A DNA stretch of 42,661 nt, taken from Patescibacteria group bacterium (GTDB lineage: Bacteria; Patescibacteriota; Patescibacteriia; UBA1558; UBA10009). How positions within the stretch are numbered: the stretch's first letter is position 1; every line of letters begins with the position of its first letter. The position numbers and the translations under genes were made by a program. The DNA lies in contig JAHITV010000041.1 of NCBI GenBank assembly GCA_018817315.1, positions 1-42,661 on the forward strand, read 5' to 3'. The notes below the pieces were generated by a model that was given only the letters and a program-made list of their open reading frames with translations, did no database searches and was not told the DNA's origin. Below are positions 1 to 42,661 of the stretch, piece by piece.

Positions 1-88
1 AGGGTCGAAGTAGGACGGCGGAAGCTCATCGGATAAAAGTTACTCCGGGGATAACAGGCTGATCTCCTCCAATAGTCCACATAGACGA

Positions 89-132
<44 letters not shown>

Positions 133-163
133 GAGAAGCTCCCAAGGGTTTGGCTGTTCGCCA

Positions 164-207
<44 letters not shown>

Positions 208-1040
208 AGAATTTTATCTTTTCGTCCATAATTTATTCGTCAATAAACGAATATATCGATCGTGCTGTCTATAAATTCGGCTAAATGCTGGAAACTCTGG
301 TGCCCTCACAAGATGGAGAATAGAGGGTTGGAGAATCTCACACTACGTGATATAATATATCCGTAATAAAGTGTTGAGTGCAGACAATCAGCAGGGAAGG
401 CCTTATTTAGTAATTTATGCTTAATCCACATTATATTACTGGTTTTGTAGATGGTGAAGGTAGTTTTCATGTGGCTATTTATCGTGATAGTCAGATGAAA
501 TTTGGCATTAAAATTATTCCCGAATTCCATGTCAGTCAAAGAGAAAATTGTCAGAAGATACTTAAAGATTTGGTTCAATATTTTAAGTGCGGTTATCTGA
601 AGAAAAACCATGCAACAAAACCTAATGATAAAAATGTGGTTTATGTAGTACGTAATCGAGAGGATCTTTTAAAAAAGATTATTCCTTTTTTTGAGAAATA
701 TTTATTACAAACTCAAAAACGAGGCGATTTTGCTCTTTTTGCAAAAATCGTCCGTTTAATGGAAAGTGGTAGGCATTCTCATAAATCAGGAATACAAAAA
801 ATTCTCTCTTACGCCTATTTAATGAATCAAAAAGGAAAATATCGAAGAATTAAAATTACTTTATAAGGAACCCTCAGAGACTACACGCCGAACTCTGAAC
901 TATTAGTGGTTCAGAGAAGATATAGTCCGAACTCTATCCTTCAACAGAAGGACTTCGTCCTAATTCAGGACGTTGTGGCGACATAGAGAATCCTTTAAAA
1001 GGGATAGTATAAATTTTTTAATTTATATTTAACATTATTG
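208..1040 (+). mobile_element. Group I self-splicing intron in 23S rRNA
   Basis: An 833-bp insertion splits the conserved hairpin. The 5' splice site is fixed by P1: exon bases 201-207 (AGACAGU) pair with the internal guide 264-270 (GCUGUCU), with the expected U·G at the splice site. The intron ends in G at 1040 (omega G). Bases 258-262 can form a P10 helix with the 3' exon. Core elements are visible: a P-like segment near 283-297 (aaatgctggaaactc), a Q-like segment near 386-400, an R-like segment at 873-887 (ctcagagactacacg) and the canonical S element aagatatagtcc at 917-928, with a P8 hairpin between. The endonuclease gene lies between Q and R, so probably in the L6 loop, as in the chloroplast intron that encodes I-CreI. 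Splicing is inferred, not shown. Confidence 0.93.
417..866 (+). CDS. LAGLIDADG homing endonuclease (single motif)
   Basis: The 149-residue protein carries one LAGLIDADG motif at residues 6-17 (YITGFVDGEGSF), which supplies the helix at the dimer interface and the metal-binding acidic residue. One motif means it should act as a homodimer on a near-palindromic site, like I-CreI (163 residues). A basic body with FHVSQRENCQKIL fits the family's DNA-contacting strands. An in-frame TAA at 411 places the start at ATG 417; no clear Shine-Dalgarno is visible, which is common for ORFs inside introns. Its target should be the uninterrupted 23S gene around the insertion site, giving homing. No frameshift or stop is seen, so it may be active. 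Confidence 0.92.
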   Translation: MLNPHYITGFVDGEGSFHVAIYRDSQMKFGIKIIPEFHVSQRENCQKILKDLVQYFKCGYLKKNHATKPNDKNVVYVVRNREDLLKKIIPFFEKYLLQTQKRGDFALFAKIVRLMESGRHSHKSGIQKILSYAYLMNQKGKYRRIKITL

Positions 1041-1467
1041 TCGGTCTCCTATCCGCTACGGGCGTTGAATCTTGAGCAGGCCCTTCCCTAGTACGAGAGG
1101 ACCGGGAAGGACGAACCTCTAGTGTACCGGTTGTCATACCAATGGCATTGCCGGGTAGCTACGTTCGGTTTAGATAAACGCTGAAAGCATCTAAGCGTGA
1201 AGCTGTCTGCAAGATGAGGATTCGTTATTAGATTCCCGTAAGATGAACGGGTTAATAGGCGGCAGGTGTAAGTCCTGTAAGGGATTGAGCCGAGCCGTAC
1301 TAATTTATCAAGTAACCACCAATTTATTTAAGAATTAAGCAAGTCTTTTACTTAATTAATAAGAAAAAGTAGCTTTATGAATGATTTAAGAGGCGGTGTT
1401 AAATTGACCATGATGTTTTTAGCTTTAAGTTGTCTTATTATGGTTGTGTTTTTGCTGTCACCTTAGA

Positions 1468-1704
1468 AATCAAAAAAGGAGGCTATTTTTCCTCATGATT
1501 TTAAAGAAGCTTTTTAAGATTTAATCCAGTTATCCTAGTGCTTCTACTGGGCTGGCAACACCCGTTCCCATCCCGAACACGGTAGTTAAGCAGCCAAAGG
1601 CCAATGGTAGTACGGCTTATGTCGTGCAAGAGTAGGTAAGTGCTAGGGTATTTGGATTAAATAAAAAAACTGATCATGAGGAGAGGTAGTCTCCTTTTTT
1701 GATT
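1468..1704. repeat. 32-nt inverted repeat enclosing 5S rRNA (processing stem)
   Basis: The arms 1468-1499 and 1673-1704 are reverse complements at 28 of 32 positions. All four differences become G·U pairs in plus-strand RNA, so the stem is unbroken over 32 bp. It encloses the whole 5S gene plus a second short flank pairing, ttaatcca (1521-1528) with ttggattaa (1652-1660). The 3' arm runs into T-rich DNA and can also end transcription. The long duplex is a plausible substrate for a double-strand RNase that releases pre-5S; that role is inferred. Confidence 0.85.
1531..1650 (+). rRNA. rrf: 5S ribosomal RNA
   Basis: The gene is about 120 nt with the conserved core cccgttcccatcccgaacac and the gtaagtgctaggg 3' end. 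Helix I forms between tatcctagtgct and agtgctagggta, with G·U pairs, and this sets the ends. It lies about 215 bp after 23S in the same direction, the normal rrn order. The 23S-5S spacer (1316-1530) holds no convincing gene apart from the left arm of the processing stem. Confidence 0.95.
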
Positions 1705-1788
1705 TATCTTTTAATATTATTTCATTAGACAACTATTAAAATTATTGTTAAAGTAGAATAGGATAAAATATTTATTAATTTAATCCTT

Positions 1789-3042
1789 ATGAGGATCATT
1801 GCTGATTGGCATATTCATTCAAAATATTCCAGAGCTTGTTCTAAACAATTAACCTTGGAAAATATTGACCACTGGACAAAGCTTAAAGGTATTGATATTG
1901 TAGGTACTGGTGACTTTTCTCATCCTTTATGGTTTAAGGAAATTGAGGAAAAATTAGAAGAAGCAAAACCAGGTTTATATAAATTAAAGGGTTCCAAGAG
2001 CAACGCTCTTTTTTTATTAACTAATGAAATTTCCTGTATTTATTCGCAAGGAGGCAAGGGAAGACGTTTGCATATTTCTATTTTAGCACCAGATATTGAT
2101 TTTATCAGAAAGTTAAATAATGAATTAAATAAACGTGGTTGCAATCTAAAATCAGATGGAAGACCGATTATTGGAATGAGTGCTAAAGAACTTTTAAAAA
2201 TTTGTTTAGCCATAAATCCAAATCATTTAACCATTCCGGCTCATGTGTGGACGCCATGGTTTGCTATTTTTGGTTCTAAATCGGGCTTTGACTCATTGGA
2301 AGAATGTTATGACGAGCTTAGCTCACATATTTTTGCTATTGAAACTGGTTTATCATCAGACCCACTAATGAATTGGCGCTTATCTTCTTTGGATAAATTG
2401 GCTTTAGTTTCCAATTCTGATGCTCACAGCTTACAGAATTTAGGACGTGAAGCCAATGTTTTTGATTTAGAAGAGATAACCTATCAGGAGATTTTTCAGA
2501 TTTTAAAAAACAAGGATAGAAAAAAATTCTTATATACTATTGAGTTTTTTCCGGAAGAAGGTATGTATCATTTTGACGGTCATAGGTTATGTAAAGTTAG
2601 TTGGTCGCCAGAGCAGACTAAAAAGTATAAAGGTATTTGTCCGGTTTGTAAAAAACCAGTAACAGTTGGAGTTTTAAACCGTGTGGATAACTTAGCTGAC
2701 AGAGAGGAAGCAACAGTGGATAAAAAGATGTTTATACCTTATAAAAGTGTTGTTCCTCTTAGAGAGATTTTAGCAGATATATTTAGCGTTAATAAGCAAT
2801 CTAAAAAAGTTGAAACAGAATATTTTAATTTAATTAAACAAGCTGGCAGTGAATTTAAAATTTTATTAGATCTATCTTATGAAGAGATTGAAAAGATCGC
2901 TGACTCAACTTTAGCGCTTGCTATAAAGAAAATACGTGAAGGAAAAATAAAATTAATCCCTGGTTATGATGGTTATTATGGAAAAGTAGAAATCCTAACA
3001 CCCGCAGAAAGAGGTATTAAAAAACAGGAAAATTTGTTTTAG
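1789..3042 (+). CDS. Endonuclease Q (EndoQ)-like PHP-domain DNA repair nuclease
   Basis: The 417-residue protein starts with a PHP metal-binding motif (DWHIHSKYS, residues 6-14). Further conserved His/Asp/Glu clusters follow: GTGDFSHP near 39, TNEIS near 78, IPAHVWTPW near 150 and SNSDAH near 210. A Cys cluster near 270-290 (GHRLC, then CPVCKK) with VGVLNRVDNLADRE matches the zinc-binding C-terminal part of EndoQ. Known archaeal and Bacillus members cut DNA 5' of uracil, hypoxanthine and abasic sites, starting deaminated-base repair. Similar proteins were long annotated as hypothetical PHP proteins. It is a single gene between the rRNA operon and a terminator. Assignment is by motif order; activity is inferred. 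Confidence 0.82.
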   Translation: MRIIADWHIHSKYSRACSKQLTLENIDHWTKLKGIDIVGTGDFSHPLWFKEIEEKLEEAKPGLYKLKGSKSNALFLLTNEISCIYSQGGKGRRLHISILAPDIDFIRKLNNELNKRGCNLKSDGRPIIGMSAKELLKICLAINPNHLTIPAHVWTPWFAIFGSKSGFDSLEECYDELSSHIFAIETGLSSDPLMNWRLSSLDKLALVSNSDAHSLQNLGREANVFDLEEITYQEIFQILKNKDRKKFLYTIEFFPEEGMYHFDGHRLCKVSWSPEQTKKYKGICPVCKKPVTVGVLNRVDNLADREEATVDKKMFIPYKSVVPLREILADIFSVNKQSKKVETEYFNLIKQAGSEFKILLDLSYEEIEKIADSTLALAIKKIREGKIKLIPGYDGYYGKVEILTPAERGIKKQENLF

Positions 3043-3063
3043 ATTAGCCAAATTCAATCAATA

Positions 3064-3110
3064 AACAAAATCCCCTTCCAAATAAATTCGATTAGGGGAT
3101 TTTGTTTTCT
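3064..3110. terminator. Bidirectional rho-independent terminator
   Basis: Arms acaaaatcccc (3065-3075) and ggggattttgt (3095-3105) make an 11-bp stem followed by T-rich DNA. It lies just after the EndoQ-like gene and also faces the end of the converging Lys/Arg-rich gene. Confidence 0.8.
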
Positions 3111-3128
3111 CTTCCAATTGAAAGAAAT

Positions 3129-3260
3129 TTATTTTTTTCTTTTCTTAGCAGGCTTTCTTTTCTTGGTAACTTTTCTCTTAGCTACTTTTCTTTTCTTAGC
3201 AGGCTTTCTTTTCTTGGTAACTTTTCTCTTAGCTACTTTTCTTCTTTTTTTGGCTGGCAT
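3129..3260 (-). CDS. Small Lys/Arg-rich, histone H1-like protein (43 aa)
   Basis: This short gene is preceded by a textbook Shine-Dalgarno (AAAGGAGGTG, 6 bases before ATG), which is the main reason to accept it. The product starts MPAKKRRKVAKRKVTKKRK and is almost entirely Lys, Arg, Val, Ala, Thr and Pro with no acidic residues. It holds two perfect copies of a 17-residue unit (VAKRKVTKKRKPAKKRK, residues 9-25 and 26-42). Such proteins resemble the C-terminal tails of histone H1 and chlamydial Hc1/Hc2 and probably bind DNA or RNA without sequence preference; this is inference. Open frames on the other strand here are mirror images of this repeat and are not genes. Confidence 0.75.
   Translation of the reverse strand: MPAKKRRKVAKRKVTKKRKPAKKRKVAKRKVTKKRKPAKKRKK
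3135..3236 (-). repeat. Perfect 51-bp tandem duplication inside the Lys/Arg-rich gene
   Basis: Two identical 51-bp units (3135-3185 and 3186-3236) encode the 17-residue repeat. Identity at the DNA level, including synonymous positions, suggests a recent duplication that keeps the frame and could vary in copy number. Confidence 0.95.
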
Positions 3261-3452
3261 AGTTTTCACCTCCTTTCAAAAAAGATTTTATTTTTTCGTA
3301 TTTAAGTCTATTTGTATGATTTAAATTTATTTATCATCAAATAGTTTTTAAACCATCCTTAATTATTATACTACTTTTTTTTAAAAAAAGATACATAAAA
3401 CTGTCAAACTAAAAAGATTTTATATTTTAGTAAATAATAAAGATAAAAATCA

Positions 3453-3485
3453 AAATAAAAAACCCACTGGAATTTCTCCTGTGGG
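3453..3485 (-). terminator. Rho-independent terminator
   Basis: On the minus strand CCCAC/GTGGG arms (3463-3467, 3481-3485) are followed by a T-rich run (3453-3462). It ends the pilin-like gene transcript. Confidence 0.8.
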
Positions 3486-3522
3486 CTTTGTATCTGTCCA
3501 TTCCCCTTTAGGGGAACCAGTA

Positions 3523-4248
3523 TCATGAGATACATTCTTGAGGATCGTTGAAACCTTTAGGTGAGACAATAATCTCCAGTGATTGCCCCTTTTCGTGTAG
3601 AGGTATTCTTACGGAAAAAATATAGAAGCTTGAATCTGCGCGTTCATAAAAGAAGCTTCCTTTAACAAAAAAATTTTCTGGTAGCGGTTTATATTGATTA
3701 CCGCTTGGATCAAGAAGGGTGTCTCCTGGAGCTGCAGTAGCCGGAAAGTATCCCCAATCTTTCTGGTATAAGGATAAGATAATCCAGAATTTCGCTACTT
3801 TATTCATCGTTAATTGGAGAATGGGAGCATTATCTAGCCCGGAAAATCTGACGATTTCATAAGGAGTGACCCAAAGCATTGTTGTATCATTATCAAGACA
3901 CCTTGCACAGAAAGCAAAAGAGCTATCTCCGTTGAGTTCATATCTAAAGTCAGCAAAGTTTTGGCCTGGTAGCAGGGATATGAATGGTTGCCCATAAGGA
4001 TTTTTGAGAGTATCTCCCAAAATTATTTTAGACGGAGAGATGCCCCAGTCCAACTTATAGTTATTGGCTACTTGCTGGAGCCAGTCCGCATCAGCCATTG
4101 CAATGCTGATCTTGGTGTTATTATTCCTCTGATTCATAATATGCATAGCGATTGCACTAATCAGTACCATGCCTAGAAGTAACAAAGCGACTAAAGAAGA
4201 GGAAATACGCCCTTTCTGGTTCCGATGATGGTGAAAAACTTTCAACAT
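3523..4248 (-). CDS. Membrane-anchored protein with duplicated pilin-like domain
   Basis: The 241-residue protein has a short basic N-terminus, one hydrophobic segment at about residues 17-37 (SSSLVALLLLGMVLISAIAM) and an extracytoplasmic part. That part contains two similar units: YKLDWGISPSKIILGDTLKNP near 69 and YQKDWGYFPATAAPGDTLLDP near 162. Each goes on to a P-Y/S-G-x-x-F/Y turn and a strand ending in DSSFAF or DSSFYIF. The turn recalls the C-terminal region of GspG-type pseudopilins, but I do not recognise the family. The start follows AAAGGGG. The gene is a single unit with its own TTGACA promoter and terminator, and it looks richer in GC than its neighbours, which suggests acquisition. 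Confidence 0.72.
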   Translation of the reverse strand: MLKVFHHHRNQKGRISSSLVALLLLGMVLISAIAMHIMNQRNNNTKISIAMADADWLQQVANNYKLDWGISPSKIILGDTLKNPYGQPFISLLPGQNFADFRYELNGDSSFAFCARCLDNDTTMLWVTPYEIVRFSGLDNAPILQLTMNKVAKFWIILSLYQKDWGYFPATAAPGDTLLDPSGNQYKPLPENFFVKGSFFYERADSSFYIFSVRIPLHEKGQSLEIIVSPKGFNDPQECIS

Positions 4249-4306
4249 TTTTTACCCCTTTCTCGGGTCTTTATAACTTTTCCAAAGAGCATTGAATTGA
4301 TAATCT

Positions 4307-4335
4307 ATAATATTGTAAAATAATTAATCTGTCAA
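4307..4335 (-). promoter_or_regulatory. Sigma-70-type promoter for the pilin-like gene
   Basis: On the minus strand TTGACA (4330-4335) and TATTAT (4307-4312) are separated by exactly 17 bp. The start codon lies about 58 bases downstream. Confidence 0.82.
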
Positions 4336-4341
4336 GTTTAA

Positions 4342-4380
4342 ATAAAAAAAGAGGCCTAAGACTGGCGGTCAAAGGCCTTT
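4342..4380 (-). terminator. Rho-independent terminator of the ATP-grasp-like gene
   Basis: AGGCCT arms (4352-4357 and 4373-4378) form a stem followed on the minus strand by CTTTTTTTATTT. Confidence 0.78.
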
Positions 4381-4387
4381 ATGGTTT

Positions 4388-5647
4388 TTAGACAATTATG
4401 GTGCCGAGCTGCAAGCAATCAAGAGCACCATGAACCTTTTTATCTCTTCTGGCAGTAACAGTAATGTCAGCGACTTGCCGGATTGAATAATGAACTGTTA
4501 TGCGCATATACCATTCGTCTTGTTGGAGAGTTCCATCATTTTCAAAGAACTGGAAACTACGCGAGCAGTTGATTACTTCTCTTTGTAGAATAAAACGGTA
4601 ATATGAACTGCAGGCCTTTTCCAGAATAGCAGGGAATTTTTCCTCGTTGCTAAAAACCATACCTTTCATACCATAAGAAATGGCTTCTTTTAGGACAAAT
4701 CCCCCGTTTTTTTGGCAGAAACTTTCCCAGTCTGTGCGGGGACTTTTTCTAATCAGGTAAGTTTCGGGGATGTAGTGACGGAGAAGTTCCAACATTGTTG
4801 CTGGAATTTGCGAATGTAGAATAGCTTCCAATTCCTTGTTTTTCTCATCATTTCGTAGCAGTGCCAAAATTGTCTTAGATCCTAAAAACGGTTTTGGCGG
4901 AATAAGAAAGTCAATTTCTCCTTGCAGATACAGTTTGGCCAGAGTTTCATTCAGTTCAGTATTGTGATAGAGAAATGGCAAGTAAACAAATAGCTGATTT
5001 TTTACTATCTGTTCAGAGAGATTGAATTCGCTTTCAGCTATCACTGTCAGTTTAATACCCAGTTTAGCCAATTCATTTTGCAGGATTTTGAATTCCGGCA
5101 AGTAGAATCTTTCTTGGTCGGCATAAAGTAGGGTTAACTCATAATTGCTATTACCAATTCTTTTGGTTTCTTCGGCCAACATCGTAGCTACACCAGGGAA
5201 AACTTGAGCTTGGGGTGCTACCACCCGGCGGATTCTAGCTCCCAGTGTTGAATAACCAAGTCCATGTGGATTATGGCCGTCAATTTCGGCGATTAATAAA
5301 CGTCCATCAGTTGCTTCCATAAAATCCACTTTACAAATACTGGGCACTTTATTTGGTTTAAGTGCCTGTAGATCATAATAGATTTTAGGGATGCCAATTC
5401 TTAAAGCACGGGAGATCATTCCCCAGGTTTTGTTTCGGCCTAGCCACGGGTTCCAAGCAATTACAGCGATTCTACTCAAGCCCGCCAGGCAGTGATAAAG
5501 GGCATTGCCTATAGTCTCAAATTTTTCTCGTTGACTTTGGCTGATTTCAAAAACACTGGGAGAAAGAATAAAGCCATGAGTTGACTTTCTCCCCTGATCC
5601 CATAAACCAGATTCCAAAACCACCTGTTCAACTGTTTCTTTGTTCAT
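4388..5647 (-). CDS. Circularly permuted ATP-grasp-like protein
   Basis: I do not recognise a named family for this 419-residue protein. Residues 106-131 (VDFMEATDGRLLIAEIDGHN, then PHGLGYS) look like the acidic metal-binding strand-turn found at the end of an ATP-grasp fold. The lysine/glycine ATP-binding segment (FVLKEAISYGMKGMVF) comes only at about residue 316. This reversed order is that of circularly permuted ATP-grasp ligases such as the glutathionylspermidine synthase relatives, which join a carboxylate to an amine. Substrate unknown. The start is supported by AAAGGAGGG. Possible promoter: TTGTCA-17-TTAAAT inside the upstream HAD gene's end; otherwise it is read through from that gene 65 bp away. 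Confidence 0.6.
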   Translation of the reverse strand: MNKETVEQVVLESGLWDQGRKSTHGFILSPSVFEISQSQREKFETIGNALYHCLAGLSRIAVIAWNPWLGRNKTWGMISRALRIGIPKIYYDLQALKPNKVPSICKVDFMEATDGRLLIAEIDGHNPHGLGYSTLGARIRRVVAPQAQVFPGVATMLAEETKRIGNSNYELTLLYADQERFYLPEFKILQNELAKLGIKLTVIAESEFNLSEQIVKNQLFVYLPFLYHNTELNETLAKLYLQGEIDFLIPPKPFLGSKTILALLRNDEKNKELEAILHSQIPATMLELLRHYIPETYLIRKSPRTDWESFCQKNGGFVLKEAISYGMKGMVFSNEEKFPAILEKACSSYYRFILQREVINCSRSFQFFENDGTLQQDEWYMRITVHYSIRQVADITVTARRDKKVHGALDCLQLGTIIV

Positions 5648-5712
5648 TTTTTCCCTCCTTTGGGTTTGAACAGTTTTTTGGTCAATAAGACCGTTAAATC
5701 AAACAAAGATTT

Positions 5713-6153
5713 TCAAAGAGCAATATTTAAAACATCTTTCAATTTTTTGACAACGTATTTTGGTTGTTCATTTTTAGTTGAAGGCAGTTCATTACTAAAT
5801 TTTCCGTCTTGTAACCAAATTGTTTGTAAACCCAAAATATTGCCAATAATTATTTCTTTTTTTATTCGGTCTCCAATAATAAAACTTGATTGCAAGTCAA
5901 CATTTTTTTCAGCAATAATTTTTTGGAAGATCCTTTTGTTTTTTTCTTTGACGATGATGATTTTGGTGAAGTATTGGATAACACCCAGTTCATCAATTAA
6001 TTTTTTTCTGGAATTTTCAGCGCGACTGATCAGATAAAGATCAAAGCCGCGTTTAAGTAAGGTGCGTAAAACTAATCTAGCATCAACAATCAGATCTCTA
6101 GATTCTGGATCGTAAATTGTGCGATTAAAGTCAAAAATTATTATTTTTTTCAT
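5713..6153 (-). CDS. HAD-superfamily hydrolase-like protein
   Basis: The 146-residue protein has the four HAD motifs: DFNRT at residues 8-12 (motif I, nucleophile Asp), ISRAE near 42 (motif II Ser), a Lys in the KEKNKR region near 69 (motif III) and IGDRIKKEI near 93 (motif IV). The second motif I position, normally Asp and the general acid/base, is Asn here. This could slow or change phosphatase chemistry. There is no sizeable cap domain. Two structured elements lie directly upstream (6170-6445) and may control it. Confidence 0.8.
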   Translation of the reverse strand: MKKIIIFDFNRTIYDPESRDLIVDARLVLRTLLKRGFDLYLISRAENSRKKLIDELGVIQYFTKIIIVKEKNKRIFQKIIAEKNVDLQSSFIIGDRIKKEIIIGNILGLQTIWLQDGKFSNELPSTKNEQPKYVVKKLKDVLNIAL

Positions 6154-6169
6154 AAAAATTCTCTTTAAA

Positions 6170-6285
6170 AATAAAAAACCAGCTTCCCTTTTACGGAAAG
6201 CCGGTTGGTAATTAATTTATTTAATAGTTTAATTTTTCTTAAAGCAAAACCAACTTTCCACAGGGAAGCTGATGATGCCAAGAGT
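6170..6285 (-). ncRNA. Tandem structured element, copy A (leader or small RNA with terminator)
   Basis: Read on the minus strand, a small hairpin region with AGCTTCCctgtGGAAAGTT (around 6252-6271) is followed by about 45 nt of AT-rich sequence. A terminator-like hairpin then follows, with arms aaccggctttcc (6196-6207) and gggaagctggtt (6177-6188) and the tail TTTTTATTTTT. The upstream GGAAAG can also pair with CTTTCC of the terminator arm, so the two folds could exclude each other as in an attenuator. The only gene just downstream is the HAD protein. The class is unknown. Confidence 0.5.
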
Positions 6286-6337
6286 CAATTTGATTGATTT
6301 TATTAGTCATAATAGAAAAATTAATCATCTAAACAAA

Positions 6338-6445
6338 AAACTAGCCTCTTCTTCGGAAAGCTAGCTTGAAAAAATTTATAGTTGTCTAGTTTTATAATAA
6401 TATAAAAGTTAACTTTCCGGCAGAAAGGCTGTGGTACCAGTAATT
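6338..6445 (-). ncRNA. Tandem structured element, copy B
   Basis: Same plan as copy A and same strand. GGTACCACAGCC, then CTTTCtgccGGAAAGTT (GGAAAGTT at 6411-6418), about 45 nt of AT-rich sequence, then a hairpin AGCTAGCTTTCC...GAGGCTAG (6341-6366) followed by TTTTTTGTTT. Outside the shared blocks the two copies have diverged, so what is conserved is the hairpin and the GGAAAG/CTTTCC complementarity. It lies between the end of the phosphohistidine-domain gene and copy A. Confidence 0.48.
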
Positions 6446-6518
6446 ATTATGATTTTTTATTGTAGGAAAGTTATTCATATTTTCTATTGTAATATACAGT
6501 TTAACCGAAGAATAAAAT

Positions 6519-7661
6519 TTAGTCAAATAGCTTAGTTTTTATCTTTTTAATTATGCCTTTGGTAGCATCAACTTCTAACAGGTTCCCACTTTTTAAATTG
6601 CTAGTTATACCCTTAACTCCCATCATCAGGGGGACCATAAATTCTCGGCTTGCAATGGCAATGTGGGAGGTAAGACCCCCTTCTTCTGTTATTATGGCTG
6701 TTATCTTTTTATTTTTTAATACCTTAATATCATCCATTTCTATAACTTTGGCAACTACTATTTTATTGGCTGGTAATCTTTTAAAGTCATTCTTATTCCT
6801 TATTAGAAAAACTTCGCCTTTCACCTTTCCTTTAACAAGGGGGTTTCCTTTAAATTCACTTCCCTTAACTTTTTCTTCTGTTAATTTTTGTAAAATTTTA
6901 TACGCGCTTTTTGCACTTTGACCCATATAGATTTTATAAGGCGGATTAAGATTAATATCTCGTATCATAAGATAAAAGCTTTTTCTATGGGAAATTTTAC
7001 TTGCTTTAGGTTTTTTAGAATTAGTGAAATAGTTCATTACTTCATAATCTGTCCAGTAAATAAAGTCAATTTTAAGATGCTTTCTGCCCTTATTTAAAAA
7101 TAAGGATAATAAATTTTCTAATTCTATTTCTGTCTGATGACTAACTTTCCTCCATTTGGTTAAAATGTTAATAAAGCGCTTATCTGATAATTTTTGAGTT
7201 TCTGATTCTAAAGATAATTCAATAAGAAGAGGGAAAACCTGAAGAGGGAAAAAAGATAAAAAGCTGTTTTTGAATTGGATATAAAAATGTTTAAAATCTT
7301 TAGATTTTAAATTCTTCTTGGTAATTATATTTTTCAAAGGATTAATTATTTGTTGGGTTTTTTTAATTTCTTTTTCAGTCAGTTCATAAAGTGTTTTTAA
7401 AATTTGGGGATTATAAGCTAATTTTTTTTTGATTGCTTTGGTAGATTTTTTAATATCAGATTTTTTGCCAAAAGCTTTTATTATCAGACCATGTGCACAA
7501 AAATAGATATTTGACCAACCACTGGCAAAATCACTCCAACCCAGTTTAGGAAACATATATTTATAGCTTTCAGCTACTAAGGAATAAAAAATCAATGAAG
7601 TTTCTCGGCTGCCAAAATATTTCCATTTTACTTGTTTCACTTTTTTTAGATATGAATTCAT
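6519..7661 (-). CDS. PEP-utilising-enzyme phosphohistidine-domain protein
   Basis: The C-terminal ~90 residues of this 380-residue protein form the swivelling phosphohistidine domain of PEP synthase and PPDK. It has KGEVFLIRN, then VAKVIEMDDI, and the signature TEEGGLTSHIAIASRE (about residues 325-340), with the phosphorylated His in TSH. The N-terminal 270 residues are Lys-rich, mostly helical and not the usual ATP-binding or PEP-binding domains. The protein therefore cannot be a full PEP synthase. It may pass phosphate or act on an unknown substrate with a partner. Such stand-alone proteins occur in CPR genomes. Confidence 0.78.
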   Translation of the reverse strand: MNSYLKKVKQVKWKYFGSRETSLIFYSLVAESYKYMFPKLGWSDFASGWSNIYFCAHGLIIKAFGKKSDIKKSTKAIKKKLAYNPQILKTLYELTEKEIKKTQQIINPLKNIITKKNLKSKDFKHFYIQFKNSFLSFFPLQVFPLLIELSLESETQKLSDKRFINILTKWRKVSHQTEIELENLLSLFLNKGRKHLKIDFIYWTDYEVMNYFTNSKKPKASKISHRKSFYLMIRDINLNPPYKIYMGQSAKSAYKILQKLTEEKVKGSEFKGNPLVKGKVKGEVFLIRNKNDFKRLPANKIVVAKVIEMDDIKVLKNKKITAIITEEGGLTSHIAIASREFMVPLMMGVKGITSNLKSGNLLEVDATKGIIKKIKTKLFD

Positions 7662-7733
7662 TTCTTTAGTTTACTATCTTATCAAAAAAATCGCCCTAGG
7701 GAGACTTCTTTAAAGGTCTTATTTTTTTATTGT

Positions 7734-7934
7734 CTAATTCCATAAATTTTTAAGAAAATTTGAATATACAATAGTAAAATCAACAATTAATCCTAAAATG
7801 CCGATAATTAGTAAAATAAAAAGTGTTTTTCTAGAAAGTCTTTTTTTAGTTGATAAAGCGTAAGCTGTAACGATAATAATAAAACTAAAAGTCGCTATAC
7901 CAAAGATGTCAAAAAATGCAGGAGAAAATGACAT
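7734..7934 (-). CDS. Small membrane protein, two helices
   Basis: The 66-residue product has two hydrophobic spans (about residues 8-27 and 38-58) separated by the basic loop STKKRLSRK. Function unknown. It ends just before a hairpin followed by T-runs on both strands (7690-7730). No Shine-Dalgarno is visible before ATG 7934. Confidence 0.5.
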   Translation of the reverse strand: MSFSPAFFDIFGIATFSFIIIVTAYALSTKKRLSRKTLFILLIIGILGLIVDFTIVYSNFLKNLWN

Positions 7935-7979
7935 ATTATTAAAATTAATTTTTTATTCTTATGGCTTAGCCACGAGTGA

Positions 7980-7996
7980 GTCCCGCTAAGTGGGAC
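7980..7996. repeat. Intergenic palindrome with GCTAAG centre
   Basis: gtcccgctaagtgggac forms a hairpin just 3' of tRNA-Ala (minus strand). It belongs to a family also seen at 8103, 22639, 23941, 29014 and 35034. Confidence 0.6.
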
Positions 7997-8004
7997 AAAT
8001 CGAG

Positions 8005-8081
8005 TGGTGGAGATAGTGGGACTCGAACCCACGACCTACTGCATGCAAAGCAGTCGCTCTAGCCAACTGAGCTATATCCCC
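8005..8081 (-). tRNA. tRNA-Ala(UGC)
   Basis: The cloverleaf starts GGGGATATAGCTC and ends TATCTCCACCA with encoded CCA. Anticodon loop TTTGCAT gives anticodon TGC. The acceptor stem is complete with one G·U pair. Confidence 0.97.
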
Positions 8082-8102
8082 AAAATTTGTCTGTCCGTCG
8101 AA

Positions 8103-8117
8103 TCCCGCTTAGCGGGA
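8103..8117. repeat. Intergenic palindrome with GCTTAGC centre
   Basis: tcccgcttagcggga is a perfect palindrome around one central base, upstream of tRNA-Ala. It belongs to the same family as the palindrome at 7980. Confidence 0.65.
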
Positions 8118-8156
8118 GTAGGCGGAAACTACAGGCCCGTTTAGTTTTTTTCTTGA

Positions 8157-8408
8157 TTAAATGTTTCTTCCGCGGAAAAAAGGAGAGAAAATAGCTGTAA
8201 TAATTCCACCCATAAGACCAAACATCAACAGCGTGGAAATAATAATTATCCCTAGGCCAATAAGCTTCCATAATAGTCTGGTGCCACCATCTGAAGAAAG
8301 ATGTCTTTCTGCCCAGTCAATTTTGCCAAAATTTTGATAAATCCAATTAGCTTTCCAGACTAACAGAAAACCGATAAAGATGCCAATTAGTCCGATAAGA
8401 AGATTCAT
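8157..8408 (-). CDS. Small conserved-type membrane protein
   Basis: The 83-residue product has a hydrophobic N-terminus (residues 1-20), a soluble middle with ERHLSSDGGTRLLWK, and a second span (about 48-72) followed by FRGRN. The two-helix plan and the GGTRLLWK loop remind me of small membrane proteins frequent in CPR genomes, but I cannot name a function. It stands alone between tRNA genes. Confidence 0.55.
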   Translation of the reverse strand: MNLLIGLIGIFIGFLLVWKANWIYQNFGKIDWAERHLSSDGGTRLLWKLIGLGIIIISTLLMFGLMGGIITAIFSPFFRGRNI

Positions 8409-8494
8409 ACTTTTGTTTTTGTCTATTATTTAATATGATTTTAAGTTAGGTCGGAACAGTTTTTGACTAGCGTTCGACCAAAACTCATACTGAA

Positions 8495-8565
8495 AGCTTG
8501 AGCTTGTCGCTTCTCGACTTAACTTGAAGCGACCTTGAATTTATTGAAAGGTCGAAAGCTGGTGG
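8495..8565. repeat. 71-bp dispersed repeat at a tRNA 3' end, copy 1
   Basis: This block matches 13216-13286 at 69 of 71 positions. It contains two hairpins (cgcttctcgac...gaagcg and gaccttgaat...aaggtc) and ends exactly over the 3' CCA end of the minus-strand tRNA-Val(UAC). Confidence 0.9.
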
Positions 8566-8636
8566 GCGAAACAGGTCTCGAACCTGTGACCTTACGGATG
8601 TAAACCGTACGCTCTAACCAACTGAGCTATTCGCCC
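8560..8636 (-). tRNA. tRNA-Val(UAC)
   Basis: Starts GGGCGAATAGCTC and ends TTCGCCCACCA with encoded CCA. Anticodon loop TTTACAT gives TAC. The spacer after it (8637-8759) contains a GC-rich block (8640-8700) with several nested palindromes and no gene. Confidence 0.97.
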
Positions 8637-8759
8637 TGGTGTCCAGGGCGCGGCAAGTCCCGCCCTGCTCGCCGCGAGCGGCAGCGAGAGGCGGGCCAGG
8701 GAACCCGCACACTTAAAAATAAATTCATACCTTAACCCACTATTTGCCTTATCAAAGGA

Positions 8760-8847
8760 TGGTGCCGGAGAGAGGATTTGAACCTCCACCCTCAAAATGA
8801 GGACAGGCCCCTCAAGCCTGCGTGTCTACCAATTTCACCACCCCGGC
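8760..8847 (-). tRNA. tRNA-Leu(GAG)
   Basis: An 88-base class II tRNA with a long variable arm. Starts GCCGGGGTGGTG, ends CTCCGGCACCA. Anticodon loop CTTGAGG gives GAG. Confidence 0.96.
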
Positions 8848-8863
8848 TTTTTGCCTATTTATA

Positions 8864-9211
8864 TTAAGATATTTTTTTCTCTTTTAGTTTCTTTTTGTAA
8901 CTTCTTAGGTAGCCAAGCTTTGCCTTTCTAATTTTCGCTTGTTTTTTAATTTCAATTTTAGCAATGTTTGGTGAATGTACTGGAAAAATTTTTTCTACAC
9001 CAATACCATCAGAAATTTTACGAACAGTAATAGTGGCACCTGGTTGAAAACCATGTTTTCTGCCCAAAACCATACCTTCAAACACCTGAATTCTTTCTCT
9101 AAGTTCTCCTTTAGGATTTTTTTCTTTAATTTTTTGATGAACCCTGACAGTCATTCCTGATTTAATTTCAGGAAACCCGGCTTGAGTTTTTTCTTCTTTA
9201 ACTTGAGTCAT
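8864..9211 (-). CDS. rplS: 50S ribosomal protein bL19
   Basis: The 115-residue protein matches bL19: GMTVRVHQKIKEKNPKGELRE near residue 20, FEGMVLGRKHG near 45, TITVRKISDGIGVEKIFPVHSP near 60, and the C-terminal basic AKLGYLRS. Length is normal. In the assembled ribosome it sits at the 30S-50S interface. It is last in the rluD-gmk-rplS order and is followed by the tRNA-Leu gene. Confidence 0.97.
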   Translation of the reverse strand: MTQVKEEKTQAGFPEIKSGMTVRVHQKIKEKNPKGELRERIQVFEGMVLGRKHGFQPGATITVRKISDGIGVEKIFPVHSPNIAKIEIKKQAKIRKAKLGYLRSYKKKLKEKKIS

Positions 9212-9280
9212 AGGATTATTAATAGTTTATGAATTATAATGATGGATGTTAATTAAAAGTGAGGATATTATAGAAAGAAT

Positions 9281-9856
9281 TTATGATTTAGTCAAGGTTT
9301 TAGAATTGATTATTTCTAACGTTTCCTTAACAGTTTGTTTTATTTTATTTTCCCGATTAATTACCCAATAATCGCATTGAGGAGCTTTGGCTAATTCCCA
9401 TTGAGCAATTTGCAGTCTTTTTTGTACTTGGGCAGGAGAAGTATCGTGACGTTTTTTAAAGCGACTAGCCAGTTGCTTGATTGATTCAGGTAAAATAAAA
9501 ATAGTGATACAATTAGGCCATTTCTTTTTGATATTTAAAGCGCCTTTTATATCAACATTAATTAGAACATTCTTTCCTTTTTTTAAAAGATTAGTAATTT
9601 CTCGTTTAGCTGTGCCGTATAAATTGCCGTAATTATTGGCCCATTCCAGGAAGTCAGACTTCTTAATTTTTTTCTTGAATTCTTCTTTAGAGATAAAATG
9701 ATAATCTTTGCCGTCTTTTTCTTTAGCGCGCAGCGGGCGGGTAGTGTAAGTTAATGATCTTTGGAGATTTTTTATTTTTTTTAAGACTAAATTGGCTACG
9801 GTGGTTTTACCTACAGCAGAAGTTCCGGTGATAATAAAAAGACTACCTTTTTTCAT
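9281..9856 (-). CDS. gmk: Guanylate kinase
   Basis: This enzyme phosphorylates GMP to GDP with ATP. The 191-residue protein has the P-loop GTSAVGKT (residues 11-18), the GMP-binding TTRPLRAKEKDGKDYHFIS (about 38-56) and the Arg-containing lid region RFKKRHDTSPAQVQKR near 130. Length is typical. Its start overlaps the end of the upstream pseudouridine synthase gene by four bases (ATGA), so the two are likely translationally coupled. Confidence 0.97.
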   Translation of the reverse strand: MKKGSLFIITGTSAVGKTTVANLVLKKIKNLQRSLTYTTRPLRAKEKDGKDYHFISKEEFKKKIKKSDFLEWANNYGNLYGTAKREITNLLKKGKNVLINVDIKGALNIKKKWPNCITIFILPESIKQLASRFKKRHDTSPAQVQKRLQIAQWELAKAPQCDYWVINRENKIKQTVKETLEIINSKTLTKS

Positions 9857-10758
9857 TTTAATTTGGTTAAAATATTTGTTAAATCTGAAGGTAAATCAGT
9901 TTTAAATTCCAGCCAATTGCTTTGTAAATCATAAAAACCTAGAAGATGTGCATGTAAAAAAATCCTGTTCAATTTTAGGTTATCTTTAATTTTTTTATTG
10001 TAATATAGATGATCACCTACTAGAGGATGTCCATAAGCTTGAAGATGAACTCTGATTTGATGTGTCCGGCCGGTGAGAATAGTAATTTGTAAGTAGGTAT
10101 AACGGGAAAATTTTTTTAAAACTAAAAAATTGGTAATTGATTTTTTACCGTCATCTCCCTGGGGTTTGGCTATGATTTTGCCGCTATCCTTTGAGCGGTC
10201 AAGAGGGAAATCAATAACACCTTCTTCTTTAGAGGTTAGTCCATGGATTAAAGCTAAATATTCTTTTTTAATTTTACGTTCTTTAAATTGCTGTTTTAAA
10301 TGGTCAAACATTTTCTGGTTTAAGGCAATAATTATTATACCCGAAACTTCTTTGTCTAAGCGGTGAATAATGCCTGGTCGGTTTTTATTTTCGCCAATAT
10401 TTTTTATTTGAGGAAATTTTTCCGTTAACCAATCAACCAAAGTCGGTTCTTGTATTCCTTCGGCCGGATGAACGATTAAGCCAGCCGGTTTATCAATAAT
10501 TAAATAATTATCATTTTGCTCAATAATTCTCGGTTCAATTAACGGCTGGGTTTTTTCTTTTGTTTCTGGTTGTAAATCAATAATTATTTTATCGTCTACT
10601 TTAAGCCAGTGATGCACTGAACTGCTCTGATCATTAACTTTTATCTGGTCTGTTTTGATTAATTTTTGGATTTGACTGCGTGAAAAATCAGGCAATTTTT
10701 CCGCCAGAAATTTATCCAATCTTTGTTTTTGATTTTCCGAAAAAATTAATTCTTTCAT
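9853..10758 (-). CDS. rluD: RluA-family 23S rRNA pseudouridine synthase
   Basis: The 301-residue protein has an N-terminal S4 RNA-binding domain (residues 12-60, RLDKFLAEKLPDFSRSQIQK). The catalytic domain follows, with the signature HRLDKEVSG (about residue 132), whose Asp is the catalytic residue, and TGRTHQIRVHL near 230. This fits RluD-type enzymes that isomerise uridines in 23S rRNA helix 69; the exact target is inferred. First gene of a tight set with gmk. Confidence 0.9.
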   Translation of the reverse strand: MKELIFSENQKQRLDKFLAEKLPDFSRSQIQKLIKTDQIKVNDQSSSVHHWLKVDDKIIIDLQPETKEKTQPLIEPRIIEQNDNYLIIDKPAGLIVHPAEGIQEPTLVDWLTEKFPQIKNIGENKNRPGIIHRLDKEVSGIIIIALNQKMFDHLKQQFKERKIKKEYLALIHGLTSKEEGVIDFPLDRSKDSGKIIAKPQGDDGKKSITNFLVLKKFSRYTYLQITILTGRTHQIRVHLQAYGHPLVGDHLYYNKKIKDNLKLNRIFLHAHLLGFYDLQSNWLEFKTDLPSDLTNILTKLK

Positions 10759-10846
10759 TAAATTAAAGATAACAAAATTCAGACAAAATAAAAAGCCCTT
10801 TTAGCCCTTGTCTAGTTAAAGGAATTTGTTATGATTAAGGTGATTT

Positions 10847-10906
10847 ATTACGAAAAATGTTCGTATAATAACGAGTTATGTGAACATTTAAAAGAATTGC
10901 TATAAT
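10847..10906 (+). promoter_or_regulatory. Possible promoter with an imperfect inverted repeat
   Basis: A TATAAT box at 10901-10906 lies 58 bases before ATG 10964, without a good -35. Upstream, ttattacgaa (10847-10856) and ttcgtataa (10860-10868) form an inverted repeat that contains another TATAAT. It could be an operator for the gene downstream. Confidence 0.35.
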
Positions 10907-10963
10907 ACTAGAGAGTTGCAAGAAGTTTTAATTAACTACTTAAAATTAAAAATAATTACCCGT

Positions 10964-11482
10964 ATGACAAGCAAAAACAATCTTCATTTTATTATAACAG
11001 GAGGCACCATAGACTCATACTGGGATGGTACAAAAGATACCGCCGTCACAAATGAAATTTCAGTAGTGCCAAAATTCATAAAATCTTTGAAACTATATGA
11101 GAAATGTGATTTTATTGAAGTTTGCATGAAAGATAGTAGAAATTTAACTAATACTGATAGAAAAAATATTTTAAAAGCCGTAGAAAATAGTAAATCAAAT
11201 AGGATCATTATAACCCACGGGACCTATACATTACCAGACACTGCAAGATATCTAAAAGCCAATTTAAAAAATATTAATAAAGTGATTATTTTTGTTTGTT
11301 CAATGATTCCTCTTTTTGGATTTTCACCTACAGATGCAGGTTTTAATTTAGGTTATGCAGTTGCCAAATCCCAAGAATTATCAAAAGGGATTTATGTATG
11401 TATGAACGGGAGAATTTTTGTCCCTGATGAAATTGTTAAAATGTTATCTGAAGGTAGATTTGGTTCTATATACACAAAGTAG
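10964..11482 (+). CDS. Short asparaginase-domain protein, probably not an asparaginase
   Basis: From ATG 10964 the product has about 172 residues, against roughly 330 for type I/II L-asparaginases, so only the N-terminal Rossmann-like domain is present. FIITGGTIDS carries the nucleophile Thr, but the second catalytic motif reads THGTYTLPDTA, with Tyr where asparaginases have Asp (THGTDT). The lysine normally supplied later is missing with the C-terminal domain. MIPLFGFSPTDAGFNLGYA closes the domain. An upstream in-frame TTG at 10916 is a less likely start. It may bind an amide or nucleotide-like ligand; no function is claimed. Confidence 0.75.
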   Translation: MTSKNNLHFIITGGTIDSYWDGTKDTAVTNEISVVPKFIKSLKLYEKCDFIEVCMKDSRNLTNTDRKNILKAVENSKSNRIIITHGTYTLPDTARYLKANLKNINKVIIFVCSMIPLFGFSPTDAGFNLGYAVAKSQELSKGIYVCMNGRIFVPDEIVKMLSEGRFGSIYTK

Positions 11483-11571
11483 TTGAAGTAATTTTTTCAA
11501 CTCAACGGGATGTTGCGCTCTTACCCTACTTCGTTTCGTGTAAACTTCATATATCCTTAACGTTAGGCGCC

Positions 11572-11742
11572 ATGATAAAAAAGATATTTAAAATTTTTAT
11601 AATTATTGTAGTCATACTCATTCTCTGGGTCTTTGTGAGGTTTGTTATTGGCGGAGATGAAGACGACTGGATTTGCGTTAATGGTGAATGGGTTAAACAT
11701 GGAGTGCCAAACGCACCTATGCCTACAGAACCCTGTAATTAA
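11572..11742 (+). CDS. Small membrane-anchored protein (56 aa)
   Basis: One strongly hydrophobic segment (residues 4-26) is followed by an acidic linker and the tail DDWICVNGEWVKHGVPNAPM with PTEPCN at the end. I recognise this W-I-C...G-x-W-V-K-H-G-x-P...C pattern as recurrent at the C-terminus of tiny CPR membrane proteins. The two Cys could pair outside the membrane. Function unknown. Acceptance rests on the motif, since no Shine-Dalgarno is seen. Confidence 0.65.
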   Translation: MIKKIFKIFIIIVVILILWVFVRFVIGGDEDDWICVNGEWVKHGVPNAPMPTEPCN

Positions 11743-11808
11743 AATGGAGTTAATAGTTAATTTTAACTTTACATAACAGCGTATTAGGTGTAATAGCAAA
11801 TATTAAAA

Positions 11809-11850
11809 AGTAAACAAAAAACCGGCTTTAAAAGCTGGATTTTTGTTTAT
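11809..11850. terminator. Bidirectional terminator
   Basis: aacaaaaaaccggctt and aagctggatttttgtt form a stem with T-runs in both directions. It lies between the small plus-strand gene and the converging Nudix gene. Confidence 0.75.
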
Positions 11851-11884
11851 TAAAATTAAGAATATATCAAGAATAAATAAAAAT

Positions 11885-12280
11885 TTATAGAATATCCACT
11901 GATTTTAAATCCTGTATAACTCCGGCAATTAAATCAAAATTATAAATCTCCTTTAGTTTCACCCAGCTATATTCTGAATGTTCTTTTGGGTCAATTTCTA
12001 CATTATCAGAATTTACAGAAACTAAAAACGGCATTATTATCCATCTGCCATAATCATCTGAGATTTCAAAAACTTCACCTTTTTTCTCAATTGTTCCGTC
12101 TAAACCTGTTTCTTCTTTCACCTCTCTTAAAACAGCATCTTCGGCAGGTTCTCTTTCTTTAATAAATCCAGAAACAGGTTGCCATTTATCAGGCGAGGAA
12201 GTCCTTTTAGAGGTTCTTTTTAAAAGAAGGATTTTATCTTGGAATTTAACAATTCCAATTATGGTAGCGTATGTTTTCAT
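11885..12280 (-). CDS. Nudix hydrolase
   Basis: The Nudix box is complete: G, five residues, E, then REVKEETGL (GFIKEREPAEDAVLREVKEE, about residues 38-57 of the ATG-started protein), giving the metal site for hydrolysis of a nucleoside diphosphate linked to X. About 131 residues from ATG 12280; an in-frame TTG at 12295 adds five. Substrate cannot be told from sequence. Housecleaning of oxidised or modified nucleotides is the common role. Confidence 0.9.
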   Translation of the reverse strand: MKTYATIIGIVKFQDKILLLKRTSKRTSSPDKWQPVSGFIKEREPAEDAVLREVKEETGLDGTIEKKGEVFEISDDYGRWIIMPFLVSVNSDNVEIDPKEHSEYSWVKLKEIYNFDLIAGVIQDLKSVDIL

Positions 12281-12328
12281 ATATTTATCTAACAAGTTTT
12301 CTAATCTCTTCTAATTTTTTTCTTTAGC

Positions 12329-13054
12329 TTAATAGCTTTCTTCAGCGATTTTTTCAGCCATTGTTTTAATAAAACTTTCTATTTTTTCTTGATCAATTAT
12401 TTCCCCGACACGCCATCTTTTTGGTTTAGTAAAGAAAGTATTTGTTAATCCATCAGATTTTAAATATTGCCCTAACTTTCTTCCTGCTTGCCGTGTTTCT
12501 TCTTTGCATTCTTTCATATCGCTGAATTCTGTAATTTTTAATCCTACCCTCACAAGATAGTTAAAAAAAGATTCAAAATTCTCAAAATCCTTTAGTTTAC
12601 TCTGCTCTTTATGTTTTTTAAATCTGATTTCTATTTCATCAAGAAATTCTGGACAGTACTTTTTCGCTCTTATTAATCCTCGTTGCCAGGCATCTTCTTC
12701 TGTTTCACTATGGAATTCTAAATCGTCCTCCAATTCTGGTTTAGGGGCACCTAATGTTTTCACAGAAAAACGTTTATCTATTTCTCCTTGACGAAGATGA
12801 CCTAATTCATGGAGAGTAAAAGCAAAAGAAATAAATAAATCCCCTTTTGGATAATAAACTTCAAATTCTTTAGTTTTATAATCAGAGATCCCACCACCTT
12901 GCATTTCCATCGGCCAATCAATACCTTCATCTGATAAACCGAGAAAGTAATCCCTGAATCTTTGTCTAACTTCTGAATTTTCGTCTAAACAAACAATATT
13001 TTCAGGCGGCAATTTGTATTTTATTTCCCAATATTCTTGTTTTTCCAAACTCAT
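12329..13054 (-). CDS. HEXXH-containing protein, possible zinc metallopeptidase
   Basis: The 241-residue protein has FTLHELGHLRQGE near residue 79 (HELGH, the HEXXH zinc motif) and, 30 residues on, ETEEDAWQRGL, which could supply the third ligand. This spacing is seen in small bacterial metallopeptidase-like proteins such as the ImmA/IrrE group. There is no signal peptide, so it should be cytoplasmic. Substrate unknown. It is followed after 49 bases by the Nudix gene in the same direction, a possible two-gene unit. Confidence 0.6.
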   Translation of the reverse strand: MSLEKQEYWEIKYKLPPENIVCLDENSEVRQRFRDYFLGLSDEGIDWPMEMQGGGISDYKTKEFEVYYPKGDLFISFAFTLHELGHLRQGEIDKRFSVKTLGAPKPELEDDLEFHSETEEDAWQRGLIRAKKYCPEFLDEIEIRFKKHKEQSKLKDFENFESFFNYLVRVGLKITEFSDMKECKEETRQAGRKLGQYLKSDGLTNTFFTKPKRWRVGEIIDQEKIESFIKTMAEKIAEESY

Positions 13055-13090
13055 TATTTCTAATATTTATAATGTGAATTTACTGAAAGC

Positions 13091-13166
13091 TGGTGGGTCC
13101 GAGAGGAATTGAACCTCTGACCTCTTCGATGTCAACGAAGCGCTCTAACCCCTGAGCTACGAACCC
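13091..13166 (-). tRNA. tRNA-Val(GAC)
   Basis: Starts GGGTTCGTAGCTC and ends CGGACCCACCA with encoded CCA. Anticodon loop TTGACAT gives GAC. This is the second valine tRNA in the window. Confidence 0.96.
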
Positions 13167-13215
13167 GTTATATAGTTAATTTGTCCCTCGATTTCACTCG
13201 GGACAGTTTTCGCCC

Positions 13216-13286
13216 AGCTTGAGCTTGTCGCTTCTCGACTTAACTCGAAGCGACCTTGAATTCATTGAAAGGTCGAAAGCTGGTGC
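13216..13286. repeat. 71-bp dispersed repeat at a tRNA 3' end, copy 2
   Basis: 69 of 71 positions match the copy at 8495-8565; both changes are T to C. Again the block ends over the CCA end of a minus-strand tRNA, here tRNA-Ile. Confidence 0.9.
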
Positions 13287-13356
13287 GCATAGATGGATTT
13301 GAACCATCGACCCCTGCCTTATAAGGGCAGTGCTCTAACCACTGAGCTATATGCGC
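13281..13356 (-). tRNA. tRNA-Ile(UAU)
   Basis: Starts GCGCATATAGCTC and ends TATGCGCACCA. The anticodon arm CTGCC-CTTATAA-GGCAG gives anticodon TAT, reading AUA directly. Most bacteria read AUA with a CAU tRNA modified to lysidine, so this anticodon is uncommon. Confidence 0.95.
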
Positions 13357-13443
13357 TCATTATTATTTAGAAAAGCAGAATTATTATAACTTAAGTTTGC
13401 TATAAATTAAAGACCTATTGAGAATTATTCTAGTTAATTACTA

Positions 13444-14571
13444 TTAAAGTTCTTGGATAATGGTTTCTATAACTTCTTTTTCTGAATCCTGTAAATTTTT
13501 ATTAAGAGTAAAAGATACTTCATTTTTATCACCTGTGGAAGAAAAAGAACGGGTTAGTGCCAGAATACTATAATTTCCTAAACTATGGGCAATAACTTTA
13601 GTTTGTCCTTCTTCAAGTTGGTAGAAAAGTACAAAAATTTCTGCGGAAGGACTATGGGCAATCAATTCATTAATTACGCCAACGGCATCTTCCTCTTTTG
13701 CTCCAGTTTCAATAAAGTCATTCGGGGTTAATTTAGACCAAATTAACTTATTTTGCTCGTTGCTTTGCAAACGGGAGAGAATCCGTCCCCATAATTTAAG
13801 AGTATTAATTGTTTTTGTTTGGTAAAGATTATTAATTATTTCTCGTCTGTTAGCGCCTGAATCTATAAGATGGCTAACAATTTGCAGAGCATTAGGTGTA
13901 ACATTGGCAGTTTTAAAACAATTAGTGGCTTTGATCATGCCAGCTAAAAGACAGGTGGCCAATTGCTCGTCAATAAGTTCTTCTGACCATTTATTGATTA
14001 AATTATATAAGATTTCAGTGGTAGCAGTAGCAGTGATATCCACGATATTAATATGACCATACTGTTCATTGTCTGGAGAGTTATCAACATTAACCACTGG
14101 AATCTGATAAAAGAGATCCCGGTGATTATCATATAATTTGCCTATCGCTTCCAGGTCAGGCGTGTCTAAAGTGAAAATCAAATCATAAGCAAACAAGCTG
14201 GTTTGGAATTTTAAATCTTGAGAAGTAAAAACGCCTCTTTGGGGCGAAAGATAAATTCTTAAATTATCACCGTTAATATCATAGCTTAATTCATCAATGC
14301 CTGTCTGGGAAATATCAAGATTAATAATAAACTTTTTAAGTTTAATCGCTTCGGGTTTAATCTGGGAAATATTTGGCAAAAATGAATATTGTTGAGGAAG
14401 GTTAAAATTTTCAATGATGATTTCGGAATTTTTATTAACTTTTTTCAATACCTGTGCCAATGCCAAACAAGAAGCCAAACCATCACCTGAAAATTTACCT
14501 TTGGTAGTAATAAGAATTTTTTTACTTTTCTCAATTAGTTCTTTTACTTGATCGCTGATTTTACGAGCCAT
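13444..14571 (-). CDS. Degenerate DHH-family phosphoesterase-like protein
   Basis: The 375-residue protein has the size and fold pattern of NrnA-like DHH phosphoesterases, but the catalytic motifs are changed. SGDGLAS replaces the NPDGDA-type motif, and NVDNSPDNEQYGHINIVD sits where DHH-H...FG is expected, so the DHH triad is lost. A final GGGGH motif is also missing. It may have become a binding or regulatory protein. Its intact paralogue is at 17299-18270, on the other side of infB-rbfA. It has a strong promoter of its own and a divergent orientation to infB. Confidence 0.75.
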   Translation of the reverse strand: MARKISDQVKELIEKSKKILITTKGKFSGDGLASCLALAQVLKKVNKNSEIIIENFNLPQQYSFLPNISQIKPEAIKLKKFIINLDISQTGIDELSYDINGDNLRIYLSPQRGVFTSQDLKFQTSLFAYDLIFTLDTPDLEAIGKLYDNHRDLFYQIPVVNVDNSPDNEQYGHINIVDITATATTEILYNLINKWSEELIDEQLATCLLAGMIKATNCFKTANVTPNALQIVSHLIDSGANRREIINNLYQTKTINTLKLWGRILSRLQSNEQNKLIWSKLTPNDFIETGAKEEDAVGVINELIAHSPSAEIFVLFYQLEEGQTKVIAHSLGNYSILALTRSFSSTGDKNEVSFTLNKNLQDSEKEVIETIIQEL

Positions 14572-14660
14572 TTTTCTTAAATTTTTAGTAAAATTTGATT
14601 TAATAATACATGGGAATAAGACAGTTTAGCTGAAATACAATAATGTGTCAATAACCTGTA

Positions 14661-14689
14661 ATTATAGGAAAAATCCTTTATTTGGTCAA
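14661..14689 (-). promoter_or_regulatory. Sigma-70-type promoter for the degenerate DHH gene
   Basis: Minus strand TTGACC (14684-14689), 17-bp spacer, TATAAT (14661-14666), about 90 bases before the start. Confidence 0.82.
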
Positions 14690-14750
14690 TTGTGCCTTTA
14701 TTTTTATCCCCGCCTTGTCCCGAGCTTGCCGAGGTAGCCGAGAAGCGAGG

Positions 14751-14779
14751 TTGACTATTCAGCCTAATTTTAGTAGTCT
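14751..14779 (+). promoter_or_regulatory. Weak candidate promoter for infB
   Basis: TTGACT, 17-bp spacer, TAGTCT, 36 bases before the infB start. The -10 is poor, so this is tentative. A GC-rich imperfect palindrome (about 14710-14750) lies just upstream. Confidence 0.4.
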
Positions 14780-14814
14780 AAATGGAGTTTAATATTTTTA
14801 AAATTTAAATAGAT

Positions 14815-16836
14815 ATGAATGTTACAGAACTAGCTAGACGTTTAAAAATGGATACCAAAGAATTATTGGAAAAGCTTCCTGAGCTGGGTTTTGATATTGG
14901 TAAACGCGCTATTAAAGTGGATGATCTTTTGGTTGATAAAATTATTATGGCTGTAGAGGGAGAACGTAAGAAAAAGAGGATTGAACAAAGAGATGAGGGA
15001 ATCAAGGAAATTAAGCTTACTAAAGATAAAACTGATCAAGAGGAAAAATCAGCAAAAAAAGAAATTCTTATTCCTGAACAAATTACAGTTAAGGATTTTG
15101 CTGAAGTTTTAAAATTGCCAATTAATAAAGTAATTGCTGAATTAATTAAGAACGGCATTATGAGTTCTTTAAATGAAAGAATTGATTTTGAAACTGCAGC
15201 CATTATTGCAGAAGATTTGGGGTTTTTGGTAAATAAGTTAACTAAGGAAAAACAGTTAGAACAAGAGACTGATCAAGGTAAAGATAAAATCAAAGAACTT
15301 GTAGAAAAAGAGACTAAAGATAATTTACAGCTACGTCCGCCAGTAGTGGTAGTAATGGGTCATGTTGATCACGGAAAAACTAAATTATTGGATGCAATCC
15401 GAGAAACAAATATAGTGGCAGGTGAAAGTGGCGGCATTACCCAGCATATTGGTGCATATCAAATTATTGAAAAAGATAGAAAAATTACTTTTTTAGATAC
15501 ACCAGGGCATGAGGCCTTTAAATCAATGAGAGCGCGGGGAAGCAAGATTGCCGATATTGCCATTATTGTAGTGGCTGCCGACGAAGGACTTAAAACCCAA
15601 ACTTTAGAGGTTATTGATATTGTGCAAAAAGAAAACCTACCTTTTATTATTGCCATTAATAAGATAGATAAAGAGGGTGCTGATATAGAAAAAGTTAAAA
15701 AAGAGCTGGCAGAACTGAATTTAATTCCTGAAGACTGGGGAGGCAAGACGATTTGTGTACCAGTTTCAGCTAAACAAAAGAAAAATATTCCTGAACTTTT
15801 AGACATGATTTTATTGATAGCAGACCTGGAAGATTTTAAAGCTAATCCTAATCGTCCGGCTATTGGAACAATTATTGAATCTCATATTGATAAAGGAGAA
15901 GGACCAGTAGTTACAGTATTAATCCAAGGAGGTACTTTAAGAACAGGAGATTTAATTATTACCGGACAAATTGCCGGAAAAATTAAAGCAATGAAGGATT
16001 ATTTAAGTCATGAATTAAAAGAAGCCCTTCCCTCAACACCAGTAAAGATTTTAGGACTAAAAAATATTCCTCAAGTCGGCGATATTTTAGAAGTCACTCA
16101 AGATAGGAAAAAAGTTAGAGAAACTCTTAAACAAAATCAGTATCGCAAACCAACATTGCCTGTAACTTCAAAAAGATTAGATGAAGACAGTGATTCAGAA
16201 GAGGAAGAAAAAACCTTAAATTTAAACATTATTCTTAAAACAGATGTTTTAGGATCTCAAGAGGCAATTTTAGAAGCTTTTAATAAATTAAGTGATCCAG
16301 AAGTTAAGCTTAAAGTGGTTAAAAAAGGTTTAGGCAATATTACTGATGCTGATATTTTAGATGCTCAAACTGCACCGGCAGTCATTTTGGCTTTTAGGGT
16401 AAAAATTGCTCCGACAGCCGAAGAATTAGCCAGAGACCGGCGGGTAGAAATATTATTTTTTGATATTATTTATAAGTTGCTGGAAGAAATTGAAAAAAGA
16501 CTTAAAGCGATGTTGGCACCGGCAGTCATACGGACAGAATTAGGTAAAGTAGAAGTAATCGCAATTTTTAGAAAAGATAAAAACGAAATAATTATTGGCG
16601 GTAAGGTTAAGGAAGGTAAAGTAAAAGAGAATACTAAAGTTAAGATTATCAGAAATAATGAAACAATTGCTTGGGCTGATTTAATACAGTTGCGTTCAGG
16701 CAAAGAAAAAGTAAGTGAAGGGGTTAAAGGAGAGGAATGTGGTATGCAGATAAAAAGCAATTCAGTTATTTTGGAAGGCGATTTATTAGAAATTTACCAA
16801 GAGAAAATAGAAAAGCGGGAATTAGGAAAAGTGTAG
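14815..16836 (+). CDS. infB: Translation initiation factor IF-2
   Basis: This GTPase places fMet-tRNA on the 30S subunit and promotes subunit joining. The 673-residue protein has a Lys/Glu-rich IF2N region (residues 1-160), G1 GHVDHGKT near 181, DTPGHEAF near 228, NKID near 281, and the beta-barrel and fMet-tRNA-binding domains at the C-terminus. It is shorter than the E. coli long form because the N-terminal extension is reduced. rbfA follows after 24 bases, the conserved infB-rbfA order. Confidence 0.98.
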   Translation: MNVTELARRLKMDTKELLEKLPELGFDIGKRAIKVDDLLVDKIIMAVEGERKKKRIEQRDEGIKEIKLTKDKTDQEEKSAKKEILIPEQITVKDFAEVLKLPINKVIAELIKNGIMSSLNERIDFETAAIIAEDLGFLVNKLTKEKQLEQETDQGKDKIKELVEKETKDNLQLRPPVVVVMGHVDHGKTKLLDAIRETNIVAGESGGITQHIGAYQIIEKDRKITFLDTPGHEAFKSMRARGSKIADIAIIVVAADEGLKTQTLEVIDIVQKENLPFIIAINKIDKEGADIEKVKKELAELNLIPEDWGGKTICVPVSAKQKKNIPELLDMILLIADLEDFKANPNRPAIGTIIESHIDKGEGPVVTVLIQGGTLRTGDLIITGQIAGKIKAMKDYLSHELKEALPSTPVKILGLKNIPQVGDILEVTQDRKKVRETLKQNQYRKPTLPVTSKRLDEDSDSEEEEKTLNLNIILKTDVLGSQEAILEAFNKLSDPEVKLKVVKKGLGNITDADILDAQTAPAVILAFRVKIAPTAEELARDRRVEILFFDIIYKLLEEIEKRLKAMLAPAVIRTELGKVEVIAIFRKDKNEIIIGGKVKEGKVKENTKVKIIRNNETIAWADLIQLRSGKEKVSEGVKGEECGMQIKSNSVILEGDLLEIYQEKIEKRELGKV

Positions 16837-16860
16837 ATTAAAAGTTAAAATTTTTAAAAT

Positions 16861-17196
16861 ATGTCCAAACGTGCTGAACAGCTGGCTGAAGTGATTCAGC
16901 ATGAAATGAATAATTTTTTTATAAGAGAAATGGAATTTTCCCAAGACATTTTAGTTACCTTAACGCAAGTAAAGCTTACTCCGGATTTAAAGCACGCTTA
17001 TTTGTATTTAAGTGTTTTACCTGTTACTAATATTGGACAGACTTTGGAAAAAGTTAACAGGAATTTAGGACGCGCTAAACATTTTTTAAGTGGTCGGCTT
17101 AAGTTAAGAAAATGCCCTGAGTTAGAGGTAATAATTGACGATACTCTTCTTAAAGACCGTAAGGTTGAAAAAGTTTTAGAAAATCTTAACAAATAA
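16861..17196 (+). CDS. rbfA: Ribosome-binding factor A
   Basis: The 111-residue protein has the KH-like RbfA fold. VTLTQVKLTPDLKHAYLYLSV near residue 30 and LGRAKHFLSGRLKLRKCPEL near 70 match the conserved strand and the helix region. It assists late 30S maturation. Co-transcribed with infB and followed by a terminator. Confidence 0.95.
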   Translation: MSKRAEQLAEVIQHEMNNFFIREMEFSQDILVTLTQVKLTPDLKHAYLYLSVLPVTNIGQTLEKVNRNLGRAKHFLSGRLKLRKCPELEVIIDDTLLKDRKVEKVLENLNK

Positions 17197-17215
17197 TTTA
17201 TTATTGGGAAAATCT

Positions 17216-17242
17216 AGGTTAAATTATTTTAACCTTTTTTTA
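17216..17242 (+). terminator. Rho-independent terminator of infB-rbfA
   Basis: aggttaaa-ttat-tttaacct stem followed directly by TTTTTTTATT. Confidence 0.85.
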
Positions 17243-17271
17243 TTGACGGATCAGGAAAATGGTAGTAGAAT
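17243..17271 (+). promoter_or_regulatory. Sigma-70-type promoter for the nrnA-like gene
   Basis: TTGACG (17243-17248), 17-bp spacer, TAGAAT (17266-17271), immediately after the infB-rbfA terminator and 28 bases before ATG. Confidence 0.78.
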
Positions 17272-17298
17272 AAAAAGTCATTTTAAAATAGTATTTTT

Positions 17299-18270
17299 AT
17301 GATTAAAGATATTGCTACAGCACAACAGATTTATCAAAAAATTCAACAAGCCCAAAATATTTTATTAGTCACTCATCAAAATCCAGACGGCGACGGTTTG
17401 GGTGTTTTAAGTGCTATGGCACAATATTTGGAAACGATCAAAAAGAGCTATCAACTTTTTTGTCTAAATGAAGTGCCGGCAAGTTATAAATTTTTGCCGC
17501 AGATATATAAGGTAATAAATAATCCGCAGATTTTTTCCCAGCAAAACTTTGATTTAATAATTATTTTAGATGCCAATTCCTTAGATTATGCCGGTGTTAA
17601 AGAAATAATAAAAAGTATTCGTTATCCATACATTTTAATCAATATTGATCATCATCTAACTAATGAGAATTTTGGTCAGTTAAATTTATGTCAGAGCTCT
17701 TCCAGTTCAGCCTCCGAAATTATTTATGATTTGTTTCGTTTATGGCAGGTAGCTATTACCAAAGAAATGGCGACTGCTTTGTTAAACGGCATTATTTATG
17801 ATACAGGAATTTTTTCCAATGATGCTACTACCTTAACTTCCTTGTCAGCTTCTTCTCATTTATTGAATTTAGGTGCTCGTCATAAAGAAATCAACCAGAG
17901 CGTTTTACGCAATAAAAGTTTAGGACTTTTAAAATTATGGGGCAAGGCCTTTGAGCGGTTAGTTTACAATCCCAGATATGATATAGCTTTTACTGTCATT
18001 ACTCTAAAAGATTTTGAAGATTATCAGGTTGAACCAGGGGCAATTGAAGGACTTTCCAATTATTTTAATGAATTATCCGGAGCAAAATTAACTTTAGTCT
18101 TGATAGAAAAACCAGATGGTTTTATTAAGGGGAGTTTCCGTACCACTTTTGATGACGTTAATGTTGCTCATCTTGCCCAACTTTGGGGCGGCGGCGGCCA
18201 TCGTAAAGCTTCGGGATTTTCTTTAAAAGGAAGGATGATATATAATAGTGATAAATGGAATATTGATTAA
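17299..18270 (+). CDS. nrnA: DHH/DHHA1 phosphoesterase (NrnA-like nanoRNase/pAp phosphatase)
   Basis: The 323-residue protein has complete DHH motifs: THQNPDGDGLG near residue 26, ILDAN near 91, NIDHH near 115 with the following ENFG, YDTGIFSND near 168, and the DHHA1 motif GGGGHRKASGF near 298. These bind two Mn ions and substrate. NrnA removes 2-5-nt RNAs and 3'-phosphoadenosine 5'-phosphate. This fits a cell that relies on RNase Y and PNPase for RNA decay. The next gene is clpP, 31 bases on. Confidence 0.88.
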   Translation: MIKDIATAQQIYQKIQQAQNILLVTHQNPDGDGLGVLSAMAQYLETIKKSYQLFCLNEVPASYKFLPQIYKVINNPQIFSQQNFDLIIILDANSLDYAGVKEIIKSIRYPYILINIDHHLTNENFGQLNLCQSSSSSASEIIYDLFRLWQVAITKEMATALLNGIIYDTGIFSNDATTLTSLSASSHLLNLGARHKEINQSVLRNKSLGLLKLWGKAFERLVYNPRYDIAFTVITLKDFEDYQVEPGAIEGLSNYFNELSGAKLTLVLIEKPDGFIKGSFRTTFDDVNVAHLAQLWGGGGHRKASGFSLKGRMIYNSDKWNID

Positions 18271-18301
18271 ATTTTAATAATTTATTTTTAATTTTAAACA
18301 T

Positions 18302-18880
18302 ATGTTAATACCAACAGTTATAGAAAAATCAACTTACGGCGAAAGAGTTTATGACATTTATTCACGGCTTTTAAAAGACCGCATTATTTTTTTGGGTGAT
18401 ATTATTGACGATAAAGTGGCCAATTCAATTATTGCCCAAATGCTTTTTTTAGAGTCAGAAGACGCTAAAAGCGATATTAAATTATACATTAATTCGCCCG
18501 GCGGTTCAGTTACAGATGGGTTGGCAGTTTACGATACCATGCAATATGTAAAGTGCGATGTCACTACGGTTTGTCTGGGCATGGCCGCTTCTATGGGAGC
18601 TTTGCTTTTGGCTGCTGGTGCTAAAGGCAAAAGATTTGCTTTGCCTAATTGTCAGATACTTTTACATCAGGTGATGGGCGGAGCAGAAGGTCAGGCAACT
18701 GACATTAAAATTAAAGCAGAACAGATTTTAAAAATTAAAGACCGCTTAAATCAAATTTTAGTCAAACACACCGGTCAAACTCTTAAAAAAATTGAAAGAG
18801 ATATAGACAGAGATTATTACATGACCAGCAAAGAAGCCGCTGAATATAACATCATAGATAAAGTTATTACCAGTAAATAA
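18302..18880 (+). CDS. clpP: ATP-dependent Clp protease proteolytic subunit
   Basis: The 192-residue protein matches Clp[21 protein letters not shown] near residue 63, catalytic Ser in GMAASMGA near 95, His in [10 protein letters not shown] near 120, and Asp in the EYNIIDKVI tail region. It forms the tetradecameric chamber used with ClpX or ClpC. Normal length, no propeptide of note. Followed by a strong terminator. Confidence 0.98.
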
Positions 18881-18909
18881 TAGTTTAAATTTCATAATAT
18901 AGATTGAAT

Positions 18910-18937
18910 AAAGTCCTAGTAAAATAGGACTTTATTT
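18910..18937 (+). terminator. Rho-independent terminator after clpP
   Basis: aaagtccta (18910-18918) and taggacttt (18925-18933) form a 9-bp stem followed by ATTTG. Confidence 0.8.
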
Positions 18938-18996
18938 GATATACTTTTCTTTCTCTTTATTTATCCTTTATTTTGTTTAGAATATAACTTTTGTTA

Positions 18997-19025
18997 TTGA
19001 CTTACAATTTTTAGCAGAGTAATAT
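18997..19025 (+). promoter_or_regulatory. Sigma-70-type promoter for the tonB pseudogene
   Basis: TTGACT (18997-19002), 17-bp spacer, TAATAT (19020-19025), 75 bases before ATG 19100. Confidence 0.8.
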
Positions 19026-19099
19026 AAAAATGTAAGTGATCTTATTAAAAATTCATTTTTTTCACAAAAAAACCGAACCGAAAGGAAGGAGGCAGGAAA

Positions 19100-19837
19100 A
19101 TGAATGCCTATGAAGAATTCACCAAAAACCGGTATGGTTCTTTTGAACTAAAAAAATTTCTGGCTTAATATCTTTGGATTGGCTTGGCTATTTCTGTAGG
19201 TTTACATGGAACGGCCATTGCATCATTTGTCGTCACTAAAGCCTTAACTCGGAAACCGGCGGGATCAAAGCGTATTGTAATTCTTGATCCAACCAAACTT
19301 GGCGCGCCGCCTTCAATTACAGATAGGACTGTTCCACCGTCAATTAAAGTTGCCGCACCAAAGATCGCGCCGCCAGCTGCTGCAAAACCTGTAGCAGTTC
19401 CTGATGAAGAAGACAAAGAAGAAGTAACTATTCAGTCTCAAGAAGAACTTCAGGTTGCTAATACCCCCACAGAGGATGCAACACCTATAGGTGTTGGTGA
19501 TGTGGTATTGGTAATCCCTGAAGAACCAGAAATTCCCTCATCTGATATTTTTACGCCGTATGAGGTAGCCTCCGCTCCGATTGTGAATCCAAGGCCGGAT
19601 TATCCGGAGATGGCGAAGACGGCGGGAGTGAAAGGCAAAGTCGTTATCAAGGTTTACGTAGACAAAAAAGGCGATGTGCGACAGTGGGAAATCATAGCGG
19701 CGAAACCTTCCAATCTAGGCTTCGAAGAAGAAGTCATCAAGGTTATCCGGAAATGGAAATTCACACCGGCGATTCAGCAGAATAATCCAGTAGGAGTCTG
19801 GATCGCTATTCCTTTCAACTTTGAGTTTAAAAAGTAG
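19100..19837 (+). pseudogene. tonB: TonB-type energy transducer with an in-frame TAA
   Basis: A strong Shine-Dalgarno (ggaagg and ggagg) precedes ATG 19100. The frame reads MNAYEEFTKNRYGSFELKKF-LA, meets TAA at 19166-19168, then continues in the same frame as YLWIGLAISVGLHGTAIA (membrane anchor). A Pro/Glu-rich linker and a C-terminal TonB domain follow (RPDYPEMAKTAGVKGKVVIK near the end, then EVIKVIRKWKFTPAIQQ). Without the stop it would be about 245 codons; the TAA is one base from AAA. The stop cuts before the membrane helix, so the product should be dead unless a downstream TTG start (19184) works or there is an assembly error. The N-terminus resembles TonB of FCB-group bacteria. TonB needs an outer membrane, so its presence here is odd. 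Confidence 0.85.
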
Positions 19838-19864
19838 ACTAAAAGTTTTTACTCGGTCTATTTT

Positions 19865-19903
19865 GTCCTACAGACAGTAAGAGATTTTCTGTGGGACTTT
19901 TTA
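19865..19903 (+). terminator. Rho-independent terminator after tonB
   Basis: gtcctacaga (19865-19874) pairs with tctgtgggac (19888-19897), followed by TTTTTATT. Confidence 0.85.
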
Positions 19904-20252
19904 TTGACTTGTAAGATTACCCAGGCAAGCTTGTTGAACCCAAGTTGAGCTTGTCGAAATTTGACTCCCTGAATCATTTATGTTAAGCTGAAAAAGCTTT
20001 AAATTATTAATAATCAAGTTTTCAGAGGTTGCTTAAAATAAGATTGATTGATAAATAAACGAAGAATATTCAGTGTGATTGTTCAGTAGAGAAAATAATT
20101 TTAACTTTTAGCTAGTGACTAGATATAGCAAAAAAACAGGAATTATAATTTGTAAAAGTAATCTTTTGCTAATTTTGCTATACCCAAAACTTTCTTTTAC
20201 TTTAAACTAAATAAGCGACCTTCTTAAAAACTGAAAAGAAAGGATAAGACAG
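19904..20252 (+). other. Intergenic region before rny, no gene seen
   Basis: About 350 bases. It contains a fragment of the gagcttgtcg repeat motif near 19940-19960 and AT-rich DNA before the rny start. The rny Shine-Dalgarno (gaaagga, about 20235-20243) is present. I see no clear promoter with a standard spacer and no RNA gene. Confidence 0.5.
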
Positions 20253-21779
20253 ATGGAAGGAATAGTGCTTTTAATTTCCCTCATAGCCGGACTGGCTATT
20301 GGAGGGCTTATTGGTTATTACTTAAAAAAGGTAATTAGCTTAAGAGCAGTTGATTCAGCAGAAAGAAAAGCTGATGATCTTTTAAGTGATGCTAAATCAA
20401 AACAAAAAGAGATTTTACTTGAAGCCAAGGATAAGGCCATTAAAGTTATTGATGAAGCTAAACATGAAGAGGCAAAAAGGAGAAGTGAAATTCAGCATTT
20501 GCAATCAAGAGTAGAACAACGTGAAGCAGCTTTTGATAAAAAACTGTTAGAGCTGGAGAATAAACAGCAGGAGCTAGGTGAAAAAGTGGTAAAAGTTGAA
20601 AAAATAAAAGAAGAAGTTAACAAGATCAAGGATGCTCAACTAGAAAAACTGGAAAAAATAGCCCAATTAACCACAGAGGAAGCTAAAAAGACGCTTTTAG
20701 ATGACGTGGAACATAAAATTAAAGATGAGTTAGTGGAAAGAGTTAAAAAATTACAGACAGTTTCTTCGGAAGAATTGGAAGCACGTGCCCGGGATTTATT
20801 ATTAACGGTCATTCAACGTTGTGCTGCTTCTCATGCGGCTGAAACCACTACCACTATTGTTAATCTGCCCAGCGATGAAATGAAAGGCAGGGTTATTGGC
20901 CGTGAGGGTCGCAATATTAAAGCGATTGAACAATTAACTGGCGTGGAAATTGTGGTTGACGATACTCCTGAAGCAATTTTAGTTACAGGTTTTTCGCCTA
21001 TCAGAAGGCATTTAGCCAAACGCGCTTTGGATAAGCTTATAGCTGACGGTCGGATTCATCCAGGAAGAATTGAGGAAGCAGTAGAGGAAGCCAAAAGAGA
21101 GCTAGCTTTAGATATTAAAGGAGCTGGTGAAGATGCGGCCCGCGAAGTGGGTATTGCCGGTCTTGATCCTAAACTAATTCAGATTTTAGGCCGGCTTAAG
21201 TATCGTACCAGTTATGGCCAAAATCAACTTAAACATGCTTTGGAAGTTGCTCACCTTTCGGGTTTATTAGCAGAAGAATTAGGCGCTAATGTAACAGTGG
21301 CGAAAAAAGGAGGACTGCTTCATGATATAGGTAAGGCCGTTGACCACGAAGTCCAAGGCGGACATCCTGAAATTGGTTATGATATTTTGAAAAAATTTGG
21401 TTTACCAGAAGAAGTGGCTTATATCTGCCTGGGGCATCATGAAGACGACCCCAAAAGCTTAGAAGCTATTATTGTCAAAGTAGCTGATGCTATTTCTGGT
21501 TCGCGGGTAGGCGCTAGAAAAGATACTTACGAGGATTATTTGCAGCGTCTTGATGAGCTAGAAGGGGTAGCTACTAGCTTTGCTGGTGTAGAAAAAGCTT
21601 ATGCTATTCAGGCTGGTCGGGAAGTTAGAGTCTTTGTGGTGCCTGAAGAAATGGATGATTGGCAATCTGTTAAACTTGCTCGTGATATTGCAGATAAAAT
21701 TGAGCAGGACCTTAGATATCCCGGCGAAATCAAAGTCAATGTTATTAGAGAAAAAAGAATCACTGAATATGCCAGATAA
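20253..21779 (+). CDS. rny: Ribonuclease Y
   Basis: This membrane-anchored endoribonuclease starts mRNA decay in many bacteria without RNase E. The 508-residue protein has an N-terminal membrane helix (residues 4-25), a long coiled coil rich in Lys/Glu (about 30-200), a KH domain (GRVIGREGRNIKAIE near 212) and an HD domain (LLHDIGKAVDHE near 352) that holds the metal site. Complete and typical in length. ymdB follows, the order known from Bacillus. Confidence 0.98.
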   Translation: MEGIVLLISLIAGLAIGGLIGYYLKKVISLRAVDSAERKADDLLSDAKSKQKEILLEAKDKAIKVIDEAKHEEAKRRSEIQHLQSRVEQREAAFDKKLLELENKQQELGEKVVKVEKIKEEVNKIKDAQLEKLEKIAQLTTEEAKKTLLDDVEHKIKDELVERVKKLQTVSSEELEARARDLLLTVIQRCAASHAAETTTTIVNLPSDEMKGRVIGREGRNIKAIEQLTGVEIVVDDTPEAILVTGFSPIRRHLAKRALDKLIADGRIHPGRIEEAVEEAKRELALDIKGAGEDAAREVGIAGLDPKLIQILGRLKYRTSYGQNQLKHALEVAHLSGLLAEELGANVTVAKKGGLLHDIGKAVDHEVQGGHPEIGYDILKKFGLPEEVAYICLGHHEDDPKSLEAIIVKVADAISGSRVGARKDTYEDYLQRLDELEGVATSFAGVEKAYAIQAGREVRVFVVPEEMDDWQSVKLARDIADKIEQDLRYPGEIKVNVIREKRITEYAR

Positions 21780-21809
21780 ATTTTGTTTTAATTCTTAAAT
21801 CCATCTTTC

Positions 21810-22607
21810 ATGAAAATATTATTCTTTGGCGATGTAGTAGGCAAAATCAGTCGTTTAGCTTTAGCCCGAATTTTACCGCAGTTAAAAAAAGAATATCCAG
21901 CAGATATTGTTTTAGCTAATGTTGAAAATTTAGCACATGGTAAAGGCGTCACTGCCAAAACATTAAAAGAGCTAAAAGATATTGGCATTAATGGCTTTAC
22001 CTCCGGTAATCATGTTTGGAAGAAGGAAAAAGCTTTAGAAGCCGCAGAGCAAAGCAATACTATCTTAATCACTCCTGCTAATGACCCCAGGACTCCTAAA
22101 GGTTCAGGTTATAAAATGGTAGAAATTGGCTCAAATAAGCTATTTGTGATAAACTTATTAGGTAGAGTTTTTATTAAGGAAGAAGATCTTAACTGTCCCT
22201 TTAAAGAGGTAGAAAGAATTTTAGCTAGCGACTTAAGTCAAAAAGCTTCGGCAATTTTAGTGGATATACATGCAGAAGCCACTTCCGAAAAAATGGCTAT
22301 GGGTTGGTTTTTAGATGGTCGGGTTTCAGCTATTATTGGTACTCATACTCATATTCCAACGGCTGATTATCGTCTTCTGCCTCAAGGTAGTGCTTATGTA
22401 ACAGATGTAGGTATGGTTGGTCCGGTTGATTCGGTTTTAGGAGTGAATAAAGAAACCATCATTAAAAAATTTCTAACCGAAGCGCCGATAATCTTTGATA
22501 TTCCTCAACAAGGTGAAGTAGAAGTAAATGCTGTATATCTGGAAGTTGACGAAAAAAGCAAACTTGCTACTAAAATTGAGAAGATAAATAAAAGAGTTAT
22601 TATTTAA
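21810..22607 (+). CDS. ymdB: YmdB-family metallophosphoesterase
   Basis: The 265-residue protein has FFGDVVGKISR at the N-terminus (metal-binding Asp), ANVENLAHGKG near 32, TSGNHVWKKEK near 64, VDIHAEATSEK near 150, GTHTHIPTAD near 178 and TDVGMVGP near 198. This is the TIGR00282/YmdB set; the B. subtilis member hydrolyses 2',3'-cyclic nucleotides in vitro and affects biofilm and motility choice. It lies 30 bases after rny, consistent with one operon. Confidence 0.93.
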   Translation: MKILFFGDVVGKISRLALARILPQLKKEYPADIVLANVENLAHGKGVTAKTLKELKDIGINGFTSGNHVWKKEKALEAAEQSNTILITPANDPRTPKGSGYKMVEIGSNKLFVINLLGRVFIKEEDLNCPFKEVERILASDLSQKASAILVDIHAEATSEKMAMGWFLDGRVSAIIGTHTHIPTADYRLLPQGSAYVTDVGMVGPVDSVLGVNKETIIKKFLTEAPIIFDIPQQGEVEVNAVYLEVDEKSKLATKIEKINKRVII

Positions 22608-22628
22608 GATTAAAATTTTTAGACATTA

Positions 22629-22663
22629 CCCGCCGATTGAGCTTAGCTCGACGAATTGGCGGG
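22629..22663. repeat. Nested palindrome between ymdB and HU genes
   Basis: Outer arms cccgcc/ggcggg enclose gagcttagctc (22639-22649), which has the recurrent GCTTAGC centre. No T-run follows, so it is not a simple terminator. Confidence 0.6.
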
Positions 22664-22691
22664 CTAGATAAATGAAAGGAGGTGAGATAAT

Positions 22692-22973
22692 ATGAATAAA
22701 GTAGAATTGGCAGAATCTATTGCTGATAAAGTTGGTTTAGCTAAAAGTCAGGTTATTAAAATGTTGGATGTTTTTGAAGAAGTCGTAACCACTACTATTA
22801 AAGGTGGCGGAGAAGTAACTTTAACTGGCTTTGGTACTTTTTCGGCAAAACACAGAGCTTCTAGGATGGGAGTTAATCCGCAAAACCCTAGTGAGAAAAT
22901 CCAGATTCCTTCGGTAACAGTACCCAAATTTAAAGCCGGCAAAGCATTAAAGGATGCTTTAAAAAACAAGTAA
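22692..22973 (+). CDS. hup: HU-family DNA-binding protein
   Basis: The 93-residue protein matches HU: MNKVELAESIADKVGLAK at the start, EVTLTGFGTFSAKHRASRMGVNP near 40-62 with the DNA-arm region, and VPKFKAGKALKDALK at the end. It forms a dimer that bends DNA. A strong Shine-Dalgarno (AAAGGAGGTGA) precedes ATG. Confidence 0.97.
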   Translation: MNKVELAESIADKVGLAKSQVIKMLDVFEEVVTTTIKGGGEVTLTGFGTFSAKHRASRMGVNPQNPSEKIQIPSVTVPKFKAGKALKDALKNK

Positions 22974-23026
22974 TATTTCCTTAATAAAAGAATATAATTT
23001 TTTGATTATTTAAGCTATTTAAATAT

Positions 23027-23056
23027 AACCCTTGCCAAGATGGTGAAGGGTTTTTA
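23027..23056 (+). terminator. Rho-independent terminator after HU gene
   Basis: aaccctt (23027-23033) and aagggtt (23046-23052) followed by TTTAG. Confidence 0.72.
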
Positions 23057-23066
23057 GAATAAAATT

Positions 23067-23879
23067 TTAGTTGGGGTAAATAACAATGATCCTTTTTTCA
23101 CCTTGTAAAATATTTTCCTCATTCCAGTCGTGTATGGAGTTAATAATAGTTTCAAAACTGTACATAAAATCTTCACCTCGTTTAGTGCCCGGATCATTGG
23201 TGATGAATTCATTTTTAGTATATCCTTTAATAACCAACATGTGATATATTGGTCCTGGTTGTCTAAAATAAGGATTATTTAATTCTCTGCCGGCAGCTGG
23301 CACTATCACCGGTCGTTTTTTAAAAAGATGATTTTTAATTTCCTCTACAGTAGGATTATTAATTATTTCTATTTTTTTATAACCCCAATAGTCTTTGATT
23401 AATTGAGCAGTTTGGCTAGCGGTTAAATCAAAATGTCCTCCCCAATTATCAATCTGCCAGTCAACCATTTTCAAAATTTCTTCGGTGGCTATATCTTTAG
23501 TAAAGTTTTTATTTTGATAGTAATAATGAACTATAAGTGCTGCCGCTTCTTCGCAAGCTTCTTTAAAAGTTTCGTCCCAGTTTGCAAAAGGAGCTTGTGA
23601 GGTAAAAGGCACATTAAGGTTATAAGAATCAGGCAACGTTTTATTTTCCGGATAGACGAGAACGGGAGTTTCATCTTTAGAGGGAGAGAGTTGGTTTTCA
23701 GTTACTGATTCGTTAATTAGTTCAGTTGAAGTTGAATATTTGGTTTTTTGAAAGTTAACCGCTTCGGGCAGATTGGATTTTTGCAAGTCATAAAACAAAT
23801 TTTTGATTTTAACACGGTAGCTAAAAGCGCCTAAAGCCAGGAGTAGAATAATTATAATGAACAGCAATTTTTTTCTCAT
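23067..23879 (-). CDS. Membrane-anchored C39-like cysteine peptidase
   Basis: The 270-residue protein has an N-terminal membrane helix (residues 4-21), a Ser/Thr/Glu-rich linker (to about 80) and a papain-like C39_2 domain. That domain has NVPFTSQAPFANWDETFKEA then CEEAA with the catalytic Cys near residue 109, the His in IYHMLVIKGY near 214, and TNDPGTKRG after it. This family is common in CPR and Gram-positive bacteria as secreted peptidases of unknown target. The oxyanion Gln is plausibly in TSQAP. Confidence 0.85.
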   Translation of the reverse strand: MRKKLLFIIIILLLALGAFSYRVKIKNLFYDLQKSNLPEAVNFQKTKYSTSTELINESVTENQLSPSKDETPVLVYPENKTLPDSYNLNVPFTSQAPFANWDETFKEACEEAAALIVHYYYQNKNFTKDIATEEILKMVDWQIDNWGGHFDLTASQTAQLIKDYWGYKKIEIINNPTVEEIKNHLFKKRPVIVPAAGRELNNPYFRQPGPIYHMLVIKGYTKNEFITNDPGTKRGEDFMYSFETIINSIHDWNEENILQGEKRIIVIYPN

Positions 23880-23910
23880 AAAGTTATTGTAGCATATATT
23901 AGAAAGGTCG

Positions 23911-24042
23911 GCGTTCCGGCCTTGTCATCCTGAACGTAGTCGCGCTAAGCGCGACGGAGCGAAGGATCTATAGTTTATTGTAATTAATTACAGATTCTTC
24001 ACATTCGTTCAGAATGACAGAGTGCTCAATGGGCCGGAGCGC
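23911..24042. repeat. Inverted-repeat element (GTCATCCTGA...type)
   Basis: gtcatcctgaacg (23924-23936) is matched in inverse by cgttcagaatgac (24006-24018), and gcgttccggcc (23911-23921) by ggccggagcgc (24032-24042). Inside are cgcgctaagcgcg (23941-23953) and gagcgaaggatct. Non-coding elements with these GTCATCCTGA...TCAGAATGAC ends occur in many unrelated bacterial genomes and look like short mobile or recombined inverted repeats. It lies between two divergent secreted-protein genes. Confidence 0.75.
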
Positions 24043-24084
24043 CTATGATTCACTTCGGGCAAATTCACCGAATTTCGCTGCGCT

Positions 24085-24116
24085 AAATAAAACAAAACAG
24101 CGGGTTAAATACCCGC
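24085..24116 (-). terminator. Rho-independent terminator of the Fn3/thrombospondin gene
   Basis: Minus strand GCGGGTatttaACCCGC stem (24100-24116) followed by TGTTTTGTTTTATTT. Confidence 0.8.
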
Positions 24117-24136
24117 CGTTGCCGTTCTTAAGTTAT

Positions 24137-25591
24137 TTAGTTTATATACTTTTTATAATCACTGGAGTTTTCCCAGGCAGACCAAGGAATATAAGGATGA
24201 ACTGTTTTGCCGCTATGAATTATAGCTTTATAAATGGCTGTTACTGGATAATTTCCATAGATGTAAGCATTAACCAAAGTTGGCCAACCGCTTTTAGCTA
24301 CAGGAATAGGTCCTTTAAACAGTTTTTTTAATTCTTTGCTTAATTCTTGGGCGCTGTTTTTTTCAGCTTGCAAACTGGTTAAGCGCGCTTTATCATAAGC
24401 GAATATTTTAAAACCTTTGACTTCTCTTATTTTTCCCGGGCCTAAAGGATTATAGCCATGTAACACTTCTGTTCCGTCTACATAACCATCGCCATCAGTA
24501 TCAGATTTTAAAGGGTCAGTGCCATAAACTTTTTCTTGGGCATTGGTTAAACCATCGCCGTCAAAATCTTGGTCAGGATTATCAGGATCGTAAGTTGAGT
24601 TACCATCGCCGCCTATAAAATAATTTTTAGAAGGAGTAAAGAAAATTTGTTCTGGAGTTTTTAACTTTTTTCCTAAAACGTCTTTGATGTCTACTATATA
24701 ATAATACTTTTGATAATATTCTAAATCAGTGATGGTAACTGTATGATTAGTTGAGCGAGGAGTAGGTAAATCAATAGTGTGATTATATTTTTGGGAACTT
24801 TCACCCCATTTAATTTTTCCTTCTACTGGTCTGGAGGTTTGTAGATTTAGAGTAACTGCCGCTTTACCATAACTGTCGCTGACAGTATTATAGGCAAGTT
24901 GTCTGATTTTTAAATCAGGTACATCGTCATCATTTTCACTATTAGTAGCAAATTTATAATAAACCGAAGTAGTCTCATTATTAGTACTGTCTTTAGAGGA
25001 GACCTGGTAATGATAAAGAGTGTTGCGAGTTAAATTTTTAACTGTTACATCATGAACTGTAGTGCGGTTGCCAGCACACTGTTTTTTATTAAGATCAAAC
25101 ATATCAGTGCCATAATAGACACAGCCGTTGGCAGGTTCATCAGTATACCAAACAAATGTGGCAGTGTTGCCAGTAACAAAAGAAGTATGAATATCAGAAA
25201 GCACTGGCGCGGTTTCATCGTCTTTTTTGGTTTTAAAGTCGTAGATCACTGAATTATAAACCCGGCCGTAATTATCAAAAGCCTGTAATTGAAAATAATA
25301 TTTTTGATCCCTTTGTAATCCTGCTAGCCAGGTTTCATGATTAAGTTTTATTTGATTATCCTGTATCCAAGAACCAAAATTTTCAGTTTCGCCAAAAACA
25401 ATTTTTCCTTTTGCAGGGAAATTTGTTGACCATTCAATTTTGGCAACATCTGCTTCAGGTTCAATGATTAAAGAGGTTAAATTTAAGGGTTCAGAAATCT
25501 CTGCTTTAGTAGTTGCCGTAAATAAAAAACCCATAACCATAACCAGGCATAGTATAAAGGAATATTTGAATATAGCGGTTAATTTACCCAT
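24137..25591 (-). CDS. Secreted Fn3-like and calcium-binding-repeat surface protein
   Basis: The 484-residue protein has a signal peptide (residues 9-30, ending near TTKAE). Three fibronectin III-like domains follow, with repeating YYFQLQAFD, YHYQVSSKD and YYYIVDIKD strands. A thrombospondin type 3 region (about 345-390) has Asp-rich calcium loops such as DQDFDGDGLT and SDTDGDGYVDG. The C-terminal ~90 residues contain GWPTLVNAYIYGNYPVTA and are of unknown fold. It is probably a cell-surface or released adhesin-like protein. Single gene with its own terminator. Confidence 0.8.
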   Translation of the reverse strand: MGKLTAIFKYSFILCLVMVMGFLFTATTKAEISEPLNLTSLIIEPEADVAKIEWSTNFPAKGKIVFGETENFGSWIQDNQIKLNHETWLAGLQRDQKYYFQLQAFDNYGRVYNSVIYDFKTKKDDETAPVLSDIHTSFVTGNTATFVWYTDEPANGCVYYGTDMFDLNKKQCAGNRTTVHDVTVKNLTRNTLYHYQVSSKDSTNNETTSVYYKFATNSENDDDVPDLKIRQLAYNTVSDSYGKAAVTLNLQTSRPVEGKIKWGESSQKYNHTIDLPTPRSTNHTVTITDLEYYQKYYYIVDIKDVLGKKLKTPEQIFFTPSKNYFIGGDGNSTYDPDNPDQDFDGDGLTNAQEKVYGTDPLKSDTDGDGYVDGTEVLHGYNPLGPGKIREVKGFKIFAYDKARLTSLQAEKNSAQELSKELKKLFKGPIPVAKSGWPTLVNAYIYGNYPVTAIYKAIIHSGKTVHPYIPWSAWENSSDYKKYIN

Positions 25592-25664
25592 AATTATTGA
25601 TTTATTGAATAGATATCGTAATATATCATATTTTTAAAACTTTGTCAATGATTTTTTATAAATT

Positions 25665-25702
25665 TATAAAAAATCCCCAGCAACATATTACAATTGCTGG
25701 GG
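25665..25702 (-). terminator. Rho-independent terminator
   Basis: Minus strand CCCCAGCAA...TTGCTGGGG (25675-25702) followed by ATTTTTTATAA. Ends the GTG-started exported-protein gene. Confidence 0.82.
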
Positions 25703-25753
25703 TTATTATGTATTTTTTTCTTTGCAAGATCAGCTGTTTGGTTAGACTCCGCC

Positions 25754-26227
25754 TTAATCAAAATACTCTTTGACTTCCATTGTTTGGATAAAACCGAATC
25801 GACGGAATCGTTCCAGTGTCTCATCCAGGAATCTGTTATGAGAAAAGTCAGGATTTCCGCGTTGACTGATCCACTCATCAGATGTTTTAAACCATGAATA
25901 GTAAATGTCTTTTGACAAAGCCTCGCCCAAACATGTTATTCCAGCTATTGCCAGCGAAGCAATATCCTTTCCCTGGAAATGAAAGTTGAAATGAAAATTA
26001 AGACAGTCATCGGGTTTTGATAAGGCCAACCATTCAAATACTATTATCACGCCCGGGTCAGGGGAATATTCTATAATTCCCCAACCCCAGTGGTCATAAT
26101 CGCTATACAATATCATCCCGTCTTTAATAAAAGAAGGACGACAAGAATCGACGTTGGCATAGACATTGGTAAGAGAGAGCGCTGAAATGATAACAACGCA
26201 GAAACAGAAGAGAAGTTGCTTTTTCAC
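25754..26227 (-). CDS. Exported protein of unknown function
   Basis: The product has 157 residues with a signal peptide (residues 1-24, KKQLLFCFCVVIISALSLT then NVYA). The start is GTG at 26227, chosen because AAGGAG lies five bases before it. The mature part has four Cys or fewer and the aromatic motif DHWGWGIIEY; no known family is recognised. It has its own TTGACA promoter and terminator. Its composition resembles the other foreign-looking genes rather than the AT-rich core. Confidence 0.62.
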   Translation of the reverse strand: MKKQLLFCFCVVIISALSLTNVYANVDSCRPSFIKDGMILYSDYDHWGWGIIEYSPDPGVIIVFEWLALSKPDDCLNFHFNFHFQGKDIASLAIAGITCLGEALSKDIYYSWFKTSDEWISQRGNPDFSHNRFLDETLERFRRFGFIQTMEVKEYFD

Positions 26228-26281
26228 GATTTCTCCTTGCGGTCTTGCCGCTGTTTTATTTTACTCTAAACATGATGGTTT

Positions 26282-26310
26282 ATAATGACGTATCTTCAAT
26301 ATTTTGTCAA
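26282..26310 (-). promoter_or_regulatory. Promoter for the exported protein
   Basis: Minus strand TTGACA (26305-26310), 17-bp spacer, CATTAT (26282-26287), about 55 bases before the GTG start. Confidence 0.72.
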
Positions 26311-26320
26311 TATTAGAGAA

Positions 26321-26355
26321 AATAAAAAAGACTGCTTTTTTGATTATAGCAGTCT
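26321..26355 (-). terminator. Rho-independent terminator
   Basis: Minus strand AGACTGCT...AGCAGTCT followed by TTTTTATTTTC. Ends the barrel-like protein gene. Confidence 0.85.
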
Positions 26356-26387
26356 GTTTGCAGGATTGTTTATTGATAGGAAGTACT

Positions 26388-26969
26388 TTAGATGTTGAAG
26401 GAAAAGCTAAGTCCTGCCGAGAAATTTTCTTTTTTGAGGTCATGTTCAAGTCTTAAACTCAAAGGCAAGGTGTTATGCCATGGTCCGTTGATATTCAATC
26501 CCAAAGGTAATGCCGGTACTGTGCCATGAAGTCGGTGAAGATGTATAAGATGGATAATTTCTACGCTGCCTATAAGAGAGACCCGGTCCTTTTTAGACAG
26601 TTTAATGTCTATGATTTTTCCGCCTAACAGACCAGTTAAAGGCACTTGAATGGCATCAGTTTTAATGCTTGAAATCTTAAGCCCCCAGCCGACATAGCAT
26701 CCCAGTTCCTTTTCCTTGAATGCCTGGACTCCCATACCCAGATAACAGCCAGTAATTTTTCCGTCAGTCGATAAGTAAGTAGGGCATAAAGCAGTGTCAA
26801 ATTTCTTTAGTCCATATTTTAGACGAAGCATGGCGGTTTTATCATTGCCACCGGCAGTAATGTTAAACCAGTTGGTTTTGGTTGTTTCAGCTGTACCTAA
26901 TATTTGGGCCTGGAGCAAGGGAGTTAGGATGATGTTGAGGATGACAGTCAGAAAAACAATTTTTTTCAC
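26388..26969 (-). CDS. Exported beta-rich protein, possibly outer-membrane-barrel-like
   Basis: The 193-residue product has a signal peptide (residues 1-21, ending LLQAQ) and a mature part of alternating strands (TAMLRLKYGLKKFDTA, ITGCYLGMGVQAF, LGCYVGWGLKIS). It ends FSAGLSFSFNI, much like the last strand of a small outer-membrane barrel, although the very last residue is Ile rather than Phe. GTG start at 26969 after GGAGG. It follows the multi-span membrane gene by 40 bases, so the two share a transcript. Function unknown. A barrel would be unexpected if the host lacks an outer membrane. Confidence 0.58.
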   Translation of the reverse strand: MKKIVFLTVILNIILTPLLQAQILGTAETTKTNWFNITAGGNDKTAMLRLKYGLKKFDTALCPTYLSTDGKITGCYLGMGVQAFKEKELGCYVGWGLKISSIKTDAIQVPLTGLLGGKIIDIKLSKKDRVSLIGSVEIIHLIHLHRLHGTVPALPLGLNINGPWHNTLPLSLRLEHDLKKENFSAGLSFSFNI

Positions 26970-27009
26970 GGAAATTTCCTCCGAAGATTTGGGCAGGCAC
27001 TGACCCGTG

Positions 27010-27510
27010 TTATTGGGCTAAACTTTTTTTCATTGAAGATGAGAAATTGATAAAAAATCCAACAAAATAGATGAGTGCTACTATCAGGATTGCTGAACTT
27101 ATAGGCCCTTCTAACAATCCTATAGCAATAAGTGCTGTAACAATGTCCACTACCACTCTCCCTCCTATAAGAAAGATTTTAGCGATTTGAAGAGGGAAGT
27201 AGTAATGGATAACGCATGATGAGAAAAAATAAAGTGAGGGCATAACTGGATCCATAGTTCCTGCGAATGTTTTGTGGATAATGATGGCGAAAAGGATGTC
27301 CATGAAGATCCTCTGGACAACAAGGCCTTTGCTAAGTTCTGCAGGCTTCCATTTTTTAAGGATCCAAATAAGAGCATAACCCAGAGCCACAACCACAATT
27401 CCTATCACTCCAAATTCTTTATAAGCAATAAATGTCAGAAGTATATCCAGTATAAGTCTTTGGAATGATTTACCAGGATCAACTGGCAGATTAAAAAAGA
27501 AAGACCACAT
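27010..27510 (-). CDS. Multi-span membrane protein of unknown function
   Basis: The 166-residue protein has about five or six hydrophobic spans, beginning near residue 18 (LILDILLTFIAY) and ending with ILIVALIYFVGFFINF. Two halves look alike (LILDILLTFIAY and RIFMDILFAIIIH; also GGRVVVDIVTALIAIG), each with R-x-x-x-D in a span, which suggests an internal repeat. Family not recognised. Its leader GAAAGGGGTTAAAAATG closely resembles that of the pilin-like gene at 4248. Confidence 0.6.
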   Translation of the reverse strand: MWSFFFNLPVDPGKSFQRLILDILLTFIAYKEFGVIGIVVVALGYALIWILKKWKPAELSKGLVVQRIFMDILFAIIIHKTFAGTMDPVMPSLYFFSSCVIHYYFPLQIAKIFLIGGRVVVDIVTALIAIGLLEGPISSAILIVALIYFVGFFINFSSSMKKSLAQ

Positions 27511-27558
27511 TTTTAACCCCTTTCAATCTCGTTTGTGAAGAGCGAATTTTAATAGGTT

Positions 27559-27587
27559 ATCTTAAGGGTATATTTGTGTTTTGTCAA
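27559..27587 (-). promoter_or_regulatory. Promoter for the membrane protein and barrel-like gene pair
   Basis: Minus strand TTGACA (27582-27587), 17-bp spacer, TAAGAT (27559-27564), about 48 bases before ATG. Confidence 0.78.
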
Positions 27588-27589
27588 GA

Positions 27590-27628
27590 ATAAAAAATAA
27601 GGCGTTTAGTCCTTAATTTATTTTTTAG
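27590..27628. terminator. Bidirectional terminator-like hairpin
   Basis: aaataagg (27595-27602) and cctta (27611-27615) with T-rich tails on both sides; ends the carboxypeptidase gene on the minus strand. A second hairpin, gctcgctaattcggcgagc, sits just upstream of it (27640-27658). Confidence 0.6.
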
Positions 27629-27663
27629 TTTTTATCCAGCTCGCTAATTCGGCGAGCATGGAT

Positions 27664-28881
27664 TTATTGATTTAACAAATTTTCAATAATATCATTTCTT
27701 TCTTTCATACTGCGGGCATGTAAGACTATAATAAGGTGATCATCTTTTTGCAAAGCAACGTTTCTTTGAGCTTCTACTAAAAAACCAGTTTTGGAAGCAT
27801 TTGGTTCAAATTGCAATAAACTGTAATTGCGATTATGGACGTTTATTTGTTTGTTTTCATTAGTAGCTTTTAAACAAGTAAATGTATATTCAGTTAAGTT
27901 GGTCGCTTGAGCGATTTTATCAATGGCAAAAGCGGTTTGAGCCAGTTTGGCAAATTCTTTGGCAGTTGAGACATTGTGCGAATCAAGGCCGGCTACATCA
28001 AAAAAGGCAGTTTTATTAAGATTTAATTCCTTGGCTTTATCATTCATTCGTTGGATAAACTCTGTTCGGCTTAATCCGGAATTATCAGCTAAAATCACGG
28101 CGGCCTGGTTGGAAGAAGCCAGTAACATAGAAATCCAAAGATCATTAATCTTAATCTGATCGCCAATTTCCAAGTCAATTTCACTGGTAGTATCTTCGCC
28201 AACTAAAGTTTTAGGATAATCAATCTGTTCTTTGGTTATAGTTACAGTCTTTTGCCAATCAGGATTAATGTCAAGAAAAACCAGAGCAGTCATTAGTTTA
28301 GTCAGGGACGCTAAAGGTAGAATCAGATCGCTGTTCAGAGAATCCAGATATTCGTTGTTGTCTAAAGCTGTATAAGCCACACCATCCCAAGCCGCGTCAA
28401 AAGTTATCTGCTGATCATTCATTTGGATTTTTTGTAAATCAGTGTTGGAAATACCCAAGGCAAATTCCCGCATTAACTGGTAAGCAGCTTTGCCGTCTTT
28501 AAGATAATACCTGATTCCGTCAACTGGATTAACATACCAAGCTTCGCCTCTACTTTCTACTTGCAGGAGGATTTTTCCTTTTAATCGTTCAGTTAGTTTT
28601 TTATCATAATTTTGTCCTGTTTGCGTGGGAATTTTTTCCAAGTCTTGGTTAGTGATACCCAAACTCAAAGTTCGCATAATATTATACGCTTCTTCGCCGT
28701 TTTTTAAATAATATCTGGTTTGATCATCAGGATTAACATACCAGGCGCGGCCATAACTTTCTACCTGTAATAAAATTTTACCTGATAATTTTTTGGTTAA
28801 TGACTGTTGATCTACTGCCCCAACTTTAATTACAGGAAGTAATAAACTGATGATAAAAATTATAAGATAAGGGGTTTTCAT
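27664..28881 (-). CDS. D-Ala-D-Ala carboxypeptidase (PBP5-like) with two N-terminal repeats
   Basis: The 405-residue protein has a signal peptide (1-22), then two copies of a ~55-residue unit (KGKILLQVESRGEAWYVNP then VDGIRYYLKDG; the first begins SGKILLQVESYGRAWYVNP). A serine-type peptidase S11 domain follows: ASLTK near 191 (SxxK nucleophile), SSN near 258 (SxN) and SKTG near 365 (KTG). It trims peptidoglycan pentapeptides. The AWYVNP repeat is familiar from secreted CPR proteins and probably binds the cell wall or another surface component; that binding role is inference. Confidence 0.88.
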   Translation of the reverse strand: MKTPYLIIFIISLLLPVIKVGAVDQQSLTKKLSGKILLQVESYGRAWYVNPDDQTRYYLKNGEEAYNIMRTLSLGITNQDLEKIPTQTGQNYDKKLTERLKGKILLQVESRGEAWYVNPVDGIRYYLKDGKAAYQLMREFALGISNTDLQKIQMNDQQITFDAAWDGVAYTALDNNEYLDSLNSDLILPLASLTKLMTALVFLDINPDWQKTVTITKEQIDYPKTLVGEDTTSEIDLEIGDQIKINDLWISMLLASSNQAAVILADNSGLSRTEFIQRMNDKAKELNLNKTAFFDVAGLDSHNVSTAKEFAKLAQTAFAIDKIAQATNLTEYTFTCLKATNENKQINVHNRNYSLLQFEPNASKTGFLVEAQRNVALQKDDHLIIVLHARSMKERNDIIENLLNQ

Positions 28882-29007
28882 AGGTTTTATTATAACAAAA
28901 GATGTGTAAAGTTAAAAATATTTTTCTATTGACCCCTCCTTACGTCGGGGCGATACGTGACTCGTCAGACGGGTCGTGTTTAATCAACGTGTTATAAAAA
29001 TAGTCAA

Positions 29008-29034
29008 GCTCCGTCCAGCTAAGCTGGACGGAGC
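29008..29034. repeat. Perfect 13-bp-arm palindrome with GCTAAGC centre
   Basis: gctccgtccagct and agctggacggagc flank a single A. It is a very stable hairpin placed between two divergent genes, just before the -35 of the dehydrogenase promoter. A T-run follows about 4 bases later, so it could also insulate transcription. Confidence 0.85.
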
Positions 29035-29047
29035 AATCCTTTTTCAT

Positions 29048-29076
29048 TTGACAAACCTATAACGTTTTGCTAAGTT
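29048..29076 (+). promoter_or_regulatory. Sigma-70-type promoter for the dehydrogenase gene
   Basis: TTGACA (29048-29053), 17-bp spacer, TAAGTT (29071-29076). Confidence 0.78.
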
Positions 29077-29140
29077 TAGTTATTCTGTAATTTAACAATA
29101 AGGTAAAATAAAACAATCTCAAATGAGAAGGAGAAACATC

Positions 29141-30265
29141 ATGGCAAAGCATGATATTGCTTATCTTCCAGGAGATGGGGTGGGAGTAGAAGTTTTAGAA
29201 GCAGTCCGGTGGTGTTTGGATGCGCTGGATTTTTCTGCAAACTATAACGAAGGGGATATCGGCTGGAAGTACTGGTGTACAGAAGGTAATGCGTTGCCCG
29301 ACCGCACGTTGAAACTTCTAAAAGATACGGAATGCGCTCTTTTCGGCGCGATTACGTCCAAACCCAAACAGGAAGCCGACGCGGAACTCGATCTAAAACT
29401 AAAGGGAAAGGGTTTTTCGTATTTCTCGCCGATCGTGCGGCTGCGGCAAGAACTTAATTTGCATACAAACATGCGCCCATGCAAGGCATATCCGGGAAAT
29501 CTATTGAACTACAAGGAAGGGATTAATGTTGTTATCTTCCGCGAAAACACCGAAGGGCTTTACGCGGGCATTGAATTCCATCCAGTGCCGGGTAATGTTT
29601 TTGATGCGTTGTGCACGCATCCGAAAGCCAAGAAGTTTGAAAGATTCGGACTGGAAAATTTGGCAATGTCCACGCGCCTAATGTCGCGGCAGGGATGCGC
29701 GAGCATTGTACGGCAGGCATTTCTGTTCGCCAAAAAGCACAGCCGCAAAAGCGTGACCATTTGCGACAAGCCAAATGTCCTGCGCGAAACTGGCGGCCTA
29801 ATGATTCGCACCGCCCGTGAAATTCACGAAAAGGAATTCAATGATATTCCAATGTTTGAAACTAACATTGACGCGCAGTGCATGTGGTTGGTGAAAAATC
29901 CGTTTGATTATGACTGCATTGTCGCAGAAAACATGTTCGGCGATATTCTTTCGGACCTCTCGGCGCAGTTGGTCGGTGGTCTGGGATTTGCCAGCGCTGG
30001 TAATATCGGCGACGATTACGCCGTGTTCGAACCCACACATGGCAGCGCGCCCAAGTACACTGGTATGTACAAAGTGAATCCCATTGCAGCAATTCTAGCA
30101 GCAAGTCTCATGTTGGACTGGCTGGGTGAAACTGAAATGGCAGATCGTTTGGAAAAAGCAGTTGCCGCTGTCATTAAAGAGAGCAAAGTGCGTACTTATG
30201 ATATGAGCGGAACTAATACAACCATTGAAATGGCAAAAGCCATTGCCGCGAAGTGTAAGGAGTAA
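29141..30265 (+). CDS. Isocitrate/isopropylmalate dehydrogenase family protein
   Basis: From ATG 29141 (after GAAGGAG) the protein has 374 residues. It shows [10 protein letters not shown] at the start, the substrate Arg set in [25 protein letters not shown] near 130 as in NAD-dependent isocitrate dehydrogenases, [12 protein letters not shown] near 204 with the catalytic Lys, the metal-binding [14 protein letters not shown] near 258 and the NAD site [13 protein letters not shown] near 294. Substrate (isocitrate, isopropylmalate or homoisocitrate) is not settled. The gene is clearly richer in GC than its surroundings and no other TCA or leucine gene is nearby, which suggests recent transfer. 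It has its own promoter and terminator. Confidence 0.88.
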
Positions 30266-30295
30266 CCAAAATTTTCAGGGCTTTAAAATAGCCAA

Positions 30296-30333
30296 AAGCC
30301 GGGAAGAATCTTTCTTCTCGGCTTAATTTTTTT
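30296..30333 (+). terminator. Rho-independent terminator
   Basis: aagccgggaaga (30296-30307) pairs with tcttctcggctt (30313-30324), followed by AATTTTTTT. Confidence 0.88.
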
Positions 30334-30348
30334 GAGAATTTTTTAACC

Positions 30349-31872
30349 CTAATTAATCCTAAACTGCAAAGCTTCAGCTAAGTGCTCGGTTTTAATGTTT
30401 TTACTGGTTGCCAGATCAGCGATGGTTCTGGCAACTTTTATTATTTTATGATAACCGCGCATGGATAAATGAAATTTTGACATCGCTTGTTTTAACAGTT
30501 GTTGACCGCTGATATCTAAAGGACAAAGCTGTTCAATATTTCCGCTGTTAATTTCGTTATTAGTGTAAAAATTGGAAAGATTATTATCTTTAAATCTTTT
30601 TAATTGTAAGTTTCTTGCCTGATGAATGTTATGTAAAAGATATTGGATTTGGCTGGTAGTGGTGGTTAAACCAATATCTATAAATTTAAGACGAGGAACT
30701 TCTATTTGTAAATCAAATCTATCCAATAACGGGCCAGAAATTCTTTTTTGATATTTAAAAATTTGCGAAGCAGTGCATTTACATTCCTTTTCTGCATCAG
30801 TTAAATAGCCGCAAGGACAAGGATTAGCAGCCGCCACCAAAGTAAAGCGCGCCGGGAACTGCAAAGTCTGGGCGGCACGGGCAATAGTTACCACACCGTC
30901 TTCTACGGGTTGCCTTAAATTTTCCAAAACGGTTCTGGGAAATTCCGGCAGTTCATCCAAAAATAAAACTCCACGGTGAGCCAAGGTGATTTCTCCGGGT
31001 TTAGGAAAACTGCCCCCACCTACCAAAGCAATACTGGAAGTGGTATGATGCGGACTTCTAAATGGTCTGGTCATTATCAAAGGTTGTTTTTGGGCTAACA
31101 AACCAGAAACGCTGTAAATTTTTGTTACCTCTAAAGCTTCCTCAAAAGTTAAAGGCGGCAGTAATTCAGCTAAACTCCTGGCTAGTAAAGTCTTACCACT
31201 GCCTGGCGGTCCGTTCATCAAGAGATTATGATTACCGGCAGCGCAGATTTCTAAAGCGCGTTTAGCTTGCAGTTGTCCTTTAATTTTTTGAAAAGTTATA
31301 GCAGGATTTTTGGTGGCAGTAATTTGTAAATCGGTTCCAAGTAAAGGTTTAATTAATAATTTTCCTTTTAAATGTTCTAAAAGTTGAGCTAAATTTTCTA
31401 GAGAATAAATTTCCAAACCCTTGATTAGATTCGCTTCAGAGGCATTGGCTTTGGGTAAATAAAGACGTTTAATTTTTTGTTCTTTAACAAGGAGAGCAAT
31501 GGATAAAACGCCATTAATCGGACGCAAATCACCATTGAGTGCCAATTCACCGACAAAAACAGCTTGCTGATCCAAAGGAGAAAGGATTAAGCTTTTTTTA
31601 GCAATTAAAACAGCCAAAGCAATAGGTAAATCAAAACCAGGGCCGATTTTTTTAAAATCAGCAGGTGCCAGATTTACCGTTATTTTAGTTCTAGGAAAAG
31701 CTAAGCCAGAGTTTTTAATAGCGCTTCTTACCCGTTCTCTAGCTTCTTGGATGGCAAGGTCTGGCAGACCAACAATAATAAATTTAGCTGCTTCCCCGAT
31801 TAAGTCTGCTTCTACTTCAATCAGTTGGCTGTCTAAACCAAAAGTAGTGGCGGAAAAGATTTTAGAACTCAT
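30349..31872 (-). CDS. comM: YifB/ComM-type Mg-chelatase-like AAA+ ATPase
   Basis: The 507-residue protein has an N-terminal Lon-like domain (VEADLIGEAAKFIIVGLPDL near 17), the AAA core with Walker A GPPGSGKT near 220 and Walker B LFLDELPEF near 303, AANPCPCGY near 347 and a C-terminal helical domain with LSMRGYHKI. ComM is a hexameric helicase that drives branch migration during natural transformation. Many CPR genomes keep it with competence genes. Single gene here. Confidence 0.96.
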   Translation of the reverse strand: MSSKIFSATTFGLDSQLIEVEADLIGEAAKFIIVGLPDLAIQEARERVRSAIKNSGLAFPRTKITVNLAPADFKKIGPGFDLPIALAVLIAKKSLILSPLDQQAVFVGELALNGDLRPINGVLSIALLVKEQKIKRLYLPKANASEANLIKGLEIYSLENLAQLLEHLKGKLLIKPLLGTDLQITATKNPAITFQKIKGQLQAKRALEICAAGNHNLLMNGPPGSGKTLLARSLAELLPPLTFEEALEVTKIYSVSGLLAQKQPLIMTRPFRSPHHTTSSIALVGGGSFPKPGEITLAHRGVLFLDELPEFPRTVLENLRQPVEDGVVTIARAAQTLQFPARFTLVAAANPCPCGYLTDAEKECKCTASQIFKYQKRISGPLLDRFDLQIEVPRLKFIDIGLTTTTSQIQYLLHNIHQARNLQLKRFKDNNLSNFYTNNEINSGNIEQLCPLDISGQQLLKQAMSKFHLSMRGYHKIIKVARTIADLATSKNIKTEHLAEALQFRIN

Positions 31873-31888
31873 GGTTTTATTCTTTTAG

Positions 31889-31930
31889 TCATTGCTTCAC
31901 CCCTCACGTAGTTCGGGGTTCGCAATGACG
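31889..31930. repeat. Palindromic element upstream of yifB
   Basis: gtcattgc...gcaatgac arms enclose cacccc...ggggt. It is an intergenic inverted repeat of the same GTCAT-ended style as that at 23924. Confidence 0.6.
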
Positions 31931-31940
31931 ATGTTTATTA

Positions 31941-31975
31941 ATTAAAAAAACAGGGGTTTTCAAGGACCCTGTTTT
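31941..31975 (-). terminator. Rho-independent terminator after lspA
   Basis: Minus strand AAACAGGGT...ACCCCTGTTT followed by TTTTAATT. Confidence 0.82.
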
Positions 31976-31996
31976 GTCTTTATATTTTAAACTAGT

Positions 31997-32443
31997 TTAA
32001 ATCTTTTTGCAAGAAGTTTTATTTATTAAGTAAATCAGCCAGATTATACCGACTAAAATATAACAGTCCGCTAAATTAAAAGCTGGCCAGATCCATAAAT
32101 CAATAAAATCTATTACTCCTGTATATTTAAGCCGGTCAATAAAATTACTTAAAGAGCCGATAATAATAAAAGAAAGCGGCCAGAGCATTAAAAATTGGGA
32201 GGACTGATAAAATTTTAACCAGTACTTTATAAATAGCAAATTCATTAGGCCAACAATCACTAATATCCAAAAAGGTCCTAAGGGCAAACCAAAAGCAATC
32301 CCTTGATTAAAATAAAGTTTTAAGCCGATTTCCGGAGAAAAAAATATCCCTTGTTCAGGGAGAGTAAAAGCTAAATATTTGGTTAAACGATCAGCGATAA
32401 AGAAAATCAGCGGTAATAAAATAATTAGATTTTTATTCTTCAT
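31997..32443 (-). CDS. lspA: Lipoprotein signal peptidase (SPase II)
   Basis: The 148-residue integral membrane aspartyl protease has four hydrophobic spans. It shows NQGIAFGLP near 50, the first catalytic Asp in GSLSNFIDRL near 104 and the second in AFNLADCYI near 125. It removes the signal peptide from prolipoproteins. Start and upstream stop overlap (TAATG), so it is coupled to the DksA-like gene. Confidence 0.95.
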   Translation of the reverse strand: MKNKNLIILLPLIFFIADRLTKYLAFTLPEQGIFFSPEIGLKLYFNQGIAFGLPLGPFWILVIVGLMNLLFIKYWLKFYQSSQFLMLWPLSFIIIGSLSNFIDRLKYTGVIDFIDLWIWPAFNLADCYILVGIIWLIYLINKTSCKKI

Positions 32444-32853
32444 TATTTTAAGGAGTTTGACTCCTTAATAATACAGCCTTGGCTAGGAGCACATTTAGTG
32501 GCCGTTGGCATTATTTTTAACCTTTCTTCATTAATGATGCTGCCGCATTTTTCACAAATTCCATAAGTGCCTTTTTCTATTTTTTGAATAGCTCGGTTAA
32601 TCATTTCCATGGATTGCTCTAAATTTTCTTCCATAGAAAGGTTTCCTTCAAAAACTGCAACTTCGGCAGCATTTTCATCCTCTTTATCGCCAAATTCAGG
32701 AAAATTAGAATTAAAATTATCCTTTTGTTTGGGATCAGGTTTGGCAAAGGAAAGAAGCTGTTTTTCCAGTTTTTCTTTTCTGGACAATAATTTCTCTTTC
32801 ATCTCTTTTATAAAAGCTGGAGATAAAGTTGTTTTCTTTTCTGCTGATTTCAT
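32443..32853 (-). CDS. DksA/TraR-family zinc-finger protein
   Basis: The 136-residue protein has an N-terminal coiled coil (residues 8-45) and the C4 finger typical of DksA/TraR: CEKC near 98, 17 residues, then CAPSQGC. The second Cys pair is spaced by five residues instead of the usual two, so one Cys may not bind zinc or the finger has an insertion. DksA binds the secondary channel of RNA polymerase with ppGpp. A shorter coiled coil like this one need not have full DksA activity. First gene of a pair with lspA. Confidence 0.82.
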   Translation of the reverse strand: MKSAEKKTTLSPAFIKEMKEKLLSRKEKLEKQLLSFAKPDPKQKDNFNSNFPEFGDKEDENAAEVAVFEGNLSMEENLEQSMEMINRAIQKIEKGTYGICEKCGSIINEERLKIMPTATKCAPSQGCIIKESNSLK

Positions 32854-32885
32854 ATTATATAGGTAGTTTTAAATTTGTGATTGGT

Positions 32886-32914
32886 AGTATAGATTATTTT
32901 TTGAATATTGTCAA
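32886..32914 (-). promoter_or_regulatory. Sigma-70-type promoter for dksA-like/lspA
   Basis: Minus strand TTGACA (32909-32914), 17-bp spacer, TATACT (32886-32891). It lies after the terminator of the upstream RNA gene, so the two are separate units. Confidence 0.85.
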
Positions 32915-32956
32915 TCCCATTTTTCGTAAGAGGATAGTCAAGTATTAAATTTTTGA

Positions 32957-32986
32957 AATGAAAAGGGCGCTAAGAAGCGCCCTTTT
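32957..32986. terminator. Bidirectional terminator of the RNA gene
   Basis: gggcgct (32965-32971), loop, agcgccc (32976-32982) with runs of A before and T after on both strands. Confidence 0.85.
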
Positions 32987-33340
32987 GTATATAACTAAGT
33001 TATTTTACGGCCTTCTTAGCGCCCACAAGTTCTGAGATCCGCTTCCTTTACGTCCTGCAAAAGCGGGACATAGGAAAGAAGATGTAAGGTCTTAGAACTC
33101 TTCTGGCGCTAATTTCCGACTGTTTAGCGAAAAGTCGTTTACAGCTCTTAGTGGTAAGCTCCTTATTTTTTTAAAAAGTTACCTTTCAGAGTTTTTATTT
33201 TTGTTTTACTTCATTAAAAGGTGTTGTTAATGGGCATGGTCGGCCATACCCTAACGAATTGTAAACGACAGAAAAATCCCCTAAAAGATAGTTTCAGAGG
33301 ACATTTTCTATATCTAAAGAGCATTTTGTTTTTATTTTAT
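32965..33340 (-). ncRNA. Unidentified structured RNA gene, about 380 nt
   Basis: No protein gene fits 32915-33497, yet a strong promoter (33347-33375) points into it on the minus strand and a terminator closes it. Visible pairings are: GTCGTTTACA (33261-33270 region) with TGTAAACGAC (near 33140), enclosing about 110 nt; a tetraloop hairpin GGGtATGG-ccga-CCATgCCC (33229-33250); and a 3' rod from TTAGCGCC (near 33110) to GGCGCTAA (near 33018) with an inner AGTTCT/AGAACT helix and a large bubble, like a small 6S RNA. Size suits RNase P RNA or tmRNA, but I find neither GAGGAAAGTCC and ACAGAA-GGCTTA nor tRNA-like ends and a tag frame. The class is unresolved. Confidence 0.6.
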
Positions 33341-33346
33341 ATTTTC

Positions 33347-33375
33347 ATTATATCATATCAAGATATAAAAGTCAA
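33347..33375 (-). promoter_or_regulatory. Strong sigma-70-type promoter for the RNA gene
   Basis: Minus strand TTGACT (33370-33375), 17-bp spacer, perfect TATAAT (33347-33352). Transcription should begin near 33340. Confidence 0.88.
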
Positions 33376-33446
33376 CTCTATTTTATGGCTAAAATTAGCG
33401 AAAATTTTATTAAAAATTATTTTTAGTGAAATTTTGAACACAAAAT

Positions 33447-33475
33447 TTATTCACAGATATAACAGTTTATCCACA
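33447..33475 (+). promoter_or_regulatory. Two DnaA boxes 20 bp apart
   Basis: TTATTCACA (33447-33455) and TTATCCACA (33467-33475) both match TTATNCACA and share the extension GATAT; they are two helical turns apart on the same strand, in very AT-rich DNA. They lie 70-100 bp upstream of the RNA-gene promoter. They could be part of a replication origin or a DnaA-controlled regulatory site. dnaA is not in the window. Confidence 0.55.
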
Positions 33476-33497
33476 GATATTATAAAATTCAGAGATT

Positions 33498-34922
33498 TTA
33501 GTAGAAAAATAAAAGTTTTATTTCATCATTAATTAACGAAACTGCTGTGATTTTAGAGAAATCCTTAATAAACAAAGAAGTGTTGAATATCTTTTGTTTC
33601 TGAGGATAAAAGGTGAAAATAGAGCTAATTTCAGTTAAATTATCCTGGTTTTCCCAGTCCATTTCCTTTATATCGCCCATTTTATTGCCTAATAATAAAG
33701 CATTATCCTTTAAAGCATAGCCGATTTTTTCGGAAGTTTCCGGAATACTGCTTTTGAATATTTGCCAGCCGTCATCTTCGACATTTTCCCAAACAACTGT
33801 ACTGGGATCAGTAATTAGTTCAACGGCCTGGCTTTTATCAGGTAAAGTTATAGTTCGTTTAACAGGGTTGAATTGAGCCAAATAATTCTTTAGATAACCA
33901 TCAATGATTTGTTGATTATTCCTGTTAGTCAAAAGTTGCCAGTCACTACCTTGAACAGCGACAATTATTGGTCCAGTAAGCTCACCTATAGCTTCTTTTA
34001 AGGAAATTTGCAACTCGCTCCAAATAAGAGCATCTGCCTGTTTAAAATAATTATTTAAACTAGCATTAGTTTTTAATTGCTCAATCAAGACAGTAGGATC
34101 ACTAATGCCAAAAATCAGATCATATTCTTTGGGCAAAAATTTTAGAAAATCATCCAAATTTTCGGCAGCTGTAGGGGGAGTTTGTAGCGGTTTTAATTCT
34201 AAGGAAAGTTGATGGGGTTTGCTGAATGTTTTTAAGGTAAAATTTTGACTGTTGGTCATTTGCAGGGGCTTGAGAATAGTTTGCAAATCACCAAGCAGAT
34301 TTTGATACGTTGCTTCAAAAAAAGAATTTTGGATATAAGTGGTTAGCCAGGGAGAAAATTCTATTGATAAAAAATAAGAAGAACGGCTAGGAGATTTTCC
34401 AGTCATTTGATTTAATAATTCCTGATTATTAGAAATAACTAAAATATTTTGCTTAATGATTTGCTGATAAAGATCAGTTAATTTTAACTCGCCGATTTTT
34501 TCCGTTTCTTTTTTATTGGCTAAAGCTAAAATAATTCCGTAATTTTCCGGGTTTTGAAAAAAAACAATACCTTGAGAAAACTTTTTTATTATTAGTTGTT
34601 CATCAGCAGGCAGTTTATTTAAAAAATCAGTTATAATTTTATTGCCTGCTTGATAAACATTGTTAAGGCCGGGATTATTGAGTAATTGTTGACGTTGGTT
34701 TTTTGAAAAAAGTGTATAATCATTTTTAAAAGTAAAAGCAATATCATATTTTTGTGGTAAAAGACCGGTTAATTCATAAACAGGTGAATAATATTTTTGA
34801 TATAAAAAATAACTAAAGAAAACTAAAAGGATTATCAAACCCAGAATTATAAAATAATAGCGGTATTTTGACCACCAACTTTTTTGTTTAAGATAATCTG
34901 GATATAAAATTTCCGCTGGCAT
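33498..34922 (-). CDS. Membrane-anchored extracytoplasmic protein, unknown function
   Basis: The 474-residue protein has a short cytoplasmic head, one membrane helix (about residues 22-44) and a large outer domain. Repeated features such as LLPQKYDIAFTF near 54 and FLPKEYDLIFGI near 265 suggest two copies of an alpha/beta unit. The layout recalls DUF3352-type proteins, but the match is by impression only. Single gene; no known role. Confidence 0.65.
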   Translation of the reverse strand: MPAEILYPDYLKQKSWWSKYRYYFIILGLIILLVFFSYFLYQKYYSPVYELTGLLPQKYDIAFTFKNDYTLFSKNQRQQLLNNPGLNNVYQAGNKIITDFLNKLPADEQLIIKKFSQGIVFFQNPENYGIILALANKKETEKIGELKLTDLYQQIIKQNILVISNNQELLNQMTGKSPSRSSYFLSIEFSPWLTTYIQNSFFEATYQNLLGDLQTILKPLQMTNSQNFTLKTFSKPHQLSLELKPLQTPPTAAENLDDFLKFLPKEYDLIFGISDPTVLIEQLKTNASLNNYFKQADALIWSELQISLKEAIGELTGPIIVAVQGSDWQLLTNRNNQQIIDGYLKNYLAQFNPVKRTITLPDKSQAVELITDPSTVVWENVEDDGWQIFKSSIPETSEKIGYALKDNALLLGNKMGDIKEMDWENQDNLTEISSIFTFYPQKQKIFNTSLFIKDFSKITAVSLINDEIKLLFFY

Positions 34923-35017
34923 TCTTTTATTTTAGCATATTTAAAAATTTAAGGTATGTTTTTGAAAATTCTAACAATGAGATTCATTTTCGGATGGATC
35001 TCGTTTTTTATAAACCA

Positions 35018-35079
35018 AAAAACGAGGCGATTTCGAGCTAAGCTCGATCTCAGGCTAAGCTTGATTCAACCTCGTTTTT
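35018..35079 (-). terminator. Terminator of pnp, built from nested palindromes
   Basis: Outer arms aaaaacgagg (35018-35027) and cctcgttttt (35070-35079) hold cgagctaagctcg (35034-35046) and aggctaagcttg. On the minus strand CCTCGTTTTTT ends the pnp transcript. The inner parts belong to the GCTAAGC palindrome family. Confidence 0.75.
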
Positions 35080-35081
35080 AT

Positions 35082-37322
35082 TTATCTATTTCTATGGAAC
35101 GGTCTGGAATGTCCTTTGGTTCGCGGTTTATGATCTTTTCTTTTGTTGTAGTAGTCATCAGAAAAATCTTTTGGTTTAGGTAAAAGTTCTTTGCGCGAAA
35201 GTTCTATTCTATCCTTTTCTTTATCTATATTTGTTACTTTAACTTTGACTTTATCGCCAGTTTTTAAAACATCAGAAACTTTATTGACATGTTCCCAGGC
35301 AATTTGCGAAACATGAACCATGCCGTCCTGGCCAGGTAAAAATTCCACAATAGCACCGATTTCTCCGCCATTATCTTTGCTTTTGATAATCTGGGTGACT
35401 GTTCCTTCATACTCTTCGCCGATTTGAACTTCGTGGGTCAATTGTTTTATCCAATCAACTGCCTTGGTCGCACCTTGTTCATTAGTAGAGGTTATAAAGA
35501 CTAGACCGGTTGGTTCTATATCAATAGCTACATCACATTCTTCAATAATTTTATTAATAATTTTACCACCCGGACCGATTACTTCGCGGATTTTTTCCGG
35601 ATTGATTTCTAAGGTAATGATTCTCGGGGCATAAGGAGAAAGCTCGCTGCGGGGCTCGCTAATGGTTTGAGCCATTGTTTTAAGGATTTTTCCCCGGGCA
35701 GTTTTAGCTTTTTCCAAAGTTTCTTTAACTATTTGTAGGCTAAGACCGCTTAACTTGATATCAAGCTGGATAGCGGTAATACCTTTGGCAGTGCCAGCGA
35801 TTTTAAAATCCATATCACCAGCATGATCTTCAATTCCTTGGATATCAGTTAAAATTTTATAGTTGGTTTTATTATTAGGGTCAGTTAGCAATCCCATGGC
35901 AATACCAGCTACCGGCGTTCTAATAGGCACGCCAGCATCCATTAAAGCCAGAATTGTACCGCAAGCTGCTGCCTGGGAAGAAGAACCATTAGAGGATAAG
36001 ACTTCGGAGACGACGCGGATAGTGTAAGGAAATTTTTCTTTGTCAGGCAAAACCGGCTCTACTGCTTTTTCTGCCAGAGCACCATGGCCAATATCCCTGC
36101 GCGAAGGGCCGCGGTTGGGTTTGACTTCGCCTACAGAAAAAGGAGGAAAATTATAATGATGCATATATCGTTTTTTGCCTTCTTCTTCCATGCCATCAAG
36201 AAACTGTTCATCGCCGGGCGAACCTAAAGTGACAATAGAAAGCACCTGGGTTTCGCCGCGGTTAAATAAACCAGAGCCGTGCACGCGGGGAATTAATCCC
36301 ACTTCGCAGGAAAGTTCTCTGATGTCATCGGGCTGGCGGCCGTCTACTCTAATATTTTTTTCCAAAACTAGTTTTCTGGCTTCCTCTTCCAAATATTTGT
36401 TAATTAAAGCAATGCCTCTGGCTCGGGCTTCTTTGGAAACTTCATTATCTTCTTTAAGGGTCGCATCTACTTCTTCTTGTAGTTTTAAGATATTATTTTT
36501 ATACTCTTCTTTGGAGTTATTAAAAACTTGAGCAATTTTACCTTTAATCAGATGATAAACTTTTGCTTCCAGTTTTTCGGCGGTTAACTGTCCTTCTTCA
36601 GAAATTTCAGGAGTCTCCTGTTTTTTTTCTACGCCGAATTCTTTTTGAACATCAGCAATTAACCCTACTACTTTTTTTAGATGTTTAAGGCCAAAAGCCA
36701 CTGCTTCTTCAATTGTTTTTTCCGAGACTTCTTTACCGCTGGCTTCTATCATTATTACTTCCTCGCCAGTGCCGGTTAAGAAAAGATCAAAGTCGCTTTT
36801 TTCTCTGGCGTCGTAAGAACCGTTTAAAACCCATTCGCCATTAATTTGTCCTATTCTTACACTACCTATAGGACCTGTCCAAGGAATAGGGGAAATAGCC
36901 AGTGCCGTGGAAGCAGCAATTAAAGCAGGAAAATCAGGATCATTTTCACCGTCAACCGAAAAAACCGTTATCATCACTTGAACATCTTTGCGTTCACTTT
37001 CTTTAAATAAGGGCCGGATAGCGCGGTCAATTAAGCGGGCAGTGAGAATAGCTTCGTCAGAAGGGCGACCTTCGCGTTTTATCCAGCGGGAACCTTTTAT
37101 TTTTCCGGCCGCATACATTTTTTCTTCATAATCAACCATCAGCGGGAAGTAATCAATACCTTCTCTTGGTTCTGCGCCGGTTACGGCTGTAGCCAAAACA
37201 ACTGTATCGCCGTAACGGACAGTACAGGAACCGTGTGCCTGCTGGGCAAGCTTGCCCAGTTCAATTGTTAGTTTTTTGCCAGCAATTTCCAGAGAGAAAC
37301 TGGAACTTTCTTTTTTAGACAT
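35082..37322 (-). CDS. pnp: Polyribonucleotide nucleotidyltransferase (PNPase)
   Basis: This 3'-5' phosphorolytic exoribonuclease forms a trimer. The 746-residue protein has the first RNase PH domain (PREGIDYFPLMVDYEEKMYA near 51), the second active domain (MHHYNFPPFSVGEVKPNRGP near 388, SNGSSSQAAACG near 438, DHAGDMDFKIAGT near 487), the KH domain (GPGGKIINKIIEE near 560) and S1 domain (IVEFLPGQDGMVHVSQIAW near 636). A basic tail of about 25 residues follows. Its 5' leader can fold (see the NYN-pnp gap). With RNase Y and the NrnA-like protein it completes an RNA-decay set. Confidence 0.98.
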   Translation of the reverse strand: MSKKESSSFSLEIAGKKLTIELGKLAQQAHGSCTVRYGDTVVLATAVTGAEPREGIDYFPLMVDYEEKMYAAGKIKGSRWIKREGRPSDEAILTARLIDRAIRPLFKESERKDVQVMITVFSVDGENDPDFPALIAASTALAISPIPWTGPIGSVRIGQINGEWVLNGSYDAREKSDFDLFLTGTGEEVIMIEASGKEVSEKTIEEAVAFGLKHLKKVVGLIADVQKEFGVEKKQETPEISEEGQLTAEKLEAKVYHLIKGKIAQVFNNSKEEYKNNILKLQEEVDATLKEDNEVSKEARARGIALINKYLEEEARKLVLEKNIRVDGRQPDDIRELSCEVGLIPRVHGSGLFNRGETQVLSIVTLGSPGDEQFLDGMEEEGKKRYMHHYNFPPFSVGEVKPNRGPSRRDIGHGALAEKAVEPVLPDKEKFPYTIRVVSEVLSSNGSSSQAAACGTILALMDAGVPIRTPVAGIAMGLLTDPNNKTNYKILTDIQGIEDHAGDMDFKIAGTAKGITAIQLDIKLSGLSLQIVKETLEKAKTARGKILKTMAQTISEPRSELSPYAPRIITLEINPEKIREVIGPGGKIINKIIEECDVAIDIEPTGLVFITSTNEQGATKAVDWIKQLTHEVQIGEEYEGTVTQIIKSKDNGGEIGAIVEFLPGQDGMVHVSQIAWEHVNKVSDVLKTGDKVKVKVTNIDKEKDRIELSRKELLPKPKDFSDDYYNKRKDHKPRTKGHSRPFHRNR

Positions 37323-37431
37323 AGTTTTTTACTTTCTGGCGCTGGCAAGCAGACTTCAGACTATTTCTAGTACTTAAAAATTCTTAGTGTCTAGAAAGTA
37401 AGTCTACTTGTCTGATTACCAGCCGATTATC
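37323..37431 (-). promoter_or_regulatory. pnp leader with long inverted repeats
   Basis: Minus strand ACTTACTTTCTAGACAC (near 37390) and GCCAGAAAGTAAA (near 37330) give a 9-bp stem, with further pairing of agtctg/cagact segments inside. In enterobacteria pnp mRNA is autoregulated through an RNase III-cut leader hairpin; a similar role here is inference from position. Confidence 0.35.
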
Positions 37432-37935
37432 TTATTTAGTTTTTAACAAAAATTTTCTTTTATTTTTGGAAAGATCAGTAAAATCATCTGCGCGTTCAAT
37501 TATTAGATGAGAGGTACTTTCGCCAAAAGCCATAACTTCTACTTCCTGACCGAGCATTTGCAAATATTCAATTAAGGGAACAAAATCTCCATCACCCGAA
37601 ACTATAACAGTTACATCAGTTTTGGAAGAGTGTTTAATAGCATCCATGGCAATGCCTACATCCCAGTCAGCTTTTTTGGCTCCGCCGGGGAAAATTTGCA
37701 GGCCTTTCATTTTAACCTTAAAACCTTGTTTATCCAAAGCGTCAAAAAAACTTAATTCTTCTTTGCTTTGAGATTTAATAACATAAGCTATAGCTAAAAC
37801 CAATTTGCGTTCAGCTACTGCTTCTTCCAAAATATTTTTAAAATTTACCCGGCAGTTATAAAGATTCTTGGCCGAGTGATACATGTTTTGTACATCAACA
37901 AAAATTCCCACACGTTGTTCTGGATGTCTAGTCAT
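37432..37935 (-). CDS. NYN-domain (LabA/DUF88) ribonuclease-like protein
   Basis: The 167-residue PIN-like protein has acidic active-site residues in GIFVDVQNMYH near 10, KKADWDVGIAMDAI near 87 and VIVSGDGDFVPLIEYL near 108, the NYN set. Such proteins are Mg-dependent RNases or RNA-processing factors. It lies between rpsO and pnp, all in one direction, so a role in RNA processing is likely but inferred. Confidence 0.88.
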   Translation of the reverse strand: MTRHPEQRVGIFVDVQNMYHSAKNLYNCRVNFKNILEEAVAERKLVLAIAYVIKSQSKEELSFFDALDKQGFKVKMKGLQIFPGGAKKADWDVGIAMDAIKHSSKTDVTVIVSGDGDFVPLIEYLQMLGQEVEVMAFGESTSHLIIERADDFTDLSKNKRKFLLKTK

Positions 37936-37962
37936 AAATAAATAATTAGTTAAAAATAAAAT

Positions 37963-38310
37963 TTATTCTTTAGTTTGTTTATCTTTACTGGATTCCTCTT
38001 CTGAAATTTTAGGTTCCAGATCCTCTTCATCAGTAGCTCTTTTAGCAATTTTGATTTTTAGTTTTTTGGCAACAGTGTCAAAACTTTCGGCGTTTTCTTT
38101 TTCCAAATAACGTAAAAGCTTCCTTCTTAAGGAAACCTTTTTAATTAGACCTCGTCTGGAGGAATGATCTTTTTTGTGTTGTTGGAGATGTTTGGTAAGC
38201 TCCTTAATTTCTTCTGTTAGAATAGCAATCTGCACTTCGGGCGAGCCAGTATCGTTGTTATGGGTTTTAAATTTTTGGATGATTTGATTCTTCTTTTTTT
38301 TGTCTAACAT
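37963..38310 (-). CDS. rpsO: 30S ribosomal protein uS15 with acidic C-terminal extension
   Basis: Residues 1-88 match uS15 (THNNDTGSPEVQIAILTEEI, HKKDHSSRRGLIKKVSLRRK, LLRYLEKE), which binds the central domain of 16S rRNA. The usual length is about 89; this protein has 115, the extra part being TDEEDLEPKISEEESSKDKQ plus TKE, acidic and probably disordered. The rpsO to pnp order is the classic one, here with an NYN gene between. Confidence 0.95.
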   Translation of the reverse strand: MLDKKKKNQIIQKFKTHNNDTGSPEVQIAILTEEIKELTKHLQQHKKDHSSRRGLIKKVSLRRKLLRYLEKENAESFDTVAKKLKIKIAKRATDEEDLEPKISEEESSKDKQTKE

Positions 38311-38392
38311 AAATTTTCCTTATAAGCGATTGCCAAGCCAGTTGACGTTAGACTATCAAGCTGTCCGAGCAATCGTTACTAATTAATAAAGT
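38311..38392 (-). promoter_or_regulatory. Structured rpsO leader, possible S15 autoregulatory site
   Basis: The mRNA leader has a 7-bp stem (38369-38375 with 38327-38333, CGATTGC/GCAATCG) enclosing GGACAGCTTG...CTGGCTTGG, then AAGGA before ATG. S15 represses its own mRNA through leader structures in several bacteria. Here the link is by position and foldability only. Confidence 0.4.
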
Positions 38393-38398
38393 AAAGTT

Positions 38399-38427
38399 AC
38401 AATATCATAAAAAATATAATATGTCAA
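38399..38427 (-). promoter_or_regulatory. Sigma-70-type promoter for rpsO
   Basis: Minus strand TTGACA (38422-38427), 17-bp spacer, TATTGT (38399-38404). Confidence 0.82.
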
Positions 38428-38589
38428 ACGAAAAAGGATTACTTTGATTACCTTGCCATCGGAGCTTGTTTAAATTATTATAACGCATTGGTTAAGCACA
38501 TCTAGTGCGCCGTACCCGCCGAATTGGCGGGGGAGGCGTGTCAAATCAAGAACTTTACTTAGTCATAGTGTCATTTTACGACGCTATGT

Positions 38590-38595
38590 TATAAT
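38590..38595 (+). promoter_or_regulatory. Extended -10 promoter for the recombinase
   Basis: TGT-TATAAT 20 bases before ATG 38615, with no good -35 at 17 bp. A GC-rich palindrome (acccgccgaattggcggg, about 38515-38532) lies upstream. Confidence 0.45.
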
Positions 38596-38614
38596 ATAAA
38601 CATCTTTTAGTTAT

Positions 38615-39472
38615 ATGGCCAAAGACATTAAATCATTATTGGAAAAATTTTTAAAAGAGTTACGGAATAAAAAAAAGCTTTCACTTGCCACTGTCAATAA
38701 CTACACTTTTTATTTAAAAAGATTTTTGATTTTTGGCAAGATAACTAACATCAATCAGCTTAGCAAGGAAAAAATCAAAGCTTTTGTTGATCATTTAAAT
38801 CAACCATCAGGTAAAAATAAAGTCTTGAATGCAGCTACGCAAAATTACCATTTAATTGCTTTAAGGTCATTTTTAAAATTTTTAACAAACAAGGGTTTTA
38901 AAGTCATCCCGGCAGAAAACATTCGTTTAAATAAAACAAGGCCCAAAATCTATCCTTTACCTGACTTGGAGAAAATTTTAACTTTACCTCTTAAAACAAA
39001 AAATACAGCAATTATTAAATTAAGAGATGAAGCTATTTTAGAACTTTTATTGACGACCGGACTTAAAGTTTCGGAACTGGTTAATTTAAAAGTTGCTTCT
39101 TTGGATTTTAAAAAAGGACAATTAAAGATTAGTTTAAAAAAATCCCAAAGCAGAAAAGTGCCGTTGGATAATCAATGTCAGTATTCACTTAAACAGTATT
39201 TAGCCAGCCGAAAAGAGACCGCAGATTTTTTGTTTATTAGTCACGACAGAGCCTGCCAAAAAAGAAGCAACACTGAACAGAAATTAACTCCCAGATCAGT
39301 TCAAAGATTAGTAAAAAAATATACTAAAATGGCTGAATTAAGTGAGCAGATCACTCCTCAAACTTTTCGGCGTTTCTATATCAGTTCGCTTCTGTCAAAA
39401 AACTCTGATTTGAAAAATATTCAGGATAAACTAGGACATGCTTCTGTTAATATTATTAAGATGTATAAATGA
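38615..39472 (+). CDS. Tyrosine recombinase (XerC/D-like) with altered active site
   Basis: The 285-residue protein has a SAM-like core-binding N-domain (residues 5-90) and a catalytic domain. Family members need R-K-H-R-H-Y. Here box I reads TTGLKVSEL (Lys for the first Arg), the beta-hairpin Lys is in KSQSRKVPL, the HxxR motif reads TPQTFRR (Gln for His, Arg kept), and LGHAS and the MYK tyrosine are present. The protein stops one residue after the Tyr, so the last helix that swaps between protomers is gone. It may be inactive or specialised. It sits just before a disrupted tRNA-Arg and a GIY-YIG gene. Confidence 0.85.
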   Translation: MAKDIKSLLEKFLKELRNKKKLSLATVNNYTFYLKRFLIFGKITNINQLSKEKIKAFVDHLNQPSGKNKVLNAATQNYHLIALRSFLKFLTNKGFKVIPAENIRLNKTRPKIYPLPDLEKILTLPLKTKNTAIIKLRDEAILELLLTTGLKVSELVNLKVASLDFKKGQLKISLKKSQSRKVPLDNQCQYSLKQYLASRKETADFLFISHDRACQKRSNTEQKLTPRSVQRLVKKYTKMAELSEQITPQTFRRFYISSLLSKNSDLKNIQDKLGHASVNIIKMYK

Positions 39473-39488
39473 AAAATTATTTTTTTTC

Positions 39489-39517
39489 TTGACTTCTTAG
39501 TTTATTAATGGTATTTT
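39489..39517 (+). promoter_or_regulatory. Promoter in front of the disrupted tRNA-Arg
   Basis: TTGACT (39489-39494), 17-bp spacer, TATTTT (39512-39517). It faces the broken tRNA copy; no equivalent is seen directly before the intact copy. Confidence 0.6.
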
Positions 39518-39567
39518 ATTCAGGATTTTAAAATATGCCTCGATAGTTCCCGCCTAATTCATCTGAG

Positions 39568-39688
39568 GCCCTGTTAGTTCAACGGACCCGCCCGACTGCC
39601 TTGCGGCAGCAAGGCGGGCGCGGTAGAACAACGGCCTTCCCCGCTATTCAGCGGGCAAGTAAGCCGTGGATCAAGGTTCGATTCCTTG
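39568..39688 (+). pseudogene. tRNA-Arg(UCU) copy interrupted by two palindromes
   Basis: Aligned with the intact gene at 40023-40097, this copy carries a 37-base insert in the D-loop (39587-39623; stems cgccc/gggcg and gccttgc/gcaaggc) and a 20-base insert inside the anticodon (39640-39659; cccgct-attc-agcggg-caag, between TC and T). The T-arm is intact (caaggttcgattccttg), but the acceptor 3' strand and CCA are replaced by AT-rich DNA. It cannot give a normal tRNA. A promoter is present upstream. Confidence 0.88.
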
Positions 39689-39720
39689 TTATTTATATTA
39701 ATAATTAAAGAAAAGCGATT

Positions 39721-39984
39721 ATGTACTATATTTACATTCTTTTTAGTCTAAAAGACAAGAAATTTTATATTGGTTATACTGCTGATTTAAAAATAAAATT
39801 AATAGAGCATAAACAAGGTAAAGTTAAATCAACTAGATACCGATTGCCAATAAAATTGTTGTGTTATGAAGTTTACGGTTATAAAATAGAAGCAATGAAA
39901 CGAGAAAAGTTTTTAAAAAGCAGTGATGGTAAAAAAGATTTAAGGAGAAGGTTAACAGTGAGTTTAGGTAGTTTAAATTGTTAG
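39721..39984 (+). CDS. GIY-YIG endonuclease (URI/YhbQ-like)
   Basis: The 87-residue protein is a minimal GIY-YIG domain: YIYILFSLKDKKFYIGYTAD carries the two short motifs (YIY and YIG), followed by the EHKQGKVKSTRYRLP region with the conserved Arg and the Glu in EVYGYKIEAMKREKFLK, which holds the catalytic metal. Stand-alone proteins of this type are numerous in CPR genomes and may act as structure-specific or mobile nucleases. It sits between the two tRNA-Arg copies and thus may have come with the duplication. Confidence 0.9.
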   Translation: MYYIYILFSLKDKKFYIGYTADLKIKLIEHKQGKVKSTRYRLPIKLLCYEVYGYKIEAMKREKFLKSSDGKKDLRRRLTVSLGSLNC

Positions 39985-40022
39985 TTATTTTATTTTAATA
40001 GTTTCCGCCTAATTCGCCTGAG

Positions 40023-40097
40023 GCCCTGGTAGTTCAACGGATAGAACAACGGCCTTCTAAGCCGTAGATCAAGGTTCGATTCCTTGCCAGGGTACCA
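40023..40097 (+). tRNA. tRNA-Arg(UCU)
   Basis: Starts GCCCTGGTAGTTC and ends CCAGGGTACCA with CCA encoded and a G·U first pair. Anticodon loop CTTCTAA gives TCT, reading AGA. An inverted repeat flanks the gene (ccgcctaattcg before, cgaattaggcgg after), which could extend the precursor stem. Confidence 0.95.
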
Positions 40098-40208
40098 GAC
40101 GAATTAGGCGGATAGATAATTCTGCGTTACTAAATAACAAGGAGTAAAAATTTTTAAATAGAGCACTATATACTGGATTATTTTTATATTTTATATAAAT
40201 ATAACAAC

Positions 40209-40946
40209 ATGAGTATTTTACTTTGGATTATTGGCAGTACTTTTGTCATGAGTTTAATAGCTTGGGCAGGTTTAATTACTTTGTATTTAAAAGAAGAATT
40301 ATTAAAAAAAGTAATCCTTCCTTTAGTGGCACTTTCTGCCGGTGCTTTGTTAGGAGGAGCATTTTTGCATTTACTGCCAGAAGCAATTGAAGAAGTGGGT
40401 TTGCGACTGGATATTTTTTTATGGCTGTTATTGGGTTTTTCCCTGTTTTTTCTTTTGGAAAATTTTATTCAATGGCATCATTGTCACAAAATCCCTTCGG
40501 AACATAAAAAGCCGGTTACTTATCTTATTTTGATTGCTGACGGTATTCATAATTTTATTGGCGGTTTAGCTATTGGCGCTGCTTTTATCGCGAATATAAA
40601 GTTAGGCATTGTTACCTGGCTGGTAAGCGCTGCCCATGAAGTACCTCAAGAACTTGGTGATTTTGGCATTCTTATCCATGGCGGCTGGAAAAAGCAGAAA
40701 GCTTTGCTATTTAACTTTTTTTCTGCACTGACTATTATAGCAGGAGGTTTGGTAGCTTATTTTCTGGCCACTAAAATAAACATAACTTTTTTATTAGCAT
40801 TTGCTGCTGGTAATTTTATTTATATTGCTTCCTCGGATTTAATTCCTGAAATAAAACATAAAGATAATTTTAAAAAAAGTCTAATTCATTTTATAACTTT
40901 TATTTTTGGGATTTTATTAATACTTGCTGTAAGATTTATTACTTAG
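40209..40946 (+). CDS. ZIP-family divalent metal transporter
   Basis: The 245-residue protein has about seven or eight membrane spans. The metal-binding helices carry GGAFLHLLPEA near 50, DGIHNFIGGLAIGAAF near 111 and AAHEVPQELGDFGIL near 142 (HEVPQE signature). The cytoplasmic loop QWHHCHKIPSEH is His-rich. ZIP proteins bring Zn, Fe or Mn into the cytoplasm. AT-rich leader, no Shine-Dalgarno seen. Confidence 0.93.
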   Translation: MSILLWIIGSTFVMSLIAWAGLITLYLKEELLKKVILPLVALSAGALLGGAFLHLLPEAIEEVGLRLDIFLWLLLGFSLFFLLENFIQWHHCHKIPSEHKKPVTYLILIADGIHNFIGGLAIGAAFIANIKLGIVTWLVSAAHEVPQELGDFGILIHGGWKKQKALLFNFFSALTIIAGGLVAYFLATKINITFLLAFAAGNFIYIASSDLIPEIKHKDNFKKSLIHFITFIFGILLILAVRFIT

Positions 40947-40987
40947 GATTTGACTATCTATCTAGGGTTTAATGATTTTTATTACCG

Positions 40988-41016
40988 TTGACTAAATACT
41001 AAATAATTTCTATAAT
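40988..41016 (+). promoter_or_regulatory. Sigma-70-type promoter for tRNA-Arg(CCG)
   Basis: TTGACT (40988-40993), 17-bp spacer, perfect TATAAT (41011-41016), 28 bases before the tRNA. It may also drive the reductase and tRNA-His. Confidence 0.85.
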
Positions 41017-41044
41017 ACCTTAATTCAAAATTATTTATCAGCGG

Positions 41045-41121
41045 GCGCCTGTAGCTCAATTGGATAGAGCGTCAGCTTCCGGAGCTGAAAATCAGAGGTT
41101 CGAATCCTCTCAGGCGCACCA
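41045..41121 (+). tRNA. tRNA-Arg(CCG)
   Basis: Starts GCGCCTGTAGCTC, ends CAGGCGCACCA. Anticodon loop TTCCGGA gives CCG. Confidence 0.96.
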
Positions 41122-41140
41122 ATCTTCCTAAATCAGTAAT

Positions 41141-42010
41141 ATGTCAATACCGACAAAAAGTTTAAAAAACGATTTTACCATACCTGAATTTGGTCTGGGC
41201 ACTTGGAAAATAGGAGGCGCACGCGAATATGATCCTAATAATGATGACGAAGCAGACATTAAAGTCATTCAGACAGCTGTTGATTTAGGGGTCACTCATA
41301 TAGATACTGCCGAATCATATGCCGAAGGTTATGCTGAAAAGCTGGTTGGTCAAGCAATAAAAAAATATGAACGTAAAAAATTATTTATTACTTCCAAAGT
41401 TTCCGGAGATAATCTAAGTTATACGCAGGTGTTAAAAGCTTGCCAGCAAAGCTTGGAAAGATTACAAACGCCTTATCTGGATTTATATTTAATCCATCGC
41501 TATAATCCAAATTTTTCTCTTAAGAAAACAATTAAGGCGCTGGATAAACTTGCGGCAGAGGGTTTAATAAAAAATATCGGTGTTTCTAATTTTAATACAG
41601 CGCATTTACAGGAAATTCAAAGTTATACAGAAAATAAAATAGTTTGTAATCAAGTACATTATAATTTAAGATTTAGAGAGCCGGAAAAAGACGGCTTACT
41701 GGAATACTGCCAGAACAATGATGTTTTGTTAATGGCTTGGCGGCCTCTTAAGGAAGCGATGATTTTAGAAGAAGTACCTGATATAATAAAGAAGTTAGGT
41801 GATAAATATCAAAAGACTCCGGCCCAGATCGCTCTTAACTGGTTAATATCCCAGCTTAATGTCGTTACAATTTCCAAGACAGGCAGCAAAGAACATTTAC
41901 AGGATAATTTAGGCGCTGTTGGTTGGAGAATGGACAAGGAAGATATAGAATATTTACGAAAAAAGTTTCCTAATCAAGAAGATGTTTCTGATGTTGTTCC
42001 TTTGGGATAA
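41141..42010 (+). CDS. Aldo/keto reductase
   Basis: The 289-residue TIM-barrel enzyme has the catalytic set: Asp and Tyr in HIDTAESYAEG near 53, Lys in FITSKV near 82, and His in YLIHRYNP near 119. The NADPH site includes GVSNF near 147 and ISKTGSKEHLQDN near 245. It reduces carbonyl compounds; the substrate is unknown. It lies 19 bases after tRNA-Arg(CCG) and 12 before tRNA-His, so all three may be one transcript. Confidence 0.95.
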   Translation: MSIPTKSLKNDFTIPEFGLGTWKIGGAREYDPNNDDEADIKVIQTAVDLGVTHIDTAESYAEGYAEKLVGQAIKKYERKKLFITSKVSGDNLSYTQVLKACQQSLERLQTPYLDLYLIHRYNPNFSLKKTIKALDKLAAEGLIKNIGVSNFNTAHLQEIQSYTENKIVCNQVHYNLRFREPEKDGLLEYCQNNDVLLMAWRPLKEAMILEEVPDIIKKLGDKYQKTPAQIALNWLISQLNVVTISKTGSKEHLQDNLGAVGWRMDKEDIEYLRKKFPNQEDVSDVVPLG

Positions 42011-42022
42011 AATTAATATCAT

Positions 42023-42097
42023 GGTGGCTATAGTTTAACGGTAGAACAGCGGGTTGTGGTCCCGCTGGCCTGGGTTCAACTCCCAGTAGCCACCCCA
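42023..42097 (+). tRNA. tRNA-His(GUG)
   Basis: GTGGCTA pairs with TAGCCAC; the extra G at 42023 faces C73, the G-1:C73 identity pair of tRNA-His. Anticodon loop TTGTGGT gives GTG; CCA is encoded. The 3' half overlaps the end of the opposing recombinase frame. Confidence 0.96.
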
Positions 42098-42661
42098 GAC
42101 GGTATCTAATATAACTGGCAACAGCTTGTTGGATGCCATTTGGTCTGGGGATTTATCAGCCAGTAATGGCTGGTAGTCACCCCTTTGTAGATTTTGCGCA
42201 AAAGCCTCATTTATGTGGGGCTTTTGTGTTTGCAAGAAAACCGAGCGAGCTTCAATCAAGGCTTTAATAAATTTAGCTGGCTCGGCGTTAACAATCCTTT
42301 TCTCCCCGGCTTCAAATCGCTCCCAGAAAAGTCCCAAATACAATCTTTTAATTTCATCAGGCGCTTTAATGTAAGTTTTGTAAACATTCCTGACTAAGCC
42401 CAAAATTTCCTGCACTTCATCCAATCTTAAATTAAGTTTTTGCTCTAATTGATAAATCTCATCTTGGAAAGCTTCAATCTGCTCCCGGTATTTTTTCTTG
42501 TTTCTGGCAAAGTCCTCATCTGATATTACTCCACTAAATAGCTTTTCCTCGGCCACATCCCTTTTCTTTTCAATTGATAGTTTTTGTTTGATTAAAATTT
42601 GTTTTTCCTTGTTAATACTGCCTTTGCGTTTTTTATATTTTTCCTCGGTTTTCTTAATAAC
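42035..42661 (-). CDS. Serine recombinase, C-terminal part (runs off the window)
   Basis: The frame is open from the window edge to TAA at 42035, about 208 codons seen. A long coiled coil (KYREQIEAFQDEIYQLEQKL and upstream Lys/Glu-rich stretches) is followed by VYKTYIKAPDEIKRLYLGLF then WERFEAGEKRIV. This is the usual C-terminal layout of large serine recombinases after the zinc ribbon; the catalytic domain would be beyond 42661. The last ~20 codons (VWGGYWELNPGQ onward) are the complement of tRNA-His, suggesting that the element joins the tRNA 3' end. A GTG at 42556 is only an internal codon. Confidence 0.7.
   Translation of the reverse strand, partial: VIKKTEEKYKKRKGSINKEKQILIKQKLSIEKKRDVAEEKLFSGVISDEDFARNKKKYREQIEAFQDEIYQLEQKLNLRLDEVQEILGLVRNVYKTYIKAPDEIKRLYLGLFWERFEAGEKRIVNAEPAKFIKALIEARSVFLQTQKPHINEAFAQNLQRGDYQPLLADKSPDQMASNKLLPVILDTVWGGYWELNPGQRDHNPLFYR

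Follow-up and report, generated by a model that had tools for sequence, protein, structure and literature searches.

Organization of the tRNA-Arg locus

Towards the end of the window, the whole stretch of 42,661 nucleotides of patescibacterial DNA that was analysed, a gene for a free-standing GIY-YIG nuclease of 87 amino acids (39721-39984, forward strand; PF01541, E = 3.8e-13) is situated between two copies of a tRNA-Arg(UCU) gene. With the intact gene as a BLAST query against the whole genome, a single full copy was retrieved at 40023-40097 on the forward strand, the only tRNA-Arg(UCU) of this genome and the only copy at the locus reported by ARAGORN, and the left copy was returned as exactly three collinear forward-strand pieces comprising tRNA nucleotides 1-19 (39568-39586, 95% identity with the intact copy), 20-35 (39624-39639, 100%) and 36-64 (39660-39688, 97%). 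Two hairpin inserts on the same strand break this copy, one of 37 nt in the D-loop (39587-39623) and one of 20 nt in the anticodon loop between nucleotides 35 and 36 (39640-39659; CCCGCTATTCAGCGGG followed by CAAG), and the copy, whose last piece stops at the 3′ T-stem strand, is without the acceptor 3′ strand. A direct repeat of 91% identity (39543-39586 / 39998-40041) takes in, besides the start of the tRNA, 25 nt in front of it, namely a duplicated leader or left palindrome arm 5′ of the broken copy (39543-39567, forward strand) which corresponds to 39998-40022. The original prediction, made from the letters of the DNA, had described such a repeat of the tRNA-Arg region around the GIY-YIG gene with a split left and an intact right copy, and the BLAST pieces confirm the split and both inserts to the base.

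The promoter of the tRNA-Arg gene, TTGACT-17-TATTTT (39489-39517, forward strand), had rightly been placed 5′ of the broken copy and is now 505 nt away from the intact tRNA. The latter is enclosed by a perfect 13-nt inverted repeat with the forward-strand arms TCCGCCTAATTCG (40004-40016) and CGAATTAGGCGGA (40100-40112), a feature absent from the original prediction. Similar arms surround the tRNA-Arg of locus L225 on both sides, and a similar right arm occurs at L034. Genome-wide, CCGCCTAATTC, which represents the window's exact palindrome arms, was found at this locus only, by which a palindrome family with these exact arms dispersed over the genome was discarded. Another 13-nt inverted repeat (39683-39695 / 40131-40143) may be due to chance, equally long AT-rich repeats being present nearby.

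On the upstream side a Xer-like gene (38615-39472) adjoins the broken copy; it is a real gene which, as had been expected of an altered tyrosine recombinase, carries Lys in place of the catalytic Arg-I and Gln in place of His-II and terminates directly behind the catalytic Tyr. The Xer copy of L040, from the same family, is degenerate too, and both residues are kept in most relatives. The order Xer, tRNA-Arg(UCU) and, often, tRNA-His is conserved in many relatives without a GIY-YIG gene at that place, so that the Xer gene is a neighbour by ancestral synteny, and its reading as part of the module or as its mobilizer was rejected. A tRNA-integrated element of the tyrosine integrase type was rejected as well, because the Xer gene is syntenic in insert-free genomes and the tRNA piece that stays behind comes from the 5′ side, not from the 3′ end. 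A self-splicing group I intron in the tRNA was dismissed on the ground that no intron family matched at the locus and that the GIY-YIG gene separates two repeats of the tRNA and does not interrupt a continuous one.

Empty sites with one tRNA-Arg gene, as the original prediction anticipated, are present in relatives in the arrangement Xer-promoter-tRNA-Arg, where TTGACT-17-TAnnnT precedes the tRNA with its -10 box at a distance of 15 nt (L051) or 36 nt (L037), and several further single-copy tRNA-Arg loci of relatives are empty too. Empty and occupied alleles of one site, a hallmark of homing endonucleases, are thus found between genera only, with no same-species pair among them. Neither two intact tandem tRNA-Arg genes in relatives nor an assembly error behind the inserts was found.

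The GIY-YIG protein and its relatives

The 32 nt between the end of the broken copy and the GIY-YIG reading frame end in AAAGAAAAGCGATT (39707-39720, forward strand), which stands directly before the ATG and represents a motif common to other tRNA-type GIY-YIG genes; A[AG]AAAAG[CT]GA occurs in 9 of 115 upstream regions against 0.07 expected. An AlphaFold model of the protein (pLDDT 95) found its best PDB match in the UPF0213 structure 1zg2 (E 4e-4), followed by Slx1 and I-TevI as weak matches (E 0.02 or worse). Fold and motif of the GIY-YIG superfamily are present and E62 is retained, but the pair of catalytic Arg and Glu is incomplete, as Lys (K26) occupies position 26, where 33 aligned relatives almost invariably have Arg. 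By analogy with R27 of I-TevI, this Arg is taken to be catalytic. Judged from this substitution, the nuclease encoded in the window may be weakened or inactive, and the protein is a UPF0213-like member of the GIY-YIG superfamily fold whose activity is doubtful. Proteins of the tRNA-linked kind, with approximately 80-90 amino acids, consist essentially of the bare catalytic domain and possess no separate DNA-binding domain.

The window's own genome holds seven to nine GIY-YIG matches, depending on the search; of the nine, one resides inside a 583-codon frame and six are located within 160 bp of a tRNA. In a tree of 112 proteins, whose short sequences give weak resolution, the window's protein belongs to a group of 17 members, all tRNA-linked, which sit at Ser, Gln, Asp, Leu, Thr, Glu and Arg tRNAs, and this GIY-YIG lineage therefore appears to move between tRNA genes. 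The label of tRNA linkage is itself clustered on the tree (20 changes versus 34 in shuffles; 0 of 500 shuffles as low).

A second GIY-YIG group, characterized by a CCCGTTAG motif 5′ of the gene, has almost no members linked to tRNAs. Immediately 5′ of the ATG, a CACCCCGTTAGA-like sequence was observed in this group at L069, L073, L078, L083, L114, L122, L126, L138, L140-L142, L154, L162, L163 and L166, and also at L001, where inverted ATCCCGTTAGAG / CTCTAACGGGAT are present on both sides of the GIY-YIG gene. The group is possibly another element with repeats of its own.

Association with tRNA genes

A scan of approximately 85,000 species genomes yielded 80 GIY-YIG relatives, picked for their resemblance to the window's protein, whose hosts are mostly Patescibacteria, besides Omnitrophota, Cloacimonadota, Bacteroidota and others. 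In 49 of the 80, a tRNA is found within 500 bp of the GIY-YIG gene, and all 59 tRNAs at this distance are encoded on the strand of the gene; tRNA density amounts to 1.41 per kb at 0-250 bp upstream and 1.07 per kb at 0-250 bp downstream versus 0.00-0.07 per kb at 2-6 kb. Since these relatives had been selected by similarity, 40 further GIY-YIG matches were taken without regard to context, among which 30 have a tRNA within 500 bp, again on the same strand (54 of 54 tRNAs). In both samples together, the tRNAs closer than 500 bp are all encoded on the strand of the gene (113 of 113); these counts are not fully independent, as tandem tRNAs were counted several times and related genomes are included. 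The gene, outside any intron and adjoining its putative target gene, has the position of a homing endonuclease gene. In a viral collection a single relative was encountered, a GIY-YIG gene 80 bp before a tRNA-Lys (L210, 144-529); there it is therefore not mainly a phage gene.

Partial tRNA copies and hairpins

Among 140 distinct loci, 55 have a tRNA within 150 bp behind the GIY-YIG gene, and at 40 of these a 5′ piece of the same tRNA, usually broken by hairpins, is present before the gene, which provides the other pairs of broken tRNA and GIY-YIG gene to be expected from the original prediction; the 15 others of this gene-then-tRNA orientation have no partial copy above the threshold used. At the tRNA-Ser of L096, 66 identical nucleotides are followed by a hairpin pair in the T-loop, by AATCTC and then by the gene, and further examples of partial copies are found at L093, L094, L105, L115, L116, L072, L079, L085, L088 and L089. 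A mirror form, with an intact tRNA, the gene and then a 3′ tRNA piece, exists at L090, L164 and L169, with hairpins in L090 and L169, and at L108 and L139 hairpins are positioned directly behind the 3′ end of the tRNA. Partial copies accompany 19 of 60 GIY-linked tRNAs versus 2 of 31 distant tRNAs (p = 0.005).

The duplication starts at nucleotide 1 of the mature tRNA: in 27 aligned cases the match is 0.96-1.0 at +1 to +8 and decreases upstream to 0.78 (-1), 0.63 (-2) and then 0.56 and 0.41, with background from about -4. The ends of the copies cluster, by inspection and with no statistic attached, at the closing of the hairpin-bearing arm, namely at nucleotide 25 (L074, L079, L089), at 39-45 (L072, L085, L088) and at 60-64 (L091, L115, L116 and the window), and the partial copy often ends at arm closure 15-25 nt before the ATG. 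This proximity to the start codon, together with a stable fold of the window's left copy into extended D and anticodon arms plus the T arm (z = -2.8; 1 of 200 shuffles equally good), would suit the alternative named in the original prediction, a structured RNA of tRNA-like kind with extended arms, which might function as a regulatory leader of the nuclease gene or be excised from the transcript. Such a role is nevertheless very improbable, as the affected arm and the sequence and number of the hairpins vary between loci with no single RNA conserved, ordinary insertion accounts for the position, and no match to a known RNA family was obtained.

Of 40 hairpin inserts, 28 are located in a tRNA loop against 31% expected (p = 4.5e-7); part of the hairpin sites had been assigned to the final base of the match, and inspection puts a few of the nominal non-loop cases (L091, L115) in the T-loop. 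Within the last 100 bp ahead of the gene, tandem hairpin pairs have a density of 3.0 per kb, versus about 0.1 per kb beyond 800 bp, and single GC-rich hairpins amount to about 0.06 per kb in a sample of the window's own genome (about a quarter of it). At L093, L094 and L096 hairpins are present in the loops of the partial copy though copy and intact tRNA are identical over 50-71 nt, and hairpin gain therefore looks tied to the insertion process, against the earlier proposal that the spare copy took up its palindromes afterwards.

These features also bear on the possibility that the GIY-YIG genes are host genes which gather beside tRNAs as tolerant intergenic sites, with the copies and hairpins as later debris. 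Neighbourhoods of tRNAs are general landing sites, and the altered catalytic site of the window's enzyme would be compatible with such an origin. The single strand shared by all of the near tRNAs (clusters counted several times), the duplication of the very same tRNA from nucleotide 1 and the hairpins in its loops, however, argue against it, and the absence of tRNA linkage from the GIY-YIG group with the alternative motif indicates that the small size of a gene does not by itself entail linkage, so that this already disfavoured explanation has a very low probability.

A more serious competitor arises from the hairpins themselves. Hairpin-broken tRNA-Arg copies exist without a GIY-YIG gene at the locus in nine relatives (L031, L040, L043, L050, L034, L223, L215, L228, L221), and at L225 (approximately 1446-1631) a complete tRNA-Arg is split in the anticodon loop at CTTC^TAAG, the site of the window's second hairpin, by a palindrome which encloses another intact tRNA-Arg(UCU), with L034 and L050 being similar. 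Hairpins may therefore be separate elements of their own. The mobile agent could then be a palindromic element that inserts into tRNA loops, at times carries an entire tRNA gene in its own loop and supplies a substitute tRNA, with the GIY-YIG gene as an occasional passenger or helper, and the similar palindrome arms around the window's intact tRNA agree with this. The approximately 30-fold higher density of hairpin pairs just before GIY-YIG genes than elsewhere and the more frequent partial copies beside GIY-linked tRNAs weigh against the hairpin as agent, which we consider unlikely, though still worth keeping in mind.

Two observations on hairpins stand by themselves. In L217 and L223, which represent two genera, nearly the same hairpin pair (TCCCGCCTGTGRCGGGACCCCGCCAAAGCGCTTTGCGCGTCGGC) occupies the same D-arm site of a broken tRNA-Arg, each broken copy matching the tRNA of its own genome. 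In the window, GC-rich hairpins are also found beside tRNA-Ala and tRNA-Val without a GIY-YIG gene (7980-8120 and 8631-8700).

Relation to known systems

Among the open-access full texts searched, no report of this layout in bacteria was found. SegB of T-even phages is the best precedent for the mechanism of the nuclease, being likewise a free-standing GIY-YIG homing endonuclease encoded beside tRNA genes, which cuts within these genes at the motif RAWTSGAAC and drives tandem amplification of a tRNA segment (PMC13096335). The motif reads as the complement of the T-arm. SegB is phage-borne whereas the genes described here are chromosomal, a hairpin-broken partial tRNA or an insertion between promoter and tRNA does not figure in the part of its account consulted (PMC13096335), and, compared with SegB as portrayed there, the proteins addressed here are essentially bare catalytic domains of approximately 80-90 amino acids.

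A precedent for the survival of the target gene is provided by mobile open reading frames of fungal mitochondria with duplicated gene ends, such as those in Allomyces atp6 and Glomus atp6, atp9, cox2 and nad3 (PMC3630166). In both cases an endonuclease reading frame resides in an essential gene and a duplicated piece of the target keeps one functional version of it, as is the case at the window's locus. The fungal elements, however, concern protein genes, 3′ pieces and mostly LAGLIDADG enzymes, and a foreign piece replaces the native gene end, whereas here tRNA genes are affected and a 5′ piece broken by hairpins is left behind. No foreign piece is apparent at the window's locus, the two copies being 95-100% alike piece by piece; a dissimilar inner tRNA was seen as an exception at L225 and L050.

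Short GC-rich hairpins thought to be mobile are known from fungal mitochondria as double-hairpin elements and GC clusters (PMC4478555 and references therein). The hairpins considered here, by contrast, belong to bacteria, where they go with a nuclease gene and with the loops of a partially copied tRNA. Palindromes and a nuclease-type gene are likewise combined in REP sequences and their RAYT transposases. RAYTs are, however, HUH-type transposases and not GIY-YIG enzymes, and the elements of the window's kind differ further by their site in tRNA loops and by few copies per genome.

In CPR bacteria, GIY-YIG insertions in rRNA genes have been reported, with homing being doubted by the authors (PMC11270868). 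The organism group is the same, and a GIY-YIG gene is likewise found in a stable-RNA gene outside introns, but those insertions are sparse and concern rRNA genes, and the term 'tRNA gene' does not appear in that paper (PMC11270868). Apart from the tRNA-Arg locus, the 23S rRNA gene of the window (1-1317) contains an insert of approximately 800 bp with a reading frame (417-866) for a LAGLIDADG endonuclease (PF00961, E = 4.6e-24), to which no Rfam intron family could be assigned above the cut-off.

A probable mobile element family in tRNA genes

With a probability of roughly 60%, the locus belongs to a widespread family of small mobile elements which insert into tRNA genes and have a free-standing GIY-YIG nuclease as their core. 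They look like selfish elements whose entry into a tRNA gene spares the life of the host. That a small module has duplicated part of its tRNA target and kept one functional tRNA, the core of the original prediction, has strong support from dozens of like loci and from the empty sites in relatives. Position and strand of the insertion, the duplication, the hairpins and the empty sites are borne out by the comparison of sequences between loci, and from them we infer the mechanism of insertion and the nuclease as its agent.

The element is seated between the tRNA's own promoter and the intact tRNA, with the 5′ partial copy, in which one or two palindromic hairpins occupy a tRNA loop, left behind the promoter. 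The nuclease would cut the tRNA gene, possibly as its cruciform, a proposal based on the lack of a separate DNA-binding domain and on a fold resembling Slx1, which cuts branched DNA. The tRNA might then be duplicated from nucleotide 1 to the end of an arm, either through staggered nicks or through repair of a break, and by settling between the copies the element would leave one functional tRNA. Transcription from the tRNA promoter would place tRNA and nuclease on one transcript, from which they could be separated by RNase P, while the hairpins might spoil the left copy as a target, a recombination partner or a tRNA-like competitor. As the duplication is bounded by tRNA nucleotide 1 and an arm end, it suggests that structure rather than sequence sets the break points; the missing DNA-binding domain and the Slx1-like fold of the model agree with this, neither being proof. 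The intact right copy still holds any target within the tRNA, and self-immunity is therefore unexplained by the model.

The locus is accordingly filed with the free-standing, homing-like GIY-YIG elements, and there is a real chance that it belongs to a class of its own. Such a new class of bacterial mobile elements, which we propose tentatively, would combine a minimal structure-selective GIY-YIG nuclease with palindromic hairpins, recognize the cloverleaf (cruciform) of tRNA genes, duplicate nucleotide 1 to an arm end and place itself under the control of the tRNA promoter. With one working tRNA left intact or supplied, tRNA genes of many specificities would be open to it even where they are essential and present as single copies.

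Patescibacteria commonly encode small GIY-YIG proteins, for which an explanation is usually missing; the linkage now makes a role as tRNA-gene parasites likely for the majority of the group to which the window's protein is related. It also accounts for hairpin-broken pseudo-tRNAs in genomes of very small size and illustrates a way for an element into the essential single-copy tRNA genes of cells with low redundancy. If the enzyme indeed reads the structure of the tRNA gene and not its sequence, this would constitute a new mode of target choice.
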